This document shows positions 1 through 64,000 of a DNA stretch of 64,000 nt, in pieces. Each line of letters begins with the position of its first letter. Position 1 is the stretch's first letter. The position numbers and the translations under genes were made by a program. Source of the stretch: Daejeonella oryzae DSM 19973 (GTDB lineage: Bacteria; Bacteroidota; Bacteroidia; Sphingobacteriales; Sphingobacteriaceae); contig NZ_AUHA01000003.1 in NCBI RefSeq assembly GCF_000422945.1, positions 124,001-188,000 on the forward strand, in the 5' to 3' direction. The notes under the pieces were generated by a model that saw only the letters and a program-made list of their open reading frames with translations, was not told where the DNA came from and did not search any database.

Positions 1-141
1 AGATTCAATATTGATGTTGCCCGGTCATATTTTATTGGCGACCGCGAGCGTGATGTTATTGCAGGCGAAGCTGCAGGAATTAAAGGTATATTAATTGACA
101 GTGATCAGCCTATCAGCGAAGTTTTGCATTTGATTGACTGA
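1..141 (+). CDS. HAD-superfamily hydrolase, C-terminal fragment
   Basis: The first 46 codons of the window form the open 3' end of a gene that begins outside it. The fragment contains YFIGDRERDVIAGEAAG, which fits HAD motif IV (GD followed by a second acidic residue) as found in the HAD-IIIA group that includes histidinol-phosphatase and D,D-heptose 1,7-bisphosphate phosphatase (GmhB). After it comes the short strand-helix end usual for these small phosphatases. The substrate cannot be decided from the tail. It converges on the tyrosinase gene with only 10 bases between the stop codons. The family is fairly sure, the exact enzyme is not. Confidence 0.7.
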   Translation, partial: RFNIDVARSYFIGDRERDVIAGEAAGIKGILIDSDQPISEVLHLID

Positions 142-151
142 TTGTTAAATC

Positions 152-3100
152 CTATCCTAAATTATATCCTGCTTTTATTGCACTCTTTTCGCTGTAAAAA
201 ACAACCCGGTCTTCCAGATTTAAATTTTGTGCTTGCTCAGATCCGGCCGGATAAGCAATTTTAGAATTTCTGTCTCCAATTATCGCCGGCAAATTCACCC
301 GCATGGTGGTTGATCCGATGGTTATTTCCACCCTGAATCTTTTGCCCGCTTTAATTTCAATCCGCTTCTGATCTGAAAGTATGCTCGTATTCTCAGAGAA
401 ATATTGTCCATGCTCATCAATAGGTGTTTTTTCGCAATCTGTAGTGAATGATACTCTCAGTTCTCCATTATACATATTTTCAAAACTTCCGGTTACTGCT
501 TGCCCGTTTATTTTAACCAGTGGCGCAGGTGTTCTTACAGGTGAAATAACATTTCCATACTTATCGGTTGGAGTTAGGCTGAGAACAAAGGCATTTGGAT
601 ATTTCCAGAATAATATTGGTTTGCTTCGATTTGCATCCGGCCGAATCCCAATCACCACCTGAGTATGAAATACCCGGGAAAAAACCTGAGGATGATCCTG
701 ACAGCAATCAGGATACGGAAAGTCAATTAATCCTTCGAGATAAACACTTAGATGATATATTCCGGGATAAATGTTATTGCTGATTCTGGCCTGCAATGAA
801 CTGCCTGTTCCTCTCTGAAAAATTATTTCTTCGTCGCGGAGTTTAAATACACCGGGTTTTAGATTTTCGTAATCCGCTAAATAGCTTAATTCATTAAATG
901 GAGGCTGCAGCTCTTTATCATAATATTTTTCCCGTCTGTCCATTGGAATAGTTTCCCTGTCGGCGAAAAAATTCCCCGCAGAAAATAACGGAGCAATAAG
1001 TCTTGCAACTGATATTACTTCCTTGGTATTCAGTACTTCGGGGGTATTTAAATCTAAATGAATTACAATGTCATCTCCTGTAAATAATGTAGAATTGCGG
1101 ATGGTGAGTTTAGGTTTAAAAGTAGTTTTATGATAAATCTGAATAGAAACTGCACATGGATCATTTATGTTCTGAGTGCTTGGTGCCGCCAGACCTCCTG
1201 CTAATCGGTGATTTAGCTTACCAGGAATAATCCTGCTGACAGGCCTGTTATTTACCGGCTGATTATACCGACTGTATAAAGGTCCTTTTAGTGGAGGTGC
1301 GCTGATTGGCAGCAACAAATCCTGAATGTGGGGCATAATCATTACCTCATCATTTTGTCCGTGACGGTAATGAGCCATCAGCGTCCATTTCCCAGCCCAT
1401 TTTTCTGTAGGCGTACCATTGCGGTTAACAAATGCTGTAAAGCGGCCGTCTTTAAAAGTTTTTGTTAAAAAATACGGACAGTCAATGGCATGCTCATGTT
1501 CTGTTTTTTCTTTTTCATGATCATGTCCCTCGTGCTTAAGAGGTTGTTTGATCACATCATGATTTGTATGTTCATGTTCCTCATCCTTTTCTTCATGTAC
1601 ATGTTCATCCATTCCGGTATCGCAGCAACAACTGATTCCATCAGGACCCATCAGACAAAAATTCCAATTTTTGCTGCTAAAATCATAACCCTGCGCTACA
1701 ATCATAAAGGAATTGTCGGCGCTGGTTATATCAAAAGTAAAATGAAGGTGTTCTCCGGGGAACAAATCGAATATTGGATCGAGGGCAGGAGTATAGCCCA
1801 TAGAATTGGCCAAGGAATCTGTATAAAATTTGTCTATCACAGCCGCATTCTCTCCATGGAATACCTGGGTTGGAACTCCAGGGTCTGTTTTTCCTTTCAA
1901 AACGATGGATGCAAGCGTTGCGTAATCAACGCCGTTCCATCCTCCTCCAATTCCAAATCCCATCCCAAAAATAATGGTTTTATTGAGAGAACCATTTGGT
2001 ATTGTATTTAAAAGAGGGGCAGAGGTTTCTATGCCATCTGTGAGAATGGCCATATAACGTTGCTGGTTGCTGGGCTGATTAGAGAACGGTGGGCGTACAA
2101 GTGTTGTTTCCGTATCGGTAATTGCTCCCGCTATTGGTGTTCCCCCGGAAGGTAACTGGGCAGCGATATTAGCATCAAAAGTAGCTCTGCTAAAACTGGT
2201 TCCGTTTTTAATCAATCCGTATGGAGTTCCCGGACTGAAAATTTTAGTGAACTGATTTCCCGCAAGAGACCTGAAAGTTTCTACTCCTGCAGTAACATAC
2301 GCTTCGCGTGCGGTATAGGCCGTTTGACAGTCCTGTAAAAAAAAGGAGACACCCTGCTTTGCAGCCGTCCATTTGCTAATATTTGGTGCCATTCCTGTTA
2401 ATGGATCGGGAGTCATGCCAAGCATACTTCCTGTTTGATCCAGTGCAATACCAATAACGGGCTCTACATCATAAGCATATCCTAAAGCATGATGATTAAG
2501 CACTGAAGCAGAGGTAATCTGAGGTTCGGCCGTAAAATTGGGAAGGACTATATCTGCTAATGGCGCTGCCGGTGCATATCCGGGAAGTGCTCCAACCCAT
2601 GGCCATAAGGGATCGTTTAAATTGTGACCAACAGGTTCGCCAGCTGCAGGATAAAATGCAGCTCCCTGATGACCATCAATTTGCCACATGGCCCATAATC
2701 GATCTACATTGCAATGGTGGAGAAAAAAAATCGGATCATTGGGAGAGGTGCTGGGAACCATACTTCCTCCAACCCATCCATGAATAAAATTATGAAGAGG
2801 AGCTGTTTCAAGGGTTGACCTGAATTGTGCGGCAGGCTCATAATCCGTTTTAGATAATAAATTATTTACGTCGGTTTGCAGAGGCAGAGTTGGGAATGCA
2901 CCTAAATTTCTTCTTAATGTGGTTGAGCCGGTTGTAAGTGCTGGCCGAATTCTCCAGCCGGGTAATCCTGCCGGCCACCAGGGTGGTAACATCGCCGGAG
3001 CATTAAATGCGAAAAATCCGCTCATTACACTTCCTCCTCCAACACCTCCTGCTCCGCCATTTGGCCCCATAAAATTATTTTGAAACAGGATATTCTGAGT

Positions 3101-3430
3101 ACCTGTCTGATCTGTCCAGTCCCAGTAAGGAAGCATAATGCTGGGGTCGCCGGCAGCATTTTGTAAGGCCTGTTCGAATCTTAATATATAATACCGATGC
3201 CATGAACAAAAGCCTGCGTTTCCATGGCCCACATTTACAGGAGTGGCGCTTCCGGGAACGATCAGATTCACCACATAATTATGAATTGCTACAAACTGAT
3301 CATAAATATTTATTTGCTGCGCAGAGGGTGCCCCGGGGTTGGCAATTGTGTTTTTTAGAATGAGTACGGCTTCTAAAAAATTATTTCTTTCTGCCGTAGT
3401 AAGATACAGCGCATTCTTACGAATCTTCAT
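152..3430 (-). CDS. Tyrosinase / von Willebrand A / His-rich fusion protein
   Basis: A 1092-residue multidomain protein. Residues about 1-260 are a tyrosinase-type dicopper domain: CuA ligands His50, His69 and His78 (GHGNAGFCSWHRYYILRFEQ), a PYWDW motif near 101-105, and CuB ligands His213 and His217 (HNFIH) and His238/239 (DPIFFLHHCNVDRLW). Residues about 325-550 look like a VWA domain with a MIDAS motif DQTGS (331-335), Thr431 and Asp465 (LTDG). A CCC triplet (601-603) and a His/Glu/Asp-rich stretch (610-648, ten His) follow, then about 440 residues I do not recognise. No signal peptide is visible at the N terminus. Known tyrosinases oxidise phenols using oxygen; that activity, and a metal-holding role for the His-rich part, are inferred here. 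The start is fixed by a very strong ribosome-binding site just upstream. It seems to be transcribed alone. Confidence 0.85.
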   Translation of the reverse strand: MKIRKNALYLTTAERNNFLEAVLILKNTIANPGAPSAQQINIYDQFVAIHNYVVNLIVPGSATPVNVGHGNAGFCSWHRYYILRFEQALQNAAGDPSIMLPYWDWTDQTGTQNILFQNNFMGPNGGAGGVGGGSVMSGFFAFNAPAMLPPWWPAGLPGWRIRPALTTGSTTLRRNLGAFPTLPLQTDVNNLLSKTDYEPAAQFRSTLETAPLHNFIHGWVGGSMVPSTSPNDPIFFLHHCNVDRLWAMWQIDGHQGAAFYPAAGEPVGHNLNDPLWPWVGALPGYAPAAPLADIVLPNFTAEPQITSASVLNHHALGYAYDVEPVIGIALDQTGSMLGMTPDPLTGMAPNISKWTAAKQGVSFFLQDCQTAYTAREAYVTAGVETFRSLAGNQFTKIFSPGTPYGLIKNGTSFSRATFDANIAAQLPSGGTPIAGAITDTETTLVRPPFSNQPSNQQRYMAILTDGIETSAPLLNTIPNGSLNKTIIFGMGFGIGGGWNGVDYATLASIVLKGKTDPGVPTQVFHGENAAVIDKFYTDSLANSMGYTPALDPIFDLFPGEHLHFTFDITSADNSFMIVAQGYDFSSKNWNFCLMGPDGISCCCDTGMDEHVHEEKDEEHEHTNHDVIKQPLKHEGHDHEKEKTEHEHAIDCPYFLTKTFKDGRFTAFVNRNGTPTEKWAGKWTLMAHYRHGQNDEVMIMPHIQDLLLPISAPPLKGPLYSRYNQPVNNRPVSRIIPGKLNHRLAGGLAAPSTQNINDPCAVSIQIYHKTTFKPKLTIRNSTLFTGDDIVIHLDLNTPEVLNTKEVISVARLIAPLFSAGNFFADRETIPMDRREKYYDKELQPPFNELSYLADYENLKPGVFKLRDEEIIFQRGTGSSLQARISNNIYPGIYHLSVYLEGLIDFPYPDCCQDHPQVFSRVFHTQVVIGIRPDANRSKPILFWKYPNAFVLSLTPTDKYGNVISPVRTPAPLVKINGQAVTGSFENMYNGELRVSFTTDCEKTPIDEHGQYFSENTSILSDQKRIEIKAGKRFRVEITIGSTTMRVNLPAIIGDRNSKIAYPAGSEQAQNLNLEDRVVFYSEKSAIKAGYNLG

Positions 3431-3431
3431 T

Positions 3432-3443
3432 GATCACCTCCTT
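3432..3443 (-). promoter_or_regulatory. Full-length Shine-Dalgarno of the tyrosinase gene
   Basis: On the minus strand AAGGAGGTGATC lies directly before the ATG, with six bases between GGAGG and the start codon. It is complementary over 12 bases to the conserved 3' end of bacterial 16S rRNA (GATCACCTCCTT). Most genes in this window have no such sequence, as is usual in Bacteroidota, so this site is exceptional and firmly sets the start at 3430. Confidence 0.85.
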
Positions 3444-3574
3444 GCTTTACCAGGAAAAACCTGTTGAGTTTAATCGATTATCTATTAAATATAACGATTA
3501 ACTTATTTGAAAATGCAAGGAGATATTCTAAATATTCAGAATTTGAGTTAATTAACTATCTGTTAAAAAGGTGT

Positions 3575-4540
3575 TTACGCAGATAAGATATTGTTAATGA
3601 TTTTAGAGGCATGTTCTCTGGAGTTCTCTATAAACCATACGTGAGTTTCCATTCCTCCGCACACAACTCCCGCAAGGTAAATGCCTTTTAGATTTGTCTC
3701 CATTGTAGAAGAATCATGCTCCGGAATCTGTTTGTCATCGTGTGATAAATGAATTCCTATTTTCTTAAGGAAGTCAAAATTTGGCTTATAGCCCGTTAAC
3801 GCAAGTACATAATCATTGGCGATACTAATTTTTCCCTCTGGCGTTTGAATTTCAACATCATGCTTATTGATTCGTGTTAAAGCTGAATTCCAATATGCTT
3901 TTATACTCCCTTCTTTTATCCGGTTAATGATATCGGGCCTGACCCAATATTTTACTCTTTCCCCGATTTGTTCCCCGCGTATAACCATGCTGACTTCTGC
4001 TCCCTTCCTGTAAGTTTCAAGAGCGGCATCAACAGAGGAATTATTGGCTCCCACAATTAATACTTTCTGCATGGCGTAATAATGCGGGTCTGAGTAGTAA
4101 TGCCGTACTTTAGGCAGATCCTCTCCGGGGATATTCAGTTTATTGGGAAGGTCGTAAAATCCTGTAGATATAATAATATTTTTGCTTAAATAATCTGATT
4201 TTGAGGTATGGACAAGATATTGGTCTTTAACTTTTGAAACCGACTGAACTTCTTCAAATAAATTAATCTTTAAATGCGAACTGGTTGCAACTCTGCGGTA
4301 ATACTCCAGTGCTTCGGCCCGGGTTGGTTTAATATTATTTGAAACGAAAGGAATTCCCCCAATCTCCAGCTTTTCTGATGTGGAAAAAAATGTCATGTTT
4401 ACGGGGTAATTGTATAATGAATTAACCAGACATCCTTTTTCAAGTATCAGATATGTTAAGCCTTTTTTCTGAGCTTCAAGCGCACAGGCTAATCCGATAG
4501 GACCGCCGCCAATTATCAGTATGTTATATTCATTGTTCAT
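3575..4540 (-). CDS. ypdA: YpdA-family putative bacillithiol disulfide reductase
   Basis: A 321-residue flavoprotein of the two-dinucleotide-binding-domain class. The N terminus has the FAD-binding motif IIGGGPIGLACALEA (residues about 8-22), and a second Rossmann motif, VGANNSSVDAALE, sits near residue 165 for NADPH. The C-terminal part has LAGVVCGGMETHVWFIENSR, typical of the YpdA family, which differs from thioredoxin reductase in lacking the CxxC pair. Known YpdA (Bdr) enzymes reduce oxidised bacillithiol in the cytosol using NADPH. This suggests that the organism makes bacillithiol, but no bsh genes are in the window. It is a single gene, reading the same way as the aldolase gene behind it. 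Confidence 0.85.
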   Translation of the reverse strand: MNNEYNILIIGGGPIGLACALEAQKKGLTYLILEKGCLVNSLYNYPVNMTFFSTSEKLEIGGIPFVSNNIKPTRAEALEYYRRVATSSHLKINLFEEVQSVSKVKDQYLVHTSKSDYLSKNIIISTGFYDLPNKLNIPGEDLPKVRHYYSDPHYYAMQKVLIVGANNSSVDAALETYRKGAEVSMVIRGEQIGERVKYWVRPDIINRIKEGSIKAYWNSALTRINKHDVEIQTPEGKISIANDYVLALTGYKPNFDFLKKIGIHLSHDDKQIPEHDSSTMETNLKGIYLAGVVCGGMETHVWFIENSREHASKIINNILSA

Positions 4541-4631
4541 AGTAATCTGTTGACTCTTTTAATCTGTGATCAGGGATATCTAAATAACGGATGAAGTGGA
4601 AAATCAATTATTGGAAAATGAAATAAACAAA

Positions 4632-4660
4632 AAAAGGTCCATTAATTAGTTGGACCTTTT
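4632..4660 (-). terminator. Terminator of the aldolase gene
   Basis: A 10-bp inverted repeat (AAAAGGTCCA and TGGACCTTTT) with a 9-base loop lies just past the stop codon of the fructose-6-phosphate aldolase gene. On the minus strand it runs into a T stretch, as in a Rho-independent terminator. Confidence 0.75.
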
Positions 4661-4682
4661 AAATGAAATTATTGAGGTTAGA

Positions 4683-5342
4683 TTATTTTTCAGCAGCTTT
4701 TGCATGATCTGCAAGAAACTGGGCTAACCCGATATCTGTTAAGGGATGTTTCATTAAGGCTACAATAGCAGATAGTGGTCCGGTAATTACATCAGAACCT
4801 AATTTTGCGCACTCAATTATATGCATTGGGTGACGGACAGATGCAGCAAGAATCTGAGTTTCATATCCATAATTATCGTAGATTAAACGGATATCCTCAA
4901 TTAAAGCCAGGCCGTCTGTAGAAATATCGTCCAAACGCCCGATAAACGGAGAAACGTAGGTAGCTCCTGCTTTAGCAGCTAAAAGTGCTTGCCCTGCCGA
5001 AAAAACAAGTGTACAATTGGTTTTAATCCCTTTTGAACTGAAGTATTTTATCGCTTTGATTCCTTCGCGGATCATAGGAACTTTAACTACAATTTTTGGA
5101 TTTAAAGCAGCCAGCACTTCACCTTCTTTTACCATGTTTTCAAAATCAGTGGCAATTACTTCAGCACTTACATCGCCATCGGCAATTTCGCAGATTGCTT
5201 TGTAGTGATTGATCACATTTTCATGTCCGGTAATTCCTTCTTTAGCCATAAGGCTTGGGTTGGTGGTAACTCCGTCTAATACACCCAAATCCTGTGCTTC
5301 CTTAATTTGAGCAAGATTTGCCGTGTCGATAAAAAATTTCAT
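4683..5342 (-). CDS. fsa: Fructose-6-phosphate aldolase / transaldolase-like protein
   Basis: A 219-residue protein of the small transaldolase (MipB/TalC/FSA) family. The N terminus [16 protein letters not shown] and the following GVTTNPSL are signature sequences, and the Schiff-base lysine is in VVKVPM (about residue 86). The small family either cleaves fructose 6-phosphate to dihydroxyacetone and glyceraldehyde 3-phosphate or works as a transaldolase in the pentose phosphate pathway; sequence alone does not settle which. The 219-residue length is normal for the family. It is a cytosolic enzyme, probably monocistronic because a terminator follows directly and the SRP RNA gene lies about 200 bases upstream. 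Confidence 0.9.
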
Positions 5343-5550
5343 AATAAAAATTTGAACTGGTGGATAAAATAGGATGCTTGCTGTTCCCCGTATGAAGAGA
5401 ATAACGAAAAGTTTCTTTGTTTCGGTAAACTCCGGAGAAATTTTATAATGTTAACCGCTGCATTAAAGCTCTTACCAATTGTAATATAGTATTGAAGCGG
5501 CGATTGAGTGTTCATTGACAAATCGTCAAATTAACTATTTGAGAAAAAAA

Positions 5551-5652
5551 AATGGGCAAGCCCCTTTTATCGCACCGCTCAACCTTCTACCCTTGCTGCG
5601 TTCCCACCCTGGGGGAGTTCAAAAGGAGCTGGTCGTAAAAGACTTACCCGCC
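5551..5652 (-). ncRNA. ffs: Bacterial signal recognition particle RNA (4.5S type)
   Basis: Read on the minus strand, this stretch folds into one long hairpin: 5' GGGTAAG pairs with 3' CTTGCCC, and the tip holds the SRP domain IV pattern CCAGGGTGGGAACGCAGCAA, matching the conserved GGAA tetraloop and internal loop bound by Ffh. The roughly 100-base length fits the short SRP RNA without an Alu domain. It ends in a run of nine Ts (5542-5551), which acts as terminator. It works with Ffh and FtsY in inserting membrane proteins. The 5' end is estimated to within a few bases. Confidence 0.9.
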
Positions 5653-5653
5653 A

Positions 5654-5661
5654 CAAAAGTA
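5654..5661 (-). promoter_or_regulatory. -7 promoter element of the SRP RNA
   Basis: TACTTTTG on the minus strand, two bases before the SRP RNA 5' end, matches the Bacteroidota -7 consensus TAnnTTTG. The same octamer is found before tRNA-His. No good TTTG was seen at the -33 position. Confidence 0.55.
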
Positions 5662-5968
5662 ACAAAATTTGTCTTATTTCATTATTAAAATTCAATTTCA
5701 AACCCCGTAAGCCCGTTTCTGATTTATGTAGCTGATAGTCAGCTTATATATTTTTTACAAAGCCTGTTTAAAATACGACGCCTGAAAATTAGATACAGAC
5801 CCTAAAAATGTCATTATGAAATTTGTATTATATCGGCATTAAATTGAAGATAATTAAAATTTGAATGTAAATATTAATCGTTTTTTGATTGAATGGCAAT
5901 AATTTTTGAAAATTAACTAATTGGGTTTGAATTTTATATTTTAGGAATTCTAACCTAACCTATTCATA
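5662..5968. other. Divergent intergenic region, SRP RNA / gltB
   Basis: About 300 AT-rich bases between the SRP RNA and gltB. It must hold the promoter region of gltBD, but I could not find a convincing TTTG/TAnnTTTG pair. No open reading frame worth calling and no clear hairpin were seen. Confidence 0.5.
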
Positions 5969-8900
5969 ATGAAGTTATTTGATAAAATCCATAAGCAGGG
6001 ATTATACGAGGAGGGATTTGAACATGACGCATGCGGAGTTGGTTATATTGCTCAGATAAAAGGTGTCAGGTCATATCAGATTGTATCAGATGCATTGACT
6101 ATCCTCGAAAATATGGAACACCGAGGAGCCTGCGGCTGTGATCCCGATTCAGGGGATGGAGCCGGAATTTTAATCCAGATTCCACATCAGTTTCTTTATG
6201 ATGAATGTCTTCATTTGAATATTAATTTGCCCGAGCCTGGTGAATATGGTGTGGGGATGTTATTTCTTCCCAAAAAAGCAACCGTTAAAGAAGCCTGCAG
6301 GGCGGCAATAAAAGCGGCCGCAGAGAAATCAGGATTGCAAATAATGGGTTATCGTAAAATTCCTGTAAACAGCAAATCTATTGGTGAAACCGCACTTTCT
6401 GCAGAGCCGGATATGGAACAGATTTTTATAAAAAAATCCTCCTCAGCCCAGAGTCCCGAAGAATTTGAAAGAAAGCTTTTTGTTTTTAAAAATTATATAT
6501 CTAAAACAGTTGCAGAAACTGTAAAATCAAATGACCATGTATTTTATATAGCTTCCTTTTCTCAGCATATGCTGATATATAAAGGTCAGTTAACCAGCAT
6601 GCAGGTGAGAGAGTATTTTACCGATCTTCAGGATCAGCGTGTTGTTTCTGCTTTTGGAATGGTGCATTCCCGGTTTTCCACCAATACTTTCCCATCATGG
6701 AAACTTGCCCAGCCATTCCGATTTATTGCTCATAATGGAGAAATTAACACCCTGAAAGGTAATCTGAACTGGTTTTATTCCGGCATTCCTTCATTTGCAT
6801 CTCCTTATTTCAGTAAAGAAGAAATGGAAATGCTTTTACCGGTTATTGATAATAATCAGTCAGATTCTGCATGTCTGGATAATGTAGTAGAATTATTATT
6901 TCATTGCGGAAGATCATTGCCACATGTGATGATGATGCTGATCCCCGAAGCCTGGGATGGAAACGAACAAATGGATCCATTAAAAAAGGCATTTTATGAA
7001 TATCATGCTACATTAATAGAACCATGGGATGGTCCTGCGGCTATTACATTTACCGATGGGAAGCTTATCGGTGCAACGCTAGACCGGAACGGCCTTCGCC
7101 CTTTACGATATATGATTACGCAGGACGAGCGAATTATTGTTGCCTCTGAAGCGGGCGTTTTAATAACCGACGAATCTAAAATTGTTAAAAAAGGCAGATT
7201 GCAACCTGGTAAAATGCTGATTGTAGATACAGTTAAAGGAAAGGTACTTTCTGATCAGGAAGTGAAAGAAGAAATCATCAGCAGGCAACCCTATGCTGAC
7301 TGGCTTGAAAATTATAAAATACGCCTGGAAGAACTAGCCGAACCCCGCGTAACTTTTACGCAATTATCAAATGAATCTATATTTAAGTATCAGCAGGTTT
7401 TTGGCTATTCCCGCGAAGATATTGATACAATTATAAAACCCATGGCAGTTATGGGTAAAGAACCGATTGGTTCTATGGGAACCGATATTCCACTGGCCAT
7501 TCTTTCGGACCGTCCTCAGCATTTAAGTAACTATTTCAAACAGCATTTTGCACAGGTAACTAACCCGCCAATTGATCCTATCAGAGAACGCCTGGTTATG
7601 AGCCTGGTAGGTTTTATGGGAAATAACGGGAATTTACTGGATGAGGATAAAATGCATTGCCATTGCGTTGCTTTAAAACAACCTATTTTAGATAATACCG
7701 AATTAGAAAAGCTCAGAAGCATAGATACAGGGCTTTTTCATGCTAAAACGTTGCAAACTTATTTTAAGGCCGACAGGCAGTCCGGCTCGCTCGAAAAAGG
7801 TTTAAGCCGTCTGTGCCGTTATGCCGAAGATGCCGTTCATGATGGTTTTGAAGTTTTGATTCTTTCTGACCGGGCATTAGATTCAGAACATGCTTCGATT
7901 CCTTCATTGCTTGCGGTTTCTGCGGTACATCATCATTTAATCAGAAAAGGATTACGCGGTGCTGTTGGTCTGGTTGTAGAAGCTGGAGATGTTTGGGAAA
8001 CTCATCATTTTGCCTGTCTTATTGCATTCGGAGCTACGGCAGTCAATCCGTATCTGGCTCTTGCATCCATCGCTAAATTAAAATCAGAAGATAAGCTCGA
8101 TTCTACTCTGGATATTAAAATTTTAAATAAAAATTACATCAAAGCAGTTGGAGACGGATTATTGAAAATATTTTCCAAAATGGGAATTTCAACATTGCAG
8201 TCTTATCATGGAGCGCAGGTATTTGAAATAATCGGAATCCAGCAAAGTGTAATTAACGAGTATTTTACCGGTGCGGTTACCCGATTGGGTGGAATAGATC
8301 TGGATGATATTGCCCAGGAAGCGCTTTACAAACATTTCAGTGGGTTCAGCGGACCTACTTTCGCAGATCATTTGTTGCCCGAAGGGGGAATTTATCAGTG
8401 GAAAAGAAGGGGCGAAATGCATCTGTTTAATCCTCAGACCGTTCATTTGCTGCAGCAAGCTACCCGTAGCAATAATTACGAAGTTTATAAAAATTATGCG
8501 AAGCTGATTAATGATCAGTCTGATACCATGTTTACAATCAGGGGTTTATTGGGATTTGCCCATCACCGGCAACCTGTTTCATTAGATGAAGTGGAACCCA
8601 TTGAGCAGATCATGAAACGCTTTTCTACAGGAGCAATGTCTTTTGGCTCAATTTCGCACGAGGCACACAGTACGATTGCTATTGCGATGAACCGGATTGG
8701 CGCAAAAAGTAATACCGGCGAAGGCGGAGAAGATGAGCTGCGTTATGAGCGTTTATCCAATGGCGATTCCATGCGTTCGGCTATAAAGCAAATTGCATCA
8801 GCCCGTTTTGGAGTTACAGCCAATTACCTGGCCAATGCCGACGAATTGCAGATAAAAATGGCTCAGGGTGCAAAACCCGGTGAGGGAGGGCAATTACCCG

Positions 8901-10498
8901 GTGATAAGGTGGATGAATGGATTGCTAAAGTGCGGCACGCCACGCCTGGCGTGGGATTAATTTCTCCTCCGCCTCATCATGATATTTATTCTATTGAAGA
9001 TCTGGCACAGTTAATCTTTGATCTTAAAAATGCAAATCGGGATGCCCGGATCAGTGTAAAACTGGTATCTAAAGCAGGTGTTGGTACTATTGCTGCAGGA
9101 GTGGCCAAAGCCCATGCCGATGTGATTTTAATTTCAGGGTATGATGGCGGTACGGGAGCTTCGCCGCTCAGTTCCATAGTTCATGCGGGTCTGCCATGGG
9201 AATTAGGTTTGGCCGAAGCTCAGCAAACGCTTGTAAAAAATAAATTGCGCAGCCGTGTGGTATTGCAAACAGACGGGCAACTTAAAACCGGAAAAGATAT
9301 AGCCATTGCCACTTTATTAGGTGCCGAAGAATGGGGAGTTGCAACTGCCGCCCTGGTTTCCGGGGGATGTATCATGATGCGTAAATGTCATTTGAATACC
9401 TGCCCTGTAGGGGTTGCCACACAAGATCCGGAGTTAAGAAAATTGTTTAGCGGTAAACCGGAGCATATTGTAAACCTGTTCCGCTTTATTGCAGAAGAAT
9501 TAAGGGAAATTATGGCTGAACTCGGTTTCCGTACCATCAATGAAATGGTTGGAAGAGTGCAGTTTTTAAAGATGCGTGAAGATATTGATCACTGGAAAGT
9601 GAAAAATATGGACCTTTCAGCTTTGCTGTACGCGATGGATAATCCCTCAGGAATGACTTTGTACAATAGTGAAAAGCAGGATCATGGTTTAAATGAAGTA
9701 TTGGATTGGAAAATACTGGACTTCGCTAAAAATGCAATTCAAACCAAAGAGCCCGTATTTGGATCTTTTGAAATTAGAAATACGGACCGTACAACCGGAA
9801 CTATTTTATCCCATGAAATTACCAGAAAATATCAATCTGCCGGCTTGCCTCAAAATACGATAAATGTCAGGTTTCACGGTTCTGCCGGACAAAGTTTTGG
9901 CGCTTTTTGTACCAAAGGAATCTCCTTTGAATTAAGCGGTGAGGCCAATGATTATGTAGGGAAAGGGCTCTCGGGAGCTCAGCTGGCTATTTATCCTGAT
10001 AAAAACATTGGTTTTGTTCCGGAGGATAACATGATTATAGGGAACGTGGCCTTGTATGGGGCAACTTCCGGAGAACTGTTTGTTCGGGGACAGGCAGGTG
10101 AGCGTTTTGCAGTACGTAATTCTGGAGCCACAGCTGTTGTAGAGGGAGTTGGTGACCATGGATGTGAATACATGACAGGCGGCAGGGCATTGATTCTTGG
10201 AAAAACCGGAAGAAACTTTGCTGCCGGAATGAGCGGCGGCATCGCCTGGATTTATGATCCGGAAGGCTCATTCTCGAGTAACTACAATAACGAAATGGTT
10301 GATCTGGATTCACTCACATCAGAAGATACAGATCAGATTAAACAGCTTCTGCGCAAGCATATATTACTTACTGACAGTAAGCGGGCAATTTTTATTTTGG
10401 ATAATTGGTCTAATGAAAGCGTGCATTTTATTAAAGTATTTCCAAAAGAATATAAACGGGTTTTAAATCAGCCTAAAGTTCAACAATCAACCAATTAA
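5969..10498 (+). CDS. gltB: Glutamate synthase large subunit
   Basis: A 1509-residue protein, the usual length for the GOGAT alpha subunit. The N terminus carries a class II glutaminase domain; the nucleophile is Cys22 in HDACGVGYIA, so the first 21 residues are a propeptide expected to be cut off. Further on come the central domain, the FMN-binding synthase domain (STGAMSFGSISHEAH, GEGGEDELRYERL, PPPHHDIYSIEDLAQL) and the 3Fe-4S ligands in CHLNTCPVGVAT. The C-terminal GXGXG beta-helix is visible as repeated glycine motifs such as GGRALILGKTGRNFAAGMSGG. It makes two glutamates from glutamine and 2-oxoglutarate. gltD starts four bases after its stop codon, so the two form one operon. Confidence 0.98.
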   Translation: MKLFDKIHKQGLYEEGFEHDACGVGYIAQIKGVRSYQIVSDALTILENMEHRGACGCDPDSGDGAGILIQIPHQFLYDECLHLNINLPEPGEYGVGMLFLPKKATVKEACRAAIKAAAEKSGLQIMGYRKIPVNSKSIGETALSAEPDMEQIFIKKSSSAQSPEEFERKLFVFKNYISKTVAETVKSNDHVFYIASFSQHMLIYKGQLTSMQVREYFTDLQDQRVVSAFGMVHSRFSTNTFPSWKLAQPFRFIAHNGEINTLKGNLNWFYSGIPSFASPYFSKEEMEMLLPVIDNNQSDSACLDNVVELLFHCGRSLPHVMMMLIPEAWDGNEQMDPLKKAFYEYHATLIEPWDGPAAITFTDGKLIGATLDRNGLRPLRYMITQDERIIVASEAGVLITDESKIVKKGRLQPGKMLIVDTVKGKVLSDQEVKEEIISRQPYADWLENYKIRLEELAEPRVTFTQLSNESIFKYQQVFGYSREDIDTIIKPMAVMGKEPIGSMGTDIPLAILSDRPQHLSNYFKQHFAQVTNPPIDPIRERLVMSLVGFMGNNGNLLDEDKMHCHCVALKQPILDNTELEKLRSIDTGLFHAKTLQTYFKADRQSGSLEKGLSRLCRYAEDAVHDGFEVLILSDRALDSEHASIPSLLAVSAVHHHLIRKGLRGAVGLVVEAGDVWETHHFACLIAFGATAVNPYLALASIAKLKSEDKLDSTLDIKILNKNYIKAVGDGLLKIFSKMGISTLQSYHGAQVFEIIGIQQSVINEYFTGAVTRLGGIDLDDIAQEALYKHFSGFSGPTFADHLLPEGGIYQWKRRGEMHLFNPQTVHLLQQATRSNNYEVYKNYAKLINDQSDTMFTIRGLLGFAHHRQPVSLDEVEPIEQIMKRFSTGAMSFGSISHEAHSTIAIAMNRIGAKSNTGEGGEDELRYERLSNGDSMRSAIKQIASARFGVTANYLANADELQIKMAQGAKPGEGGQLPGDKVDEWIAKVRHATPGVGLISPPPHHDIYSIEDLAQLIFDLKNANRDARISVKLVSKAGVGTIAAGVAKAHADVILISGYDGGTGASPLSSIVHAGLPWELGLAEAQQTLVKNKLRSRVVLQTDGQLKTGKDIAIATLLGAEEWGVATAALVSGGCIMMRKCHLNTCPVGVATQDPELRKLFSGKPEHIVNLFRFIAEELREIMAELGFRTINEMVGRVQFLKMREDIDHWKVKNMDLSALLYAMDNPSGMTLYNSEKQDHGLNEVLDWKILDFAKNAIQTKEPVFGSFEIRNTDRTTGTILSHEITRKYQSAGLPQNTINVRFHGSAGQSFGAFCTKGISFELSGEANDYVGKGLSGAQLAIYPDKNIGFVPEDNMIIGNVALYGATSGELFVRGQAGERFAVRNSGATAVVEGVGDHGCEYMTGGRALILGKTGRNFAAGMSGGIAWIYDPEGSFSSNYNNEMVDLDSLTSEDTDQIKQLLRKHILLTDSKRAIFILDNWSNESVHFIKVFPKEYKRVLNQPKVQQSTN

Positions 10499-10502
10499 GA
10501 GC

Positions 10503-11981
10503 ATGGGAAAAGCAACAGGATTTAAGGAGTTTGAGAGAGAGCTTCCCGCCAAAATTGTTCCCGCAGAGCGGGTTAAAAATTATAATGAGTTTGTTGGCAA
10601 TTATCCGGAGGAGGAATTGAACCGGCAATCGGCACGCTGTATGAATTGCGGCATTCCTTTTTGTCATTCAGGCTGTCCGCTGGGCAATATAATTCCTGAG
10701 TTTAATGATGCGGTTTATAACGGAAAGTGGGAAGAGGCTTATCAGATACTTTCCTCCACTAATAACTTTCCTGAATTCACCGGGAGGATTTGTCCGGCAC
10801 CCTGTGAATCGGCATGTGTTTTAGGTATAAACAGGCCACCGGTAGCTATAGAGGAAATTGAAAAACACATCATAGAAATTGCTTTTGCCAAAGGATTTGT
10901 GAAGCCGCTTAAGCCGCTTTTACGCAGCGGAAAAACGGTGGCTGTGATTGGTTCTGGTCCAGCGGGATTAGCCGCTGCAGTACAGCTAAATAAAGCCGGG
11001 CATTTGGTAAAGGTTTTTGAACGTGATGATTTACCCGGCGGTTTATTGCGTTACGGTATTCCAGATTTTAAACTGGAGAAATCTGTACTCGACCGCCGCA
11101 TTAACTTAATGGAAGAAGAAGGAATAGAATTTATTTGTAATACCGAGGTTGGAAAAGACCAGGATATGAGCGAATTTAAAAAGTCTTTTGATGCCGTGAT
11201 TCTTGCCACCGGATCTACTATTCCGCGAGATCTTAAAATCCCCGGCAGGGAACTTAGTGGAGTATATTTCGCAATGGATTTTCTCAAACAGCAAAATAAA
11301 AGGAATAAAAATATTTCCTTTTTTGAAGACGAAATACTGGCTACTCATAAAGATGTGATTGTAATTGGTGGAGGAGATACCGGCTCGGATTGTGTTGGTA
11401 CATCAAATCGGCAGAATGCAAGTTCAGTAAAGCAGTTTGAGCTGATGGTACAGCCTCCGCAGGAGCGTAATGAATTTATGCCATGGCCAAATTATCCCAT
11501 GATTTTGAAAACAACCAGTTCTCATGAGGAAGGCTGTGAGCGTTTCTGGGGAATAAATACCAGGGCTTTTTTAGGAGATGAGAATGGCGCTTTGAAGTCA
11601 ATCCTAGTCAGTGATGTTAGCTGGGAGATTGATCCGCTGGGGCGCCCGGTAAAATTTCAGGAAGTTGAGGGTTCAGAGCGTGAAATTCCATGTCAGTTAA
11701 TTCTACTTGCTATGGGTTTTGTTTATCCGCAGCATAGCGGTTTGCTGCAAAATTTGGAAATCGCTTTGGATGAACGCGGCAATGTAAAAGCTGTTGAGGG
11801 TGACTATAGTACCAATATTCCTAAAGTTTTTGCCGCGGGCGATATACGTCGCGGTCAGTCTTTGGTAGTATGGGCAATTTCTGAAGGCCGCGAAGCAGCC
11901 CGCAAAGTAGATGAGTTTTTAGTTGGAAGTTCCATATTGGAAACTAAAGACCGTGTGCCCAACATGCAAATGAATCAATAA
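10503..11981 (+). CDS. gltD: Glutamate synthase small subunit
   Basis: A 492-residue beta subunit of NADPH-dependent GOGAT. The N-terminal domain has two cysteine clusters for [4Fe-4S] centres (CMNCGIPFCHSGCP and CPAPCESACVLG). Behind them are an FAD-binding motif (VIGSGPAGLAAAVQL, about residue 148), GGLLRYGIPDFKLEK, and the NADPH Rossmann motif VIGGGDTGSDCVGTS (about residue 285). A C-terminal AAGDIRRGQSLVVWAI closes the FAD site. The subunit takes electrons from NAD(P)H and passes them to GltB. Only four bases separate it from gltB, so the two are translated together. The following gene is on the other strand. Confidence 0.97.
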   Translation: MGKATGFKEFERELPAKIVPAERVKNYNEFVGNYPEEELNRQSARCMNCGIPFCHSGCPLGNIIPEFNDAVYNGKWEEAYQILSSTNNFPEFTGRICPAPCESACVLGINRPPVAIEEIEKHIIEIAFAKGFVKPLKPLLRSGKTVAVIGSGPAGLAAAVQLNKAGHLVKVFERDDLPGGLLRYGIPDFKLEKSVLDRRINLMEEEGIEFICNTEVGKDQDMSEFKKSFDAVILATGSTIPRDLKIPGRELSGVYFAMDFLKQQNKRNKNISFFEDEILATHKDVIVIGGGDTGSDCVGTSNRQNASSVKQFELMVQPPQERNEFMPWPNYPMILKTTSSHEEGCERFWGINTRAFLGDENGALKSILVSDVSWEIDPLGRPVKFQEVEGSEREIPCQLILLAMGFVYPQHSGLLQNLEIALDERGNVKAVEGDYSTNIPKVFAAGDIRRGQSLVVWAISEGREAARKVDEFLVGSSILETKDRVPNMQMNQ

Positions 11982-12013
11982 TCAATTCAGCATTTGGTTC
12001 CGGATTTATAAAG

Positions 12014-12616
12014 TTATTCAGATTTTGTAAATCTGTCGGTCTTAAATTCATTTGAGGTTGCCAAACTGCCAATCATGGATGTGATATATATTATTATTGG
12101 TCTAACGCCAAGATGTATTACTAAACCAATTAATACTAAAATGAAACCTATCCCGGTTGGAAGCACTGGGGCAAAGGTATAAGTCATACCAATAACAAAG
12201 CCAAGCAGGCATTCTGCCCGATAAATCGGAAAGAATAGTGCCAATAGTAAAAGTCCTAATAACATGTATCCCGGAATATCCGTATAGCCCAGGCTGAAAA
12301 AGGCAGAAAGCAAGATTCCAAAAAAAAGGGCGCCAGCGAACCCGTAAAGTATATTTTTTGAGAAACCTGATGGTTCCGATTTTCCAGCATTGTTAAGAAT
12401 TATTCTCTTTTGTATCCGGGATAATAAAAACCATGTGATCAAGGGAATTAAAATGCCTCCCCACCAATTCGAAATTGATGGCAGGTCTTCACGGGCCAAT
12501 ACATGATGACTTGGTACGCCTCCATGATAATGATTCCAAATTAATAATGACCATATAGCAATTGTTACTATACCTGTAAAATACAGGCGGGTCTTTACAA
12601 ATAATTGATCCTTCAC
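12014..12616 (-). CDS. Membrane protein of unknown function
   Basis: A 200-residue hydrophobic protein that I do not recognise. After a short basic N terminus, about five membrane segments can be seen (around residues 10-25, 50-65, 90-110, 115-145 and 150-185). Between the first two is a hydrophilic loop with HYHGGVPSHHVLARED, a His-rich patch that probably faces the periplasm. The C terminus is polar. It reads in the same direction as signal peptidase I but lies behind it with 76 bases between start and stop, so a shared transcript is possible. The gene is likely real because of its length and normal composition. No function is proposed. Confidence 0.7.
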   Translation of the reverse strand: MKDQLFVKTRLYFTGIVTIAIWSLLIWNHYHGGVPSHHVLAREDLPSISNWWGGILIPLITWFLLSRIQKRIILNNAGKSEPSGFSKNILYGFAGALFFGILLSAFFSLGYTDIPGYMLLGLLLLALFFPIYRAECLLGFVIGMTYTFAPVLPTGIGFILVLIGLVIHLGVRPIIIYITSMIGSLATSNEFKTDRFTKSE

Positions 12617-12692
12617 AAAATTTGAATTTAATTTATTTTGTTAATATCTTATTAGTCAGGAGTTTAGTGGTCTTCGCATTATAAATTTGCAC

Positions 12693-13802
12693 TTATTTCA
12701 CTGGCTTTAATATCCGGTTCCACCTAACTTTGTTCAATAAGTTTGCTGTCGAATCAATGCTCATCCAGGTAATTATAGCTTTGCCTACCACGTGATCTTC
12801 GGGAACATACCCCCAAAATCGGGAGTCGAGAGAATTATGCCGATTGTCGCCCATCATCCAGTAGTAGTTCATTTTAAAAGCATAGCTATCAGCTTCTTTA
12901 CCATTTATAAATATTTTCTTCTCTCTAAGTTCTACCTTATTGTGCTCGTACAATTCAATTGCTCTGCGGTATAAAGCCAGGGTGGAATCGTTTATAGGCA
13001 CAGACCAACCTTTTTTGGGAAGCATAAGCGGGCCGAAATTATCCTGATTCCATTTGAATTTCTGATTGTGAGGAAATATCCTATCGTCATATGTTCCCGC
13101 AGGCTGTACCACAGGCGTTATACTTCTTATAAAGGGATAATTTTTAAAGGTTGCCAGATTTTGATTCGGAATAATCATGTGGTAAGAATTTAGCCCGTTT
13201 TGTTCAAGCAACTCGATATTTAAATTAGCGAATATCTGCGGATTAATGGTAATGTCATCAGTTACAACCATATACGATGTTTGAGCATTCTCAGGAATCG
13301 GAACAGGTTTCCCATTTATATATACCTGAGCGTTCACAATTGTCAGTACATCTCCGGGCGTAGCCTGACATCTTTTAATCAGGTTAGTTCGTACATCCAC
13401 GGGTTTATTATAGGATGGTTCGGCTTCTTCAGGTTTATTAAAAACAACAATATCTCCTTTTTTTATTTCGGATAAACCTGGTAAACGGAAGTAATTCAAT
13501 TGAATGCCATCCCAATAAGTTTTAATCTGGTGTTTTGTAATGGTTGATTCTAAAAAAGGAACTGCCACCGGGGTGAAAGGCATTCGCGGGCCATAACTTA
13601 TTTTACTGACGAATAAATAATCGCCTGGCAGCTGTGTTCCTTCCATTGATCCTGAAGGAATTGCATAGGCCGAAAACAATAGTCCGCGGATAATAGTAGA
13701 AGCAACAAGTGCAAACAACAAAGCATCAAACCATTCGCGAGTTTTTGATTTTTTAGGATTGTTATTTTCAGGTTTCTTTCTGAAGGGGGATTTCCAATTC
13801 AT
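12693..13802 (-). CDS. lepB: Signal peptidase I
   Basis: A 369-residue type I signal peptidase (S26 family). One membrane segment near residues 25-45 is followed by YAIPSGSMEGT, which holds the catalytic serine, and PGDYLFVSK. The lysine partner is in NLIKRCQATPGD (box D) and the C-terminal box E reads MMGDNRHNSLDSRFWG. A long insertion between box D and box E (about 150 residues) is common in Bacteroidota SPase I and explains the length. The enzyme removes signal peptides from exported proteins on the periplasmic side. The polar N terminus (first about 22 residues, rich in Lys and Asn) is cytoplasmic. Confidence 0.95.
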   Translation of the reverse strand: MNWKSPFRKKPENNNPKKSKTREWFDALLFALVASTIIRGLLFSAYAIPSGSMEGTQLPGDYLFVSKISYGPRMPFTPVAVPFLESTITKHQIKTYWDGIQLNYFRLPGLSEIKKGDIVVFNKPEEAEPSYNKPVDVRTNLIKRCQATPGDVLTIVNAQVYINGKPVPIPENAQTSYMVVTDDITINPQIFANLNIELLEQNGLNSYHMIIPNQNLATFKNYPFIRSITPVVQPAGTYDDRIFPHNQKFKWNQDNFGPLMLPKKGWSVPINDSTLALYRRAIELYEHNKVELREKKIFINGKEADSYAFKMNYYWMMGDNRHNSLDSRFWGYVPEDHVVGKAIITWMSIDSTANLLNKVRWNRILKPVK

Positions 13803-13871
13803 AACAGATTCTATTAACTTTAAAATAGACTGAAATTATATGGAGTTGTTACAATGCCGGTATGTAAGCAT

Positions 13872-14537
13872 TCATTTTTCAGAAGGGTTTTTCTTTCCTG
13901 CCAGTAGTTTTTCTACCATTTTTTGTATGCGCTGCGTTTTTGTTTTTTCCTGTCTGGCCGTTAAAACCCAGCTTACATATTCCTTTTTATTGGTATAAGA
14001 TAAGGTCTCAAAAAAGTGTTTTGCCTTAGGCTGAGCCTTTAAAACTGATTCTAAAAAAGGAGGTAAATTAATCAGGCGGTTTTTTACATCAATGAATTGC
14101 CCGAGTGGATTATTTTCAATTTCGGAATTACATAATTCGGATTTTTTTACCTGTGCAGATGGCCTGAAACGAAGTGCTGTCCAGCTTTCATTCACCGATA
14201 CCGCGGCAACACCTCTTAAGCCATATTTTTTAGTTTCTTCCCAGGATTTCATCATTTCAAGATCTGATAAAATCCCCGAACTTTTTTTGGGATACGTAAT
14301 CCAAAAAAGTGTATCAGGCCGTAAATATTCCTCAATCCAAATTAAATCGCGTTGCAATTCATGCTGGTTTAATACAAAAAGCTGTATTACATCATATTGA
14401 TTTTCTGCTTCTTTAAAAATTTTCGCTTCTTTCGGAATAGGATTTAACAGCACTTCATAATCTGCAGGAGCATTCACCAGCAAAATCTGATGCCCGGGTT
14501 TGATCCCTAATTTTTTTGTCAGCTTGCTTTCCTCCAT
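13872..14537 (-). CDS. Two-domain protein: DUF3052-like plus YdeI/OmpD-associated
   Basis: A 221-residue soluble protein. The N-terminal half starts LGIKPGHQILLVNAP, which resembles DUF3052-type proteins (a Rossmann-like fold with the sequence LGxKxG..LLVNAP), including the region around FWITYPKKSSG. The C-terminal part (from about 165: AKHFFETLSYTNKKEYVSWV...ARQEKTKTQRIQKMVEKL) fits the YdeI/OmpD-associated family tail. Both family links come from pattern memory and no biochemical role is established for either. It lies four bases downstream of the methyltransferase gene on the same strand, so the two are probably co-transcribed. Confidence 0.75.
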   Translation of the reverse strand: MEESKLTKKLGIKPGHQILLVNAPADYEVLLNPIPKEAKIFKEAENQYDVIQLFVLNQHELQRDLIWIEEYLRPDTLFWITYPKKSSGILSDLEMMKSWEETKKYGLRGVAAVSVNESWTALRFRPSAQVKKSELCNSEIENNPLGQFIDVKNRLINLPPFLESVLKAQPKAKHFFETLSYTNKKEYVSWVLTARQEKTKTQRIQKMVEKLLAGKKNPSEK

Positions 14538-14541
14538 TTTA

Positions 14542-15078
14542 CTAGGATTTTAAGGTGAGTTTACTGAAAAAATCCCAGAGAACGATTCCGGCAGAAACTA
14601 CAATGTTGAATGAATGCTTCGTGCCAAACTGTGGAATTTCTATGCAGTTATCAATCAGTTTCATGGCTTCTTCACTTACACCATTCACCTCATTGCCAAA
14701 TATAAGGGCGAACTTTTGGTCGGGAGAGGGGCTAAATGTATGCAGCATTTCACTATTGAATGCCTGTTCTATAGCAATAATTTGATAACCCTTAGTTTTA
14801 AGATTTGATATAGCTTCTGTAATGTCTTCAACATAGGACCAGTCAATGGAACTGGTAGCGCCTAAAGCAGTTTTTTCTATTTCACGATGCGGTGGCCGGG
14901 CTGTAATTCCGCATAGAATTATCTGCTCGACAGCAAAACCATCAGAAGTGCGGAATATTGAACCCACATTATGCATGCTTCGAACGCTGTCTAGTATCAC
15001 CGTAACGGGTAATTTTTTTTGTTGTTTAAATTCTTCGACGGATGCCCTGTTTAAATCATCGAGTTTTAGCTTAATCAT
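14542..15078 (-). CDS. SpoU/TrmH-family RNA 2'-O-methyltransferase
   Basis: A 178-residue SPOUT-class methyltransferase. The three family motifs are present: HNVGSIFRTSDGF (motif 1, about residue 36), FALIFGNEVNGVS (motif 2) and IEIPQFGTKHSFNIVVSAGI (motif 3), which together form the knot that binds S-adenosylmethionine. There is no extra N-terminal RNA-binding domain, as in the short TrmH/TrmL-like group. It would methylate a ribose in tRNA or rRNA; the exact site cannot be told. It is followed closely by the DUF3052/YdeI gene. Start at the ATG giving MIKLKLDDLNRA. Confidence 0.9.
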   Translation of the reverse strand: MIKLKLDDLNRASVEEFKQQKKLPVTVILDSVRSMHNVGSIFRTSDGFAVEQIILCGITARPPHREIEKTALGATSSIDWSYVEDITEAISNLKTKGYQIIAIEQAFNSEMLHTFSPSPDQKFALIFGNEVNGVSEEAMKLIDNCIEIPQFGTKHSFNIVVSAGIVLWDFFSKLTLKS

Positions 15079-15204
15079 TCGGCAAATTAAAGGATTTTTA
15101 AACGATTGCTTTGTAAATGTAATTTCAGTTGCGGCTAAATAAATAATTCATGCTAAGAATTTATAAATTTCAGGTATTTTCAAATTCTTATTAAAAGAAT
15201 TAAG

Positions 15205-16251
15205 GTGAAAGCAGAGCGCTCGTTAACAAACATCAATCATAAAATTAAAGAGATTTATTCCTTTATATTAGAAAATGACCATGGAATGCAGGTTGTTTTA
15301 AGCAATTATGGCGGACTTATTCAGAAAATTTCTGTTCCGGATTCTTCCGGAATTCCAACTGATGTTGTACTGGGTTTTGATGATTTGAAGAGTTATTTAT
15401 CTGAAGAATATTTAAAAAGCTATCCATATTTTGGAGTTATTATTGGTCGCTACGCAAACCGGATATTGAATTCTGCTTTCAGGCTTGGAGATAAGAACGT
15501 GAAAGTTTCCAAAAACGATGGAGAAAATCAGCTTCATGGCGGATTAGAAGGATTTGATAAAAAAGTATGGGATGTTTTTGAACTTGGTACTGAACCCAAT
15601 CCGCATTTAGTATTGAGTTATTTGAGTAAGGATGGTGAAGAGGGTTTTCCCGGAAATCTGGAAGTTAAAATTAGTTTTACCCTCACAAATGATCAGGAAT
15701 TAATAGTTGAAATTTCGGCTATTACAGACCAGTCAACAGCGGTAAACATGACTCACCACGGATATTTTAATCTAAACGGAGATGCCCGCTCCATTGAAGA
15801 TCACATTATAAAAATTCCGGCCAAACATATTTTGGCTCAGGATGAAAACTATGTTCCCAACGGTAAATTAATTCCGGTGCTTCATACAGCTCATGATTTT
15901 ACTTCAGAAAAAGCGGTTAATCAGGATTGGAATCCAGAGGAAGGATATGACCAGGCTTTCGTTCTGGACAAGAAAGAAGGCGTAATGAGCCTATCAGCTT
16001 CCGCATACTCAAAGAAAACCGGAATTAAAATGGAGGTTTTTTCAAATCAGCCTGTTGTTCAGTTTTATACCTCGAAGCATTTGAATGTGGAAAATGGAAA
16101 GAAAGGCCAGTCTTACAAACCATTTTCAGGCTTTTGTTTTGAAACGCAGGTTCACCCGAATGCTATAAATATTCCATCATTTCCCAACACCATTTTAAAT
16201 CCGGGAGAAGTTTACGACAATACAACTACTTTTAAATTTTCAAAAGCCTGA
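15205..16251 (+). CDS. galM: Aldose 1-epimerase (mutarotase)
   Basis: A 348-residue galactose mutarotase-family protein starting at a GTG codon. Family motifs in order are YGGLIQKISVPD, GRYANRI, NQLHGGLEGFDKKVW, the catalytic-region MTHHGYFNLNG (His), GYDQAFVLD and FETQVHPNA, whose Glu is the expected catalytic base. The enzyme interconverts the alpha and beta anomers of sugars such as galactose and glucose. I see no signal peptide, although many Bacteroidota homologues are exported. It stands alone, with the divergent methyltransferase gene upstream and the MFS transporter gene converging on it 22 bases downstream. Confidence 0.9.
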   Translation: MKAERSLTNINHKIKEIYSFILENDHGMQVVLSNYGGLIQKISVPDSSGIPTDVVLGFDDLKSYLSEEYLKSYPYFGVIIGRYANRILNSAFRLGDKNVKVSKNDGENQLHGGLEGFDKKVWDVFELGTEPNPHLVLSYLSKDGEEGFPGNLEVKISFTLTNDQELIVEISAITDQSTAVNMTHHGYFNLNGDARSIEDHIIKIPAKHILAQDENYVPNGKLIPVLHTAHDFTSEKAVNQDWNPEEGYDQAFVLDKKEGVMSLSASAYSKKTGIKMEVFSNQPVVQFYTSKHLNVENGKKGQSYKPFSGFCFETQVHPNAINIPSFPNTILNPGEVYDNTTTFKFSKA

Positions 16252-16273
16252 AAGTGTTGAATATGCTTGAGTT

Positions 16274-17494
16274 TTATGCTTTCTGCGCCGGTGCTTTCTG
16301 CTCAAATTTATGTATGCTGTAAAAACCTGCCGAAGCAATTAAGCAAATGAAAACTATAAGCCACCAAAGCGAGGAATAACCTCCGTACCGAATCATGATA
16401 GCCCCGTAAACCGGGGCCAGAATTTGTGCTGCAGACCAAGCAATAGTAAACAAGGCAGCATATTCCCCACGGTTATTTTCTGCAGATCTGTTGATCCAGA
16501 AGGTGTTCATAAAGGGCATCGCGAACATTTCTCCCAGCGTAATTAAAATCATAGACAAAACCGCCACCCAAATAGCAGCCGGGAATACATTAAAGAGCAG
16601 ATAGGCAATTCCAACTAATAATACGCCTAAGCTGATAAAGTACATAGGTGGCCTGCTTCCATCAATTTTATTTATGAGTACCATTTCTGTTAGCACGATG
16701 ATCATTCCGTTCATAGCCATCAGCAAGCCGATAAATTGCTCATCAAAATGCCATACAGTTTTAAAAAATACAGGCTGCATGGTAAAAAATTGGAAAAAAC
16801 ACGATGCAAAAAGTGCAGTCAGAATGATAAAAACAAGGTAAAGTTTATCCTGATAAGGAGATTTTGTAATCTCACCCTGTACTTTTTTGGCTGATTTTTT
16901 CAGACTATCACCGGCTGGTAATAATTTTAAAAGGAGAAATGCTGCCAGGATATTTGTACATCCATCCACATAAAATAGCAATTTGTAATTGTGGGAAGCA
17001 ATAAAACCCCCCAGAGCTCCGCCAAAAGACCATCCCAGGTTAATAGCCAGTCGATTTAGGGAATAGGAGCGGGTACGGTTTTTTTCAGTGCTGTAAAATG
17101 CAACCGCCGTAGAATTAGCCGGCCGAAAAGCGTCATTACACATGCTGAGAATAAATGTGCCGATGGCTAATGAACCAAAAGTCTCCAAAAAACTTAAGGC
17201 CAGAAACATAAATCCACCCGAAAAAAGAGCGCCCACCTGCAAGTAATGAAAACCAATCCGGTCTGTAATTTTTCCGCCTATAAATGCGCCTGCAATAGAT
17301 CCGGCACCGAATAAAGCCATAATAAATCCGGCTTGCACAATAGTAAAATTTAATTTCTGCGTACAATAGATGGTCATAAAGGGCAAAACCATTGTCCCGC
17401 TTCTGTTAATGAACATTACCAGCGACAAATACCAGCTTTCTTTAGACAGCCCGCTATAGGCATTTTTATAGGAATGAATGGCCTTTGCGAACAT
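16274..17494 (-). CDS. MFS transporter
   Basis: A 406-residue permease with about 12 membrane segments. The loop between segments 2 and 3 contains GGKITDRIGFHYL, a good match to the major facilitator signature GxxxDRxGRR. The polar middle loop (LLPAGDSLKKSAKKVQGEITK, about residues 190-210) separates the two six-helix halves. The substrate is not known; the general look (multidrug-efflux-type) is only a hint. It stands between galM (convergent) and the end of the window's next plus-strand gap, and does not obviously belong to an operon. Confidence 0.88.
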   Translation of the reverse strand: MFAKAIHSYKNAYSGLSKESWYLSLVMFINRSGTMVLPFMTIYCTQKLNFTIVQAGFIMALFGAGSIAGAFIGGKITDRIGFHYLQVGALFSGGFMFLALSFLETFGSLAIGTFILSMCNDAFRPANSTAVAFYSTEKNRTRSYSLNRLAINLGWSFGGALGGFIASHNYKLLFYVDGCTNILAAFLLLKLLPAGDSLKKSAKKVQGEITKSPYQDKLYLVFIILTALFASCFFQFFTMQPVFFKTVWHFDEQFIGLLMAMNGMIIVLTEMVLINKIDGSRPPMYFISLGVLLVGIAYLLFNVFPAAIWVAVLSMILITLGEMFAMPFMNTFWINRSAENNRGEYAALFTIAWSAAQILAPVYGAIMIRYGGYSSLWWLIVFICLIASAGFYSIHKFEQKAPAQKA

Positions 17495-17503
17495 TCGTAA
17501 AGA

Positions 17504-17532
17504 TAAAAAAGGCCCTGATTTTTTCAGGGCCT
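17504..17532 (-). terminator. Terminator of the BlaI/M56 operon
   Basis: A 9-bp perfect inverted repeat (AGGCCCTGA and TCAGGGCCT) with a short loop, followed on the minus strand by TTTTTT. It lies about 50 bases past the stop codon of the M56 gene. Confidence 0.75.
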
Positions 17533-17581
17533 CAGGATATGAAAATATCTGGTATTTAAAATTTTCCCGGATATATCTAAA

Positions 17582-19249
17582 TTATTCTAATTCTTTCTTT
17601 TTCCCGGAGTTATTAAATTCCTTTTTTAAGTTTTCAGCTTCGGTTTTCAATTCTTCCATTTGTTTTTTCCACTCCGGACTATCGAACTGCTTTTTCATCT
17701 TTTCAGTATCGATTTTCATTTGTTCCATCTGTTTTTTCCACTCCGGACTATCGAACTGTTTTTTCATTTTTTCAGCATCAATTTTCATCTGTTCCATCTG
17801 TTTTTTCCACTCCGGACTATCGAACTGTTTTTTCATTTTTTCAGCGTCAATTTTCATCTGTTCCATCTGTTTTTTCCACTCCGGACTTTCGAACTGCTTT
17901 TTCATCTTTTCAGTTTCGATTTTCATCTGCTCCATCTGTTTCTTCCACTCCGGACTATCGAACTGCTTCTTCATCTTTTCAGTTTCGATTTTCATCTGCT
18001 CCATTTGCTTTTTCCATTCGGGATTGTCGAAATTCTTATCACCCGGAATGGTATCAATTGCTTCCGGTGGATATATATTTACCGATGAAGGCATAGCCGG
18101 AGGTGCCGTTAGAATAGGGTGATGCGGCGCATTCATAATTTCATTTACAGGAGGAACAGGTGGGGCAGGAGCCTCAAGTTTTAGAGCAGTAAGTGCCGGT
18201 GGAGCAGGCGGTAAAGGTATTTTGTCTGTTTGTTTATTCTCTATTTTTGTTTTAACTGTATCAGTTGGGAGTGCCCATGCTAATGAAAGACTGATACCCA
18301 GAATACTGATTAGTGTCAGCAGCTGTAGTTTGGGATTATTGTTTAATGGTTTCATAATTGTGATTCTTTTTATACGATTTAAAAGTGGATATTTTCCGGA
18401 TCCGGAGGCTGAATGAGCCAGTTGCAGCTGACTGTATTTATTTTCTTCAAGAAGTACCAGAGCGCTGGCGTACAGATTAGCATTGCTGCTGTATTTCACA
18501 GCCAGATCATCGCAGCAAAATTCCCTCACAATTCTTATTTCTTTGGAGATCAACCAAACGGAAGGATTGAAAAACAAGACGATTTCCATTATGCGCTGAA
18601 AAATATTCCATACATAGTCGTTCCTTTTAATATGAGCCAGTTCATGCAAAAGTATTGCTTCAACCTGCTCTGTATTCAGTTTGTTGATCATCGCCAACGG
18701 AAATAGAATAATGGGTTTTATAAAGCCCGCAGTTAGCGGGACCAAGATTTTATTGCTGAAATAAAGAGATACATTATTGCTTATTTTTAAACGCGAACTT
18801 AATTTTTCCAAGCGTTGATCCCAGTGGACATTTAAATCTGATTTCTGCTGGTTTTTAATTGCTTTAATTTTAAAAAGTCCTGAAATCAAAATTAGCGACT
18901 GAATGCAAACTCCTGTTAAATATATTCCAGCAATCCAGCCTGAATTTATTTTAAGCCAATTTAAAATAGTTGTTTCTGATGCCGAATACCTTACATCAGT
19001 CGGTCCCGTAAATATTTGAAGATGTTCAGTTCTGAAATTAGCAGCTGAATATATTTGAAAAACAGCCATCAGAAAACTGATAAAAATCAATGACAATGAT
19101 CCATAAAATAGTCGGTACCGTATAAATGCAGGAATTCCCGGCGCAGCTTTAGTAATAATTTTTAGAAGCAGGAGATTTAAAAATCCCTGTCCCAATGATA
19201 AAATCATTGCCTGGCTGATAGCATAAAATAGAATCTGAGAATTCATCAT
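17582..19249 (-). CDS. M56-family (BlaR1-like) membrane metallopeptidase with repeat tail
   Basis: A 555-residue sensor-type protease. The N-terminal half has three membrane segments (about 5-30, 48-68, 103-125) and the zinc motif HELAH at residues 202-206, in the LLHELAHIKRND context typical of BlaR1/MecR1; a fourth segment is LLTLISILGISLSLAWALP near 315. The BlaR1 penicillin-binding domain is absent. Instead there is a Pro-rich stretch (about 340-400) and six repeats of 23 residues, FDSPEWKKQMEQMKIETEKM plus KKQ, up to about residue 543. In known systems the peptidase cleaves the paired BlaI repressor after a signal. The stop codon of blaI abuts its ATG. The ligand sensed is unknown. Confidence 0.9.
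   Translation of the reverse strand: MMNSQILFYAISQAMILSLGQGFLNLLLLKIITKAAPGIPAFIRYRLFYGSLSLIFISFLMAVFQIYSAANFRTEHLQIFTGPTDVRYSASETTILNWLKINSGWIAGIYLTGVCIQSLILISGLFKIKAIKNQQKSDLNVHWDQRLEKLSSRLKISNNVSLYFSNKILVPLTAGFIKPIILFPLAMINKLNTEQVEAILLHELAHIKRNDYVWNIFQRIMEIVLFFNPSVWLISKEIRIVREFCCDDLAVKYSSNANLYASALVLLEENKYSQLQLAHSASGSGKYPLLNRIKRITIMKPLNNNPKLQLLTLISILGISLSLAWALPTDTVKTKIENKQTDKIPLPPAPPALTALKLEAPAPPVPPVNEIMNAPHHPILTAPPAMPSSVNIYPPEAIDTIPGDKNFDNPEWKKQMEQMKIETEKMKKQFDSPEWKKQMEQMKIETEKMKKQFESPEWKKQMEQMKIDAEKMKKQFDSPEWKKQMEQMKIDAEKMKKQFDSPEWKKQMEQMKIDTEKMKKQFDSPEWKKQMEELKTEAENLKKEFNNSGKKKELE
17618..18031 (-). repeat. Six tandem 69-bp repeats within the M56 gene
   Basis: Six units of exactly 69 bases, beginning at 18031, 17962, 17893, 17824, 17755 and 17686 on the minus strand, with no frame slippage. 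The recurring plus-strand marker ACTCCGGACT appears every 69 bases. Inner units are almost identical at the DNA level, the outermost two have diverged. Each encodes a 23-residue Lys/Glu/Met-rich unit starting FD(S/N)PEW. Confidence 0.95.
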
Positions 19250-19627
19250 TTATTGATTTTCTAATTGATCCAAATATTTTTTGATCATATTAATTTCCTC
19301 TTTGGACGATTTTTTACTGCTTAAAGCCTGCATTACCAATTGTGCCGAAGAACCGTTGAATACCGTATCAATCATCGTTTGCACTATTCCCTGGCTGGTG
19401 TTTTCTCTGGATACCAATGATTTATATATATGAGTACGGTTATTGGTATCCCGTTCTACCAAACCTTTTTCAGACATAATCTGCATTAATTTTAAAGTTG
19501 TGGTGTAGCCTACCTCAACTTCACGGTCTTTTGAAAGCTCTTCATTCACTTCCCTTACGGTACAATCTCCCTTTTTCCACAAAATTTGCAGTATTTCGAG
19601 TTCGCTATTGGTAGGTTTAATATTCAT
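19250..19627 (-). CDS. BlaI/MecI/CopY-family transcriptional repressor
   Basis: A 125-residue winged-helix repressor of the penicillinase-repressor family. It starts PTNSELEILQILWKKGDCTV and continues with VEVGYTTTLKLMQIMSEKGLV (the recognition helix region) and a basic wing. The last 45 residues form the dimerisation part, where BlaI is cut in known systems. It sits directly in front of the M56 peptidase gene, which is the classical two-gene arrangement. Two palindromes immediately upstream of its start are likely its operators, so it probably represses its own operon. The inducing signal is unknown; beta-lactams need not be involved, since no beta-lactamase is near. Confidence 0.93.
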   Translation of the reverse strand: MNIKPTNSELEILQILWKKGDCTVREVNEELSKDREVEVGYTTTLKLMQIMSEKGLVERDTNNRTHIYKSLVSRENTSQGIVQTMIDTVFNGSSAQLVMQALSSKKSSKEEINMIKKYLDQLENQ

Positions 19628-19638
19628 ATAATTGTAAG

Positions 19639-19654
19639 TACGAATTATTTCGTA
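19639..19654. promoter_or_regulatory. Operator candidate 1, BlaI-type palindrome
   Basis: TACGAATTATTTCGTA: a 6-bp inverted repeat TACGAA/TTCGTA around a 4-base centre, 12 bases upstream of the blaI start codon. It overlaps the place where the transcript must begin or run, which suits repression. Confidence 0.75.
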
Positions 19655-19662
19655 TACAATTA

Positions 19663-19678
19663 TACGAATAGTTTCGTA
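19663..19678. promoter_or_regulatory. Operator candidate 2, BlaI-type palindrome
   Basis: TACGAATAGTTTCGTA: the same TACGAA/TTCGTA half-sites with a 4-base centre as in the first palindrome. The centres are 24 bp apart, which would place two repressor dimers on related faces of the helix. Confidence 0.75.
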
Positions 19679-19814
19679 GTATAAAAATTATTTTACATTT
19701 TTTAACATTTATGCTTTCCGGATGGATTTATAATGGAATTTCAGGAAGCATTTTTCCACACCTGTAGCAAAAAACTTTCAATCGATTAACTTTACCCGAA
19801 TCAATAAATGAATT

Positions 19815-22424
19815 TTGGCAAAGAGCGATCAGAAAGAAACACCCCTAATGCAACAGTATAATACTATAAAGGCCAAATATCCTGGTGCTTTATTGTTATT
19901 TCGTGTGGGAGATTTTTACGAGACATTTGGTACAGACGCTGTAAAGGCCGCCGGAATATTGGGTATCGTGCTAACAAAGAGAGGCAGTAATAACGGTGCT
20001 CCAATTGAATTGGCAGGTTTCCCGCATCATTCATTAGAAACTTATCTGCCAAAACTCGTTCGTGCGGGTCAGCGGGTAGCCATCTGCGATCAGCTTGAAG
20101 ATCCGAAAACCACCAAAACTATTGTAAAGCGGGGTGTTACCGAATTAATAACGCCCGGTGTTTCTTACAGCGATAACATTCTTCAACAGAAAACGAATAA
20201 CTATCTCGCATCTGTTTATTTCGATAAAAATACGATGGGGATCTCTTTTTTAGATATTTCTACAGGTGAATTTTTGGTGGCACAGGGTAATGCGGATTAT
20301 CTGGATAAACTTTTGCAGAGCTTTAAGCCCAGCGAAGTGATATTTCAGAAAAGCCGGCGCCGTGATTTTATAGAGCTTTTTGGCGATAGATATTATACCT
20401 ACGAACTGGATGAATGGATTTTTAGCGGAGATTATGCACAGGAAACAATCCTAAAGCATTTTGATGTAAAATCGTTGAAAGGGTTTGGTATTGACCGTTT
20501 AAATCTGGCGGTAATCGCGGCGGGTGTGGCTTTGCACTATTTAAACGAAACTGAACACCGCAATCTGCAGCACATTTCCTCCATATCCAGAATTGAGGAA
20601 GATCGCTTTATGTGGCTCGACCGCTTTACCATCAGAAACCTGGAATTGATTGGCTCGGCCAATGAAAACGGAGTTTCTCTGGTTGATGTTTTGGATCAAA
20701 CCTGTTCTCCGATGGGAGCGAGGCTGATTCGCAGATGGATTATAATGCCTTTAAAGGAGAAAAAGCCAATTTCCGAACGTTTAGACGTGGTTGAATTCTT
20801 AATCAATAATGAACCTATCCGCGAAAGCCTGATTCATGAGATTAAGCAAATCGGCGATTTGGAAAGATTAATATCTAAAATCGGACTTTTAAAAGCCAAT
20901 CCAAGGGAAGTGGTTCAATTAAAGAGAGCCTTGCATGCTGCTTCGGCCATTAAAGCAATTTGCGAAAAAACGGATAATCAATCTCTCAATTTAATTGCCG
21001 AACAGATTAATCACTGTCTGATTATTCGTGATAAGATTGAAAAATATCTTCAGCCTGATCCGCCTGTTTTAATTATTAAAGGAGGAGTAATTGCTGAAGG
21101 GATTGATGATGAGCTGGACAGATTACGTAAAATAGCCTTTGGCGGAAAAGGTTATTTGCTGGAAATGCAAAAACGTGAGGCGGAGCTAACCGGCATACCA
21201 TCTCTTAAAATTGCATTTAACAATGTGTTTGGCTATTATCTGGAAGTAACTCATACTCATAAAGATAAAGTTCCTGCAGACTGGCTTCGCAAGCAAACAC
21301 TGGTAAATGCCGAGCGGTACATTACACCCGAACTAAAGGAATATGAAGAACAAATTTTAGGTGCAGAAGAAAAGATACTCACACTTGAAACCCGTTTATA
21401 CAATGAACTTGTTTTTGCGTTAAGCGAGTTTATAAAACCCATTCAGCTGAATGCTCAAATGGTTGCAAAGCTCGATGTATTACTCAATTTCGCCACGCTG
21501 GCTATTAAAAATTATTACGTTAAGCCTCAGATTAATGAAGGCAGCATTATTGATATTAAGGGTGGCCGGCATCCGGTAATTGAAAAAACCTTACCGCAAG
21601 GCGAAGAATATATTTGCAATGATGTTTTTCTGGATAGCGAAAGTCAGCAGATTATTATAATAACGGGACCGAATATGGCCGGTAAATCAGCCTTACTTCG
21701 TCAGACCGGTTTAATTGTGCTTATGGCTCAAATGGGATGTTTTGTTCCCGCAAAAGAAGCCACTATTGGCCTGGTTGATAAAATTTTTACCCGTGTTGGC
21801 GCTTCAGATAATCTTACTTCAGGAGAATCAACCTTTATGGTGGAGATGAATGAAACCGCCAGTATTTTAAATAATCTTTCGGATAAAAGCTTAATCCTGA
21901 TGGATGAAATTGGCAGGGGAACCAGTACATACGATGGTATCTCTATTGCCTGGTCTATTGCAGAATACCTTCATAATCATCCTTCCGCGAAAGCGAAAAC
22001 CTTATTTGCTACGCATTATCATGAATTAAATGAACTGACCAACTCATTTAGCCGGATCAAAAATTTTAATGTTTCTGTTAAGGAAGTTGGTAACAGGGTG
22101 ATATTTCTGAGAAAACTGGTTCCCGGAGGAAGCGAACATAGCTTTGGAATTCATGTAGCAAAAATGGCCGGGATGCCCGCTAAACTGGTTGGCAGAGCTA
22201 ATGAAATTTTAAAACGTCTGGAACAGGAACGAACCGGCGGTGAAAATATAAAAGACAGTATTAAAAAAGTTCAGGCTCAGGCATATCAACTGCAGATGTT
22301 TTCTATTGACGATCCTGTTCTGGTAAAAATACGCGACATGCTGAATAACTTGGATGTAAATACATTAACCCCGGTAGAAGCTTTAATGAAACTGGACGAA
22401 ATTCAGCGGATCTTAAAAAATTAA
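19815..22424 (+). CDS. mutS: DNA mismatch repair protein MutS
   Basis: An 869-residue MutS1, normal length. Domains in order: mismatch-recognition domain with the Phe-x-Glu motif in [11 protein letters not shown], connector, core/lever, clamp, and the ATPase with Walker [14 protein letters not shown], the STFMVEM loop, Walker [14 protein letters not shown] and ATHYHEL. It binds mispaired bases and recruits MutL. The start is TTG ([16 protein letters not shown]); a nearby ATG at 19808 is in another frame, and homologues begin with a similar sequence. It lies divergently from blaI with 187 bases between and converges on the DsrE-like gene. Confidence 0.97.
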
Positions 22425-22431
22425 AAAAGTG

Positions 22432-22848
22432 TTACTGTGTGGCTTTAATGTAACCCCATCCTTCTTTTTGTTTGCTGATGATTTCATAAATACCATCCGG
22501 TACAATTTGAACGCCGGACAATAACTGAGTTTCTTCAACATTTTGATTTTTCATTGCTACAGCGCAAACCTTGAATTTAATATTGGGGTTTTTGGATAAT
22601 TCTGCAACGTCGGCAGCAACTGTAGACCGTTGTTTCGTAATCATGTCTAAGGATTTCCCATAAAAGACTACTTCCATCTGTGCTTTGGGATCTGATTTTG
22701 AAATTCCTTTAAGCCAGCGAATAATCATTTGATGAGCGCTTGAATCTTTACTCGTGAGATCAAATACTACTTTATAGTCAACTGTTTGCGAAAAGCCGCC
22801 GGAAATTCCCAACAATAGGATGCTGATTAATACTATTAACTTTTTCAT
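22432..22848 (-). CDS. Exported DsrE-like protein
   Basis: A 138-residue protein with a signal peptide (MKKLIVLISILLLGISGGFS, cleavage expected after FSQ). The mature part resembles the DsrE/DsrF/YchN fold: VDYKVVFDLTS at the start, EVVFYGKSLDMI, IKFKVCAVAM (single Cys) and GVQIVPDGIYEIISKQKEGWGYIK at the end. DsrE-fold proteins take part in sulfur relay, but these exported Bacteroidota versions have no settled role. It converges on mutS with seven bases between the stop codons. A Tat-exported protein at 37.1-37.7 kb shares the ending pattern. Confidence 0.8.
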   Translation of the reverse strand: MKKLIVLISILLLGISGGFSQTVDYKVVFDLTSKDSSAHQMIIRWLKGISKSDPKAQMEVVFYGKSLDMITKQRSTVAADVAELSKNPNIKFKVCAVAMKNQNVEETQLLSGVQIVPDGIYEIISKQKEGWGYIKATQ

Positions 22849-22995
22849 TATCTTAAATTTTGCTTACTATAAGTTACCAATTTTAAAATTGTTTGACAAT
22901 AAAATGGTATTTATTGTATTAATAATCAGTTGTTTAGGAAGTACCCTTTTGTTGGAGATAAAAATTCTGGAGGAAGATTATTAATACCAATGTTC

Positions 22996-24663
22996 TTAAT
23001 ATGCAACTCTTAAATCCTGTTTACGAAGCCATCCTTTGGTCACTTCTCCCTCAGTGTTGAAAAAAACTACATAAATAAATCCGTTCGTATCCTGGGAGGC
23101 GATCAGATTAGAACTTCCGGTATCTGCCGATAAATATAACGGCCTTCTGGTACGAACATCAGGCTCATCATAAAAATAAGCCTTAGGAACCACGACCGTA
23201 TATTTATTGCTTGGTTGAATCTCCTCTTTTTTAGGCTCAGAGATAGTCTCCTTTACAGTGGGTTTAACAGCGGATTTTGATTTGTACTGCCTTTTAACCG
23301 GGGATTCTTTTTTTGTTTGGGAGGTTTTAGTTGCAGGTTCATCAACCGGCTTTTCTGTTTCCTTAGGTTTTTCGTCTTCGTATTTTTTAATAATACTATC
23401 AATTCCCTCATTGAGAGTCCTGTTAACCGAATCTGCAAATGCATCCGGGTCTAATTGACTCGTAGCTGCTGATGCTCTGTAATTTGACTTTGATAGCGAA
23501 TCTTCATCAGTATATGTTGCTATAGAACCTCTGTTTTCCTTTTCAGTAAAAAATAAAGAGTACACCGCCACACTTGCTAAAAGAAGAAACAGCAATAAGA
23601 GTGAAAAAATAACGGGCGGAGATAGTACGACTTGTTTCTTTTTGGAGAATTCAGCGCTTTGATATTTATACACATTTAACTGGCCTTCTTTCTGGGTTAT
23701 TATCGCTTTTAATTTTGAAATTTCTTTTTCCTTTTCATCAAGTGCGATTTGTGTCGGTATAACAGCGGTGTTGCTGTATTGACTATTTTCACCTGCAACA
23801 ACAGAAGCAGCAACCGGAATATCTATCGTATGATATTTCTTTAAATAGTGCAGCATTTCGGTACCGCTTTTAAATCCGCTGCCTTTTGTAATTTGAAGAC
23901 AAGCCGCAGTAAAATCAAAAAGCCATTCGGGGATGTTCATTTCCTGCTTCTTCTGATCATCACTCCAATTCATCGGAAACTTTTCTTTTCTGGACAGTAG
24001 AATTAAGCTGCCCAAAGCATCGGAACTTTTTACAAGTTTTAAATCTTCGGGTAAAATGTTGTTTCCGGTCAGTAATTGATAGATCATCAGGCCCGCATCA
24101 AAAACATCTTTCTGAGCAGATATACCATTTTCTGATAAATGAGAATTATTCTCTGCGGATATCAGGCTTAAACCAAGTCCTTCAAGGATATAATTTTTAG
24201 AAATTAAATGATGCCTGATATTAGAAAGAATAACCTGCCCGTGTACAATATTCTTATCGTGTAAATGAGCCAGCGCACTCGATAACTGACCGGCAATTCT
24301 TAAAACCTGATCGATTGTTAAAACAGGATCGTAGGGTTGAGTTGTTAATTCCTGGAGATTTAATCCATCAAGGGGCTCAATTTCAATAAAAGGATGTGAA
24401 TCTTTTTCAGTGATCCCAACAGAAAGTATGGTTTCTATATTAGGATTAGGGTCATTAAGCAGTTTTATAAATTTATCTGACTCTACTTTATAATGGGAAT
24501 AACCGGGATCATCGATTGATGCAGTATTGAGTTTAATGGGAAAAACCCTGTATAAAGTTTCTTTCTCAACAGAACGTTTGTTCCTGAAAATAGATCCGCC
24601 CGGGTCTATAGTGTAAGAATCTGAATTTTCTAAACTATCAATTGAATGTATCTGCTTGCTCAT
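22996..24663 (-). CDS. Transmembrane pseudokinase with C-terminal SH3-like domain
   Basis: A 555-residue protein with a Ser/Thr kinase-like fold at residues about 20-280, recognisable from LRIAGQLSSALAHLHDKNIV and SAQKDVFDAGLMIYQLLTG (helix F). The active site is degenerate: the HRDLKPxN loop reads HGQVILSN (141-148), so the catalytic Asp and Lys are gone, and the DFG triplet is GLG (162-164). A short coiled coil (about 307-333) precedes a single membrane segment (349-372). The outer part has a low-complexity Lys/Glu/Pro linker and an SH3-like end (about 485-555, YFYDEPDVRTRRPLYLS, GWLRKQDL). It is probably a signalling scaffold between cytoplasm and envelope rather than an enzyme. It is not in a clear operon. 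Confidence 0.8.
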   Translation of the reverse strand: MSKQIHSIDSLENSDSYTIDPGGSIFRNKRSVEKETLYRVFPIKLNTASIDDPGYSHYKVESDKFIKLLNDPNPNIETILSVGITEKDSHPFIEIEPLDGLNLQELTTQPYDPVLTIDQVLRIAGQLSSALAHLHDKNIVHGQVILSNIRHHLISKNYILEGLGLSLISAENNSHLSENGISAQKDVFDAGLMIYQLLTGNNILPEDLKLVKSSDALGSLILLSRKEKFPMNWSDDQKKQEMNIPEWLFDFTAACLQITKGSGFKSGTEMLHYLKKYHTIDIPVAASVVAGENSQYSNTAVIPTQIALDEKEKEISKLKAIITQKEGQLNVYKYQSAEFSKKKQVVLSPPVIFSLLLLFLLLASVAVYSLFFTEKENRGSIATYTDEDSLSKSNYRASAATSQLDPDAFADSVNRTLNEGIDSIIKKYEDEKPKETEKPVDEPATKTSQTKKESPVKRQYKSKSAVKPTVKETISEPKKEEIQPSNKYTVVVPKAYFYDEPDVRTRRPLYLSADTGSSNLIASQDTNGFIYVVFFNTEGEVTKGWLRKQDLRVAY

Positions 24664-25004
24664 TTTAGTATAAATGCTTTTAAATTTTAAAGCACAGTTA
24701 GTTTAATTTATCAGTCCTTGTTTAAGGTCGGACCTAAAATGAAACGAAAGAGTAGTAATATAAATTATTGGTAAAAACCTTATTGACAATATAATAAGTA
24801 TATAATTTATAAATGCTTTAAATCTGACCGGAGGATCAGTTGCGTGTCGGTCATTAACAATCACTAACATTCATATTTTATTATGGTTTTTTATTTTATT
24901 CGGCAAGCAATTTTGGGTAAATTGAAAGGTGCAAAATAAGATTACTTCAATTGTTATCATACTGTATTAGACCTGCATAAAATGCATATAAGAATGTTTT
25001 TGAT
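24664..25004. other. Divergent intergenic region, pseudokinase / phosphoesterase
   Basis: About 340 AT-rich bases between two divergent genes. It holds a short perfect dyad AGGTCGGACCT (24725-24735) and a weaker pair TGACCG (24825-24830)/CGGTCA (24848-24853), both possible protein-binding sites. No gene or RNA was recognised and no convincing TTTG/TAnnTTTG promoter pair. Confidence 0.4.
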
Positions 25005-25883
25005 ATGAGAAATCAATTAATACTTTGCATGATTTTACTGATTTCATTTATCTCATGCAATAAAGATGAAGGGAATAGGATCAGCAATGAAGAATTTTCT
25101 GAAGGCAAAAACTTGGCTGATACTATACCATCACCTGATCATATCATTTTCGTCTGGTTTGAAAATAAAGCTTACTCAGAAATAGTGGGTTCTAACAGCG
25201 CACCGTTTATAAATTCGCTGATAAAGGAAGGAACTTTATTTACAAATTCACATGCTCTGGGCAATCCTTCTTATCCTGAATATATACGGTGGTTTGCAGG
25301 GACAAGAAATGGCAAATTGGATGATAAATGTATTTCAGGTCAGCCTTTTTCAATTCCGAATTTGTTTACCAGATTAGCAGAACAAAAAAAATCATTCGCC
25401 TGGTATAGCGAAGATCTTCCGGAAACAGGCTCAGAAATCTGCTCATACGGAGCTTATCGCGAAAAGCATAATCCAACAACCATTTTTTCCAATGTTCCTT
25501 CTTCTGCTAATAAAAGGTTAATTGATTTTCCGAAAGATTACAATAAGCTTGAAAATGTTATTTGTATTAGTCCGAACATGAATAATGATATGCATGATGG
25601 AAGTGTACGGCAAGGGGATGAGTGGTTAAAGAAAAATTTCTCAGATCTGATTAATTGGTGCAAAACCAATAACTCAGTTTTTGTGATTTATTTTGATGAA
25701 TCAAGCCAAAAAATAGAGAGCCGGATTCCTGTCATTGCAATTGGAGAAGAAGTGAAAGTAAATTACAAAAGCAATATATACTACGATCATTACAACTGGA
25801 CAAAAACAGTTTTGAATATGAACGGAGCAAATCCGATGGCAGGTGCAATTTCCAGAAGTTCAATTGCAGATTGCTGGAAGTAA
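25005..25883 (+). CDS. Lipoprotein, phospholipase C/acid phosphatase-type phosphoesterase
   Basis: A 292-residue protein with a lipoprotein signal (LLISFISCNKDEG, lipobox Cys about residue 18). The mature part fits the phosphoesterase family (PF04185-type, as in AcpA and phospholipase C): IIFVWFENKAYSEIVGS, GNPSYPEYIRWFAGT, NMNNDMHDGSVRQGDEWL and FVIYFDESS. In related enzymes the conserved Asp/Glu/His residues in these blocks bind two metals and the site acts on phosphate esters. The pattern HPSxPNY of the family is altered to NPSYPEY, so the activity is less certain. It is predicted to be anchored in the outer membrane or periplasm. Confidence 0.8.
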   Translation: MRNQLILCMILLISFISCNKDEGNRISNEEFSEGKNLADTIPSPDHIIFVWFENKAYSEIVGSNSAPFINSLIKEGTLFTNSHALGNPSYPEYIRWFAGTRNGKLDDKCISGQPFSIPNLFTRLAEQKKSFAWYSEDLPETGSEICSYGAYREKHNPTTIFSNVPSSANKRLIDFPKDYNKLENVICISPNMNNDMHDGSVRQGDEWLKKNFSDLINWCKTNNSVFVIYFDESSQKIESRIPVIAIGEEVKVNYKSNIYYDHYNWTKTVLNMNGANPMAGAISRSSIADCWK

Positions 25884-25937
25884 GCGGATAAATCTAAAAA
25901 AGCAGAAGCGTGTTTGCCTCTGCTATCGTAAAAAATA

Positions 25938-26162
25938 CTACTGTTTTTTTGGAGGAAGGGCAAAAGCAACTGCTTCATGCTCAAAATGACCTTTGTGAGA
26001 TCCATCGCAAAATGGTTTGTTTTGAGACAATCCGCAACGGCAAATTGAAACCAGTTCTCTTCCGGCCAGGTCATATGCGTTTCCGTTCTTATCTACTATT
26101 TCGAAATCCCCCTCTACACGCAGAGATCCGTTGCTGTTAACTGTAAGTTTTGTTTTAGACAT
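25938..26162 (-). CDS. Small CDGSH iron-sulfur domain protein
   Basis: A 74-residue protein containing the complete CDGSH [2Fe-2S] motif CRCGLSQNKPFCDGSH with three Cys and one His as ligands. The frame stays open farther upstream, but that extension would overlap the start of the NlpC/P60 gene and has no family resemblance; starting at the ATG at 26162 gives MSKTKLTVNSNGSLRVEG, which is the normal beginning of these small proteins. It is cytosolic and probably serves in redox or iron handling. It reads opposite to its neighbours. Confidence 0.88.
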   Translation of the reverse strand: MSKTKLTVNSNGSLRVEGDFEIVDKNGNAYDLAGRELVSICRCGLSQNKPFCDGSHKGHFEHEAVAFALPPKKQ

Positions 26163-26301
26163 TTTAATTTTATTAATCGGCAAAAATAATAAAAATAGGT
26201 TTAGAACGGTTCTGATTAAAATTACCTGAACGTTTATTTTATTGTTGATTTGTGGGAAACCTGATTTGTATTCCACTGCATTATCCGCGACCTTGGACAT
26301 T

Positions 26302-26841
26302 ATGACTCAAACTCAGAAATTATTTCTTTTCTTATTACTGATTTTTACAGGATTCACCTCCTGTAAAAGCAAAAAGATTATTTCAGATTCATCTACTTTT
26401 AAAAATAAAAATCTATCCGGCAGTTTAATTCAGCGTTATGCCCTTGTTTTAAATGTGGATGAAAAGGATATCAAAAACGAAAAGCTTTACAAATTTATTG
26501 ATAACTGGATGGGTGTTCCTCATCAACTGGCGGGCTCAAGCAAACAGGGAATAGATTGTTCGGGATTTACCGGCTTGTTAAGTAAAGAAATTTTTAATTT
26601 CAGTCTGCCCAGAACGGCAAGGGATATGGCTGATCAGGTAAAAAGAAAATATCAGAAAGATCTTAAGGAAGGGGATCTGGTTTTTTTTGATTTTGAAGGA
26701 CAAAAATTTAGTCACGTAGGAGTTTATCTCCGGAATAATAAATTTGTTCATGTTTCAACCAGTAAAGGTGTAATTATAAGCGATCTCAAAGATCCCTGGT
26801 ACTATAAGTATTTTTCAAGAGCCGGAAGTTTTATCCGTTAA
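26302..26841 (+). CDS. NlpC/P60-family lipoprotein endopeptidase
   Basis: A 179-residue cell-wall hydrolase. The ATG at 26302 gives a clear lipoprotein signal (LFLFLLLIFTGFTSCKSKK, Cys21 lipidated), so the more upstream in-frame start at 26242 is rejected. The catalytic Cys is in GIDCSGFTGLL, the His in KFSHVGVYLRNNKF and the third polar residue in KFVHVST. It would cut peptide stems of peptidoglycan, like the Spr/NlpC enzymes of Gram-negative bacteria. Two thioredoxin-fold genes follow closely on the same strand and may share its transcript. Confidence 0.92.
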   Translation: MTQTQKLFLFLLLIFTGFTSCKSKKIISDSSTFKNKNLSGSLIQRYALVLNVDEKDIKNEKLYKFIDNWMGVPHQLAGSSKQGIDCSGFTGLLSKEIFNFSLPRTARDMADQVKRKYQKDLKEGDLVFFDFEGQKFSHVGVYLRNNKFVHVSTSKGVIISDLKDPWYYKYFSRAGSFIR

Positions 26842-26877
26842 GTTTCAGCTTCTTAATTTTACATATAAATTTATATC

Positions 26878-27360
26878 ATGAAATTTTTCATACTGACGTG
26901 TCTTTTAATAACATCTGTATCAGCAATTAGCAATGCACAAAAAGTGAATTTCCTTACAGTAGAACAGCTTGAAAGCCGTTTTAACAAGGGAAATGATACT
27001 GTTTATGTGGTTAATTTTTGGGCAACCTGGTGCGCTCCATGCATTGCAGAAATACCAAATTTTGAAAAGTTGCAGTCAACTTATCAGAATCAGCCTTTAA
27101 AAGTTTTAATGGTGAGTGTTGATTTTAAATCGAAGCTTGAAAATGCAGTAAAACCTTTTGTAAGAAAGAGAAATTTGCAAAATGAGATTTTTTTATTGAA
27201 TGAAAAAAGTCAGCAGGAGTATATTGATAAAATAAGTAAAAATTGGTCTGGTGCCTTGCCGGCAACTTTAATAGTTAATCGCAATAAAAACATCCGTAGA
27301 CTTTATGAGAAGGAATTTACCTATGCTGAACTGAATCAGGTTTATCAGGAATTAAAATAA
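26878..27360 (+). CDS. Exported TlpA-like thiol-disulfide protein
   Basis: A 160-residue thioredoxin-fold protein with an N-terminal signal peptide (MKFFILTCLLITSVSAISNA). The active site is WATWCAPCIAEIP (about residues 48-60), as in the TlpA/ResA group, and the cis-proline loop is ALPATLIV. Such proteins act in the periplasm on disulfides of other proteins. It lies 36 bases after the NlpC/P60 gene and six bases before a second thioredoxin-fold gene, so these are likely one operon. Confidence 0.9.
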   Translation: MKFFILTCLLITSVSAISNAQKVNFLTVEQLESRFNKGNDTVYVVNFWATWCAPCIAEIPNFEKLQSTYQNQPLKVLMVSVDFKSKLENAVKPFVRKRNLQNEIFLLNEKSQQEYIDKISKNWSGALPATLIVNRNKNIRRLYEKEFTYAELNQVYQELK

Positions 27361-27366
27361 ATAGTT

Positions 27367-27978
27367 ATGAAAAAATTACTCACTTTATGTTTTCTGGCAT
27401 TTGGATTAATTGCCAGGGCGCAAACCTCAGGCTATGCTGTGGGCGATATTGTAAGCGATTTCAGTCTTAGAAATATAGATTCAAAAATGATATCTATGGC
27501 CGATTATAAAGAAGCAAAAGGGTTTATTGTGGTATTTACATGCAACACATGTCCGTATTCCAATGCATATGAAGATCGTATAAATGAACTGAATAAAAAC
27601 TATCAAGCAAAAGGATATCCGGTTATAGCCATCAATCCCAATGACCCTGTTAGTCAGCCGGGTGATAGTTTTGATAAAATGAGGGCAAGGGCAAAATCAA
27701 AAAACTATAGCTTTCCATATCTGGCAGATCCGGACCATAAGGTAACCCGTAATTTTGGCGCTTCACGTACACCTCATGTATTTGTGCTGCAAAAAACATC
27801 GAAGGGAAACATAGTTCGATATATTGGCGCTATTGATAATGATACGGAGAATACCAGTTCAAACAAATCTGAATATGTTCAAAATGCAGTCGATGCTTTA
27901 CTGGCAGGCAATAAACCTGGATTGTCTTTTACAAAAGCAGTAGGATGTACCATTAAGTGGAAAAAAACTCAGGGCTAA
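27367..27978 (+). CDS. Exported peroxiredoxin-like/redoxin protein
   Basis: A 203-residue thioredoxin-fold protein of the AhpC-TSA/redoxin type with a signal peptide (MKKLLTLCFLAFGLIARA, cleavage before QTSGY). The active-site region is VVFTCNTCPYSNAYEDR, a CxxC pattern in place of the single peroxidatic Cys of classical peroxiredoxins, and the cis-Pro region is SRTPHVFVL. The protein ends with one more Cys (AVGCTIKWK). It probably acts as a thiol oxidoreductase in the periplasm together with the TlpA-like protein, whose stop codon is six bases upstream. Confidence 0.88.
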   Translation: MKKLLTLCFLAFGLIARAQTSGYAVGDIVSDFSLRNIDSKMISMADYKEAKGFIVVFTCNTCPYSNAYEDRINELNKNYQAKGYPVIAINPNDPVSQPGDSFDKMRARAKSKNYSFPYLADPDHKVTRNFGASRTPHVFVLQKTSKGNIVRYIGAIDNDTENTSSNKSEYVQNAVDALLAGNKPGLSFTKAVGCTIKWKKTQG

Positions 27979-28023
27979 ACTATAATTCGTAATTTTGGCC
28001 GTTCAGTGAAAATCTGAACCCTC

Positions 28024-28146
28024 ATGGCAAAAACTAAAACAGATTACAATTTCTGGACAAAATACAAACGTTTTGCTTCTACAGAAGTCTTGATGTACCT
28101 GATCATGGTCATTGGAATTCTGCTGGGCATTCTCATTTTTAGCTAA
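28024..28146 (+). CDS. Small 40-residue membrane protein
   Basis: A complete ORF of 40 codons between the redoxin gene and the exonuclease gene. It starts MAKTKTDYNFWTKYKRFAST, and the rest (EVLMYLIMVIGILLGILIFS) is a single strongly hydrophobic segment ending at the stop. The polar, positively charged front suggests that the N terminus stays inside. Its stop codon (28144-28146) is four bases before the ATG of the exonuclease, so the two genes are probably translated from the same message. The function is unknown. Confidence 0.7.
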   Translation: MAKTKTDYNFWTKYKRFASTEVLMYLIMVIGILLGILIFS

Positions 28147-28150
28147 TTAT

Positions 28151-29110
28151 ATGAAATTAAACCTTAAACGTCCTCTCGCTTTTTTTGATCTTGAAACAAC
28201 CGGCGTTAATGTGGCTTTGGATCGCATTGTAGAAATATCTATTTTAAAAGCACTGCCGGATGGCACCGAAGATGTTAAAACGATGCGAATAAACCCCGGA
28301 ATGCCTATTCCGATTGAATCATCAATGGTTCACGGAATTTATGATGAGCATATAAAGGATGCCGCAACATTTAAAGAAGTAGCCGAAGAGTTAGCCCGTT
28401 TTCTGGATAATTGCGACTTAGCGGGATATAATTCAAATAAATTTGATATCCCGGTTTTGATGGAAGAGTTCTTAAGAGCAAGGGTAGATTTCGATTTAGA
28501 TAACCGCCATTTTGTAGACGTTCAGAATATTTTTCACCAAATGGAACAGCGAACTTTAAAAGCGGCTTATCAATTTTATTGCGGTAAAAGTATTGAAAAT
28601 GCGCACTCCGCTGAAGCAGATATTAAAGCAACGTATGAAGTGTTGCTGGCTCAGCTGGATAAATACGATGGTGTTGAGTTTGAAGATAAAAAGGGGAATA
28701 AATCTGTTCCTGTTAAAAACGATATTGAATCGCTTCATTCATTTACCAATATGAACAAGCCTGTTGATTTTGCAGGACGTATGGTTTATAATGAAGATGG
28801 GGTAGAGGTTATTAATTTTGGAAAACATAAAGGGAAATGTGTGGAGGATATTTTTCAATCTGAGCCAAGTTATTATTCATGGATGCAGAAGGGAGATTTT
28901 CCACTATATACCAAAAGATGCCTTGAAAAAATATGGGTCCGCTGGAATGGTAAAAAAGAAGCTTTAAGAATTGAGCGTCAAACAAAAATTTCGCTGGAAA
29001 CTCCGGTTAAGGAAACCCCGCAAACTGCACCAGCCACACAGCCAAAAGAACCTGCCAAGCCGATCAATAACGATATGCTTGAACAGTTAAAAATGAAATT
29101 TAGTAAATAA
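28151..29110 (+). CDS. DnaQ-type 3'-5' exonuclease with C-terminal domain
   Basis: A 319-residue protein. The N-terminal exonuclease domain has ExoI FFDLETTG (Asp/Glu), ExoII GYNSNKFDIPVL and ExoIII HSAEADIKAT, the DEDDh pattern of the proofreading epsilon subunit and related nucleases. After about residue 205 there is a second region with INFGKHKGKCVEDIF...YYSWMQKGDFP, matching the small DUF3820-like domain found attached to such exonucleases in Bacteroidota. The ATG at 28151 is preferred to the one at 28112, which would overlap the small membrane protein gene. The role is likely DNA maintenance; it need not be part of the polymerase. Confidence 0.9.
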   Translation: MKLNLKRPLAFFDLETTGVNVALDRIVEISILKALPDGTEDVKTMRINPGMPIPIESSMVHGIYDEHIKDAATFKEVAEELARFLDNCDLAGYNSNKFDIPVLMEEFLRARVDFDLDNRHFVDVQNIFHQMEQRTLKAAYQFYCGKSIENAHSAEADIKATYEVLLAQLDKYDGVEFEDKKGNKSVPVKNDIESLHSFTNMNKPVDFAGRMVYNEDGVEVINFGKHKGKCVEDIFQSEPSYYSWMQKGDFPLYTKRCLEKIWVRWNGKKEALRIERQTKISLETPVKETPQTAPATQPKEPAKPINNDMLEQLKMKFSK

Positions 29111-29117
29111 TTAACAT

Positions 29118-29148
29118 AAGCCTCCCCAAAAAAGGGAGGCTTAATTTT
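29118..29148. terminator. Bidirectional terminator
   Basis: AAGCCTCCC and GGGAGGCTT pair with a loop of A-rich bases and are followed by TAATTTTT, directly after the exonuclease stop codon. It can also serve the gene on the other strand. Confidence 0.8.
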
Positions 29149-29158
29149 TAACAGGATT

Positions 29159-29548
29159 TCAAATAAATATTAGCATCAGGATCAGGAAAATGGCAATAAG
29201 TATAAATGCTTTTATAAAAATTGCCTTCTTTTTAGAATAGTCAAGCTGTTGAAACAGACATTCATGGCGGGTGTGTACACTATCATGATGATTGTCAAAA
29301 ACGATTTTTTGCGGGTGATCTATTAAGTAATAATAATACTGATCCTTTTTGTCTCCGGAAACAGAACTATTATTACTTGATTTTTCGTGGCTACTGATCT
29401 TAATTTCATCGTTTGGGTCAGAGTTTGTTCTGTCAACACCGATTGTTATTCTTATGCTGAGAGAAGCTTCGCAAATACGGGTTCCACAAAGGGAAGTGAT
29501 TATAGTGAAGTAAATTGCCAAAGGTGTTAATTTAAATAGCGCTTTCAT
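29159..29548 (-). CDS. Hypothetical protein with signal-like N terminus and C-terminal anchor
   Basis: A 129-residue protein I do not recognise. The first about 25 residues look like a signal peptide (LTPLAIYFTIITSLCGTRICEA), the middle is polar with SSHEKSSNNSSVSGDKKDQYYYY, and the last 22 residues are a hydrophobic anchor (AFILIAIFLILMLIFI) with a basic run before it (SKKKAIFIK). Together they suggest a small double-anchored envelope protein. The gene lies between two terminator-like regions and appears alone. Confidence 0.55.
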   Translation of the reverse strand: MKALFKLTPLAIYFTIITSLCGTRICEASLSIRITIGVDRTNSDPNDEIKISSHEKSSNNSSVSGDKKDQYYYYLIDHPQKIVFDNHHDSVHTRHECLFQQLDYSKKKAIFIKAFILIAIFLILMLIFI

Positions 29549-29911
29549 GACTTTGCGTTTTTGAATTGCTATGTAAAGATTGGCCTAAAACATCCCTTTT
29601 TAAAATTGCTCTATGCCAGCCTGTTTTCAAGGATTGCATTATTTGCCGTAATACATCGCACAAAACATTTCCCAAAATAGCTTTAATCAAAATTTCATTA
29701 CGTCATTGTGGAGATGGTAGAAATTTGCAGATATTAAGTTTAAAAAATCCGGTTTATTGCAATTTTTACTAAATAAATTTATATCTAAAGAGGAAAGGAA
29801 TTGCCGGATAACTGTGCCCCTGAAAATTTTTATTAATGACGATTTAATCGTATTTTCATAAGCCATAACTCCTTCACTTACGGTTGATTAAGCAGAAAGT
29901 AAAATTCTCTT
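29549..29911. other. Intergenic region before HTH regulator
   Basis: About 360 AT-rich bases between divergent genes. An ORF of 68 codons lies in it but has no family resemblance or convincing start. No RNA, repeat or clear promoter pair was recognised. Confidence 0.4.
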
Positions 29912-30913
29912 ATGGAGGCTCAACAGATTCAGAGTTTATTCTTTCAAAAGATAAAAGAAAAGCTTCCTCCGCATTTTTCGATGGTAGATGAGATTGCCTC
30001 ATTACTTCAATTAAGCAATGATAGTGCGTACCGTCGTATTCGCTGTGAGAAACAGTTATCCTTTGAAGAGATTCAAAAACTCTGTTCTCACTATAAAATT
30101 TCTATGGATCAGCTGTTGCATTTGCAAACTGACACTTTTCTTTTTAACGGAAAAATCACTAACAAATCTGACTTTACTTACGAGAACTGGCTGGAGACTA
30201 TAATTCTTCACCTGGAAACTATTGCCAAGGTGAAGCCTAACCATATGTATTATATAGCTAAAGAAATACCTTTCTTTTACTATTTTCTTATTCCTGAAAT
30301 TGCTGCTTTCAAATCTTTTTTCTTTATGAAATCTATTCTGGATTATGAAGATTGGAAGCATGCTAAATTTTCGGTTAATGATGATTACAGCCATATTCAT
30401 GAATTAGGTAAACGTATCAGCGATCTGTTTGCATCTATCCCAAGTACCGAAATTTGGAGCATTGAAAATATCACAAGCACTTTACATCAAATAGAATTTT
30501 ATCGGGAAACTGGAGCGTTAAAAAGTGATGACGACGCAATTGCTCTGTTCGATCATTTTGAAGAGCTGGCCAATCATCTTGAAAGACAAGCAGAGTGTGG
30601 ATTTAAATTAAAAGCAGGTCAGCAAACTGCATCTGCCGGACCGGCTTATAAAATGTTTATTAATGAATTAATAATGGGAGACAATATGCAGCTTATTCAG
30701 GTTGGAAATACCCGGATAACCTATATTAATCATAGCATCATAAATTTTATTACTACCTATGACCACGCTTTTAATGAGTATATGATGCAAACGTTTGAGA
30801 ATATGGCGCATAAATCTACTCCGATAAGTGAAGTAAATCAACGTGATCGTTTGATGTTTTTTAATCGTTTAAGAGCAAAAATTGCTGCTGCCAGAAAAAG
30901 TGCTGTCCATTAA
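29912..30913 (+). CDS. HTH transcriptional regulator, BetR-like
   Basis: A 333-residue protein. Residues about 15-75 form an XRE-like helix-turn-helix (DEIASLLQLSNDSAYRRIRCEKQLSFEEIQKLCSHYKIS), arranged as in the BetR domain family. The larger C-terminal part (about 85-333) is alpha-helical with aromatic clusters (FFYYFLIPEIAAFKSFFFMKS) and no recognised domain; it may sense a ligand. It stands 120 bases in front of the secreted cupin gene on the same strand, which makes the cupin a possible target, but that is inference only. Confidence 0.75.
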   Translation: MEAQQIQSLFFQKIKEKLPPHFSMVDEIASLLQLSNDSAYRRIRCEKQLSFEEIQKLCSHYKISMDQLLHLQTDTFLFNGKITNKSDFTYENWLETIILHLETIAKVKPNHMYYIAKEIPFFYYFLIPEIAAFKSFFFMKSILDYEDWKHAKFSVNDDYSHIHELGKRISDLFASIPSTEIWSIENITSTLHQIEFYRETGALKSDDDAIALFDHFEELANHLERQAECGFKLKAGQQTASAGPAYKMFINELIMGDNMQLIQVGNTRITYINHSIINFITTYDHAFNEYMMQTFENMAHKSTPISEVNQRDRLMFFNRLRAKIAAARKSAVH

Positions 30914-31018
30914 AATCGACCCTTTGAACAATTTTATTCTGTCAATTCTTTAAAATTCATCCTGTTATTTTCATTCTCCGGGGAAGTTAAATATTCTATA
31001 AATCAATTATAAAATCTA

Positions 31019-31030
31019 AAAAGGAGGTTA
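31019..31030 (+). promoter_or_regulatory. Strong Shine-Dalgarno of the cupin gene
   Basis: AAAAGGAGGTTA lies in front of the ATG at 31034, with six bases between GGAGG and the start. It has eight consecutive bases complementary to the 16S rRNA 3' end (AAGGAGGT). This is unusual for Bacteroidota and for this window. Confidence 0.8.
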
Positions 31031-31033
31031 ATT

Positions 31034-31444
31034 ATGAAGCGTTTAAAAAACCAATTAATGGCTTTGGGGATCATCCTGGTCATTACTCTTGGCTCTTCCG
31101 CATGGTGCTATGCACAAGATGTTGTAAAAATTATGCCTGCAATGCATAAATTATTGCTGGAAACGGAAGATGTTAAAGTTTATGAGGCAACGTATAAGCC
31201 GGGCGAAAAGGCCGCTATGCATTCTCATCCCAAGCATATTATTTACCTGCTTTCTGGCGGTAAAATGACCATGATCGGTACAGATGGAAAGCGGGAAGAA
31301 CTTGCTATGGAGGCAGGAGTTGTGAGGGAAAATCCGGCTGTTACTCATGCTACTGAGAATACAGGTGATACCGAAGTGAAAGTTTTGGTAATCGAGTTGA
31401 AAAATGGCATGGATCATAAAATGATGCCCAAAAAGCAAAATTGA
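31034..31444 (+). CDS. Secreted cupin-domain protein
   Basis: A 136-residue protein with a signal peptide (MALGIILVITLGSSAWCYAQ, cleavage after AQ). The mature part is a single cupin barrel: motif 1 PGEKAAMHSHPKHIIYLLSGG with the two His and Glu/Lys positions for metal binding (HSHPKH), and motif 2 NPAVTHATENTGDTE. The last residues are Lys and Met rich. The substrate is unknown. The Shine-Dalgarno before it indicates high or specially controlled translation. A terminator follows, so it is a single-gene transcript. Confidence 0.85.
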   Translation: MKRLKNQLMALGIILVITLGSSAWCYAQDVVKIMPAMHKLLLETEDVKVYEATYKPGEKAAMHSHPKHIIYLLSGGKMTMIGTDGKREELAMEAGVVRENPAVTHATENTGDTEVKVLVIELKNGMDHKMMPKKQN

Positions 31445-31462
31445 TTCTTGAGTTTTTACAAT

Positions 31463-31504
31463 AAAACCTGTCTGATGTGAATATTTGACAGGTTTTATTT
31501 TTTT
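31463..31504 (+). terminator. Terminator of the cupin gene
   Basis: AAAACCTGTC and GACAGGTTTT form a 10-bp stem with a 14-base loop, followed by ATTTTTTTT. The T run overlaps the stop codon end of the convergent queG gene. Confidence 0.85.
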
Positions 31505-32447
31505 AAGTAGGCTTTATAAATTCTATATTTCGCTTAAGTCCGCTGAATTTAGTCCGTTTAACTGCAGAATTTTTAAATAGTTTATTAAAAACATCTGCTG
31601 TGATTTCTTCCCAATCCTGCTTTTTCATCTCCAGTAATTGCCCGCTTGGTTGAAAGGCAGGTTCTTGATTCACTACTGAGAATGAATTCCAGGGACAAAC
31701 ATCCTGGCAAATATCACAGCCAAACATCCAGTTATCTGTTTTTCCTTTAAATTCTGAGGGCAATTCGTTTTTTAATTCGATGGTTAAATACGAAATACAA
31801 CGACTCCCGTCTACAATGTAAGGCTCCACAATTGCATCAGTTGGGCAGGCGTCAATACATCGGGTACAGGTTCCGCAATAATCTTTTGCCATGGGTAAAT
31901 CGAAATTCAGTTCCAGATCAACAATTAACTCAGCCAAAAAGAAAAATGATCCACTTTGTTTGTTCAGGAGATTCGCATTTTTCCCGATCCAGCCAAATCC
32001 AGCCTGCTTAGCCCAGGCCTTATCTAAAACCGGTGCCGAATCTACAAAAGCCCGTCCATCCACTTCTCCAATATTTTGCCTGATGAATTCCATCAGCAAT
32101 TTGAGTTTATCTTTAATTACGAAATGATAGTCCATTCCGTAAGCATATTTGCTTATTCGTGGTGCTTCCGTATCAGCTTGCTGCTGATCACTGTAATAAT
32201 TAAGAGCCAGAGAAATTACAGATTGCGCACCATCAACCAGTTTACGGGGATCCAGACGCTTGTCGAAATGATTCTCCATATAACTCATCTCGCCCTGGTA
32301 ATTTTTATTGAGCCAGTTTTCAAGCCTGGGAGCTTCTTCTTCAAGAAATCCAGCTTTAGATATTCCGCAAAACATAAACCCAAGTTTTTGCGCTTCACTT
32401 TTGATTAATTGGCTATATGCTGAGCTGCCGGATTTCATAAGGTTCAA
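31503..32447 (-). CDS. queG: Epoxyqueuosine reductase
   Basis: A 314-residue QueG-family enzyme, which carries out the last step of queuosine synthesis in tRNA using cobalamin and two [4Fe-4S] clusters. The clusters are visible as [16 protein letters not shown] and [11 protein letters not shown]. The N-terminal part has [20 protein letters not shown] and the cobalamin-proximal [20 protein letters not shown], with the conserved Asp and Lys of the family. The C-terminal HEAT-like repeats of longer homologues are short here (about 35 residues). It converges on the cupin gene. The start MNLMKSGSS could also be the second Met (MKSG). Confidence 0.93.
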
Positions 32448-32524
32448 AGATAATAATAGAAGTATTGCTGACTGAGATTTAACATAAAATATTGATTTCT
32501 TTACAACAAGTACACTCCGCTATC

Positions 32525-32594
32525 AAACCTTAATCAGGTTTAGAGCAGGTATTCTAATACTTCTTATTCATTTATGAATAATTTCCTACTTTTG
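32525..32594 (+). promoter_or_regulatory. Upstream region of purL: hairpin and -7 element
   Basis: AAACCT-taatc-AGGTTT (32525-32541) is a short inverted repeat in the upstream region. TACTTTTG (32587-32594) matches the Bacteroidota -7 consensus and sits 26 bases before the start codon. No clear TTTG was found 19 bases in front of it, so the promoter is tentative. Confidence 0.4.
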
Positions 32595-32619
32595 TGCTTC
32601 TTTTAAAAACCCCTGAACA

Positions 32620-34842
32620 TTGGAAAATTTGCAACTAACTACACTCGAAACTGCTAAAGATCTCGGACTTCTTCCTGAAGAATTTGAACGTATCAAAGAA
32701 ATTTTAGGCAGAACGCCAAATTTTACAGAACTCTCTGTTTTTTCAGTGATGTGGAGTGAGCATTGTTCTTACAAAAATTCAATCAATTGGTTGAAAACTT
32801 TGCCTAAAGACGGGCCGCGTATGCTGGCCAAGGCAGGTGAAGAAAATGCAGGAATGGTAGATCTTGGTGATGATATAGCCTGTGTTTTTAAAATAGAATC
32901 CCATAATCATCCTTCAGCATTAGAACCTTACCAGGGAGCAGCCACTGGGGTGGGAGGAATTAACCGCGATATTTTTACCATGGGAGCCCGTCCAATTGCT
33001 CAGCTGAATTCTCTTCGTTTTGGCGATCTAACCCTTGACAGAACCAAGTGGCTGGTAAAAGGGGTGGTGAAAGGAATTGGTGATTACGGCAATGCATTTG
33101 GTATTCCAACTGTTGGCGGTGAATTGTTTTTTGATGAATGTTATAATATAAATCCCCTGGTTAATGCCATGTCGGCAGGGATTGTTAAAGTTGGGGAAAC
33201 CGTTTCTGCAACGTCATATGGTGTTGGCAACCCGGTTTACATTGTGGGCTCAGCAACTGGTAAAGACGGAATTCACGGAGCTGCTTTTGCTTCAAAAAAT
33301 ATAACGGAAGATTCTGTGAATGATCTTCCATCAGTTCAGGTAGGAGATCCTTTTCAGGAAAAACTTTTACTTGAAGCTACTTTGGAGGTCATAAAAACAG
33401 GTGCTGTAATTGGTATGCAGGATATGGGTGCTGCCGGTATCATATGCTCTAATTCTGAAATGAGCGCAAAGGGCGAACATGGAATGCGCATTGATCTTAA
33501 CAAAGTTCCTGTGCGTCAGGAAAACATGAAACCTTTCGAAATTCTATTATCAGAATCTCAGGAACGCATGCTGATTGTGGTCGAAAAAGGACGCGAAGCA
33601 GAGGTTGAAGCGGTTTTTGATAAGTGGGATTTGAATTGTGCTATTATCGGGGAAGTGACCGATACCAAACGTCTTCAATATTTTATGGATGGCGAACTGG
33701 TTGCAGATGTTCCTGCAGATGACTTGGTTTTAGGCGGCGGAGCCCCGGTCTATACCAGGGAATACCGTGAACCGGCATACTACAAAGAGAATTTAAAGTT
33801 TAATATAAATGATGTTAAAGAACCGGCTGATCTAAAAGAAGTTGCCGCTCATTTAATTTCACATCCAAATATCGCATCTAAAAGATGGGTTTCCAATCAA
33901 TATGATTCGATGGTTGGAACAGCAACCATGACGACCAATAAACCAAGTGATGCTGCTGTGGTTAGTATTAAAGGAACTAACAAAGCAATTGCACTTACAG
34001 TAGACTGTAATTCAAGATATGTATATGCCGATCCGGAAAAGGGATGTGCTATCGCGGTAGCAGAAGCAGCACGTAACATAACTTGTGCCGGCGGTGAGCC
34101 TGTGGCTATCACCAATTGTTTGAATTTCGGAAATCCGTATGTGCCCGAAGTTTACTGGCAGTTTGTGGGTTCTATTAAAGGGATGAGCGCTGCCTGTCTC
34201 AAATTTGAAACTCCGGTAACCGGCGGAAATGTAAGTTTTTATAACCAGTCTTCTGATGAAGGTCCGGTATTCCCGACACCAACAATTGGAATGCTGGGAG
34301 TTTTAGATAATATAGATACATTCATGACTTCCGATTTTAAATCTGAGAGTGATTTGATATATCTTATTGGAGAAAGTGTAAATGACATTTCATCATCACA
34401 ATATCTGGCATCTTTTCATAATATAACTTCCTGTCCTGCTCCTTATTTCGATCTGGAAAAGGAATATGCCATGCATCAGGTGGTAAAAGAATTAATTAAG
34501 CAGAAAGTTGTTGTATCGGTTCATGATGTTTCTGATGGTGGTTTATATATCACCTTGCTGGAATCATCAATGCCTGAGGGACTTGGCTTTACAATTGAAA
34601 CTGATTCGGATCTTCGTAAGGATGCATTTCTTTTCGGCGAAGCTCAGGGTAGGGTTGTGGTTTCGGTTAAACCCGAAAATCAGGAAGCCTTTATTGAACT
34701 GATGGCAACTTCAGAAATTGATTTTAGTTTGCTTGGAAAGGTTACTTCCGGCGAATTAATTGTAGATGCTGAGGATTTTGGTTCTGTTTCGGCATCCAGG
34801 GAAGTATATGATAATGTGCTGCATGGTATTTTAGGGGAATAA
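32620..34842 (+). CDS. purL: Phosphoribosylformylglycinamidine synthase subunit PurL (small type)
   Basis: A 740-residue protein of the small PurL form, which works with separate PurQ and PurS. N-terminal ATP/magnesium sites are visible in [49 protein letters not shown] and [10 protein letters not shown]. Later come [15 protein letters not shown] and the second half with [10 protein letters not shown]. It converts FGAR to FGAM using ATP and glutamine-derived ammonia. The start is TTG ([16 protein letters not shown]), as the alignment of the N terminus suggests. purQ and purS are not in this window; purB, purE and purK lie elsewhere in it. Followed by a strong terminator. Confidence 0.97.
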
Positions 34843-34866
34843 ATTTCGCCCTTTAGCAGATCAATT

Positions 34867-34908
34867 AAAGGCTGACAAAGCGAAAACTTTGTCAGCCTTT
34901 ATTATTAT
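34867..34908. terminator. Terminator between purL and CHY gene
   Basis: AAAGGCTGACAAAG and CTTTGTCAGCCTTT form a 14-bp perfect stem with a 6-base loop (CGAAAA), followed by ATTATTATTT. It serves purL on the plus strand and may also serve the CHY-finger gene in reverse. Confidence 0.88.
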
Positions 34909-35241
34909 TTAGTCTTGGAAGTATAAATGATTGTGGTTTTTACATCCCGGATTAAAAGATGAGCCGCAAGCCGGACAATTATAATTACTTTCCATATATT
35001 GATGTATGCTTAATTCGGTTTTGCATATTCCACAAAGAACAGCTTTAGCAGACCACTCTTCTTTATTCCAGGTTTGAGAAACATGTGTCGCTTCCTCTTC
35101 ATGGCATTTGAAACAGGGATAGTAGGTATCGCAGCATTTAAATTTTATAGCTATAATATCCAACCCTGAATGATAATGAACGCATCGGGTTTGATCATCC
35201 ATAGTATTGCCTTTAACGATTACTGCGGTTTCTGTTTTCAT
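34909..35241 (-). CDS. CHY zinc-finger protein
   Basis: A 110-residue protein. The pattern CVHYHSGLDIIAIKFKCC...YPCFKCHEE followed by CGICKTELSIHQY and CPACGSSFNPGCKNHNHLYF fits the CHY zinc finger, with about eight Cys and four His as likely ligands for three zinc ions. The domain is known from plant and yeast ubiquitin ligases and from many bacterial small proteins without known role. It stands alone at the end of the purL terminator. Cytosolic; no signal peptide. Confidence 0.85.
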   Translation of the reverse strand: MKTETAVIVKGNTMDDQTRCVHYHSGLDIIAIKFKCCDTYYPCFKCHEEEATHVSQTWNKEEWSAKAVLCGICKTELSIHQYMESNYNCPACGSSFNPGCKNHNHLYFQD

Positions 35242-35294
35242 AAATGTAAAGATAGCACCGGGCTGGAAAATCGGCTTTGCTTTTTGTATAAATC

Positions 35295-36125
35295 TTAGTT
35301 GGGCAACTGAAAATTAATCGGGATGGTATAAGCCACTCTCACATTTTGCTTGTTTTGAATTCCTGCTTTCCATTTAGGAGATTTTGCCAGAACCCGTATA
35401 GCTTCTTCATCACAGCCGGAACCAATTCCCTTTAAGATTTTTATATTGCTCAAATCGCCGTTCTTCTCAATAATAAAACTAACAATCACCCGGCCTTGAA
35501 CATTATTTTCAATGGCCATTGACGGAAATTTCAGATTTCGGCTCAAATATTTAGAAAAAGCAGCCAGGCCGCCCGGAAATTCCGGATAACTTTCAATACT
35601 TGTGTAATTGTAAATTGTCAGATCTTCCGGGCCATCTGTAAGGGCGCTAGTATTTCCGCTGCCCGCGGAAGTATTCAAAGGCTCATTTAAACCTTCAATG
35701 CCATCAGAAGTTGTTTGACCAATAATACCCGAAGCCAAATCGATTTGAGATGGAGGTTCGGTAGTCATCTGGCTTTCCGAAACCACCTTCATTGGTGGGT
35801 TTTGTACTGTTTTAATTTTAACAACCTCATTCGGAGACTTTGGTGCCGAGGGTGGACGGGATTGATTTATTTGAGATGAAAATATTACTTCTGTAGGTTC
35901 CGGTGTTGTTTCCGTATTTTCAATAATCTTGCTTTTGGATAACTGATTATAGAGCATTGGAGAGATAATAATCGTTGTAAATAAAATGCTGGCGAATACT
36001 AAAGCTTTAACAGTTGTTTCAGCATTATGCTGCCTTAGTTGATACGCACCATACGTTTTATTACGATTCTGGAATACAAGTTCAAGCCACTTGGCCTTGT
36101 ACAAATTTTCAGTAAAATTTATCAT
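35295..36125 (-). CDS. TonB-family energy transducer
   Basis: A 276-residue TonB-like protein. It has a cytoplasmic N terminus with NRNKTYGAYQLRQHN (a Bacteroidota TonB signature), one membrane segment (VKALVFASILFTTIIISPML, about 39-58), a Pro/Thr/Ser-rich periplasmic stretch, and the C-terminal TonB domain from about residue 185: FPGGLAAFSKYLSRNLKFPS, VQGRVIVSFIIEKNG, GCDEEAIRVLAKSPKWKAG, VAYTIPINFQL. TonB passes energy from ExbB/ExbD to outer-membrane receptors. No exbB or exbD is next to it, so it is an isolated copy, probably one of several in the genome. Confidence 0.92.
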   Translation of the reverse strand: MINFTENLYKAKWLELVFQNRNKTYGAYQLRQHNAETTVKALVFASILFTTIIISPMLYNQLSKSKIIENTETTPEPTEVIFSSQINQSRPPSAPKSPNEVVKIKTVQNPPMKVVSESQMTTEPPSQIDLASGIIGQTTSDGIEGLNEPLNTSAGSGNTSALTDGPEDLTIYNYTSIESYPEFPGGLAAFSKYLSRNLKFPSMAIENNVQGRVIVSFIIEKNGDLSNIKILKGIGSGCDEEAIRVLAKSPKWKAGIQNKQNVRVAYTIPINFQLPN

Positions 36126-36264
36126 CAGCTTATAATTAAGGTTATTTTAATGCTGTGATGATAAAATCAGTATGATTCCATAAACTGTATAACACTGGGG
36201 ACTGAAGCTTAAAAGGATTGTCTGTACATTTACAGAGTTTAATAAGAATCTATTTGTACTCCTG

Positions 36265-36990
36265 TTGAGATCTCCCCAAAATAATATATTTCATTTCAAG
36301 CAGTTCGCAGTTGATCAGACGGATTGTGCCATGAAAGTAAATACCGACGCGGTTTTACTGGGCGCATTAGCTAAAGCTGAAAAGGGTGATTCAATTTTAG
36401 ATATTGGTACCGGTACAGGAGTCATCGCTCTGATGCTTGCACAACGTTTCGCCCAATCCTGTGTTGATGCCGTTGAAATTGATCCCGCTGCGGCGGAAAC
36501 TGCAAGCAAAAATTTTGAAAACTCATGTTTCAAAAACCGTGTAAATGCGTATGGTCAATCTTTTCAGGATTTTTTTGTGAATAATCCTTCAAAAAAATAC
36601 GATCTGATCGTGTCAAATCCGCCTTTTTTTCTTAATTCTTTGAAATCTGAAGATGAAAAAAAACAGGTTGCCAGACATACGGATGATTTCTTTTTTAAAG
36701 ATTTGCTTGAACAAGCTTCAGACAGACTCTCAAACCATGGAAAATTGACTTTTATTTTGCCACCTGTTGCTTTTTCAATTGTTTGTCAAATTGCTGCGGG
36801 TTTGAACATGTTATTACTTGAAAAGATTACGGTGCATTCTTTTGAAGAATCTGCAGCTCATCGTTTTATAGCCACTTTCGGTTTTAAAGAAGCAAGGTAT
36901 ACTGAAAATAAAATGGTTATTTACGATGATCCCCAGAAACACTCAAGCCAATATTCGGACCTGCTAAAAGATTTTTTGATAATTTTTTAG
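36265..36990 (+). CDS. TrmN6-like tRNA (adenine-N6)-methyltransferase
   Basis: A 241-residue class I SAM-dependent methyltransferase similar to YfiC/TrmN6, which methylates A37 of tRNA-Val. The N terminus has FHFKQFAVDQTDCAMKVNTD, followed by motif I ILDIGTGTGVIALMLAQR, the acidic motif AVEIDPAAAETA, and the catalytic NPPFF (the NPPY/F motif of N6-adenine methyltransferases). The start is a TTG; it is chosen because the family begins shortly before FxFKQF. It is a single gene, divergent from the TonB gene. The exact tRNA target is inferred from the family. Confidence 0.85.
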   Translation: MRSPQNNIFHFKQFAVDQTDCAMKVNTDAVLLGALAKAEKGDSILDIGTGTGVIALMLAQRFAQSCVDAVEIDPAAAETASKNFENSCFKNRVNAYGQSFQDFFVNNPSKKYDLIVSNPPFFLNSLKSEDEKKQVARHTDDFFFKDLLEQASDRLSNHGKLTFILPPVAFSIVCQIAAGLNMLLLEKITVHSFEESAAHRFIATFGFKEARYTENKMVIYDDPQKHSSQYSDLLKDFLIIF

Positions 36991-37053
36991 CTTTATTAAA
37001 ATACAAATCTTCAACCCGGAATCTATTATTTTAATTGCATTCCTTCTACTGGA

Positions 37054-37743
37054 TTAACCTGCAAAGCAATAGGAGCATCCGTGTTCCTGTGCACGATTCA
37101 GTGCCCACACTCCCGAAGGAACGATTTCTATTCCCGGTAAAATTCCTGCAATCCATTCTTTTTTTATCTCGGCCGGATCTTTTTTAAGTTCTGATGCTAC
37201 TGCCGCAGAATATACAGTTAAAGCCATATCGCAAACGCAAAACATAACTCCGCTTTCCTGCAATTCGTTTATTCCAATGGCTACATTTCCAACTCCGGGT
37301 ATTTTGTAATCTCCGCTTTTAGGTTTCCAGAACGGATTGCGCAGCGAAGCTTTTTTGGTAGCAGGATCATCTGCTTTAAAAAGCTCACCAAATTTATACG
37401 TCGTCCATAATTTATCTTCCATTGCATACGGAATAGCCGCATGGCGCAATACAACTACAACACTATTTTCTTTTTCGGGAGTGCCGGTTTTTTCATTGGT
37501 CATTAAAAACACCCTTGGCCATGCAAAAGGTAAAATCTCATGCGGCATTGTAGCATCAAAAACCATCCGGTGTTTCCCGTTTATTTTATCAAACCAGGCA
37601 TCCTCCGAACTTTTTTCCGGCGAATTTTTGGCTGCCAGATCCAGTGGAGCTAAAACGGAAGTTAAGCCAATAGTGGCTGCGCCTGTCGCAACATTTCCTA
37701 GAAACTCGCGACGACTATTTTTGTGTTGATTTAAATAAGACAT
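37054..37743 (-). CDS. Tat-exported DsrE-like protein
   Basis: A 229-residue protein with a twin-arginine signal: SRREFLGNVATGAATIGL (residues about 10-28), followed by the hydrophobic h-region and a polar linker. The mature part contains VVVVLRHAAIPYAMEDKLW, GVGNVAIGINELQESGVMFCVCDMA and GIEIVPSGVWALNRAQEHG. The ending resembles the smaller exported protein at 22.4-22.8 kb (GVQIVPDGIYEI), which suggests a DsrE-like fold. Tat export means it is exported folded, maybe with a cofactor. The C terminus has CSYCFAG, a possible metal or thiol site. No function is established. Confidence 0.7.
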   Translation of the reverse strand: MSYLNQHKNSRREFLGNVATGAATIGLTSVLAPLDLAAKNSPEKSSEDAWFDKINGKHRMVFDATMPHEILPFAWPRVFLMTNEKTGTPEKENSVVVVLRHAAIPYAMEDKLWTTYKFGELFKADDPATKKASLRNPFWKPKSGDYKIPGVGNVAIGINELQESGVMFCVCDMALTVYSAAVASELKKDPAEIKKEWIAGILPGIEIVPSGVWALNRAQEHGCSYCFAG

Positions 37744-37989
37744 GATATGTGAATCAATGTGTTAATAAAGCAAGAGAGGAAAAAGGCTATCTCTGAAGAG
37801 TGAAGGGCATGACTAAAAGAATATCTAATTTACAAAAAAATTAGTATGTATGTTTTAACTAATTGCTTTAGTATTTTCAATAATATCAATAATTTTTATC
37901 TAAAAAACGAATTAGAAGAATGAATAATAAATTATGATTATAGATTCACAATAGGCATCTTTCATCTACCGAAAAATAGATGATTTAAC

Positions 37990-38484
37990 ATGCAGCGAAT
38001 AGGCTTAATTTCTGATACCCATGGTTTTCTGGATGATGCAGTTTTCAGGCATTTTGATCAGTGCGATGAAATTTGGCATGCCGGAGATTTTGGGAATTTG
38101 GAACTGGCTGATAAGCTTGCAGCATTTAAACCTTTAAGGGGAGTTTACGGCAACATTGATGCAAGCGATATTCGTTCAGTTTACCCGGAAAATTTAAAAT
38201 TTATGTGTGAAGGAGTTAAGGTTTTAATGATCCATATCGGAGGCTATCCGGGCAGATATACTGCAAGGGCTAAAGAAGAAATTGATCAATTTAAACCTTT
38301 GTTATTCATATCCGGACATTCACATATATTAAAGGTGATGTATGATAAAAAAAATACGTGTTTACACTTAAATCCTGGGGCAGCAGGCAAGCATGGTTGG
38401 CATAAAGTGCGCACATTGCTTAGATTTTGCATTTCTGAAGAAAAAATTCATACCTTAGAAGCCATAGAATTAGGTATAAGATAA
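37990..38484 (+). CDS. YfcE/MJ0936-family metallophosphodiesterase
   Basis: A 164-residue calcineurin-like phosphoesterase. The metal-binding motifs are in place: ISDTHGF (DxH), HAGDFGN (GD), YGNID (GNxD), MIHIGG in place of the usual GHG-type His, and SGHSHILK (GHxH). The family splits phosphodiesters such as 2',3'-cyclic AMP, though natural substrates are unclear. The fructose-1,6-bisphosphatase gene begins 19 bases later on the same strand, so the two may be co-transcribed. The small size is normal for this family. Confidence 0.9.
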
Positions 38485-38503
38485 CGTAAAAAGTACACTA
38501 AGT

Positions 38504-39574
38504 ATGCAAGTTGTAAAAACACTCGGTCAGTTCATCATCGAAAAGCAAAATGATTTTCCCTATGCTAAAGGAGAACTATCACGTCTGCTAAGAGATATTG
38601 GTATTGCTTCTAAAATTGTTAACCGGGAGGTTAATAAAGCAGGTTTGATGGATATTTTGGGTGATGCGGGTACAATGAATATTCAGGGTGAATCTCAGAA
38701 GAAATTAGACGTTTATGCAAATGAGCAATTTATATCGGCATTAAAAAGCGGTGGCGAATGCTGTATAGTTGCTTCCGAAGAGAACGATGAATTTGTTTAC
38801 ATTGACGGGGAAGTATCTAAAAATGCAAAATACATAGTGGCCATTGATCCGCTTGACGGCTCTTCAAATATTGATGTGAATGTTGCTGTTGGCACTATTT
38901 TTTCAATTTATCGACGGAAAACTACTGAAGGCAAAGCCACTTTGGAAGATGTACTTCAAAATGGAACCGAGCAGGTGGCCGCAGGATATGTTATTTACGG
39001 TTCATCAACCATGCTGGTTTATACCACAGGTAAGGGGGTAAACGGTTTTACTTTGGATCCCTCAATTGGTGAATTCTGTTTATCTCATCCGGAAATGAAA
39101 ATCCCAAAAGAAGGAACAATCTATTCCCTGAATGAAGGTAATTATGTTCATTTCCCGGATGGTGTTAAAAAATATCTTAAGTATTGCCAGGTTGAAGATG
39201 CTGTAACCAGCAGGCCTTACACCTCAAGGTATATTGGCTCCATGGTAGCAGATATTCACAGGAATATGATCAAAGGAGGTATTTTTATATATCCTACCAC
39301 ATCCAGTGCTCCAAATGGCAAATTAAGACTGGTTTACGAATGCAACCCGATGGCCTTTATAATTGAACAGGCAGGGGGGAGAGCTACAGATGGTTATAAC
39401 CGGATTCTCGAAAAAGAAGTCGTTTCACTTCATCAACGATCAGCCATATTTATAGGATCTGAAAATATGGTTAGAAGGGCAGAAGATATGATGAGAGAAT
39501 TTTCTCCTCTTGATGATCAGATGGAAGCTGATTCTAAATTAGAAAGTTTAGGAATTATTGGCGGATTGGATTAA
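38504..39574 (+). CDS. fbp: Fructose-1,6-bisphosphatase, class I
   Basis: A 356-residue FBPase. The active site signature is visible in [10 protein letters not shown] followed by [19 protein letters not shown] (metal binding and catalysis), [20 protein letters not shown] (substrate binding) and [20 protein letters not shown]. The enzyme makes fructose 6-phosphate in gluconeogenesis. The length is near the 330-350 usual for the class. It is 19 bases downstream of the phosphodiesterase gene. The stop codon is followed by 18 bases before the end of the convergent rnhA gene. Confidence 0.97.
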
Positions 39575-39592
39575 TTAAAAGTATTTTCTCTT

Positions 39593-40063
39593 TTAAAAAA
39601 TATCCATTTTCTGATTTTCAGTTTCAAAAAACGTATCAATCAGTAAGCTTTTTGATTTTGAGGCCAGAACTGCGAGTTCATCACAACGTTCATTCTCCGG
39701 GTGGCCAGCATGGCCTTTAACCCAGGTAAATTTTATTTGATGTAATTTGTAAACGGATAAAAACCGTAACCACAGATCCTTATTTTTTTTGCCCGCGAAA
39801 TTTTTTTTGACCCATCCGAAAACCCATTTTTTTTCTACAGAATCAATAATATATTTAGAATCAGAATAAATCATCACTTGCTGTCCGGGAGTTTTAATTT
39901 GTTCCAGTCCTACAATTACAGCCATTAATTCCATGCGGTTGTTAGTAGTTTTCCTATATCCTGCAGAAATTTCCTTGTAATGTTTTCCGGATCTTAGAAT
40001 AACCCCGTAACCGCCTGGTCCAGGATTTCCGCTTGATGCCCCGTCTGTATAAATCTCAATCAT
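39593..40063 (-). CDS. rnhA: Ribonuclease HI
   Basis: A 156-residue RNase H1, normal bacterial length. The catalytic acidic residues are in IEIYTDGASSGNPGPGGYG (Asp6), NNRMELMAVI (Glu48), MIYSDSKYIIDSV (Asp70) and HPENERCDELAV (the final Asp). The handle region WVKKNFAGKKNKDLW is basic. It removes the RNA strand of RNA-DNA hybrids. It converges on fbp. The N terminus begins directly with the first beta strand, so the start is secure. Confidence 0.96.
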   Translation of the reverse strand: MIEIYTDGASSGNPGPGGYGVILRSGKHYKEISAGYRKTTNNRMELMAVIVGLEQIKTPGQQVMIYSDSKYIIDSVEKKWVFGWVKKNFAGKKNKDLWLRFLSVYKLHQIKFTWVKGHAGHPENERCDELAVLASKSKSLLIDTFFETENQKMDIF

Positions 40064-40251
40064 CCTATTACCTCAGCCCGATTTTTTGCATAGCAATATT
40101 ACTGATTTTGTTTTTAATCAGCTTTTAAACTTTGGTAATTGAATTCTTCTTAATAACTTTTCAATTAGATTTTATTTAAGTAATTGAAAGACAGTATGTA
40201 ATTTTAAAATGCAGAGGATTTCAAAATAAATCTGCAAGAAAGCTGAAAAAA

Positions 40252-40282
40252 TTTGCAGAATATGCCAAATTAGTTACTTTTG
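40252..40282 (+). promoter_or_regulatory. Promoter of tRNA-His
   Basis: TTTG (40252-40255), 19 bases, then TACTTTTG (40275-40282): an exact fit to the Bacteroidota sigma-A consensus TTTG-N19-TAnnTTTG. The tRNA begins 15 bases downstream, so transcription should start a few bases before it. This is the best promoter in the window and shows the organism's promoter type. Confidence 0.85.
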
Positions 40283-40296
40283 CAGACACAATAAAC

Positions 40297-40371
40297 GGTA
40301 GATGTAGCTCAGCTGGTTAGAGCATCGGTTTGTGGTACCGAGGGTCGTGGGTTCGAGCCCCATCATTTACC
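40297..40371 (+). tRNA. tRNA-His (GTG)
   Basis: A complete cloverleaf. With the extra G(-1) typical of tRNA-His paired to C73, the 7-bp acceptor stem is GTAGATG/CATTTAC. The D arm is GCTC-AGCTGGTTA-GAGC, the anticodon arm TCGGT-TTGTGGT-ACCGA with anticodon GTG, and the T arm GTGGG-TTCGAGC-CCCAT. The 3' CCA is not fully encoded (C73 is followed by CAA) and must be added by the CCA enzyme. A terminator follows immediately. Confidence 0.97.
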
Positions 40372-40373
40372 CA

Positions 40374-40407
40374 AACCCTTTTCAGTTTCCTGAAAAGGGT
40401 TTTTTAT
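40374..40407 (+). terminator. Terminator of tRNA-His
   Basis: AACCCTTTTCAG and CTGAAAAGGGTT form a 12-bp stem with a 4-base loop followed by TTTTTATTTT, only two bases after the tRNA. Confidence 0.9.
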
Positions 40408-40720
40408 TTTATTGATTATCTAAATTCTTCCATTAACTTTTTTAATAAACGCATAATAAATCAGTCAATTATTAAGTTAATTAATAATTTAATTTTTAAT
40501 TGCGATTTTGCGGTTTGAATCCCTAAAAATTGCGTTTTAATTCTTTGCATTTAAGAAGCAATTTTAAAATTTCTTATGTTTTTTACCTTTAAATCACATT
40601 AATCAATTTTTTGAAAAAGATTATCATAGAAATTAGTGATTTGAATATGAGTGAATTACCCAAAGTTAATTAACAGAATGAATTAAATTTTAACTTAAAT
40701 TAAACAATATTAAAATATCG
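40408..40720. other. AT-rich intergenic region after tRNA-His
   Basis: About 310 very AT-rich bases with no recognised gene. It contains a T-arm-like string (GGTTTGAATCCC, about 40511-40522) that does not belong to any foldable tRNA. Possibly a degenerate leftover, but too little to call. Confidence 0.4.
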
Positions 40721-40750
40721 TTGTTTACATGTTCAATTTATATATATTTG
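40721..40750 (+). promoter_or_regulatory. Promoter of the ubiX leader transcript
   Basis: TTG (40721-40723), 19 bases, then TATATTTG (40743-40750), a match to TAnnTTTG. It would start a transcript near 40755, just before the first of two hairpins and about 95 bases before ubiX. Confidence 0.6.
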
Positions 40751-40754
40751 CAAT

Positions 40755-40823
40755 GCCCTCCCAAAGGGCATGTTTTTCATAGGTAGATGTAGGGTCGAAT
40801 ACTTGTTATTCGGCCCTTTTTTG
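40755..40823 (+). ncRNA. Small hairpin-rich RNA or leader in front of ubiX
   Basis: Two stem-loops lie downstream of a good promoter. The first is ATGCCCT/AGGGCAT (40753-40771, loop CCCAA) followed by GTTTTT. The second is an 11-bp stem AGGGTCGAATA/TATTCGGCCCT (40791-40817, loop CTTGT) followed by a T run, a standard intrinsic terminator. The piece between them carries GGTAGATGTAG, which is identical to the 5' end of the tRNA-His gene. It could be a free small RNA of about 70 bases or an attenuating leader of ubiX. I know no RNA family that fits. The 5' end is inferred. Confidence 0.45.
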
Positions 40824-40847
40824 TATTTTGAGAATTCAGAATTGAAT

Positions 40848-41426
40848 ATGAATAAGAAAAGGAAAATTGCAGTTTCAGTAACAGGAGCCAGCGGATCTGT
40901 TTATGCGAAGGTATTATTTGATAAATTATCTGAGTTAAACGATCAAATTGAAGAAATTGCTGTGGTTATGTCAGACAATGCACGTGACGTTTGGAAATTT
41001 GAACTGGGAAACGAAGATTATAAAAATCTGAATTTTACTTTTTATGATAAAAATGATTTCATGTCGCCAATCGCTTCCGGGTCTGCCCGATATGATACAT
41101 TAATTGTATGTCCATGTTCTATGGGAACGATGGGAAGAATTGCTGCAGGCATATCAAACGATCTGACCACGAGGGCTGCAGATGTAATCCTGAAAGAGCG
41201 GCGCAAACTGATTCTGGTTATCCGCGATACTCCTTTTAATTTAATTCATATTAATAATATGAAAACTATTACCGAGGCAGGAGGAATTATTTGTCCGGCA
41301 AGTCCATCCTTTTACAGTAATCCTAAAACCATAGAAGAGGTTGCAGCAACGGTTGTAAACCGCGTAATTGATTTATGTGGCTTGGAAAACAATTCCTACC
41401 GTTGGGGCGGGGATTCCAAGATGTAA
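40848..41426 (+). CDS. ubiX: Flavin prenyltransferase UbiX
   Basis: A 192-residue UbiX/Pad1-family protein. The start at 40848 gives MNKKRKIAVSVTGASGSVYA, in which SVTGASGS is the FMN-binding P-loop-like motif; the longer in-frame start at 40770 would run through the upstream terminator hairpin and is rejected. Other family motifs are CPCSMGTMGRIAAGISNDLTTRAADV and RKLILVIRDTPFNLIHINNM. UbiX makes prenylated FMN, the cofactor of UbiD decarboxylases; in Bacteroidota it often serves menaquinone-related (futalosine) or other decarboxylases. ubiD is not in the window. Confidence 0.94.
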   Translation: MNKKRKIAVSVTGASGSVYAKVLFDKLSELNDQIEEIAVVMSDNARDVWKFELGNEDYKNLNFTFYDKNDFMSPIASGSARYDTLIVCPCSMGTMGRIAAGISNDLTTRAADVILKERRKLILVIRDTPFNLIHINNMKTITEAGGIICPASPSFYSNPKTIEEVAATVVNRVIDLCGLENNSYRWGGDSKM

Positions 41427-41476
41427 CATATAATTCTCATATAAATATTCCATCCATAGAAACAATCTACATTTAT

Positions 41477-41484
41477 TATCTTTG
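41477..41484 (+). promoter_or_regulatory. -7 promoter element of mtaB
   Basis: TATCTTTG fits TAnnTTTG and lies nine bases before the mtaB start codon, so the transcript would have almost no leader. A -33 TTTG was not found. Confidence 0.4.
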
Positions 41485-41492
41485 CGGATTGT

Positions 41493-42812
41493 ATGAAGAA
41501 AAAGGTTGCATTTTACACGCTGGGTTGTAAGCTCAATTATTCAGAGACATCGACCATAAGCCGTCAGTTTTCTAAGGCTGGTTTTGATACGGTTAATTTT
41601 ACCGATCAGGCAGATGTTTATGTGATCAACACCTGTTCGGTGACTGAAAATGCGGATAAAAAATGCCGTAAAGTTGTTAAAGAAGCTTTAAAATATTCAC
41701 CAAATGCCTATATCACCATTGTTGGATGTTATGCTCAGCTAAAACCCACAGAAATTTCTGAGATACCGGGTGTGGATATGGTTTTAGGAGCAGCTGAAAA
41801 ATTTCTGATCATTGATTATATAAATGATCTTACAAAACAGCCTAAAACTCTTGTATATAATCAGGATATAGCGCAAACCAATCAATTTATCCCGGCTTAT
41901 TCCTTTGGAGACCGCACCCGCACTTTTCTAAAAGTTCAGGACGGCTGCGATTATTCCTGTACTTTTTGCACCATTCCTTTGGCCCGTGGTTCAAGCAGGA
42001 GTGATTCTATTGAAAGTGTTATTTCCCAGGCAAACGAAATTGCTGCTTCCGGAGTTAACGAAATTGTATTAACCGGAGTTAATCTGGGGGATTTCGGAAT
42101 TCGAAATGGCGAACGGGAAAACAGGTTTTTTGACCTGGTTAAAGCTTTAGATGAAGTTAAGGGAATCAACCGGATTCGTATTTCATCCATTGAACCTAAT
42201 CTTTTGACTAATGAAATCATTGATTATGTATCTATTTCAAAACGATTTGTTCCGCACTTTCATATTCCATTACAATCGGGCTCAAATAAAATTTTGGGAT
42301 TGATGCGTCGCAGATATCGCCGCGAATTATATACAGAGCGTGTTGCTAAAATCAAGGAACTTATGCCAAACTGTTGCATTGGAGTAGATGTAATTGTTGG
42401 TTTCCCCGGCGAAACCCGGGAGGATTTTCTGGAAACCTATGATTTTTTAAATCAGTTAGACATTTCTTATTTGCACGTTTTTACCTATTCAGAACGAGAA
42501 AATACGCCAGCTGCCCAAATGCCTGACCCTGTTCCTGGTTCAGAGCGTGCAGACAGAAGTAAGATGCTTCATATTTTATCTGAGAAGAAACGAAGAGCAT
42601 TTTATGAATCACAATTAGGCCAGCATGCTGAGATTTTGTTTGAGGCTGATCAGAAAGATGGATTTATGCATGGATTCAGCAGGAATTATGTAAAAATAAA
42701 AGCACCTTATGATCCGCTATTGGTAAACGGAATTAAGAATGTTCAACTGATGAATATCGCTCCCGACGGCGATGTAGAAATTCTGGAAACAGCAGAAATT
42801 TTATCGCATTAA
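41493..42812 (+). CDS. mtaB: tRNA ms2t6A methylthiotransferase MtaB
   Basis: A 439-residue radical-SAM methylthiotransferase. The N-terminal domain has the three Cys for the auxiliary cluster (YTLGCKLNYSETS, INTCSVTENADKKCR, IVGCYAQLKP), the radical SAM motif is CDYSCTFCTIPLARG, and HFHIPLQSGSNKIL plus VGFPGETREDF follow. The C-terminal TRAM-like region ends the protein. MtaB adds a methylthio group to t6A37 in tRNA. The N-terminal GCKLNYSE distinguishes MtaB from MiaB (GCxMNxxDS) and RimO. Single gene with a -7 element right in front. Confidence 0.95.
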   Translation: MKKKVAFYTLGCKLNYSETSTISRQFSKAGFDTVNFTDQADVYVINTCSVTENADKKCRKVVKEALKYSPNAYITIVGCYAQLKPTEISEIPGVDMVLGAAEKFLIIDYINDLTKQPKTLVYNQDIAQTNQFIPAYSFGDRTRTFLKVQDGCDYSCTFCTIPLARGSSRSDSIESVISQANEIAASGVNEIVLTGVNLGDFGIRNGERENRFFDLVKALDEVKGINRIRISSIEPNLLTNEIIDYVSISKRFVPHFHIPLQSGSNKILGLMRRRYRRELYTERVAKIKELMPNCCIGVDVIVGFPGETREDFLETYDFLNQLDISYLHVFTYSERENTPAAQMPDPVPGSERADRSKMLHILSEKKRRAFYESQLGQHAEILFEADQKDGFMHGFSRNYVKIKAPYDPLLVNGIKNVQLMNIAPDGDVEILETAEILSH

Positions 42813-42876
42813 AAAAGATTGGCCTGAATTAAATTTTAAATCTTTCCAAATTCCCGCAACATTGTATATTTAGGGC

Positions 42877-44052
42877 ATGTTTCCAACCATAACCTATCTT
42901 ATTGAATATCTTTTTGGTATTCATATTCCTCTCCCTATTCAAACTTTTGGATTTTTTGTCGCACTGGCTTTTATGGCTGGTTACTGGGCTTTAACTCAGG
43001 AATTTAAGCGGAAAGAAAAACAAGGCCTCGTTCTTCCTTTCACCCGAAGCGTAAAAGTTGGAGAGGGAGCTTCCATAAGTGAGATGGCTTTAAATGGAGT
43101 TTTTGGGTTTTTAGTGGGATATAAGTTGCTGGATGGTTTATTAAATTATGCAGAATTTGTAGCAAATCCGCAAAGTTTCATCCTATCAGGAAGAGGAAAT
43201 TTTATTGGTGGAATTATATTGGCTGCCATTTTTGTTTACTGGGCATATTCTGAAAAGAAAAAAGAACAGCTTCCTCAACCTAAAATTATTAAAGAAACCG
43301 TTCACCCATATCAAACCATGGGTACACTGATTATGTGGGCTGCCATATGGGGTTTTTTGGGCGCTAAAATATTTCATAATCTGGAGTATTGGGATGATTT
43401 TATAAAAGATCCGGTGGATGGTTTATTATCCTTTAGCGGTCTTACTTTTTACGGCGGTTTGATTTGCGGAGGTGCAGCAGTTTTATATCATTCTGCCAAA
43501 TATGGCGTAAAGTGGGTTCACATGCTTGACATTGGAGCTCCTGGAATGATGCTGGCTTACGCAGTTGGTCGTATTGGATGCCACATGTCCGGCGATGGGG
43601 ATTGGGGTATTGAAAACACTTCTGCAAAGCCTGACTGGTTAGGCTGGGCTCCGGATTGGGTATGGGCTTTTAAATATCCGCATAATGTGGTTAACGATGG
43701 AGTTCCAATTCCGGGTTGTGTTGGTAATTATTGTAATGAACTTCCTGTAGCGGTTTTTCCAACGCCTTTTTATGAAGTTGTAGCTTGTTTAGTTCTATTC
43801 GGAATTTTATGGTCATTAAGAGATCGTATTAAAATTCCGGGTTTAATGTGGTCTATTTACATGATATTTAATGGTCTGGAAAGATTTTTTATCGAATTAA
43901 TTCGTGTTAACTCTAAGTATCATGCCTTCGGTTTAAGCTTTACGCAGGCCGAACTTATTTCTTTTATACTGGTTGTTGGAGGCGTTATCGGCGTAATATG
44001 GTCAATTTCATATGCCCGAAAACACCCGGAAACTTTGCCTGAAAATTCATGA
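42877..44052 (+). CDS. lgt: Prolipoprotein diacylglyceryl transferase, long form
   Basis: A 391-residue membrane enzyme with about seven segments. The signature is in [18 protein letters not shown], where the Lgt consensus is GRIGNFxNGE; the catalytic Arg is in this motif and [14 protein letters not shown] form other conserved parts. It attaches diacylglycerol to the lipobox Cys of prelipoproteins, several of which are encoded in this window. Compared with about 260-290 residues in other bacteria it carries insertions (around 45-70 and 245-285, where [20 protein letters not shown] occurs), as is common in Bacteroidota. Its end overlaps the next start by four bases (ATGA), so they share a transcript. 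Confidence 0.93.
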
Positions 44053-44840
44053 ACTTAGGTGCGTTAACTGATCAGGTTATTTCCCTTACAAAAGTTGTGG
44101 GAAGCTTTATCATGCAGGGATCGTTAGTTTTTGACAGAGAAAATATAGAATATAAAGGCTTAAATGATCTGGTATCGTATGTTGACAAAACCGCCGAACA
44201 TAAATTAGTTGAGGGTTTAAGTGTAATTCTGCCGGAAGCTGGCTTTACCACAGAAGAGAAAACCAGCAGCAAAGTAGGAGATGTGTACGACTGGATCATT
44301 GATCCGCTTGACGGAACAACTAATTTTATTCATGGGATTCCTGCTTTTTCTATCAGTATTGCTTTACAGAAAAACGGAGAATTAATTATGGGTGTGGTTT
44401 TTGAAATGAACCGCGATGAATGTTTTTCAGCCTATAAAAATGGGGGAGCATGGTTAAACGGCAAACCAATCTCTGTTTCTAAAGCCCTGAAATTAGAAAA
44501 TACCCTATTAGCGACTGGTTTTCCATACTACGATTTTGAAAAGCAGGAGCCTTATTTAAATGTTTTTAGGGACTTAATGCAAAAATGCCATGGTTTACGC
44601 AGAATTGGTTCAGCAGCTGTTGACCTTGCATATGTAGCCAGCGGCAGATTTGACGGATATTTTGAGTATAATTTAAATTCCTGGGATGTTGCTGCCGGGA
44701 TTGTTCTTGTTAGAGAAGCAGGCGGTGAAGTAAGTGATTTTAGCGGAAAAAATAATAGTATAGAAAAAAGAGAAATCATTGCTACTAACGGTAAAATCAC
44801 AGCAGAAATGCTTCAGATTATAAATCGCTATTTTATTTAA
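44049..44840 (+). CDS. suhB: Inositol monophosphatase-family protein
   Basis: A 263-residue phosphatase. The IMP signatures are [20 protein letters not shown] (metal binding) and [23 protein letters not shown], and the Glu/Asp of TEEKTSSK is the third. The family dephosphorylates inositol phosphates and other sugar phosphates; SuhB also binds RNA polymerase in proteobacteria. Here the gene starts inside the stop codon of lgt (ATGA overlap), a translationally coupled pair. No other inositol gene is near, so the substrate is open. Confidence 0.92.
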
Positions 44841-44951
44841 TTTTAAATTCGAAAAAACTATTTAATTTTAAATATTACCTGATCTGCAAAACCATTACAT
44901 TGTATTAAATATTTAATCCTTTTTTATCAACTAACATTTATAATACTTTAT

Positions 44952-45419
44952 ATGTCAAGAACTCAGAAAATTTTAATTGGGGTATTAGCCATAATTATTT
45001 TAATTCAGTTTATCAGACCCGCTAAAAATATTTCTGTTGCTGCAACGCCTAATGATATATTTGAACATTATCAGGCTCCGGATACTTTAAAGCAATTAAT
45101 TAAAACTGCTTGCTATGACTGTCATTCTAATAATACGGTGTACCCATGGTATTCAAATATTCAACCTGTTGCCTGGTGGTTAAATGATCATGTTGAAGAA
45201 GGGAAGAGTAAATTAAATTTTTCTGAATTTGCAACCTACACCGCTAAGAAAGGAGATCACAAACTGGAAGAAGTAATGGAAGAAGTTAAAGAAGGTAATA
45301 TGCCTTTGAAATCTTATACTTTGATTCACACCAAAACTAAGTTAAATACATCTCAGCGGGAAGCGATAGTTCAATGGGCTATGCAAACACGGAAACAAAT
45401 TCAGCCAAATATTCAATAA
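44952..45419 (+). CDS. Haem-binding domain protein
   Basis: A 155-residue protein with an N-terminal membrane segment (ILIGVLAIIILIQFI) and a periplasmic part with one cytochrome c-type haem motif CYDCH (CxxCH) within DTLKQLIKTACYDCHSNNTV, followed by YPWYSNIQPVAWWLNDHVEEG. This matches the Haem_bd family common in Bacteroidota. It is a single-haem protein anchored to the membrane. It is followed by a strong bidirectional terminator. Its redox partner is unknown. Confidence 0.88.
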   Translation: MSRTQKILIGVLAIIILIQFIRPAKNISVAATPNDIFEHYQAPDTLKQLIKTACYDCHSNNTVYPWYSNIQPVAWWLNDHVEEGKSKLNFSEFATYTAKKGDHKLEEVMEEVKEGNMPLKSYTLIHTKTKLNTSQREAIVQWAMQTRKQIQPNIQ

Positions 45420-45425
45420 AAAAAA

Positions 45426-45457
45426 ATCCCCGCTTATTTCTATGAGCGGGGATTTTT
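45426..45457. terminator. Bidirectional terminator after haem-binding gene
   Basis: ATCCCCGCT and AGCGGGGAT pair with a 10-base loop, flanked by As before and Ts after. It serves the haem-binding gene and, in reverse, the Nfu gene. Confidence 0.9.
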
Positions 45458-45471
45458 TGATATTGTATTTC

Positions 45472-46035
45472 TTACAAAGCTTCAGAAACTACTTCTGTTA
45501 CTTCAGGAACCATTCTTTTTAATAAATTTTCAATACCAGCCTTTAAAGTAATTGTAGACGAAGGACAACCGCTGCAAGAACCGCGAAGTTCAACAGTAAC
45601 TATTCCTTCATTAAAAGATTTATAGCTGATAGCTCCTCCATCCTGTTCAACAGCTGGTCTTACGTAATCATTTAAAATTTGCTGAATTTTAATCTCAGTA
45701 TCAGTACCCTCAAAATTTCCCTGCTCTGCCTCAACTTCCTGAATTTTTAATTCAGATTCTACGGCACCTTTCACGAATTCTTTCAGAATAGGTTCAATAT
45801 CAGCCCAGTCGGAACCTTCAGTTTTAGTAATGGTTACAAAGTTATTAGCGAAGAAAACTCCGTTAACAAAATTAAATTTGTACAACTCCTTAGCAAACTG
45901 AGATTTTTCTGCACTTTCTTTAGTTGCAAAATCAACACTGTTATTGGTCAGTAATTTATTTACCAGGAACTTCATAGTTGCCGGGTTTGGCGTTCCTTCG
46001 GTATATACGTTTATGTTAGATGTAGTCGTGCTCAT
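45472..46035 (-). CDS. NifU-family iron-sulfur cluster carrier (Nfu)
   Basis: A 187-residue protein. The N-terminal Nfu_N domain starts TEGTPNPATMKFLVNKLL (residues about 12-29) and the C-terminal NifU domain has CSGCPSSTITLKAGIENLL, in which the CxxC pair binds an iron-sulfur cluster between two subunits. The two-domain make-up is like mitochondrial NFU1. It hands clusters to target proteins. Here it is a single gene, not linked to a suf operon. Its terminator lies just downstream. Confidence 0.94.
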   Translation of the reverse strand: MSTTTSNINVYTEGTPNPATMKFLVNKLLTNNSVDFATKESAEKSQFAKELYKFNFVNGVFFANNFVTITKTEGSDWADIEPILKEFVKGAVESELKIQEVEAEQGNFEGTDTEIKIQQILNDYVRPAVEQDGGAISYKSFNEGIVTVELRGSCSGCPSSTITLKAGIENLLKRMVPEVTEVVSEAL

Positions 46036-46117
46036 GATTTATAGAATAATGCAACAAAATTAACAATAAAAACTTCCACTCATTTACACATATAAGTTAT
46101 GACATGTATGTGACTGC

Positions 46118-47461
46118 TTAAATTCCGGTGTAGTTAGATGGAGTTATACTTTTTATCTCCTGTTTTACATCTTCGCTAATATTTAAGCCATCGATAAATT
46201 GGGCAATAGTTAGCGCATTTACCTGCTGATTGGTTCTGGTTAGTTCTTTTAAAGCTTCGTATGGATTTGGATAAGCTTCGCGGCGAAGAATGGTTTGGAT
46301 GGCTTCAGCTGCAACTGCCCAGTTAGATTCCAGATCTTTCTGAATTGCCGTTTCGTTCAGAAGTAATTTATTTAAACCTTTAATTGTTGATCTGAATGCA
46401 ATCAGGGTATGTGCCATTGGAACACCTATATTTCTTAATACTGTTGAATCGGTGAGGTCTCGCTGAAGTCTTGATATAGGCAGTTTTGCCGCAAAATGCT
46501 CAAATAACGCATTCGCGATTCCCAGATTACCTTCAGAATTTTCAAAATCAATTGGGTTAACTTTATGCGGCATGGCCGATGATCCCACTTCTCCTTCTTT
46601 AATACGCTGCTTAAAATAATTCATGGATATGTACGTCCACATATCTCTGTTCAAATCAATTAAGATATTATTAATTCTTTTCAGGGCATCGCACTGAGCG
46701 GCAAAATTATCATAATGCTCAATTTGAGTAGTGAATTGAGATCTGTTAAGCTCTAATTTATTATCTACAAAATTATTAGAAAATGCTCTCCAGTCTATTT
46801 CTGGATATGCTACGTGGTGCGCATTGAAATTTCCGGTGGCTCCTCCAAACTTTGCAGAGAATGGAATTTTTTCCAATTGATTTTTCTGTGATATAATCCG
46901 CTCAACAAAAACATTTAATTCTTTCCCCAGTCTGGTTGGAGATGCGGGCTGACCGTGTGTGTGTGCAAGCATTGAAACCTGGGCCCAGTCAGAAACCAGT
47001 TTGTTAATTAAGCTAAGCAATTCCTCTAAAACCGGCATATAGGATTCATTTATAGCCAGCTTAAATGAATGAGGAATTGCCGTATTATTTATATCCTGTG
47101 ATGTAAGTCCAAAATGGATAAATTCTTTAAAATCCATTAAAGCCAGTTCGTCAAATTTATTTTTAATGAAATACTCTACAGCTTTAACATCATGATTTGT
47201 TGTTTGCTCTATCAGTTTTACGGCTTCGGCATCCTGCTCATCAAAATCAATATAAATATTACGCAGTGAACTGAAATGAGCAGAATCAAAATTCTTTAAT
47301 TGCGGAAGAGGGATTTCGCATAAAGCGATAAAATATTCAATCTCGACATACACTCTAAATTTTATCAGTGCTGATTCAGAAAAATAATTTGCTAACTGAT
47401 CAGTTGTTTTCCGGTACCGGCCGTCAATGGGAGATATTGCTGTAAGTGGTGTTAAAGTCAT
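46118..47461 (-). CDS. purB: Adenylosuccinate lyase
   Basis: A 447-residue fumarase/aspartase superfamily member. The family signature SSAMPHKVNPIDFENSEGN (around residue 285) is complete, and there are HTHGQPASPTRLGKEL and TSQDINNTAIPHSF, which contain the catalytic His and Thr/Ser residues. It acts twice in purine synthesis: on SAICAR and on adenylosuccinate. The long bacterial form (about 450) fits the E. coli-type group. The upstream region to tetR is about 150 bases. Confidence 0.96.
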   Translation of the reverse strand: MTLTPLTAISPIDGRYRKTTDQLANYFSESALIKFRVYVEIEYFIALCEIPLPQLKNFDSAHFSSLRNIYIDFDEQDAEAVKLIEQTTNHDVKAVEYFIKNKFDELALMDFKEFIHFGLTSQDINNTAIPHSFKLAINESYMPVLEELLSLINKLVSDWAQVSMLAHTHGQPASPTRLGKELNVFVERIISQKNQLEKIPFSAKFGGATGNFNAHHVAYPEIDWRAFSNNFVDNKLELNRSQFTTQIEHYDNFAAQCDALKRINNILIDLNRDMWTYISMNYFKQRIKEGEVGSSAMPHKVNPIDFENSEGNLGIANALFEHFAAKLPISRLQRDLTDSTVLRNIGVPMAHTLIAFRSTIKGLNKLLLNETAIQKDLESNWAVAAEAIQTILRREAYPNPYEALKELTRTNQQVNALTIAQFIDGLNISEDVKQEIKSITPSNYTGI

Positions 47462-47613
47462 GATGTAAATATTTTTGCGAAGTTACATTTTTTGATATAC
47501 ATCAGAATTCCTCTTTTCTCAATTTTAGACTAAAAGATGACAAAAAATTCGATGGAAACTTTCGGATTGAAAAAAGTTTCCATAGTTTTACTGCGTTTTA
47601 AAGAAGAGATAAT

Positions 47614-48228
47614 TTGGAGGCAAAGGAACACATCATTGCGGAAGCAGACCAGCTATTCTGTCAGTTTGGTATTAAGAGCGTAACAATGGATGATATAGCC
47701 CGGCATCTGGGAATGTCAAAAAAAACCATTTATCAAAGTTTTAAGGATAAAAATGCTCTTGTTGTAGAAATGATGCGTCTTAAGATGGAAGGTCAGGTGT
47801 GTATAATGGATAAAACTTTCAGCAGTTCTGAAAATGCAGTGCATGAAGTTTTTTCTGCTGTAACACAAATGCAGGAAATGTTATCTAACATGAACCCGAT
47901 GCTATTTTATGATTTGCAAAAATATCATCCTCAGGCCTGGCAGTATTTTAAAATGTTCAGAGAAAAAAAGCTTTTTGAGGTAATTTATCAGAATTTAAAA
48001 CGCGGAATTTCTGAAGGTAACTATCGAAATAACATAAATTCAGACATATTAACCTGGATGAGAATCGGACAAATTGATACGGTTTTCAGCCAAACTACTT
48101 ATCCTTTGAATAAATACAGTATATCTCAGGTTATGGCAGAAATCACCGATCATTTTCTTTACGGCCTATGCACTTTAAAAGGACATAAGCTGATTAATAA
48201 ATATAAGCACATTACAGAAGAAGAATAA
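47614..48228 (+). CDS. TetR-family regulator of RND efflux operon
   Basis: A 204-residue TetR-type repressor. The N-terminal HTH is VTMDDIARHLGMSKKTIYQSFKDKNALV (residues about 24-51), preceded by helix IIAEADQLFCQFGI. The ligand-binding C-terminal domain has no recognised subgroup. It starts at a TTG codon (MEAKEHIIAEADQ). Ten bases later begins the TolC gene, so it is the first gene of an efflux operon and probably represses it. It is likely released by a substrate of the pump. Confidence 0.92.
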   Translation: MEAKEHIIAEADQLFCQFGIKSVTMDDIARHLGMSKKTIYQSFKDKNALVVEMMRLKMEGQVCIMDKTFSSSENAVHEVFSAVTQMQEMLSNMNPMLFYDLQKYHPQAWQYFKMFREKKLFEVIYQNLKRGISEGNYRNNINSDILTWMRIGQIDTVFSQTTYPLNKYSISQVMAEITDHFLYGLCTLKGHKLINKYKHITEEE

Positions 48229-48238
48229 ATTACCCATT

Positions 48239-49648
48239 ATGAAATATAAATTTTACGCATTGTTATTATGCTTTAGCTTGGGGCTCACAGCAAAAGCACA
48301 AAAGCAGGATTCAATAGCTTTTCACTTAAGTTTAAGTGAAGCCGTAGAGTATGCCCAGCAGCATCAGAATTCGATATTAAACGCCCGTATTGATGAGCAA
48401 ATAGCGGCAAATACAGTTAAAAAAACAATTGGAATTGGACTTCCTCAGATCAATGGAAATCTTAATTTTCAGGATTTTATTAAGATTCCAACTACGTTTT
48501 TACCTGATTTTATTTCACCAAGTGTTTATGATATCCTGAATGAAGAAGGAGTGAAGAATGCCAATGGAAACACCATCCAAAGACCTGATGATTTGGGAGG
48601 TCTGTTTCCCGCAAAATTTGGTTCTAAATTTCAATCATCAGCAGGTTTGGAAGTAAGCCAGTTATTATTTGATGGAAGTTATATTGTAGGATTGCAGGCT
48701 TCAAAAACATTCAAAGAACTTTCAAGCCGCAACTTAACCCGAACAAAAATTGAAACCGCTGTTGCAGTTACCAAAGCATATTACTCCGTGTTAATTAGTA
48801 ATGAGCAGCTTGTATTGCTTGATGCCAATATGATTCGTTTAAAGAAGTCATTAAATGATACCGAGATCTTATACAAAAACGGTTTTGTTGAGAAAATTGA
48901 TGCCGATCGCTTGCGTGTGTTAAACAATAATCTGGAAACCGAACGTGAAAATGTTTTGAAACTGCTTGATCTCAATGTTGATCTTCTAAAGTTTCAAATG
49001 GGAATGCCCATTCAAACTAAATTAATGCTAAAAGATTCGATTAAGTCTTTGCAGATGGATCCTAATCCAATAGCATCGGATACAACTGCATACCAGGGAA
49101 GGATAGAATATTCATTACTTCAAACTCAGAAAAAATTAAATGAGCTGGATTTAAAACGATACAAAAGTCAGTTTTTACCATCACTGGCAGCTTTTGGAAG
49201 TACTTCAACCAATTACCAATCAAATACTTTTAATAGTCTGTATAATCAAAGCTTTCCAACTACCGTAGTTGGTCTGAGGATGTCGGTTCCTTTATTTTCA
49301 GGCGGACAAAAACTTTATCAGGTTAGAAACGCCAAGCTGGAAGTTCTAAAGTCCGAAAATAATTTACAAAATTTAAAGAACGGAATAAACCTGGAAATAG
49401 CTCAGGCACAAACCATTTATGTCAATGGAATGCGGTCTCTTGATAACCAGAAGAGAAACATGGAACTGGCCACTGAAGTGCTGCGTGTATCCAGAATTAA
49501 ATATGAGCAGGGTGTAGGTTCCAGTCTGGAAGTTACCACAGCCGAAACATCATTAAAAGAATCTCAAAATAATTATATCAATGCTTTATATGATCTGCTG
49601 ATCAGTAAGGTCAATATGGACAAAGCATTAGGTAAAATAAACTATTAA
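48239..49648 (+). CDS. TolC-family outer membrane efflux protein
   Basis: A 469-residue protein with a signal peptide (YALLLCFSLGLTAKAQKQD). It shows the TolC repeat structure: two halves with LSLSEAVEYAQQHQNSILNAR at the start, SQLLFDGSYIVGLQASK in the middle, and a second helical part GLRMSVPLFSGGQKLYQVRNA with EVLRVSRIKYEQGVGSSLEV. It is the outer membrane channel of the tripartite pump encoded with it. 17 bases separate it from the adaptor gene. Confidence 0.95.
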   Translation: MKYKFYALLLCFSLGLTAKAQKQDSIAFHLSLSEAVEYAQQHQNSILNARIDEQIAANTVKKTIGIGLPQINGNLNFQDFIKIPTTFLPDFISPSVYDILNEEGVKNANGNTIQRPDDLGGLFPAKFGSKFQSSAGLEVSQLLFDGSYIVGLQASKTFKELSSRNLTRTKIETAVAVTKAYYSVLISNEQLVLLDANMIRLKKSLNDTEILYKNGFVEKIDADRLRVLNNNLETERENVLKLLDLNVDLLKFQMGMPIQTKLMLKDSIKSLQMDPNPIASDTTAYQGRIEYSLLQTQKKLNELDLKRYKSQFLPSLAAFGSTSTNYQSNTFNSLYNQSFPTTVVGLRMSVPLFSGGQKLYQVRNAKLEVLKSENNLQNLKNGINLEIAQAQTIYVNGMRSLDNQKRNMELATEVLRVSRIKYEQGVGSSLEVTTAETSLKESQNNYINALYDLLISKVNMDKALGKINY

Positions 49649-49665
49649 AATCACACACATTAGAT

Positions 49666-50757
49666 ATGAAAAGAATATTATTTTTCTCTGCCGTTGTATT
49701 TCTTGCTGCCTGCGATGGAAAAACAACCGATAAAAGGTCTGAACTAGAAAAGCTTAAAAAGGAGCGTGTTGAACTAAATGGCCGTATTGCCGCTCTTGAA
49801 AAAGAAGTAGGAACAGTGAATGCCGCCGCAAATTCAAAGAACGTTAGCGTTTATGAAGTTACCGAAACTGCTTTCAAAAATTTTCTGGAAGTTCAGGGAA
49901 GGATAGATGCAGAAGAGAATGTTCAGGTTAACCCTGAGGCGCAGGGAGTGGTGACAGCCATATTCAGTACTGTAGGTCAGAACGTGAGTAAAGGCCAGGT
50001 TTTAGCTCAGTTGGATGATAAAGTGTTGCGTCAGAATATCGCAGAATTGCAAACTCAGTTAGAGCTAGCCACCAGTTTATATAATCGACAGAAAAATCTA
50101 TGGGATCAGAAAATTGGTACAGAAGTACAATTTATCAATGCCCGCACACAAAAAGTTGCTGCAGAACGCCGCATCGCCACATTGCGTTCTCAAATGTCGA
50201 TGTATAAAATTAAATCTCCAATCTCCGGAACTATTGATGCGATGGATTTGAAAGTAGGTCAGGCTGTAATGCCGGGCATGTCAGGTATCCGGGTAATTAA
50301 TGCCAGCAAGTTAAAAGCAAAGGCTTTAATCGCCGAATCATATGCCGGCCGCGTAAATCAGGGCGACCAGGTGATGATTATCATGCCCGACGTCCCGGAT
50401 ACGATCAGCAGCAAAATTACCTTCGCATCTAAAACCATTGAGCCATCTTCAAGAAGTTTTAATGTAGAAGTGAAACTACCCTCAAACCGCAATTATCGTC
50501 CGAATATGCTTGCCGTGCTTAAAATTGTAGATTATCAGAATGATAAGGCTTTAATTATTCCGGTTATTGCCATTCAGAAAGCGGAAACCGGAGAATATGT
50601 ATTCATCGTCGAAAATGGTAAAGCCAAAAGGGTCACTATCCAATCCGGAAAAGTATCTGACGGAAAAGCGGAAGTTTTATCGGGCTTAAAACCCGGAGAC
50701 CAGGTGATTACCACCGGAACCCAGGATTTGAATGACGGAGATATTGTTAAGTTTTAA
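49666..50757 (+). CDS. RND efflux periplasmic adaptor subunit (HlyD/AcrA type)
   Basis: A 363-residue lipoprotein: the signal peptide ends in VVFLAACDGKT, with lipobox Cys16. A short coiled coil (residues about 22-50) is followed by the lipoyl half QVNPEAQGVVTAIFSTVGQNVSKGQVLAQLDD, a hairpin (LQTQLELATSLYNRQ...) and the second lipoyl half YKIKSPISGTIDAMDLKVGQ. The beta-barrel and membrane-proximal parts follow. It links the RND permease to TolC. The permease gene starts 77 bases later. Confidence 0.95.
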   Translation: MKRILFFSAVVFLAACDGKTTDKRSELEKLKKERVELNGRIAALEKEVGTVNAAANSKNVSVYEVTETAFKNFLEVQGRIDAEENVQVNPEAQGVVTAIFSTVGQNVSKGQVLAQLDDKVLRQNIAELQTQLELATSLYNRQKNLWDQKIGTEVQFINARTQKVAAERRIATLRSQMSMYKIKSPISGTIDAMDLKVGQAVMPGMSGIRVINASKLKAKALIAESYAGRVNQGDQVMIIMPDVPDTISSKITFASKTIEPSSRSFNVEVKLPSNRNYRPNMLAVLKIVDYQNDKALIIPVIAIQKAETGEYVFIVENGKAKRVTIQSGKVSDGKAEVLSGLKPGDQVITTGTQDLNDGDIVKF

Positions 50758-50834
50758 ATATGGATCTGCGATGTTAGAATGTAATTTCATTAATTGATAC
50801 ATTTCTGACTTTTCAAATCTCAATACTATTTTAA

Positions 50835-53800
50835 ATGAAAGATTTAAATAAAGAATTTAAGCCCTCCAGCTGGGCCATTGATAATAAAACGGTGATTTAT
50901 GTTTTGACTGCAATCATCGCCATTATGGGATATTTCTCCTATCAAAACCTGCCCAAAGAAAATTTTCCGGAAGTAATTATTCCTAAAATATTCGTGCAGA
51001 CGATATATCCTGGAACATCGCCTGCAAATATGGAAAATCTGGTTACCAAGCAGATAGAACGGCAGCTCAAATCTACTTCGGGATTAAAGAAAATAACTTC
51101 TAACTCTTATCAGGATTTTTCAATAATCACGGCAGAATTTAATACTAATGTGGATATTAAAGATGCCAAGCAACGGGTTAAGGATGCGGTAGATAAAGCA
51201 AGGCAGGATCTTCCAAATGATTTGCCGAATGATCCGACTGTTCAGGATATTAATCTGGCCGATCTTCCTATTATGTATGTTAACTTATCGGGCGATTATG
51301 ATCTTAAAAAATTGAAAGATTATGCGGATGATCTGAAAGATAAGATTGAAGGGTTAAAGGAAATCTCCGGAGTTGATATTGTTGGCGCTTTAGATCAGGA
51401 AGTACAGATCAATGTTGATCTCAATAAAATGACCGCAAGTCAGATTTCCTTCCGGGATATCGAAAATGCAGTAGGATTCGAAAATCTGACCATCTCCGGC
51501 GGAACCATAAAAATGGATGGCGTAAGAAGAACGCTTAACGTTAAAAAAGAATTTAAAAATGCTTCTGAGATAGCTAATCTTATAATTAAAACTCCTACAG
51601 GTTCTTCTGTTTACCTGCGGGATATTGCGGAAGTAAATGATTCATTTAAAGAGCAGGAGAGTTATGCAACCCTTTTCGGAAGAAATGTAATTACGCTTAA
51701 TGTAAAGAAAAGGAGCGGAGAAAATCTGATTGAGGCATCAGATAAGATCAATGAGATGATCAATGAAATGAAGGGCACTTCGCTTCCGAAAAACTTAAAT
51801 ATTACCATCACAGGTGATCAGTCTAATCAAACACGGGTAACACTTCATGACCTGATCAATACCATCATCATCGGGTTTATTCTGGTAACATTAATCCTGA
51901 TGTTTTTTATGGGAGTTACAAATGCGTTGTTTGTGGCTTTGTCTGTTCCTCTATCCATGTTTATCGCTTTTATGGCGATGCCTGCATTAGGAGGTTTGCT
52001 TGGATTTAGTTTTACCATGAACATGATTGTATTATTCTCATTCCTCTTAGGTTTGGGAATTGTGGTGGATGACGCTATTGTAGTTATTGAAAACACGCAC
52101 CGGATTTTTGATAATGGTAAAGTACCGATTGTAAAAGCTGCTAAATATGCTGCCGGTGAGGTTTTTATGCCTGTACTCTCCGGAACATTAACAACTCTGG
52201 CACCTTTTGTTCCATTATTATTCTGGCCGGGAGTTATTGGAGAATTTATGTTCTTCCTGCCCATCACACTGATTATAACCTTGCTGGCATCCTTAATTGT
52301 AGCCTATATTATCAATCCTGTTTTCGCGGTAGATTTTATGACAGTTGAAGATCACAATCCGCCAAAGCCCACATTTGACAGAAGAGTGAAGCGTACACTA
52401 ATGGTTATGGGAGTACTTGCTATTATTGGATACTTCATAAATTTTGGATTGGGAAATTTAGTGGTGTTCATGGCTATACTTTTTCTCATTAATCATTTTT
52501 TCCTCATGGGAGCTGTTCGAAAATTCCAGGAAAAAACATGGCCGGCATTTCAGGCTCGTTATGTAAAAGTACTTACATGGGCTTTAGACAGGCCTCGTGT
52601 AATGCTTTACAGCACGGTCGGTTTATTCTTTTTAACGCTGGGACTGGTGTATGTGGTTCCTCCAAAAATTGTATTTTTCCCCAGCGGTGATCCTAATTTT
52701 GTGTATGTATATATCAGTCTGCCTATCGGAACTGATCAGACATATACCAATGAAATTGTTAAAAATATTGAGAAAAAAGTAACTCAGGTTGTAGGAAAGG
52801 ATAACAAGGATGTATCTTCAATTATTTCGAACGTAACTGTTGGAGTAACAGATCCGCAGGATGAGGATCAGGGAAAATATACTAACAAGGGTAAAATTAC
52901 AGTGGCATTTGTTGATTATGGGAAACGAACCGGTGAAAACACTTCTCTGTATCTCGATAAAATCAGGAATGCTGTAAAAGGAATTGCCGGTGCAGAAATT
53001 ACAGTAGCGCAGGAGCAGGGCGGACCGCCGACCGCTAAACCCATCAGTATTGAAATAACTGGTGATAATCTGGACTCATTGGTAAAAACCTCTGACCGGC
53101 TAAAAAGCTATCTGGTTTCCAAACAAATTGCCGGGATTGAGGAATTAAAGTCAGATTTCCTAAATAATAAACCTGAAATTATTTTTGATATAGATCGTGA
53201 ACGTGCTAACCGCGAAGGAATTTCTACCGGCCAGGTTGGTATGGATTTACGTACAGCAATTTTTGGTAAAGAAGTTTCTAAATTCAGGGATCTGGATGAA
53301 GATTATGAAATTAATCTTCGTGCTCAGGAAGATCAGCGCAATAACCTTGATGCGTTAAGAAACATGCGTGTTACCTACCGGGATATGGGTATGGGCGGAA
53401 TGATCAGACAGGTTCCTCTGTCATCTTTCGCCAGTATTGATTATGTGAACACTTATGGCGGAGTAAAGCGTAAACAGGGAAAGCGGATTATCATTTTATC
53501 TTCTAACGTATTGGGAGATTATAATCCCAACGAAGTGGTCGCAAGTATTCAGAATGAAATAGATCAGTTTGAGTCGCCTTCTGGTGTGGAAGTAAAAATG
53601 GCGGGTGAACAGGAAGAGCAGATGGAAACTGCCGCCTTTCTGGGATCGGCCATGTTAATTGCATTAGGCTTAATTTTAATTATTCTGGTGGCGCAGTTCA
53701 ATTCTGTAAGTAAACCATTAATTATTTTAAGTGAGATTATTTTCAGTATTATAGGTGTATTGCTTGGAATAACGATATTCCGGATGGAAATGTCTATTGT

Positions 53801-54212
53801 AATGTCAGGAATTGGTATTGTTGCCCTTGCCGGAATTGTGGTAAGAAACGGAATCTTACTGGTAGAATTTACAGATCTGATGATAGAGCAGGGTATGCCG
53901 GTTCGGGAAGCTATAATTGAAGCCGGCCGGGCAAGAATGACTCCGGTGCTTTTAACTGCAACAGCAACTATGCTGGGATTAATTCCTTTGGCTGTAGGAT
54001 TAAACATGGATTTCGTAACCCTGTTTACAGAGTTTAACCCTCATTTATATTTTGGCGGAGATAATGTTGCCTTCTGGGGACCACTTTCCTGGACGATGAT
54101 TTTTGGGCTAGGATTTGCAACTTTCCTAACGTTGATATTGGTTCCGAGTATGTATTTGCTTGCTGATATGAATGCCAGAAAGATTAAAGGCTGGATTAAT
54201 AAAGCCGCTTAG
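50835..54212 (+). CDS. RND efflux permease (AcrB/HAE1 type)
   Basis: A 1125-residue inner membrane transporter with the expected 12 membrane segments and two large periplasmic loops. The N terminus gives KTVIYVLTAIIAIMGYFSY, then the porter domain. The transmembrane proton relay is visible in GLGIVVDDAIVVIENTHR, with the typical Asp pair of HAE-RND pumps. The second half ends in a permease block GMPVREAIIEAGRARMTPVL. It is the pump of the tripartite system with TolC and adaptor; substrates are not known. It is about 80 residues longer than AcrB, partly because of a loop near residue 510-560. A hairpin terminator follows. Confidence 0.95.
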   Translation: MKDLNKEFKPSSWAIDNKTVIYVLTAIIAIMGYFSYQNLPKENFPEVIIPKIFVQTIYPGTSPANMENLVTKQIERQLKSTSGLKKITSNSYQDFSIITAEFNTNVDIKDAKQRVKDAVDKARQDLPNDLPNDPTVQDINLADLPIMYVNLSGDYDLKKLKDYADDLKDKIEGLKEISGVDIVGALDQEVQINVDLNKMTASQISFRDIENAVGFENLTISGGTIKMDGVRRTLNVKKEFKNASEIANLIIKTPTGSSVYLRDIAEVNDSFKEQESYATLFGRNVITLNVKKRSGENLIEASDKINEMINEMKGTSLPKNLNITITGDQSNQTRVTLHDLINTIIIGFILVTLILMFFMGVTNALFVALSVPLSMFIAFMAMPALGGLLGFSFTMNMIVLFSFLLGLGIVVDDAIVVIENTHRIFDNGKVPIVKAAKYAAGEVFMPVLSGTLTTLAPFVPLLFWPGVIGEFMFFLPITLIITLLASLIVAYIINPVFAVDFMTVEDHNPPKPTFDRRVKRTLMVMGVLAIIGYFINFGLGNLVVFMAILFLINHFFLMGAVRKFQEKTWPAFQARYVKVLTWALDRPRVMLYSTVGLFFLTLGLVYVVPPKIVFFPSGDPNFVYVYISLPIGTDQTYTNEIVKNIEKKVTQVVGKDNKDVSSIISNVTVGVTDPQDEDQGKYTNKGKITVAFVDYGKRTGENTSLYLDKIRNAVKGIAGAEITVAQEQGGPPTAKPISIEITGDNLDSLVKTSDRLKSYLVSKQIAGIEELKSDFLNNKPEIIFDIDRERANREGISTGQVGMDLRTAIFGKEVSKFRDLDEDYEINLRAQEDQRNNLDALRNMRVTYRDMGMGGMIRQVPLSSFASIDYVNTYGGVKRKQGKRIIILSSNVLGDYNPNEVVASIQNEIDQFESPSGVEVKMAGEQEEQMETAAFLGSAMLIALGLILIILVAQFNSVSKPLIILSEIIFSIIGVLLGITIFRMEMSIVMSGIGIVALAGIVVRNGILLVEFTDLMIEQGMPVREAIIEAGRARMTPVLLTATATMLGLIPLAVGLNMDFVTLFTEFNPHLYFGGDNVAFWGPLSWTMIFGLGFATFLTLILVPSMYLLADMNARKIKGWINKAA

Positions 54213-54230
54213 ATATTGTATTCATAAATC

Positions 54231-54252
54231 AAAACTCCTGAAAAGGAGTTTT
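54231..54252 (+). terminator. Hairpin behind the RND operon
   Basis: AAAACTCC and GGAGTTTT with a 6-base loop (TGAAAA), about 20 bases after the permease stop codon, followed by GATAATTTT. Confidence 0.6.
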
Positions 54253-54270
54253 GATAATTTTAGGCATAAA

Positions 54271-54303
54271 AAAACCGCTCCGGAATCCGGAGCGGTTTTT
54301 TTA
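54271..54303. terminator. Bidirectional terminator, RND operon / lipoprotein 1
   Basis: AAAACCGCTCCGG and CCGGAGCGGTTTT form a long GC-rich stem, with a run of Ts on one side and As on the other. It serves the RND operon and the minus-strand lipoprotein. Confidence 0.85.
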
Positions 54304-54315
54304 ATATTGGTTCAA

Positions 54316-54513
54316 TTAGTTTTTAACTGAATCAATAGCAACATCAGCTGCAGAATCAACAGTATCAGCCATGTTCTCTAAAGAATCAGAAGTAACTTCA
54401 GAAGTTGAATCAATTGAATCAGCTGCATTTTCTTCAGATTTGTTAGTGTTACAAGCTGCAACAGATAAAGAGATAGCTAAAGCTAAGAAACCGAATTTGA
54501 ATAAATTTTTCAT
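54316..54513 (-). CDS. Small lipoprotein, copy 1 of a tandem pair
   Basis: A 65-residue protein with a lipoprotein signal (FLALAISLSVAACNTNKSEE, lipidated Cys21). The mature part is short and acidic, made almost entirely of Asp, Ser, Glu, Ala, Val and Thr (ADSIDSTSEVTSDSLENMAD). Its first 37 residues are identical to the second copy at 54.6-54.8 kb. Low-complexity acidic lipoproteins of this type have no known job; they may be structural. The terminator at 54271 lies just behind it. Confidence 0.85.
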   Translation of the reverse strand: MKNLFKFGFLALAISLSVAACNTNKSEENAADSIDSTSEVTSDSLENMADTVDSAADVAIDSVKN

Positions 54514-54589
54514 CGTTGAGTTTTAAAAGTTTATATATAACGTTAATACAGGAAATCTAAAAAGGTAACCCGGAAAAAATAATTATTTT

Positions 54590-54624
54590 AAAAAACCGCT
54601 TAGCATCAAGCAAAACGGTTTTTT
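54590..54624 (-). terminator. Terminator of lipoprotein copy 2
   Basis: AAAAAACCG and CGGTTTTTT pair around an inner CTT/AAG step, 15 bases after the stop codon of lipoprotein 2. The minus strand gives a T run. Confidence 0.65.
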
Positions 54625-54638
54625 AAAGGTTTGTTAAA

Positions 54639-54848
54639 TTATTGCTTAATTGAATCTACTTTTGCATCAGCAGCAGAGTCAATAGTTTCAGTTAATGAAT
54701 CAGTAGCAGCATCAATTGAATCTACAGTCATATCTGCAGTTGAATCAATTGAATCAGCAGCATTTTCTTCAGACTTGTTAGTGTTACAAGCTGCAACAGA
54801 TAAAGAGATAGCTAATGCTAAGAAACCGAATTTGAATAAATTTTTCAT
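54639..54848 (-). CDS. Small lipoprotein, copy 2 of a tandem pair
   Basis: A 69-residue lipoprotein whose signal peptide and first mature residues are identical to copy 1 (lipidated Cys21, NTNKSEENAADSIDST). The tail differs: ADMTVDSIDAATDSLTETID, again acidic and made of few residue types. The DNA of the first about 95 coding bases differs from copy 1 at only about three places, while the tails have diverged and changed in length. The gene is separated from the divergent sigma factor gene by about 140 bases. Confidence 0.85.
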   Translation of the reverse strand: MKNLFKFGFLALAISLSVAACNTNKSEENAADSIDSTADMTVDSIDAATDSLTETIDSAADAKVDSIKQ

Positions 54849-54988
54849 TCTAATATTTGTTATGAGTTATTTTAAATTGTTTAACCTTAATACCTCCGAT
54901 TAAAAAAGGTAACCCCCGCATTCACACAAATTATAAAAAAATATTTTCCCTATCATTGGGTTACAATTCAGCTTAAAAAGTATTAATA

Positions 54989-55564
54989 GTGAGCAAAAAG
55001 ATAAAAAGTTCAGTTCCAGAAGATAAAGAATTAATTATAGGAATTCTGAATGATTCAAAAGACACGCTCAATCGTATATACAAAAATTATTTCCCCATGG
55101 TTTTGCAGTTGGTGCTAACCAATAACGGAGATGAAGATGAAGCTAAAGACATCTTTCAGGAATCTGTTATCGTACTTTATAATAAAGTAAAAGGTGGAAA
55201 TTTTGAGTTGAATAGTAAACTTAAAACATTTATATATTCAATTTGCCGGAGATTGTGGCTAAAGCGTTTGAATCAAAAAAGCAAGAATTCCTCGGTTGAC
55301 ATAACCGATTTTGATGAGATTATTTCAGTTGAAGAAGATCTGGAACATCATCAGGAGAAAGAATTGAAATTTCAACAAATGGAGCATGCTCTGGTACAAT
55401 TAGGAGAGCCTTGCAAAACCATAATTGAAGATTATTATATACAAAGTAAATCGATGCAGGAGATTTGCGAAAAATTTGGTTACACCAATGCTGATAATGC
55501 AAAAACTCAGAAATATAAATGCCTGCAACGTTTGAAAAAATTGTTTTTTCAAAAACTAGGATAG
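54989..55564 (+). CDS. ECF-type RNA polymerase sigma factor
   Basis: A 191-residue sigma-70 of the ECF class, with only regions 2 and 4. Region 2 is LNRIYKNYFPMVLQLVLT...DEAKDIFQESVIVLYNKV and region 4 is LGEPCKTIIEDYYIQSKSMQ with EICEKFGYTNADNAKTQK as helix-turn-helix. The start codon is GTG. The next gene starts four bases after the stop and encodes a membrane protein with an anti-sigma-like N terminus, so the two form a regulatory pair. Confidence 0.93.
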   Translation: MSKKIKSSVPEDKELIIGILNDSKDTLNRIYKNYFPMVLQLVLTNNGDEDEAKDIFQESVIVLYNKVKGGNFELNSKLKTFIYSICRRLWLKRLNQKSKNSSVDITDFDEIISVEEDLEHHQEKELKFQQMEHALVQLGEPCKTIIEDYYIQSKSMQEICEKFGYTNADNAKTQKYKCLQRLKKLFFQKLG

Positions 55565-55568
55565 AAAA

Positions 55569-56660
55569 ATGAAAAGTGATTTTGATTTAATTAATCGCAT
55601 TGAAGCTTACTTAACAGGAGAGTTATCTCCCGAAGAACACGCCGAATTTGATCAGCTTCGCAAGCAGGATTCAGCCGTTGACTTAAAAGTTGTGGAGCAT
55701 CAGGCATTTATTCAGCAGATTTCTGAGTACGGAATGCAGAAGCAACTTCGTACCGATATGGAATCTATCCATGAACAACTCAATATAAACAGCATTAAAG
55801 ATGAAGTTCTGCCGGCTAAGTTTAAAGTCAGAAATTTATGGAACAAGTATCGTTTAAATACTGCAATCGCAGCATCTGTTGCAATTTGTGCGGTAATGTT
55901 AACCTTGTTGTCTTCCGGTTATTTCAATAAATCTATCACTTCCAACTACAGTGCGCTCAGACGTGAGATTAATAATATTAAGAGATCTCAGAATCAGTTA
56001 ATTAAAGGTATTAATGATCGTCCTGTGTCAGGTCCCGCTAATCCGGGTCAGTTCGGAGGCACTGGATTCGCTCTTTCTGCCAATGGCTACATTGTCACCA
56101 ATTACCACGTAGTAAAAGATGCAGACTCAGTATATGTTCAAAATTCAGCGGGTGAATCATTTAAGGTGAAGCAAATTTTTATTGATCCGGCTTTTGATCT
56201 TGCGGTTTTGCAAATTATAGATCCGGGATTTAAATCCTTGTCAGATTTGCCTTATACCTTTAAGAAAAATTCTTCAGATCTGGGTGAAGACGTATTCACC
56301 ATCGGTTTTCCTCGCGATGATCATGTATTTAATAAAGGCTATGTTAGTTCATTAACCGGGTATGCCGGTGATACTGTTGCTTATCAGGTTGATATTTCTG
56401 TTAATCCTGGAAATAGCGGCGGACCCTTATTAGATAATAAAGGAAATGTAATCGGGATTATTAGTGGTAAGCAAACTCAAACAGATGGCGCAGCTTTCGC
56501 GATCAAATCTAATTATCTTATTCAATCTCTGGCATCAATACCACAGGATTCTTTAGTAGATAAATTGGTGCTGAATAAGAAAAACTCTTTAAGCGGTTTA
56601 AGCCGTACAGATCAGATTAAGAAATTAAAAGATTATGTATTTATGGTTAAGGTTTATTAA
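55569..56660 (+). CDS. Anti-sigma-like / trypsin-like protease fusion membrane protein
   Basis: A 363-residue protein with one membrane segment (residues about 99-117). The cytoplasmic front (1-75), IEAYLTGELSPEEHAEFDQL, looks like the zf-HC2-less anti-sigma domain that Bacteroidota anti-sigma factors share. The periplasmic part is an S1C (HtrA/DegP-type) protease with His180 (TNYHVV), Asp210 (DLAVL) and Ser283 (GNSGGPLL). No PDZ domain follows. Positioned right behind an ECF sigma gene, it may hold the sigma factor and control it by its own or another protease's activity; this is inference. A strong terminator follows. Confidence 0.88.
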   Translation: MKSDFDLINRIEAYLTGELSPEEHAEFDQLRKQDSAVDLKVVEHQAFIQQISEYGMQKQLRTDMESIHEQLNINSIKDEVLPAKFKVRNLWNKYRLNTAIAASVAICAVMLTLLSSGYFNKSITSNYSALRREINNIKRSQNQLIKGINDRPVSGPANPGQFGGTGFALSANGYIVTNYHVVKDADSVYVQNSAGESFKVKQIFIDPAFDLAVLQIIDPGFKSLSDLPYTFKKNSSDLGEDVFTIGFPRDDHVFNKGYVSSLTGYAGDTVAYQVDISVNPGNSGGPLLDNKGNVIGIISGKQTQTDGAAFAIKSNYLIQSLASIPQDSLVDKLVLNKKNSLSGLSRTDQIKKLKDYVFMVKVY

Positions 56661-56681
56661 TAAAATCAACAAACCCAAAAA

Positions 56682-56718
56682 AGCCGTCACGATTAATTTC
56701 GTGACGGCTTTTTATATA
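56682..56718 (+). terminator. Terminator of the ECF/protease operon
   Basis: AAAGCCGTCACG and CGTGACGGCTTT form a 12-bp perfect stem, followed by TTTATATAG. Ends about 40 bases before the end of pdxH. Confidence 0.9.
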
Positions 56719-56758
56719 GATTATAATTTAGTGTATTATTTGTCAGAATAACTTATAC

Positions 56759-57412
56759 TTAAGGAGCTAATCGAACAATTTTCCATGTGTTTTTATCTGC
56801 TTTTTTATAAACGATGCGGTCATGCATCCTGCTTTCACGGCCCTGCCAAAACTCGATGACCTGAGGTTTAACAATATATCCTCCCCAGTAGGCAGGTTTT
56901 GGGATTGTCTTATTTTCAAACTTTTCTTCCATCTCCGTCCAGTCCTTTTCTAGCTGATCTCTGTCGGTAATTTGCTGACTTTGGGGAGAAACAACCGCTG
57001 CTATTTGGCTTCCTTTAGGTCTTGAATGAAAATATCTATCTGATTCTTCTTTGCTCAATTTTTCAACTGTACCTTCAATCCTAACCTGGCGCTCTAACTC
57101 AGGCCAATAAAATACTAAAGCAACAACCGGATTACGGGCTATTTCTTTTCCTTTAGCACTTAAATAATTGCTGTAAAAAACAAAACCTTTATCATCGGCA
57201 CCCTTTAAAAGTACTATACGTGCAGAAGGTTTTCTGTCAGTACTTGTGGTTGCTAATGTCATAGCATTCGGCTCATATAAATTAGCATTTAAAGCTTCTT
57301 TAAACCACTTTGTAAATTGATTTATAGGATTTTTTGATACGTCTTTTTCTGTTAATGAGGATGAACGGTAATCCTGTCGCAAATTCTCAAGGGATTCTTT
57401 TTCGATTGACAT
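56759..57412 (-). CDS. pdxH: Pyridoxamine 5'-phosphate oxidase
   Basis: A 217-residue PNPOx, normal length. Conserved parts are MTLATTSTDRKPSARIVLLKG (FMN binding), GFVFYSNYLSAKGKEIARNP, SRPKGSQIAAVVSPQSQ, and the C-terminal WQGRESRMHDRIVYKK and IVRLAP. It makes pyridoxal 5'-phosphate from the pyridoxamine or pyridoxine phosphate using oxygen. It converges on the ECF/protease operon and is divergent from yqgE. Confidence 0.97.
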   Translation of the reverse strand: MSIEKESLENLRQDYRSSSLTEKDVSKNPINQFTKWFKEALNANLYEPNAMTLATTSTDRKPSARIVLLKGADDKGFVFYSNYLSAKGKEIARNPVVALVFYWPELERQVRIEGTVEKLSKEESDRYFHSRPKGSQIAAVVSPQSQQITDRDQLEKDWTEMEEKFENKTIPKPAYWGGYIVKPQVIEFWQGRESRMHDRIVYKKADKNTWKIVRLAP

Positions 57413-57600
57413 AATATATTTCTTACTGCAAAGCTAAAAAAAAGGCCCATGTTATCAGATTATGTTTTTTGAGCTGCTCAATTATTTTTTGAATGACCTG
57501 ATCATTTTATTTTTGTTGAATCTGGTACATGATTCTAAGAATTTCTGATAATTTGCGTATTTTAAGGAGTATAATAAATTCTAAAATCGGGGTTTTAGCT

Positions 57601-58164
57601 ATGTTAAATTCAAATAAACATCAGGCCGGAAGTTTACTTATTTCAGAACCTTTTATGATCGATCCAAATTTTAAAAGGTCGGTTGTATTATTAGTTGAAA
57701 AATCTGAAGGAGGAGATATTGGTTTTGTCCTCAATCAGCGCAGCGATCTGCTTGTAAGTGATCTTATTCCTGATTGCTGGAATGCAACATTTCCTGTGTT
57801 TGTAGGAGGACCGGTGGGAAAGGACACTTTACATTTTATTCATCGGTGCTATGATAAAATAAGCAGTGGCATAGAAATTTCTGAAGGGTTGTATTGGGGG
57901 GGAGATTTCGAGGGTTTAAAAATGCTGATAAATTCTAACCAGATTAGATCTGATGAGGTAAAGTTTTTTGTGGGCTATTCAGGTTGGGGTGAAGATCAGC
58001 TAAAATCGGAAATAGAACAAAATTCCTGGCTTATTGAAAATAATTACAAGCCTGATGTTTTATTTGTTGAAGATGAGGAGAATCTATGGAAAGAGGTAGT
58101 GATATCTTTGGGACCCAAATATGCACACATTGTAAATTTCCCTGAAAATCCATCCTGGAATTAA
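57601..58164 (+). CDS. yqgE: YqgE/AlgH-family protein (UPF0301)
   Basis: A 187-residue protein of the AlgH/YqgE family: GSLLISEPFMIDPNFKRSVV, GGDIGFVLNQRSD, FVGGPVGKDTLHFIH, FFVGYSGWGEDQLKSEIEQNS. The start at 57601 (MLNSNKHQAGS) is preferred because the family begins shortly before GxLLISEP; an in-frame ATG at 57529 would add 24 residues. The function is unknown; AlgH affects alginate in Pseudomonas. It is a single gene that converges on purE. Confidence 0.88.
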   Translation: MLNSNKHQAGSLLISEPFMIDPNFKRSVVLLVEKSEGGDIGFVLNQRSDLLVSDLIPDCWNATFPVFVGGPVGKDTLHFIHRCYDKISSGIEISEGLYWGGDFEGLKMLINSNQIRSDEVKFFVGYSGWGEDQLKSEIEQNSWLIENNYKPDVLFVEDEENLWKEVVISLGPKYAHIVNFPENPSWN

Positions 58165-58168
58165 AATT

Positions 58169-58687
58169 TTAGTTTATTTTTTCCATTGCCAGGGCACTCT
58201 CTTCTACTTTTTTTCTCATCTCTTGTTTATATTCTATAAATTTTTGAGATAGCGAAGTATCGGATGTCGCCAGAATTTGAACAGCCAGCAATCCTGCATT
58301 TTTTGCAGCGTTTAACGCGACAGTTGCAACCGGAACTCCATTAGGCATTTGTAAAATTGAGAGGATAGAATCCCATCCATCAATAGAATTTGACGATTTT
58401 ACAGGAACTCCAATAACAGGTAAATGAGTGATAGATGCAACCATTCCGGGTAAATGTGCGGCTCCGCCAGCTCCGGCAATAATTACTTTTAACCCTCTGC
58501 CGGCTGCCGACTTGGAATAATCCAGCATACGCTCAGGTGTACGGTGCGCAGAAACAACGGTCATTTCAAATTTAACATTAAACTCTTTTAAAACATCAGC
58601 GGCATCCTGCATGATATTCAGATCTGACTGGCTGCCCATTATTATTCCAACCACTATTTTTTCTGAACTCTGAATTGAATTGCTCAT
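58169..58687 (-). CDS. purE: N5-carboxyaminoimidazole ribonucleotide mutase
   Basis: A 172-residue class I PurE. Signatures are GIIMGSQSDLNIMQDAADVL, SAHRTPERM and AGAGGAAHLPGMVAS, which bind the substrate and hold the catalytic His. It shifts a carboxyl group in purine synthesis, converting N5-CAIR to CAIR. It lies 26 bases behind purK on the same strand, so the two are an operon in the order purK-purE. Confidence 0.97.
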   Translation of the reverse strand: MSNSIQSSEKIVVGIIMGSQSDLNIMQDAADVLKEFNVKFEMTVVSAHRTPERMLDYSKSAAGRGLKVIIAGAGGAAHLPGMVASITHLPVIGVPVKSSNSIDGWDSILSILQMPNGVPVATVALNAAKNAGLLAVQILATSDTSLSQKFIEYKQEMRKKVEESALAMEKIN

Positions 58688-58713
58688 ATTGTTTCTATGT
58701 GAATTTAAATGTA

Positions 58714-59853
58714 TTAAATCTTTACTTTGATGGTTTTTTGTACAAATCGGGCTTTTTCAATAGCTTTTTCACGATCATCATCTAATATGGTCACGTGGCC
58801 CATTTTGCGAAATGGTTTGGTATATTTTTTCCCATATAAATGAACATAAACACCATCTGTTTTTAAAACTTCATTCAAACCCTCATATTCTGCCAAGCCT
58901 TCAAAGCCTTTTTCTCCCAGCAAATTAATCATAACGGCATTACTGATAGATCTTGTGTCTCCAAGTGGCAAATTGAAAATTGCCCGTAAATGCTGCGCAT
59001 ACTGGGAAGTATAATTTCCTTCGATAGTTTGATGTCCGCTGTTGTGAGGTCGGGGTGCAAGTTCATTAATCAATAATTCACCTGATTTGGTTAAAAACAT
59101 TTCAACCGCCATAACACCAACAATTTTTAATGAAGTAGCAATAGAAATTGCAAGATCATCCGCACGCTGTAATATCTCGAAACTCAGTGTAGATGGCGAA
59201 ATTATAAATTCAACCAGATTTACATCCGGGTTAAACTCCATTTCAACGCATGGGAAAGTTTTAACCTCACCATCCTCATTTCTGGATACAATCACAGACA
59301 ATTCCTTGTCAAAATCTACAAATTCTTCTACCAGACTTGGGGCATTAAAAGCATCTTTATGATCAGATTCTGATTTTATTTTTTGTACACCACGTCCATC
59401 ATAGCCATCTCTTCGAAGCTTTTGAATATATGGATAGGTGAAATTTGTAGTTTTAAGATCAGCAGCCGAATTAATGATCAGGAAAGGAGCGGTTGGGATA
59501 TTATTTTCTTTGAAAAATTGTTTTTGTAAACCTTTGTCCTGAATAAGTCTGATAATTCTGGATTGAGGATAAACTATAACTCCTTCTTCTTCGAGTTTCT
59601 CTAATGCGTCTACATTGACTTTTTCAATCTCAATAGTTAGAACATCTACTTGTTTGCCAAAATTATAAACAGTTTCATAATCAGTTAATGATCCCAGCGT
59701 AAAATGATCACAAAGATGTTTGCAGGGTGCATGCGGATCAGGATCCAGAACACGTGTGCTTATATTAAAATTGATAGCTTCCTGGATCAGCATTCTGCCC
59801 AGCTGACCTCCGCCTAAAATTCCTAATTGTAAATCACCGTAAAATGCTTTCAT
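58714..59853 (-). CDS. purK: N5-carboxyaminoimidazole ribonucleotide synthase
   Basis: A 379-residue ATP-grasp enzyme. LGILGGGQLGRMLIQEAINF at the front, DGYDGRGVQKI for ATP, SLVEEFVDFDKELSVIV and INELAPRPHNSGHQTIE for magnesium and substrate are all present. It makes N5-CAIR from AIR, bicarbonate and ATP; PurE works next. The start at 59853 (MKAFYGDLQ) matches family beginnings; an in-frame start at 59886 would add 11 residues. Together with purL and purB in this window it shows that purine genes are scattered. Confidence 0.95.
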   Translation of the reverse strand: MKAFYGDLQLGILGGGQLGRMLIQEAINFNISTRVLDPDPHAPCKHLCDHFTLGSLTDYETVYNFGKQVDVLTIEIEKVNVDALEKLEEEGVIVYPQSRIIRLIQDKGLQKQFFKENNIPTAPFLIINSAADLKTTNFTYPYIQKLRRDGYDGRGVQKIKSESDHKDAFNAPSLVEEFVDFDKELSVIVSRNEDGEVKTFPCVEMEFNPDVNLVEFIISPSTLSFEILQRADDLAISIATSLKIVGVMAVEMFLTKSGELLINELAPRPHNSGHQTIEGNYTSQYAQHLRAIFNLPLGDTRSISNAVMINLLGEKGFEGLAEYEGLNEVLKTDGVYVHLYGKKYTKPFRKMGHVTILDDDREKAIEKARFVQKTIKVKI

Positions 59854-59933
59854 ACTGATTGCAAGTTTAGGCGAAATCTGCGACATATTATAGTATTTGT
59901 ATCTGATATCATGTAGTTGTTTCTAAAAAAGAC

Positions 59934-59956
59934 AAAACCCCGCGTAGCAGGGTTTT
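59934..59956 (-). terminator. Terminator of the giant repeat protein gene
   Basis: AAAACCC and GGGTTTT with an inner GC/GC step; on the minus strand followed by TTTTGTCTTTTTT. It lies about 30 bases past the stop codon of the GloVer-repeat gene. Confidence 0.7.
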
Positions 59957-59983
59957 AACTTGTTCACGTCAGATCTTCATAAT

Positions 59984-62900
59984 TTATTCAGTCATAATGA
60001 TTTTAAAATTTTCTACATTTTTAGAAGTAGCTAAGCGCAGGAGATAAATTCCTGATGATAGATTAGAACCATCGAATTCAAATTTCAAGGTTTGATCGGC
60101 ATCTGCCCGGCCTTCATACATTCGTTTCACCCTGGATCCTTTCAAATCATAAACATCCAGAATAACCAGATTTTCATCTGCCGGTAAAGTAAATGTGACC
60201 ACGGCATTTTTGCCAAACGGATTGGGATAGGCGCTTAATATGATTTTGGAAGTTTTTATAGTAATTGTAAAGGTTTGGGGCGGACTCTGATTTATTCCCC
60301 CAAATTCAGTTCCTCCGTCATCTTTTAAAATCACGTTTAGGGTAGCCGAACCGCATGCATTGATAGCGGGAGTGAAGCTCAATGTTCCATCAGGAGATAT
60401 GGTGGGTTGAACAGAGAATAAATTTTTATTCGTATTGGAAACGGTAAAGTTTACTGCCTGCTTTTCTTCTCCCGGATCACCTTTGGAAATATGAGTAGCC
60501 CATAAAGGAACCACCTGCGGACCTGCATTTTCATACAGAATCTGATCAGGTCCTTTAGTAAATGAAGGAGCTGAATTGACTTCATTCACGGTGATCCGGA
60601 TTTCTTCCGATACGATACAGCTACCATCTGAAACGATAATTTTAACGTGATAGATTCCGGGTCCCTGATCTTCTGATGGAGTCCAGGTAAACTGTCCCCC
60701 GGATGGATGGATCACGGCTCCGGTTGGGAAGTTACCCTGAGATGTTTTAGAAATCGAATAAGTCAGGATATTTGCTGGCAGATCACTATCTGTAGCAGCG
60801 GCTGTAAAAGTGAGTCCAAAACCTTCGTTCACCGTTTTATTTCCAATAGCCGACAGAACCGGTTCCGCATTAATTTCACAAACCTTGATCTCGATTTCTT
60901 CCTCATCGGTACAAGTTCCGTCCGAAACGTTAATTCTAACCCGGAAAGTTCCGGGGCCCTGTACTTCGGTGGGTGTCCATGTAAATAAACCGGTGGATTG
61001 GTTAATTGTGGCTCCTTCCGGGAATTTACCCGTAGCAGGATTAGCCAGCGAGAATATGAGAGTATTAGCCGGTGAATCTTTATCTGTAGCTTTTGCAGTG
61101 AAGCTGAGTTTTTTCAGTTCGTTAGCTGACTTATTTCCAATAGCTGTAAGAACCGGAGCGGTGTTACTTTCAGTACCACATACCTCAATAAAGCTTGAGC
61201 CGATACCCGGGAAAGCACCATTATCCCCGGTAAAATCTTGAAGCTTGGTAACTATACCAGTTGAGATATCTAAAGAAAAAATAATTCCTTTTTTGTTCAC
61301 ACCTCCTTTGCTGGTCGTGCCGTACAAATACCCGTCGCTTGCCTGGAGAAGGGTGCCTGAAGGATAAATACCTGAAGTGATATCCGTGCAAAATGATGCC
61401 ACATCCACTCTGTACCTGGTAGGCGGCAAGTCAATGGAGAATATCTCCCCCACGCCGCACCCGCCGCCTCCATAGTTCATGCCATACAGTTTTGCATCGT
61501 TAGCCTGGATAAGGCTACCACGAGGGTTTTCGTGACTGTGAAAATTGATGAAATTGTAATAACTTGATGTTACAGGATTGAAGCTAAATACCGTTCCATC
61601 ACCTTCAGATCCGCCACTTTCAGTCATTCCATACATGATACCATCGTTGGCCTGAATCAGGTTGCCCATAGGGTTTTGCCCGATATCACAATCCTGGCAG
61701 GGCTCCTTAAAAGTCATAAGAGTGCTATAGATGGAAGAAGTTGGATTGAAAGAAAAGATAGTTCCTCGTGACATACCATATAGCTTTCCATCATTTGCCT
61801 GAATCAGGCTGCCAACAGGGCTGACATCATAGGGCCCGGTAAAATCTTTAAGCTTAACATACCTGGAGCTCGCCGGGTCAAATGAAAAAATTACACCTTT
61901 GTTGTTGGTCCCCCCGGTTTCGGTCATACCGTAAAGTTTCCCATCATCGGCTTGCATCAAGCCGCCCCGGGGATTAGCTCCGTTCATATGATCGAAATCC
62001 TTTAATTTTGCATAGGTGGAGGTAGCCGGATCAAAGGAAAAAATAACACCATAACCCAGGGTTCCCCCCAAGGTGGTCATACCATACAGTTTCCCATTGT
62101 TAGCCCGTACCAAACTCCCTGTCACCTGGCTCCCTTCCTGATTGAGCCCGGACTCGTGAAGTATGTTATAGCTGTAATCAGAAAGATCAAAGGAAAAAAT
62201 TACACCTTGTTGGAAGAATCCTGCCCTGCTTCCGGTGCCGTAAAGCTTCCCATCCTTTGCCTGGAGCAGCCGGCCTGCCGGGCTATTATTCTTATTCCCA
62301 AAGTTCTTTAGGATTCGATATTCAGAGGTCAAAGGATCAAAAGAAAATAGAATAGAATCGGCCACGCCAACGAGCTTACCGTCATTTATTAAAGTGAAAG
62401 TGCTGCCTGGGTTAGTTGTACTAAAATCCTTTTCATTGGTAAATTTCTGGGAACTGGGGTTGATGGAAAAAAGAACTCCTCTTTCATTTTTGCCGCCACC
62501 AGCAAAACCATATAAATTTCCGTTCGCCGCCTGAACCAGACTTCCACCAGCGAAACCAGACTCACCTCCATTAATATGATCGAAGTCGTGAATTTTGATA
62601 TAGGTAGAGTTAGAAGGATCAAAGGAGAAAACAACACCGAATCCATTACTTCCTCCCCTAAAGGATGCGCCATACAACTTTCCATCTGTTGCTTGCAACA
62701 GGCTTGCATAAGGATTAGCTCCGTCAGTCTCATTAAAATCCTTAAGTTTAGTAAAGGCAGAAGAGGACGGATCGAATGAAAAAATAACCCCGTCACGATT
62801 AGTTCCGCCGCCAAGTGTTAAACCATATAATTTTCCGTCCCTCGCTTGTATCAGGCTCCCTGTAGGCTGACTGCCGTTTAAGCCGTCAAAGTCCACTAAT

Positions 62901-64000
62901 TTTTTATATGTTGATGAGGAGAGGTCAAAAGAAAAGATGACTCCCAGGTTATTGACCCCTCCCGAGCTAGTTACGCCATAGAGTTTCCCGTCACTTGCTT
63001 GTAGCAGATAACCTTCAGAAGCTCCATTTATGCTATCGAAGTCCGAGAGTCTAATATATATTTTAGTGAGCGGATCAAAGGAAAAGATAACGCCCCTGTC
63101 AATACTTCCTCCTGCGACCATTCCATATAACTTTCCATCGCTGGCTTGAATTAATCGGGAGGTCCCTAAGGCAAGGCCTTCAAAGGATTTAACTACCGAT
63201 AGCTCATTACTACCTGGTACAAATTTTATAATCGTTCCGCCATCTTCTGTCCCTCCCTTAGGGGTTGTGCTATATAAAGCCCCTGATTTTGCGTTTTCGG
63301 GATTTATGGTAATGGAAAAAGTAAGAGGGCTTTGATCTATGCCGCCATTCGTAGTACCACCATCATCTTTGAGAATAACAGTGACTTTAGCTGTTCCTGT
63401 CGCATTTTTAGCGGCTGTAAATTTCAATGTTCCACTTGTATCAATAGATGGCTGAATTGAAAATAACCTGTTATTATTATTGCTGACTAAAAACTGGAGC
63501 TTCTGTCCAGACTCGTTTTCAGGGCCTTTCGAAAGTTCAGACGCCCATTCTTTTACAGACTGGGGGCCACTATTAACCTTTGTTACAAAGCTGATGCTAT
63601 TTAATGCAAAGGTCGGAGGATCATTAACTGGTAATACCGTTATGATAAAAGTTTGCGGGTTGCTTTGATCAATTCCTCCATTATCTGTCCCTCCATTGTC
63701 TTTTAAAATTAACGTTATGGTGTCAGAGCCATTTGTATTTAATTTCGGTTCTAACGATAAAGTTCCCAACTCATCAATATATAACCTTTGGAATAAATCT
63801 ATATTTTTTCTATTAATGATAAAACTTAGTCTTTGATTATCCTCGCCTTTGCCTGCAGTTATGTTTGTTGCCCAATTATTTAAATATTCTCTATGATCTT
63901 CTAATAGTATCGGATTAACTCCTATTGTAAAGCTTGGTGGTAAATTAGCTTGAGAGATGCTATTATCAGAAATCAGTCTTGCCAGGGCAGGAGCACGACT
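59984..64000 (-). CDS. Giant secreted GloVer-repeat protein with T9SS sorting domain, N-terminus outside window
   Basis: The frame is open from its stop at 59984 to the last base, so at least 1339 residues are coded here and the start lies beyond the window; a TTG at 63769 is internal. The front consists of repeats with the pattern WA..I..G..GE..Q.L.F and ends QTFTITV (Calx-beta/cadherin-like, near 63350-64000). The middle holds about 14 repeats of 45-55 residues with SLIQANDGKLYGMT..GG and GVIFSFDP, the GloVer pattern, which suggests a beta-propeller-like fold. Two putative Ig domains (TWTPTEVQGPGTF and TWTPSEDQGPGIY) follow. The last 80 residues (SAYPNPFGKNAVVTF, SSGIYLLRL) are a type A T9SS sorting signal. 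It is probably a surface or secreted protein, possibly for binding. Confidence 0.9.
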   Translation of the reverse strand, partial: SRAPALARLISDNSISQANLPPSFTIGVNPILLEDHREYLNNWATNITAGKGEDNQRLSFIINRKNIDLFQRLYIDELGTLSLEPKLNTNGSDTITLILKDNGGTDNGGIDQSNPQTFIITVLPVNDPPTFALNSISFVTKVNSGPQSVKEWASELSKGPENESGQKLQFLVSNNNNRLFSIQPSIDTSGTLKFTAAKNATGTAKVTVILKDDGGTTNGGIDQSPLTFSITINPENAKSGALYSTTPKGGTEDGGTIIKFVPGSNELSVVKSFEGLALGTSRLIQASDGKLYGMVAGGSIDRGVIFSFDPLTKIYIRLSDFDSINGASEGYLLQASDGKLYGVTSSGGVNNLGVIFSFDLSSSTYKKLVDFDGLNGSQPTGSLIQARDGKLYGLTLGGGTNRDGVIFSFDPSSSAFTKLKDFNETDGANPYASLLQATDGKLYGASFRGGSNGFGVVFSFDPSNSTYIKIHDFDHINGGESGFAGGSLVQAANGNLYGFAGGGKNERGVLFSINPSSQKFTNEKDFSTTNPGSTFTLINDGKLVGVADSILFSFDPLTSEYRILKNFGNKNNSPAGRLLQAKDGKLYGTGSRAGFFQQGVIFSFDLSDYSYNILHESGLNQEGSQVTGSLVRANNGKLYGMTTLGGTLGYGVIFSFDPATSTYAKLKDFDHMNGANPRGGLMQADDGKLYGMTETGGTNNKGVIFSFDPASSRYVKLKDFTGPYDVSPVGSLIQANDGKLYGMSRGTIFSFNPTSSIYSTLMTFKEPCQDCDIGQNPMGNLIQANDGIMYGMTESGGSEGDGTVFSFNPVTSSYYNFINFHSHENPRGSLIQANDAKLYGMNYGGGGCGVGEIFSIDLPPTRYRVDVASFCTDITSGIYPSGTLLQASDGYLYGTTSKGGVNKKGIIFSLDISTGIVTKLQDFTGDNGAFPGIGSSFIEVCGTESNTAPVLTAIGNKSANELKKLSFTAKATDKDSPANTLIFSLANPATGKFPEGATINQSTGLFTWTPTEVQGPGTFRVRINVSDGTCTDEEEIEIKVCEINAEPVLSAIGNKTVNEGFGLTFTAAATDSDLPANILTYSISKTSQGNFPTGAVIHPSGGQFTWTPSEDQGPGIYHVKIIVSDGSCIVSEEIRITVNEVNSAPSFTKGPDQILYENAGPQVVPLWATHISKGDPGEEKQAVNFTVSNTNKNLFSVQPTISPDGTLSFTPAINACGSATLNVILKDDGGTEFGGINQSPPQTFTITIKTSKIILSAYPNPFGKNAVVTFTLPADENLVILDVYDLKGSRVKRMYEGRADADQTLKFEFDGSNLSSGIYLLRLATSKNVENFKIIMTE

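Follow-up and report, generated by a model that had tools for sequence, protein, structure and literature searches.

The window analysed here, a stretch of 64,000 nucleotides from the genome of Daejeonella oryzae DSM 19973, harbors at positions 152..3430 of the minus strand one single open reading frame, which starts with ATG, contains no internal stops and encodes a protein of 1092 aa. In this protein a tyrosinase domain is followed by a VWA domain, a beta-rich region with a His-rich loop and a tail. The genes found near it are ypdA, a transaldolase gene and a gmhB-like gene. Immediately upstream of the ATG lies the Shine-Dalgarno sequence AAGGAGGTGATCA (3431..3443, minus strand). In a hand-picked sample of 28 genes of the window, a loose-or-better Shine-Dalgarno sequence was detected in three, and AAGGAGGT was found only at the tyrosinase-VWA gene and at the gene at 31034. 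The start codon, an ATG behind a strong Shine-Dalgarno sequence, is well supported. Codon use of the gene was unremarkable compared with 25 other genes of the window, and its G+C content of 42.7% was the second highest among 26 window genes.

An intact full-length relative, 51% identical and with an identical order of parts, was detected in the betaproteobacterium Nitrosospira briensis Nsp8, which rules out that the frame is a chance ORF. Identity between both intact proteins amounts to 63% for residues 1-321 and equally to 63% for residues 322-552, followed by 58% (553-600), 21% (601-651), 40% (652-708), 41% (709-930) and 29% (931-1092). Seven Cys positions are common to both proteins (240, 368, 592, 602, 759, 909 and 910). 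A signal peptide was found in neither of them. In the Nitrosospira protein a possible start is located at the tyrosinase domain with its own GAGAGGA ahead, and the frame stays open slightly further upstream, including a TTG. Together, this start and the strong Shine-Dalgarno sequence right before the ATG support the absence of a signal peptide, as had been stated in the initial annotation of the locus.

Residues 1-321 (2468..3430, minus strand) were assigned to the tyrosinase domain based on a Pfam match, on alignments and on the ends of stand-alone tyrosinases. The match to the Pfam family Tyrosinase (PF00264) spans residues 42-250 and scored 149 bits against a cut-off of 22.6 (E 3.2e-43); no other Pfam family was matched significantly anywhere in the chain. 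Tyrosinases in the PDB aligned from residue 1-3 to about residue 278-283 (E 6e-42 to 3e-37); these solved relatives include the Bacillus megaterium and Streptomyces-type enzymes, and multi-domain hemocyanins were also among them. In the PDB alignments shown, the copper ligands H50, H69 and H78 as well as H213, H217 and H239 lie opposite hemocyanin His residues, and all six were invariant in a seven-row tyrosinase alignment, as were E208 and N214. The complete copper site that had been proposed from the sequence is thereby supported. In our own reading, E208 would occupy the water-keeper and N214 the activity-controller position; in a table of five bacterial tyrosinases, Asn follows the first CuB His in four, the fifth having Gly (PMC10526336). 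We infer that the domain would oxidize phenols.

The stand-alone tyrosinases L022 and L024 terminate in LGYAYE and LGYDYEL, respectively, and the D. oryzae protein has LGYAYD at residues 316-321, from where it continues into the VWA domain. Judged by these ends, the fusion point is near residue 321. A tree was calculated from 11 tyrosinase domains (14 were intended, namely the fused pair, L002-L008 and L021-L025, of which L003, L005 and L025 are missing; domain ends are approximate for L006-L008 and L023). The two fused domains were sisters (support 98/97) and grouped with the short stand-alone tyrosinases L021-L024 (support 100/100), which are the nearest tyrosinase domains in the compared set (37-41% identity), while the own-genome paralogs L002 and L004 fell apart from this group. 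Judged by eye, L021-L024 possess lipoprotein- or secretion-like N-termini, which the fused tyrosinases do not have, and they end where the VWA domain of the D. oryzae protein begins. The fused form thus appears to be specifically without an export-like N-terminus. Three other tyrosinases encoded in the D. oryzae genome appear secreted, again by eye.

Residues 322-552 (1775..2467, minus strand) probably form a divergent VWA domain, for which we consider the evidence moderate. A MIDAS motif consists of D-x-S/T-x-S, T and D in this order. MIDAS-like residues are present in VWA order as D331-x-T333-x-S335 (DQTGS), T431 and D465, and all five are unchanged in the Nitrosospira relative. The Pfam family VWA_2 (PF13519) spans nearly its whole model in the match but reached only E 0.0087 and 17.1 bits, under the 27-bit cut-off; in a decayed Acidobacteriota copy (see below) it scored 13.2 bits, also under the cut-off, and the Nitrosospira segment alone gave no Pfam match. 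With a profile of three relatives, a match was obtained to L057, a VWA protein of BatA type confirmed by Pfam; over the whole sequence, E was 6.8e-9 among 545 frames. This match runs from TDG onward with 24 bits, the MIDAS start being aligned at 4 bits, which is not significant alone, and because L057 was itself retrieved with a related profile (E 1.4e-4, one of 396 genomes), the significance is partly selected. An hhalign comparison of the VWA part against three VWA proteins encoded in the D. oryzae genome, based on thin profiles, gave a joint probability of 0.1%, and no single comparison exceeded 1.3%. The joint value did not surpass those of 30 column shuffles (up to 0.55%), which counts against an easy VWA call. 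Neither residues 290-1092 nor the VWA domain alone had a match in the PDB. Of the VWA domain with MIDAS that had been proposed, the five MIDAS residues stand and are joined by the BatA-type match, whereas the VWA_2 score stays below the cut-off.

Beyond residue ~466 the Pfam search yielded nothing better than E 0.1, in agreement with the long unrecognized part described before. Residues 553-708 (1307..1774, minus strand), where no family reached an E-value below 0.1, are a probable beta-sandwich, with strands predicted at low confidence, and are interrupted by a Cys/His-rich loop at residues 601-651 (1478..1630, minus strand). The loop contains CCC at 601-603 and ten His within residues 610-647, and ten His in 39 residues were reached in 0 of 2000 protein shuffles, so that the composition given in the initial annotation holds. 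With 23 gap columns the loop is the least conserved stretch, and its counterpart in Nitrosospira is only a short CADT...HSH stretch, while the rest of the chain is kept. H619, H621 and C602 align with His and Cys of the relative, albeit within this gap-rich stretch. The identity of 21%, the lowest of all segments, marks the loop as the fastest-changing part of the protein, and set against 63% for both the tyrosinase and the VWA domain it makes copper loading by the loop improbable as a general mechanism. A role of the loop as a mechanism shared by the intact proteins was rejected because it is not conserved between them, and the in-chain copper loading suggested earlier thus lacks support in this general form. 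In our best reading, the loop is an ornament specific to this lineage, in which it may bind metal.

The following residues 709-1048 (287..1306, minus strand) are unrecognized and probably beta-rich, with C759, C909, C910 and H922 conserved. The last 44 residues (1049-1092; 155..286, minus strand) resemble an Ada/sunset mini-domain and may be a relative of it that is devoid of Cys. The NCBIfam model sunset (NF051437) scored 13.6 bits on them (cut-off 27, E 0.054), PF02805 (Ada) did not match the tail, and the zinc-binding Cys of Ada/sunset are absent, there being no Cys beyond residue 999. The A2 profile matched the tail of L056 (E 1.4e-4 for one genome), a protein which itself matches PF02805 with E 7e-4 and sunset with E 0.013, both below the cut-offs. 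Predicted models had a mean pLDDT of 37.4 for the full-length protein (6 alignment rows) and of 31.6 for residues 318-708 (2 alignment rows); in the full-length model, averages over blocks of ten residues rose to 65-84 only from residue 1051 onward. A Foldseek search with this model returned nothing at E <= 0.001, its confidence being too low for the result to have meaning. No match to the protein was found in PHROGs and PADLOC.

The distribution of the architecture was analyzed by a pattern scan and by profile and whole-protein searches. For the pattern scan, six exact peptides were looked for across 84,980 species genomes, a procedure that overlooks relatives without those peptides; it yielded seven loci, of which one was full length (N. 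briensis Nsp8). Profile searches were performed with residues 290-1092 in genome sets that overlap partly. In the phylum to which D. oryzae belongs, a match was found in two of 395 genomes, the D. oryzae genome itself and one (G342; E 4e-4, 83-aa frame) that was judged a chance match and excluded as a relative. Within the genus the D. oryzae genome alone matched (1/20), and around Nitrosospira one of 300 genomes of the order and one of 369 of the class did so, both being the Nitrosospira genome itself. None of the five genomes bearing the tyrosinase loci L022-L026 matched, and collections of plasmids, phages and viruses contained no relative of residues 290-1092. When the whole protein served as query, matches were obtained in 11 of 201 genomes of the family, extending beyond the tyrosinase domain in the D. 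oryzae genome alone. In the Acidobacteriota, the phylum of the Terriglobia genome that carries L025, four of 396 genomes matched; one of these is a true relative, one a general VWA, one a sunset-like tail and one, a receptor-like frame (L055; E 9e-5), was judged chance and excluded.

The true Acidobacteriota relative matched with E 8e-76 over the VWA domain and retains D-x-T-x-S and TDG. Its tyrosinase part is scattered over several frames with stops, and it is unmatched from about residue 514 to 696, hence without a match for the His-rich loop, and again past residue 766 (781 in the Nitrosospira protein). The broken frames and missing segments indicate a decayed copy. On the strength of these comparisons the tyrosinase-VWA architecture is real, being intact in two phyla and decayed in a third, and it is rare and sporadic, so far occurring in three distant bacterial groups. 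That the architecture is common was ruled out by the very few matches in the profile searches; a search for the domain order, as suggested along with the initial annotation, thus finds it uncommon, with one true copy among the 395 genomes of its own phylum and one decayed copy among the 396 of the Acidobacteriota. Among open-licence papers, judged by title and the start of the abstract, no description of a tyrosinase-VWA chain was found.

The site of the gene was compared among 19 genus-mates. In all 13 that have both ypdA and gmhB, the two genes adjoin with 40-568 bases between coding ends, and in D. oryzae they are 3440 bases apart; the other six genus-mates, without a clear ypdA, are uninformative on the site. 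The tail of the tyrosinase-VWA protein is absent elsewhere in all 19 genomes. The empty site in 13 genus-mates implies that the gene was probably gained by transfer. Horizontal gain followed by adaptation is the simplest reading, and the gene has probably moved between the bacterial groups in which it occurs. As to the host, the Bacteroidota named in the initial annotation agree with HtpG of this genome, for which the top six matches in the plasmid collection all come from Bacteroidales (54-56% identity, the following one 39%). GltB gives a less clear picture, with Pseudoalteromonas first at 58% and Persicobacter next at 56 and 55%; with the exception of Pseudoalteromonas, these taxa are members of the Bacteroidota.

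Several known systems share features with the protein. The order of its parts resembles that of CLCA-type proteins, which consist of an N-terminal metalloenzyme, a VWA domain, a beta-sandwich and an Ig-like tail. This is an analogy only, as CLCA-type proteins are animal proteins with a zinc protease, and a profile of the VWA domain and tail of the D. oryzae protein matched no solved chain in the PDB. As in the Streptomyces MelC2-type tyrosinase (NF047834), the domain begins at residue 1 without a signal peptide, and both align over residues 1-283 (161.6 bits, E 2.1e-47). However, this score is far under the 450-bit cut-off of the equivalog, the D. oryzae protein carries about 770 extra residues with the VWA domain, and its genome has no match to the MelC1 caddie (PF06236); the latter absence is weak, since 14 control genomes gave no match either. 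The initial annotation had assumed that bacterial tyrosinases are normally loaded by a separate caddie, which is too broad: in the relevant part of PMC9454253 three bacterial architectures are described and the caddie is named for Streptomyces. Zymogen tyrosinases such as those of Verrucomicrobium spinosum and Burkholderia thailandensis likewise carry, behind the enzyme domain, a C-terminal extension which possibly replaces the caddie (PMC10526336, PMC9454253), but the extension reported there is about 17 kDa in size, whereas that of the D. oryzae protein comprises the VWA domain and several regions of about 770 aa in total. A bacterial oxidase and a VWA domain in one chain are also found in LodA-like quinoproteins with a vWA, of which two actinobacterial cases are given (PMC4417212); these belong to a family of quinocofactor amino-acid oxidases and not to the type-3 copper enzymes.

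Taken together, we tentatively favor the reading that the protein is a horizontally acquired, cytosolic type-3 copper phenol oxidase whose VWA domain and tail replace the caddie or the cleavable C-terminal domain. The missing export signal, the complete copper site and the long conserved extension speak for a phenol oxidase that acts in the cytosol and is controlled internally, and the equal conservation of tyrosinase and VWA domain fits with it. The protein would be synthesized in the cytosol and stay there unless lysis releases it, and its VWA domain would bind a ligand in a divalent-ion-dependent way. VWA domain and beta-rich tail may hold the enzyme latent and steer its copper filling and contacts, with the tail capping the enzyme. 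VWA domains often work outside the cytosol, so that non-classical export is possible, which counts against a cytosolic location, and the neighboring genes do not point to phenol metabolism, which counts against a phenol oxidase. For some bacterial tyrosinases, C-terminal extensions are described that take the place of the caddie (PMC9454253, PMC10526336). The role would be the oxidation of phenols, comparable to that of the intracellular MelD2 of Streptomyces, a non-secreted protein that lowers sensitivity to phenolics and whose loss raises it (PMC2758597). As MelD2 is characterized in that paper as being without typical tyrosinase activity, it is an imperfect precedent.

Alternatively, the protein could act as a cross-linker at the surface or in the matrix: it would leave the cell independently of a signal peptide, bind a partner via the VWA domain and glue things by oxidizing tyrosines or phenols. 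The apparent secretion of the three other D. oryzae tyrosinases and the beta-rich appearance of the second half of the chain, predicted at low confidence, argue for this, as does the link of VWA domains to metal-dependent surface interactions made for the two LodA-like oxidases (PMC4417212). Since both intact proteins are devoid of a signal peptide, and it is the short relatives that have export-like N-termini, we consider this possible but rather improbable. Gating via the MIDAS, in which a divalent ion and a ligand on the VWA domain shift the chain between a latent and an active state, is in our view unlikely; it is consistent with the five conserved MIDAS residues, with a VWA domain as conserved as the enzyme and with the motifs retained in the decayed Acidobacteriota copy. 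More doubtful still is a self-loading copper enzyme, whose CCC and His-rich stretch would supply the tyrosinase site of the same chain with copper. The density of His next to CCC (ten in 38 residues), the partial counterparts of these residues in the relative and the His- or Met-rich stretches in the C-terminal regions of ordinary tyrosinases of the same family (L009, L014, L016) would agree with it; however, the low conservation of the stretch, its short form in Nitrosospira and its lack of a match in the decayed copy weaken the idea, and His-rich runs may also bind zinc or nickel. A non-functional fusion or decaying gene, as might be suspected from the rare, sporadic occurrence and the broken Acidobacteriota copy, is very improbable given the intact frame, the strong ribosome site, codon use as in neighboring genes and 51% identity to a protein of another phylum that retains the copper His and MIDAS residues.

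For the cytosolic phenol oxidase that we favor, a further generalization can be put forward, albeit one we hold to be unlikely: the protein might represent a new, mobile class of cytosolic copper oxidases whose dicopper site is gated by a VWA domain with a MIDAS, so that a divalent ion and its ligand are coupled to phenol oxidation and caddie and activating proteolysis become unnecessary. Copper filling and latency of tyrosinases are described to vary by group, depending on a caddie, a C-terminal cap or neither. A VWA domain in the place of caddie or cap would be a further solution for tyrosinases. The occurrence of the tyrosinase-VWA chain in three phyla, as a single and rare gene, points to a self-contained unit which may work in foreign hosts.

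Upstream of the tyrosinase-VWA gene a strong Shine-Dalgarno sequence was detected (window 3431-3443), and in a picked set of 28 window genes even a loose Shine-Dalgarno was found in just three. The sequence AAGGAGGT also precedes the ATG of a small cupin gene (PF07883, window 31034-31444), which was the sole other such gene among those checked.

A decayed tyrosinase-VWA gene is located at L059:9012-10900 in the Acidobacteriota genome G1379. Its tyrosinase part is split over several frames and contains stops, the frame of the VWA part is still open, and a later region gave no match. Near the full-length Nitrosospira briensis relative, and separated from it by AlgX- and MBOAT-type genes, a GMC oxidoreductase (PF05199) is fused to a 3-keto-disaccharide hydrolase-like domain (PF06439; L020:14654-17212).

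The Daejeonella oryzae genome itself harbors three secreted-looking tyrosinases in tandem (G000:C2:602025-608298, locus L050:6026-12299), with N-terminal repeats. They are adjoined by genes that appeared HEAT-like by eye and by a SCO1/SenC-domain protein (PF02630, E 4.4e-12), a possible copper-delivery partner.

In ordinary tyrosinases of the same family (loci L009, L014 and L016), the C-terminal region contains a short stretch rich in His (HQGHGDHDHH) or in Met (MEDMKMDGM), so loops that look metal-binding may be a recurrent feature of that region.
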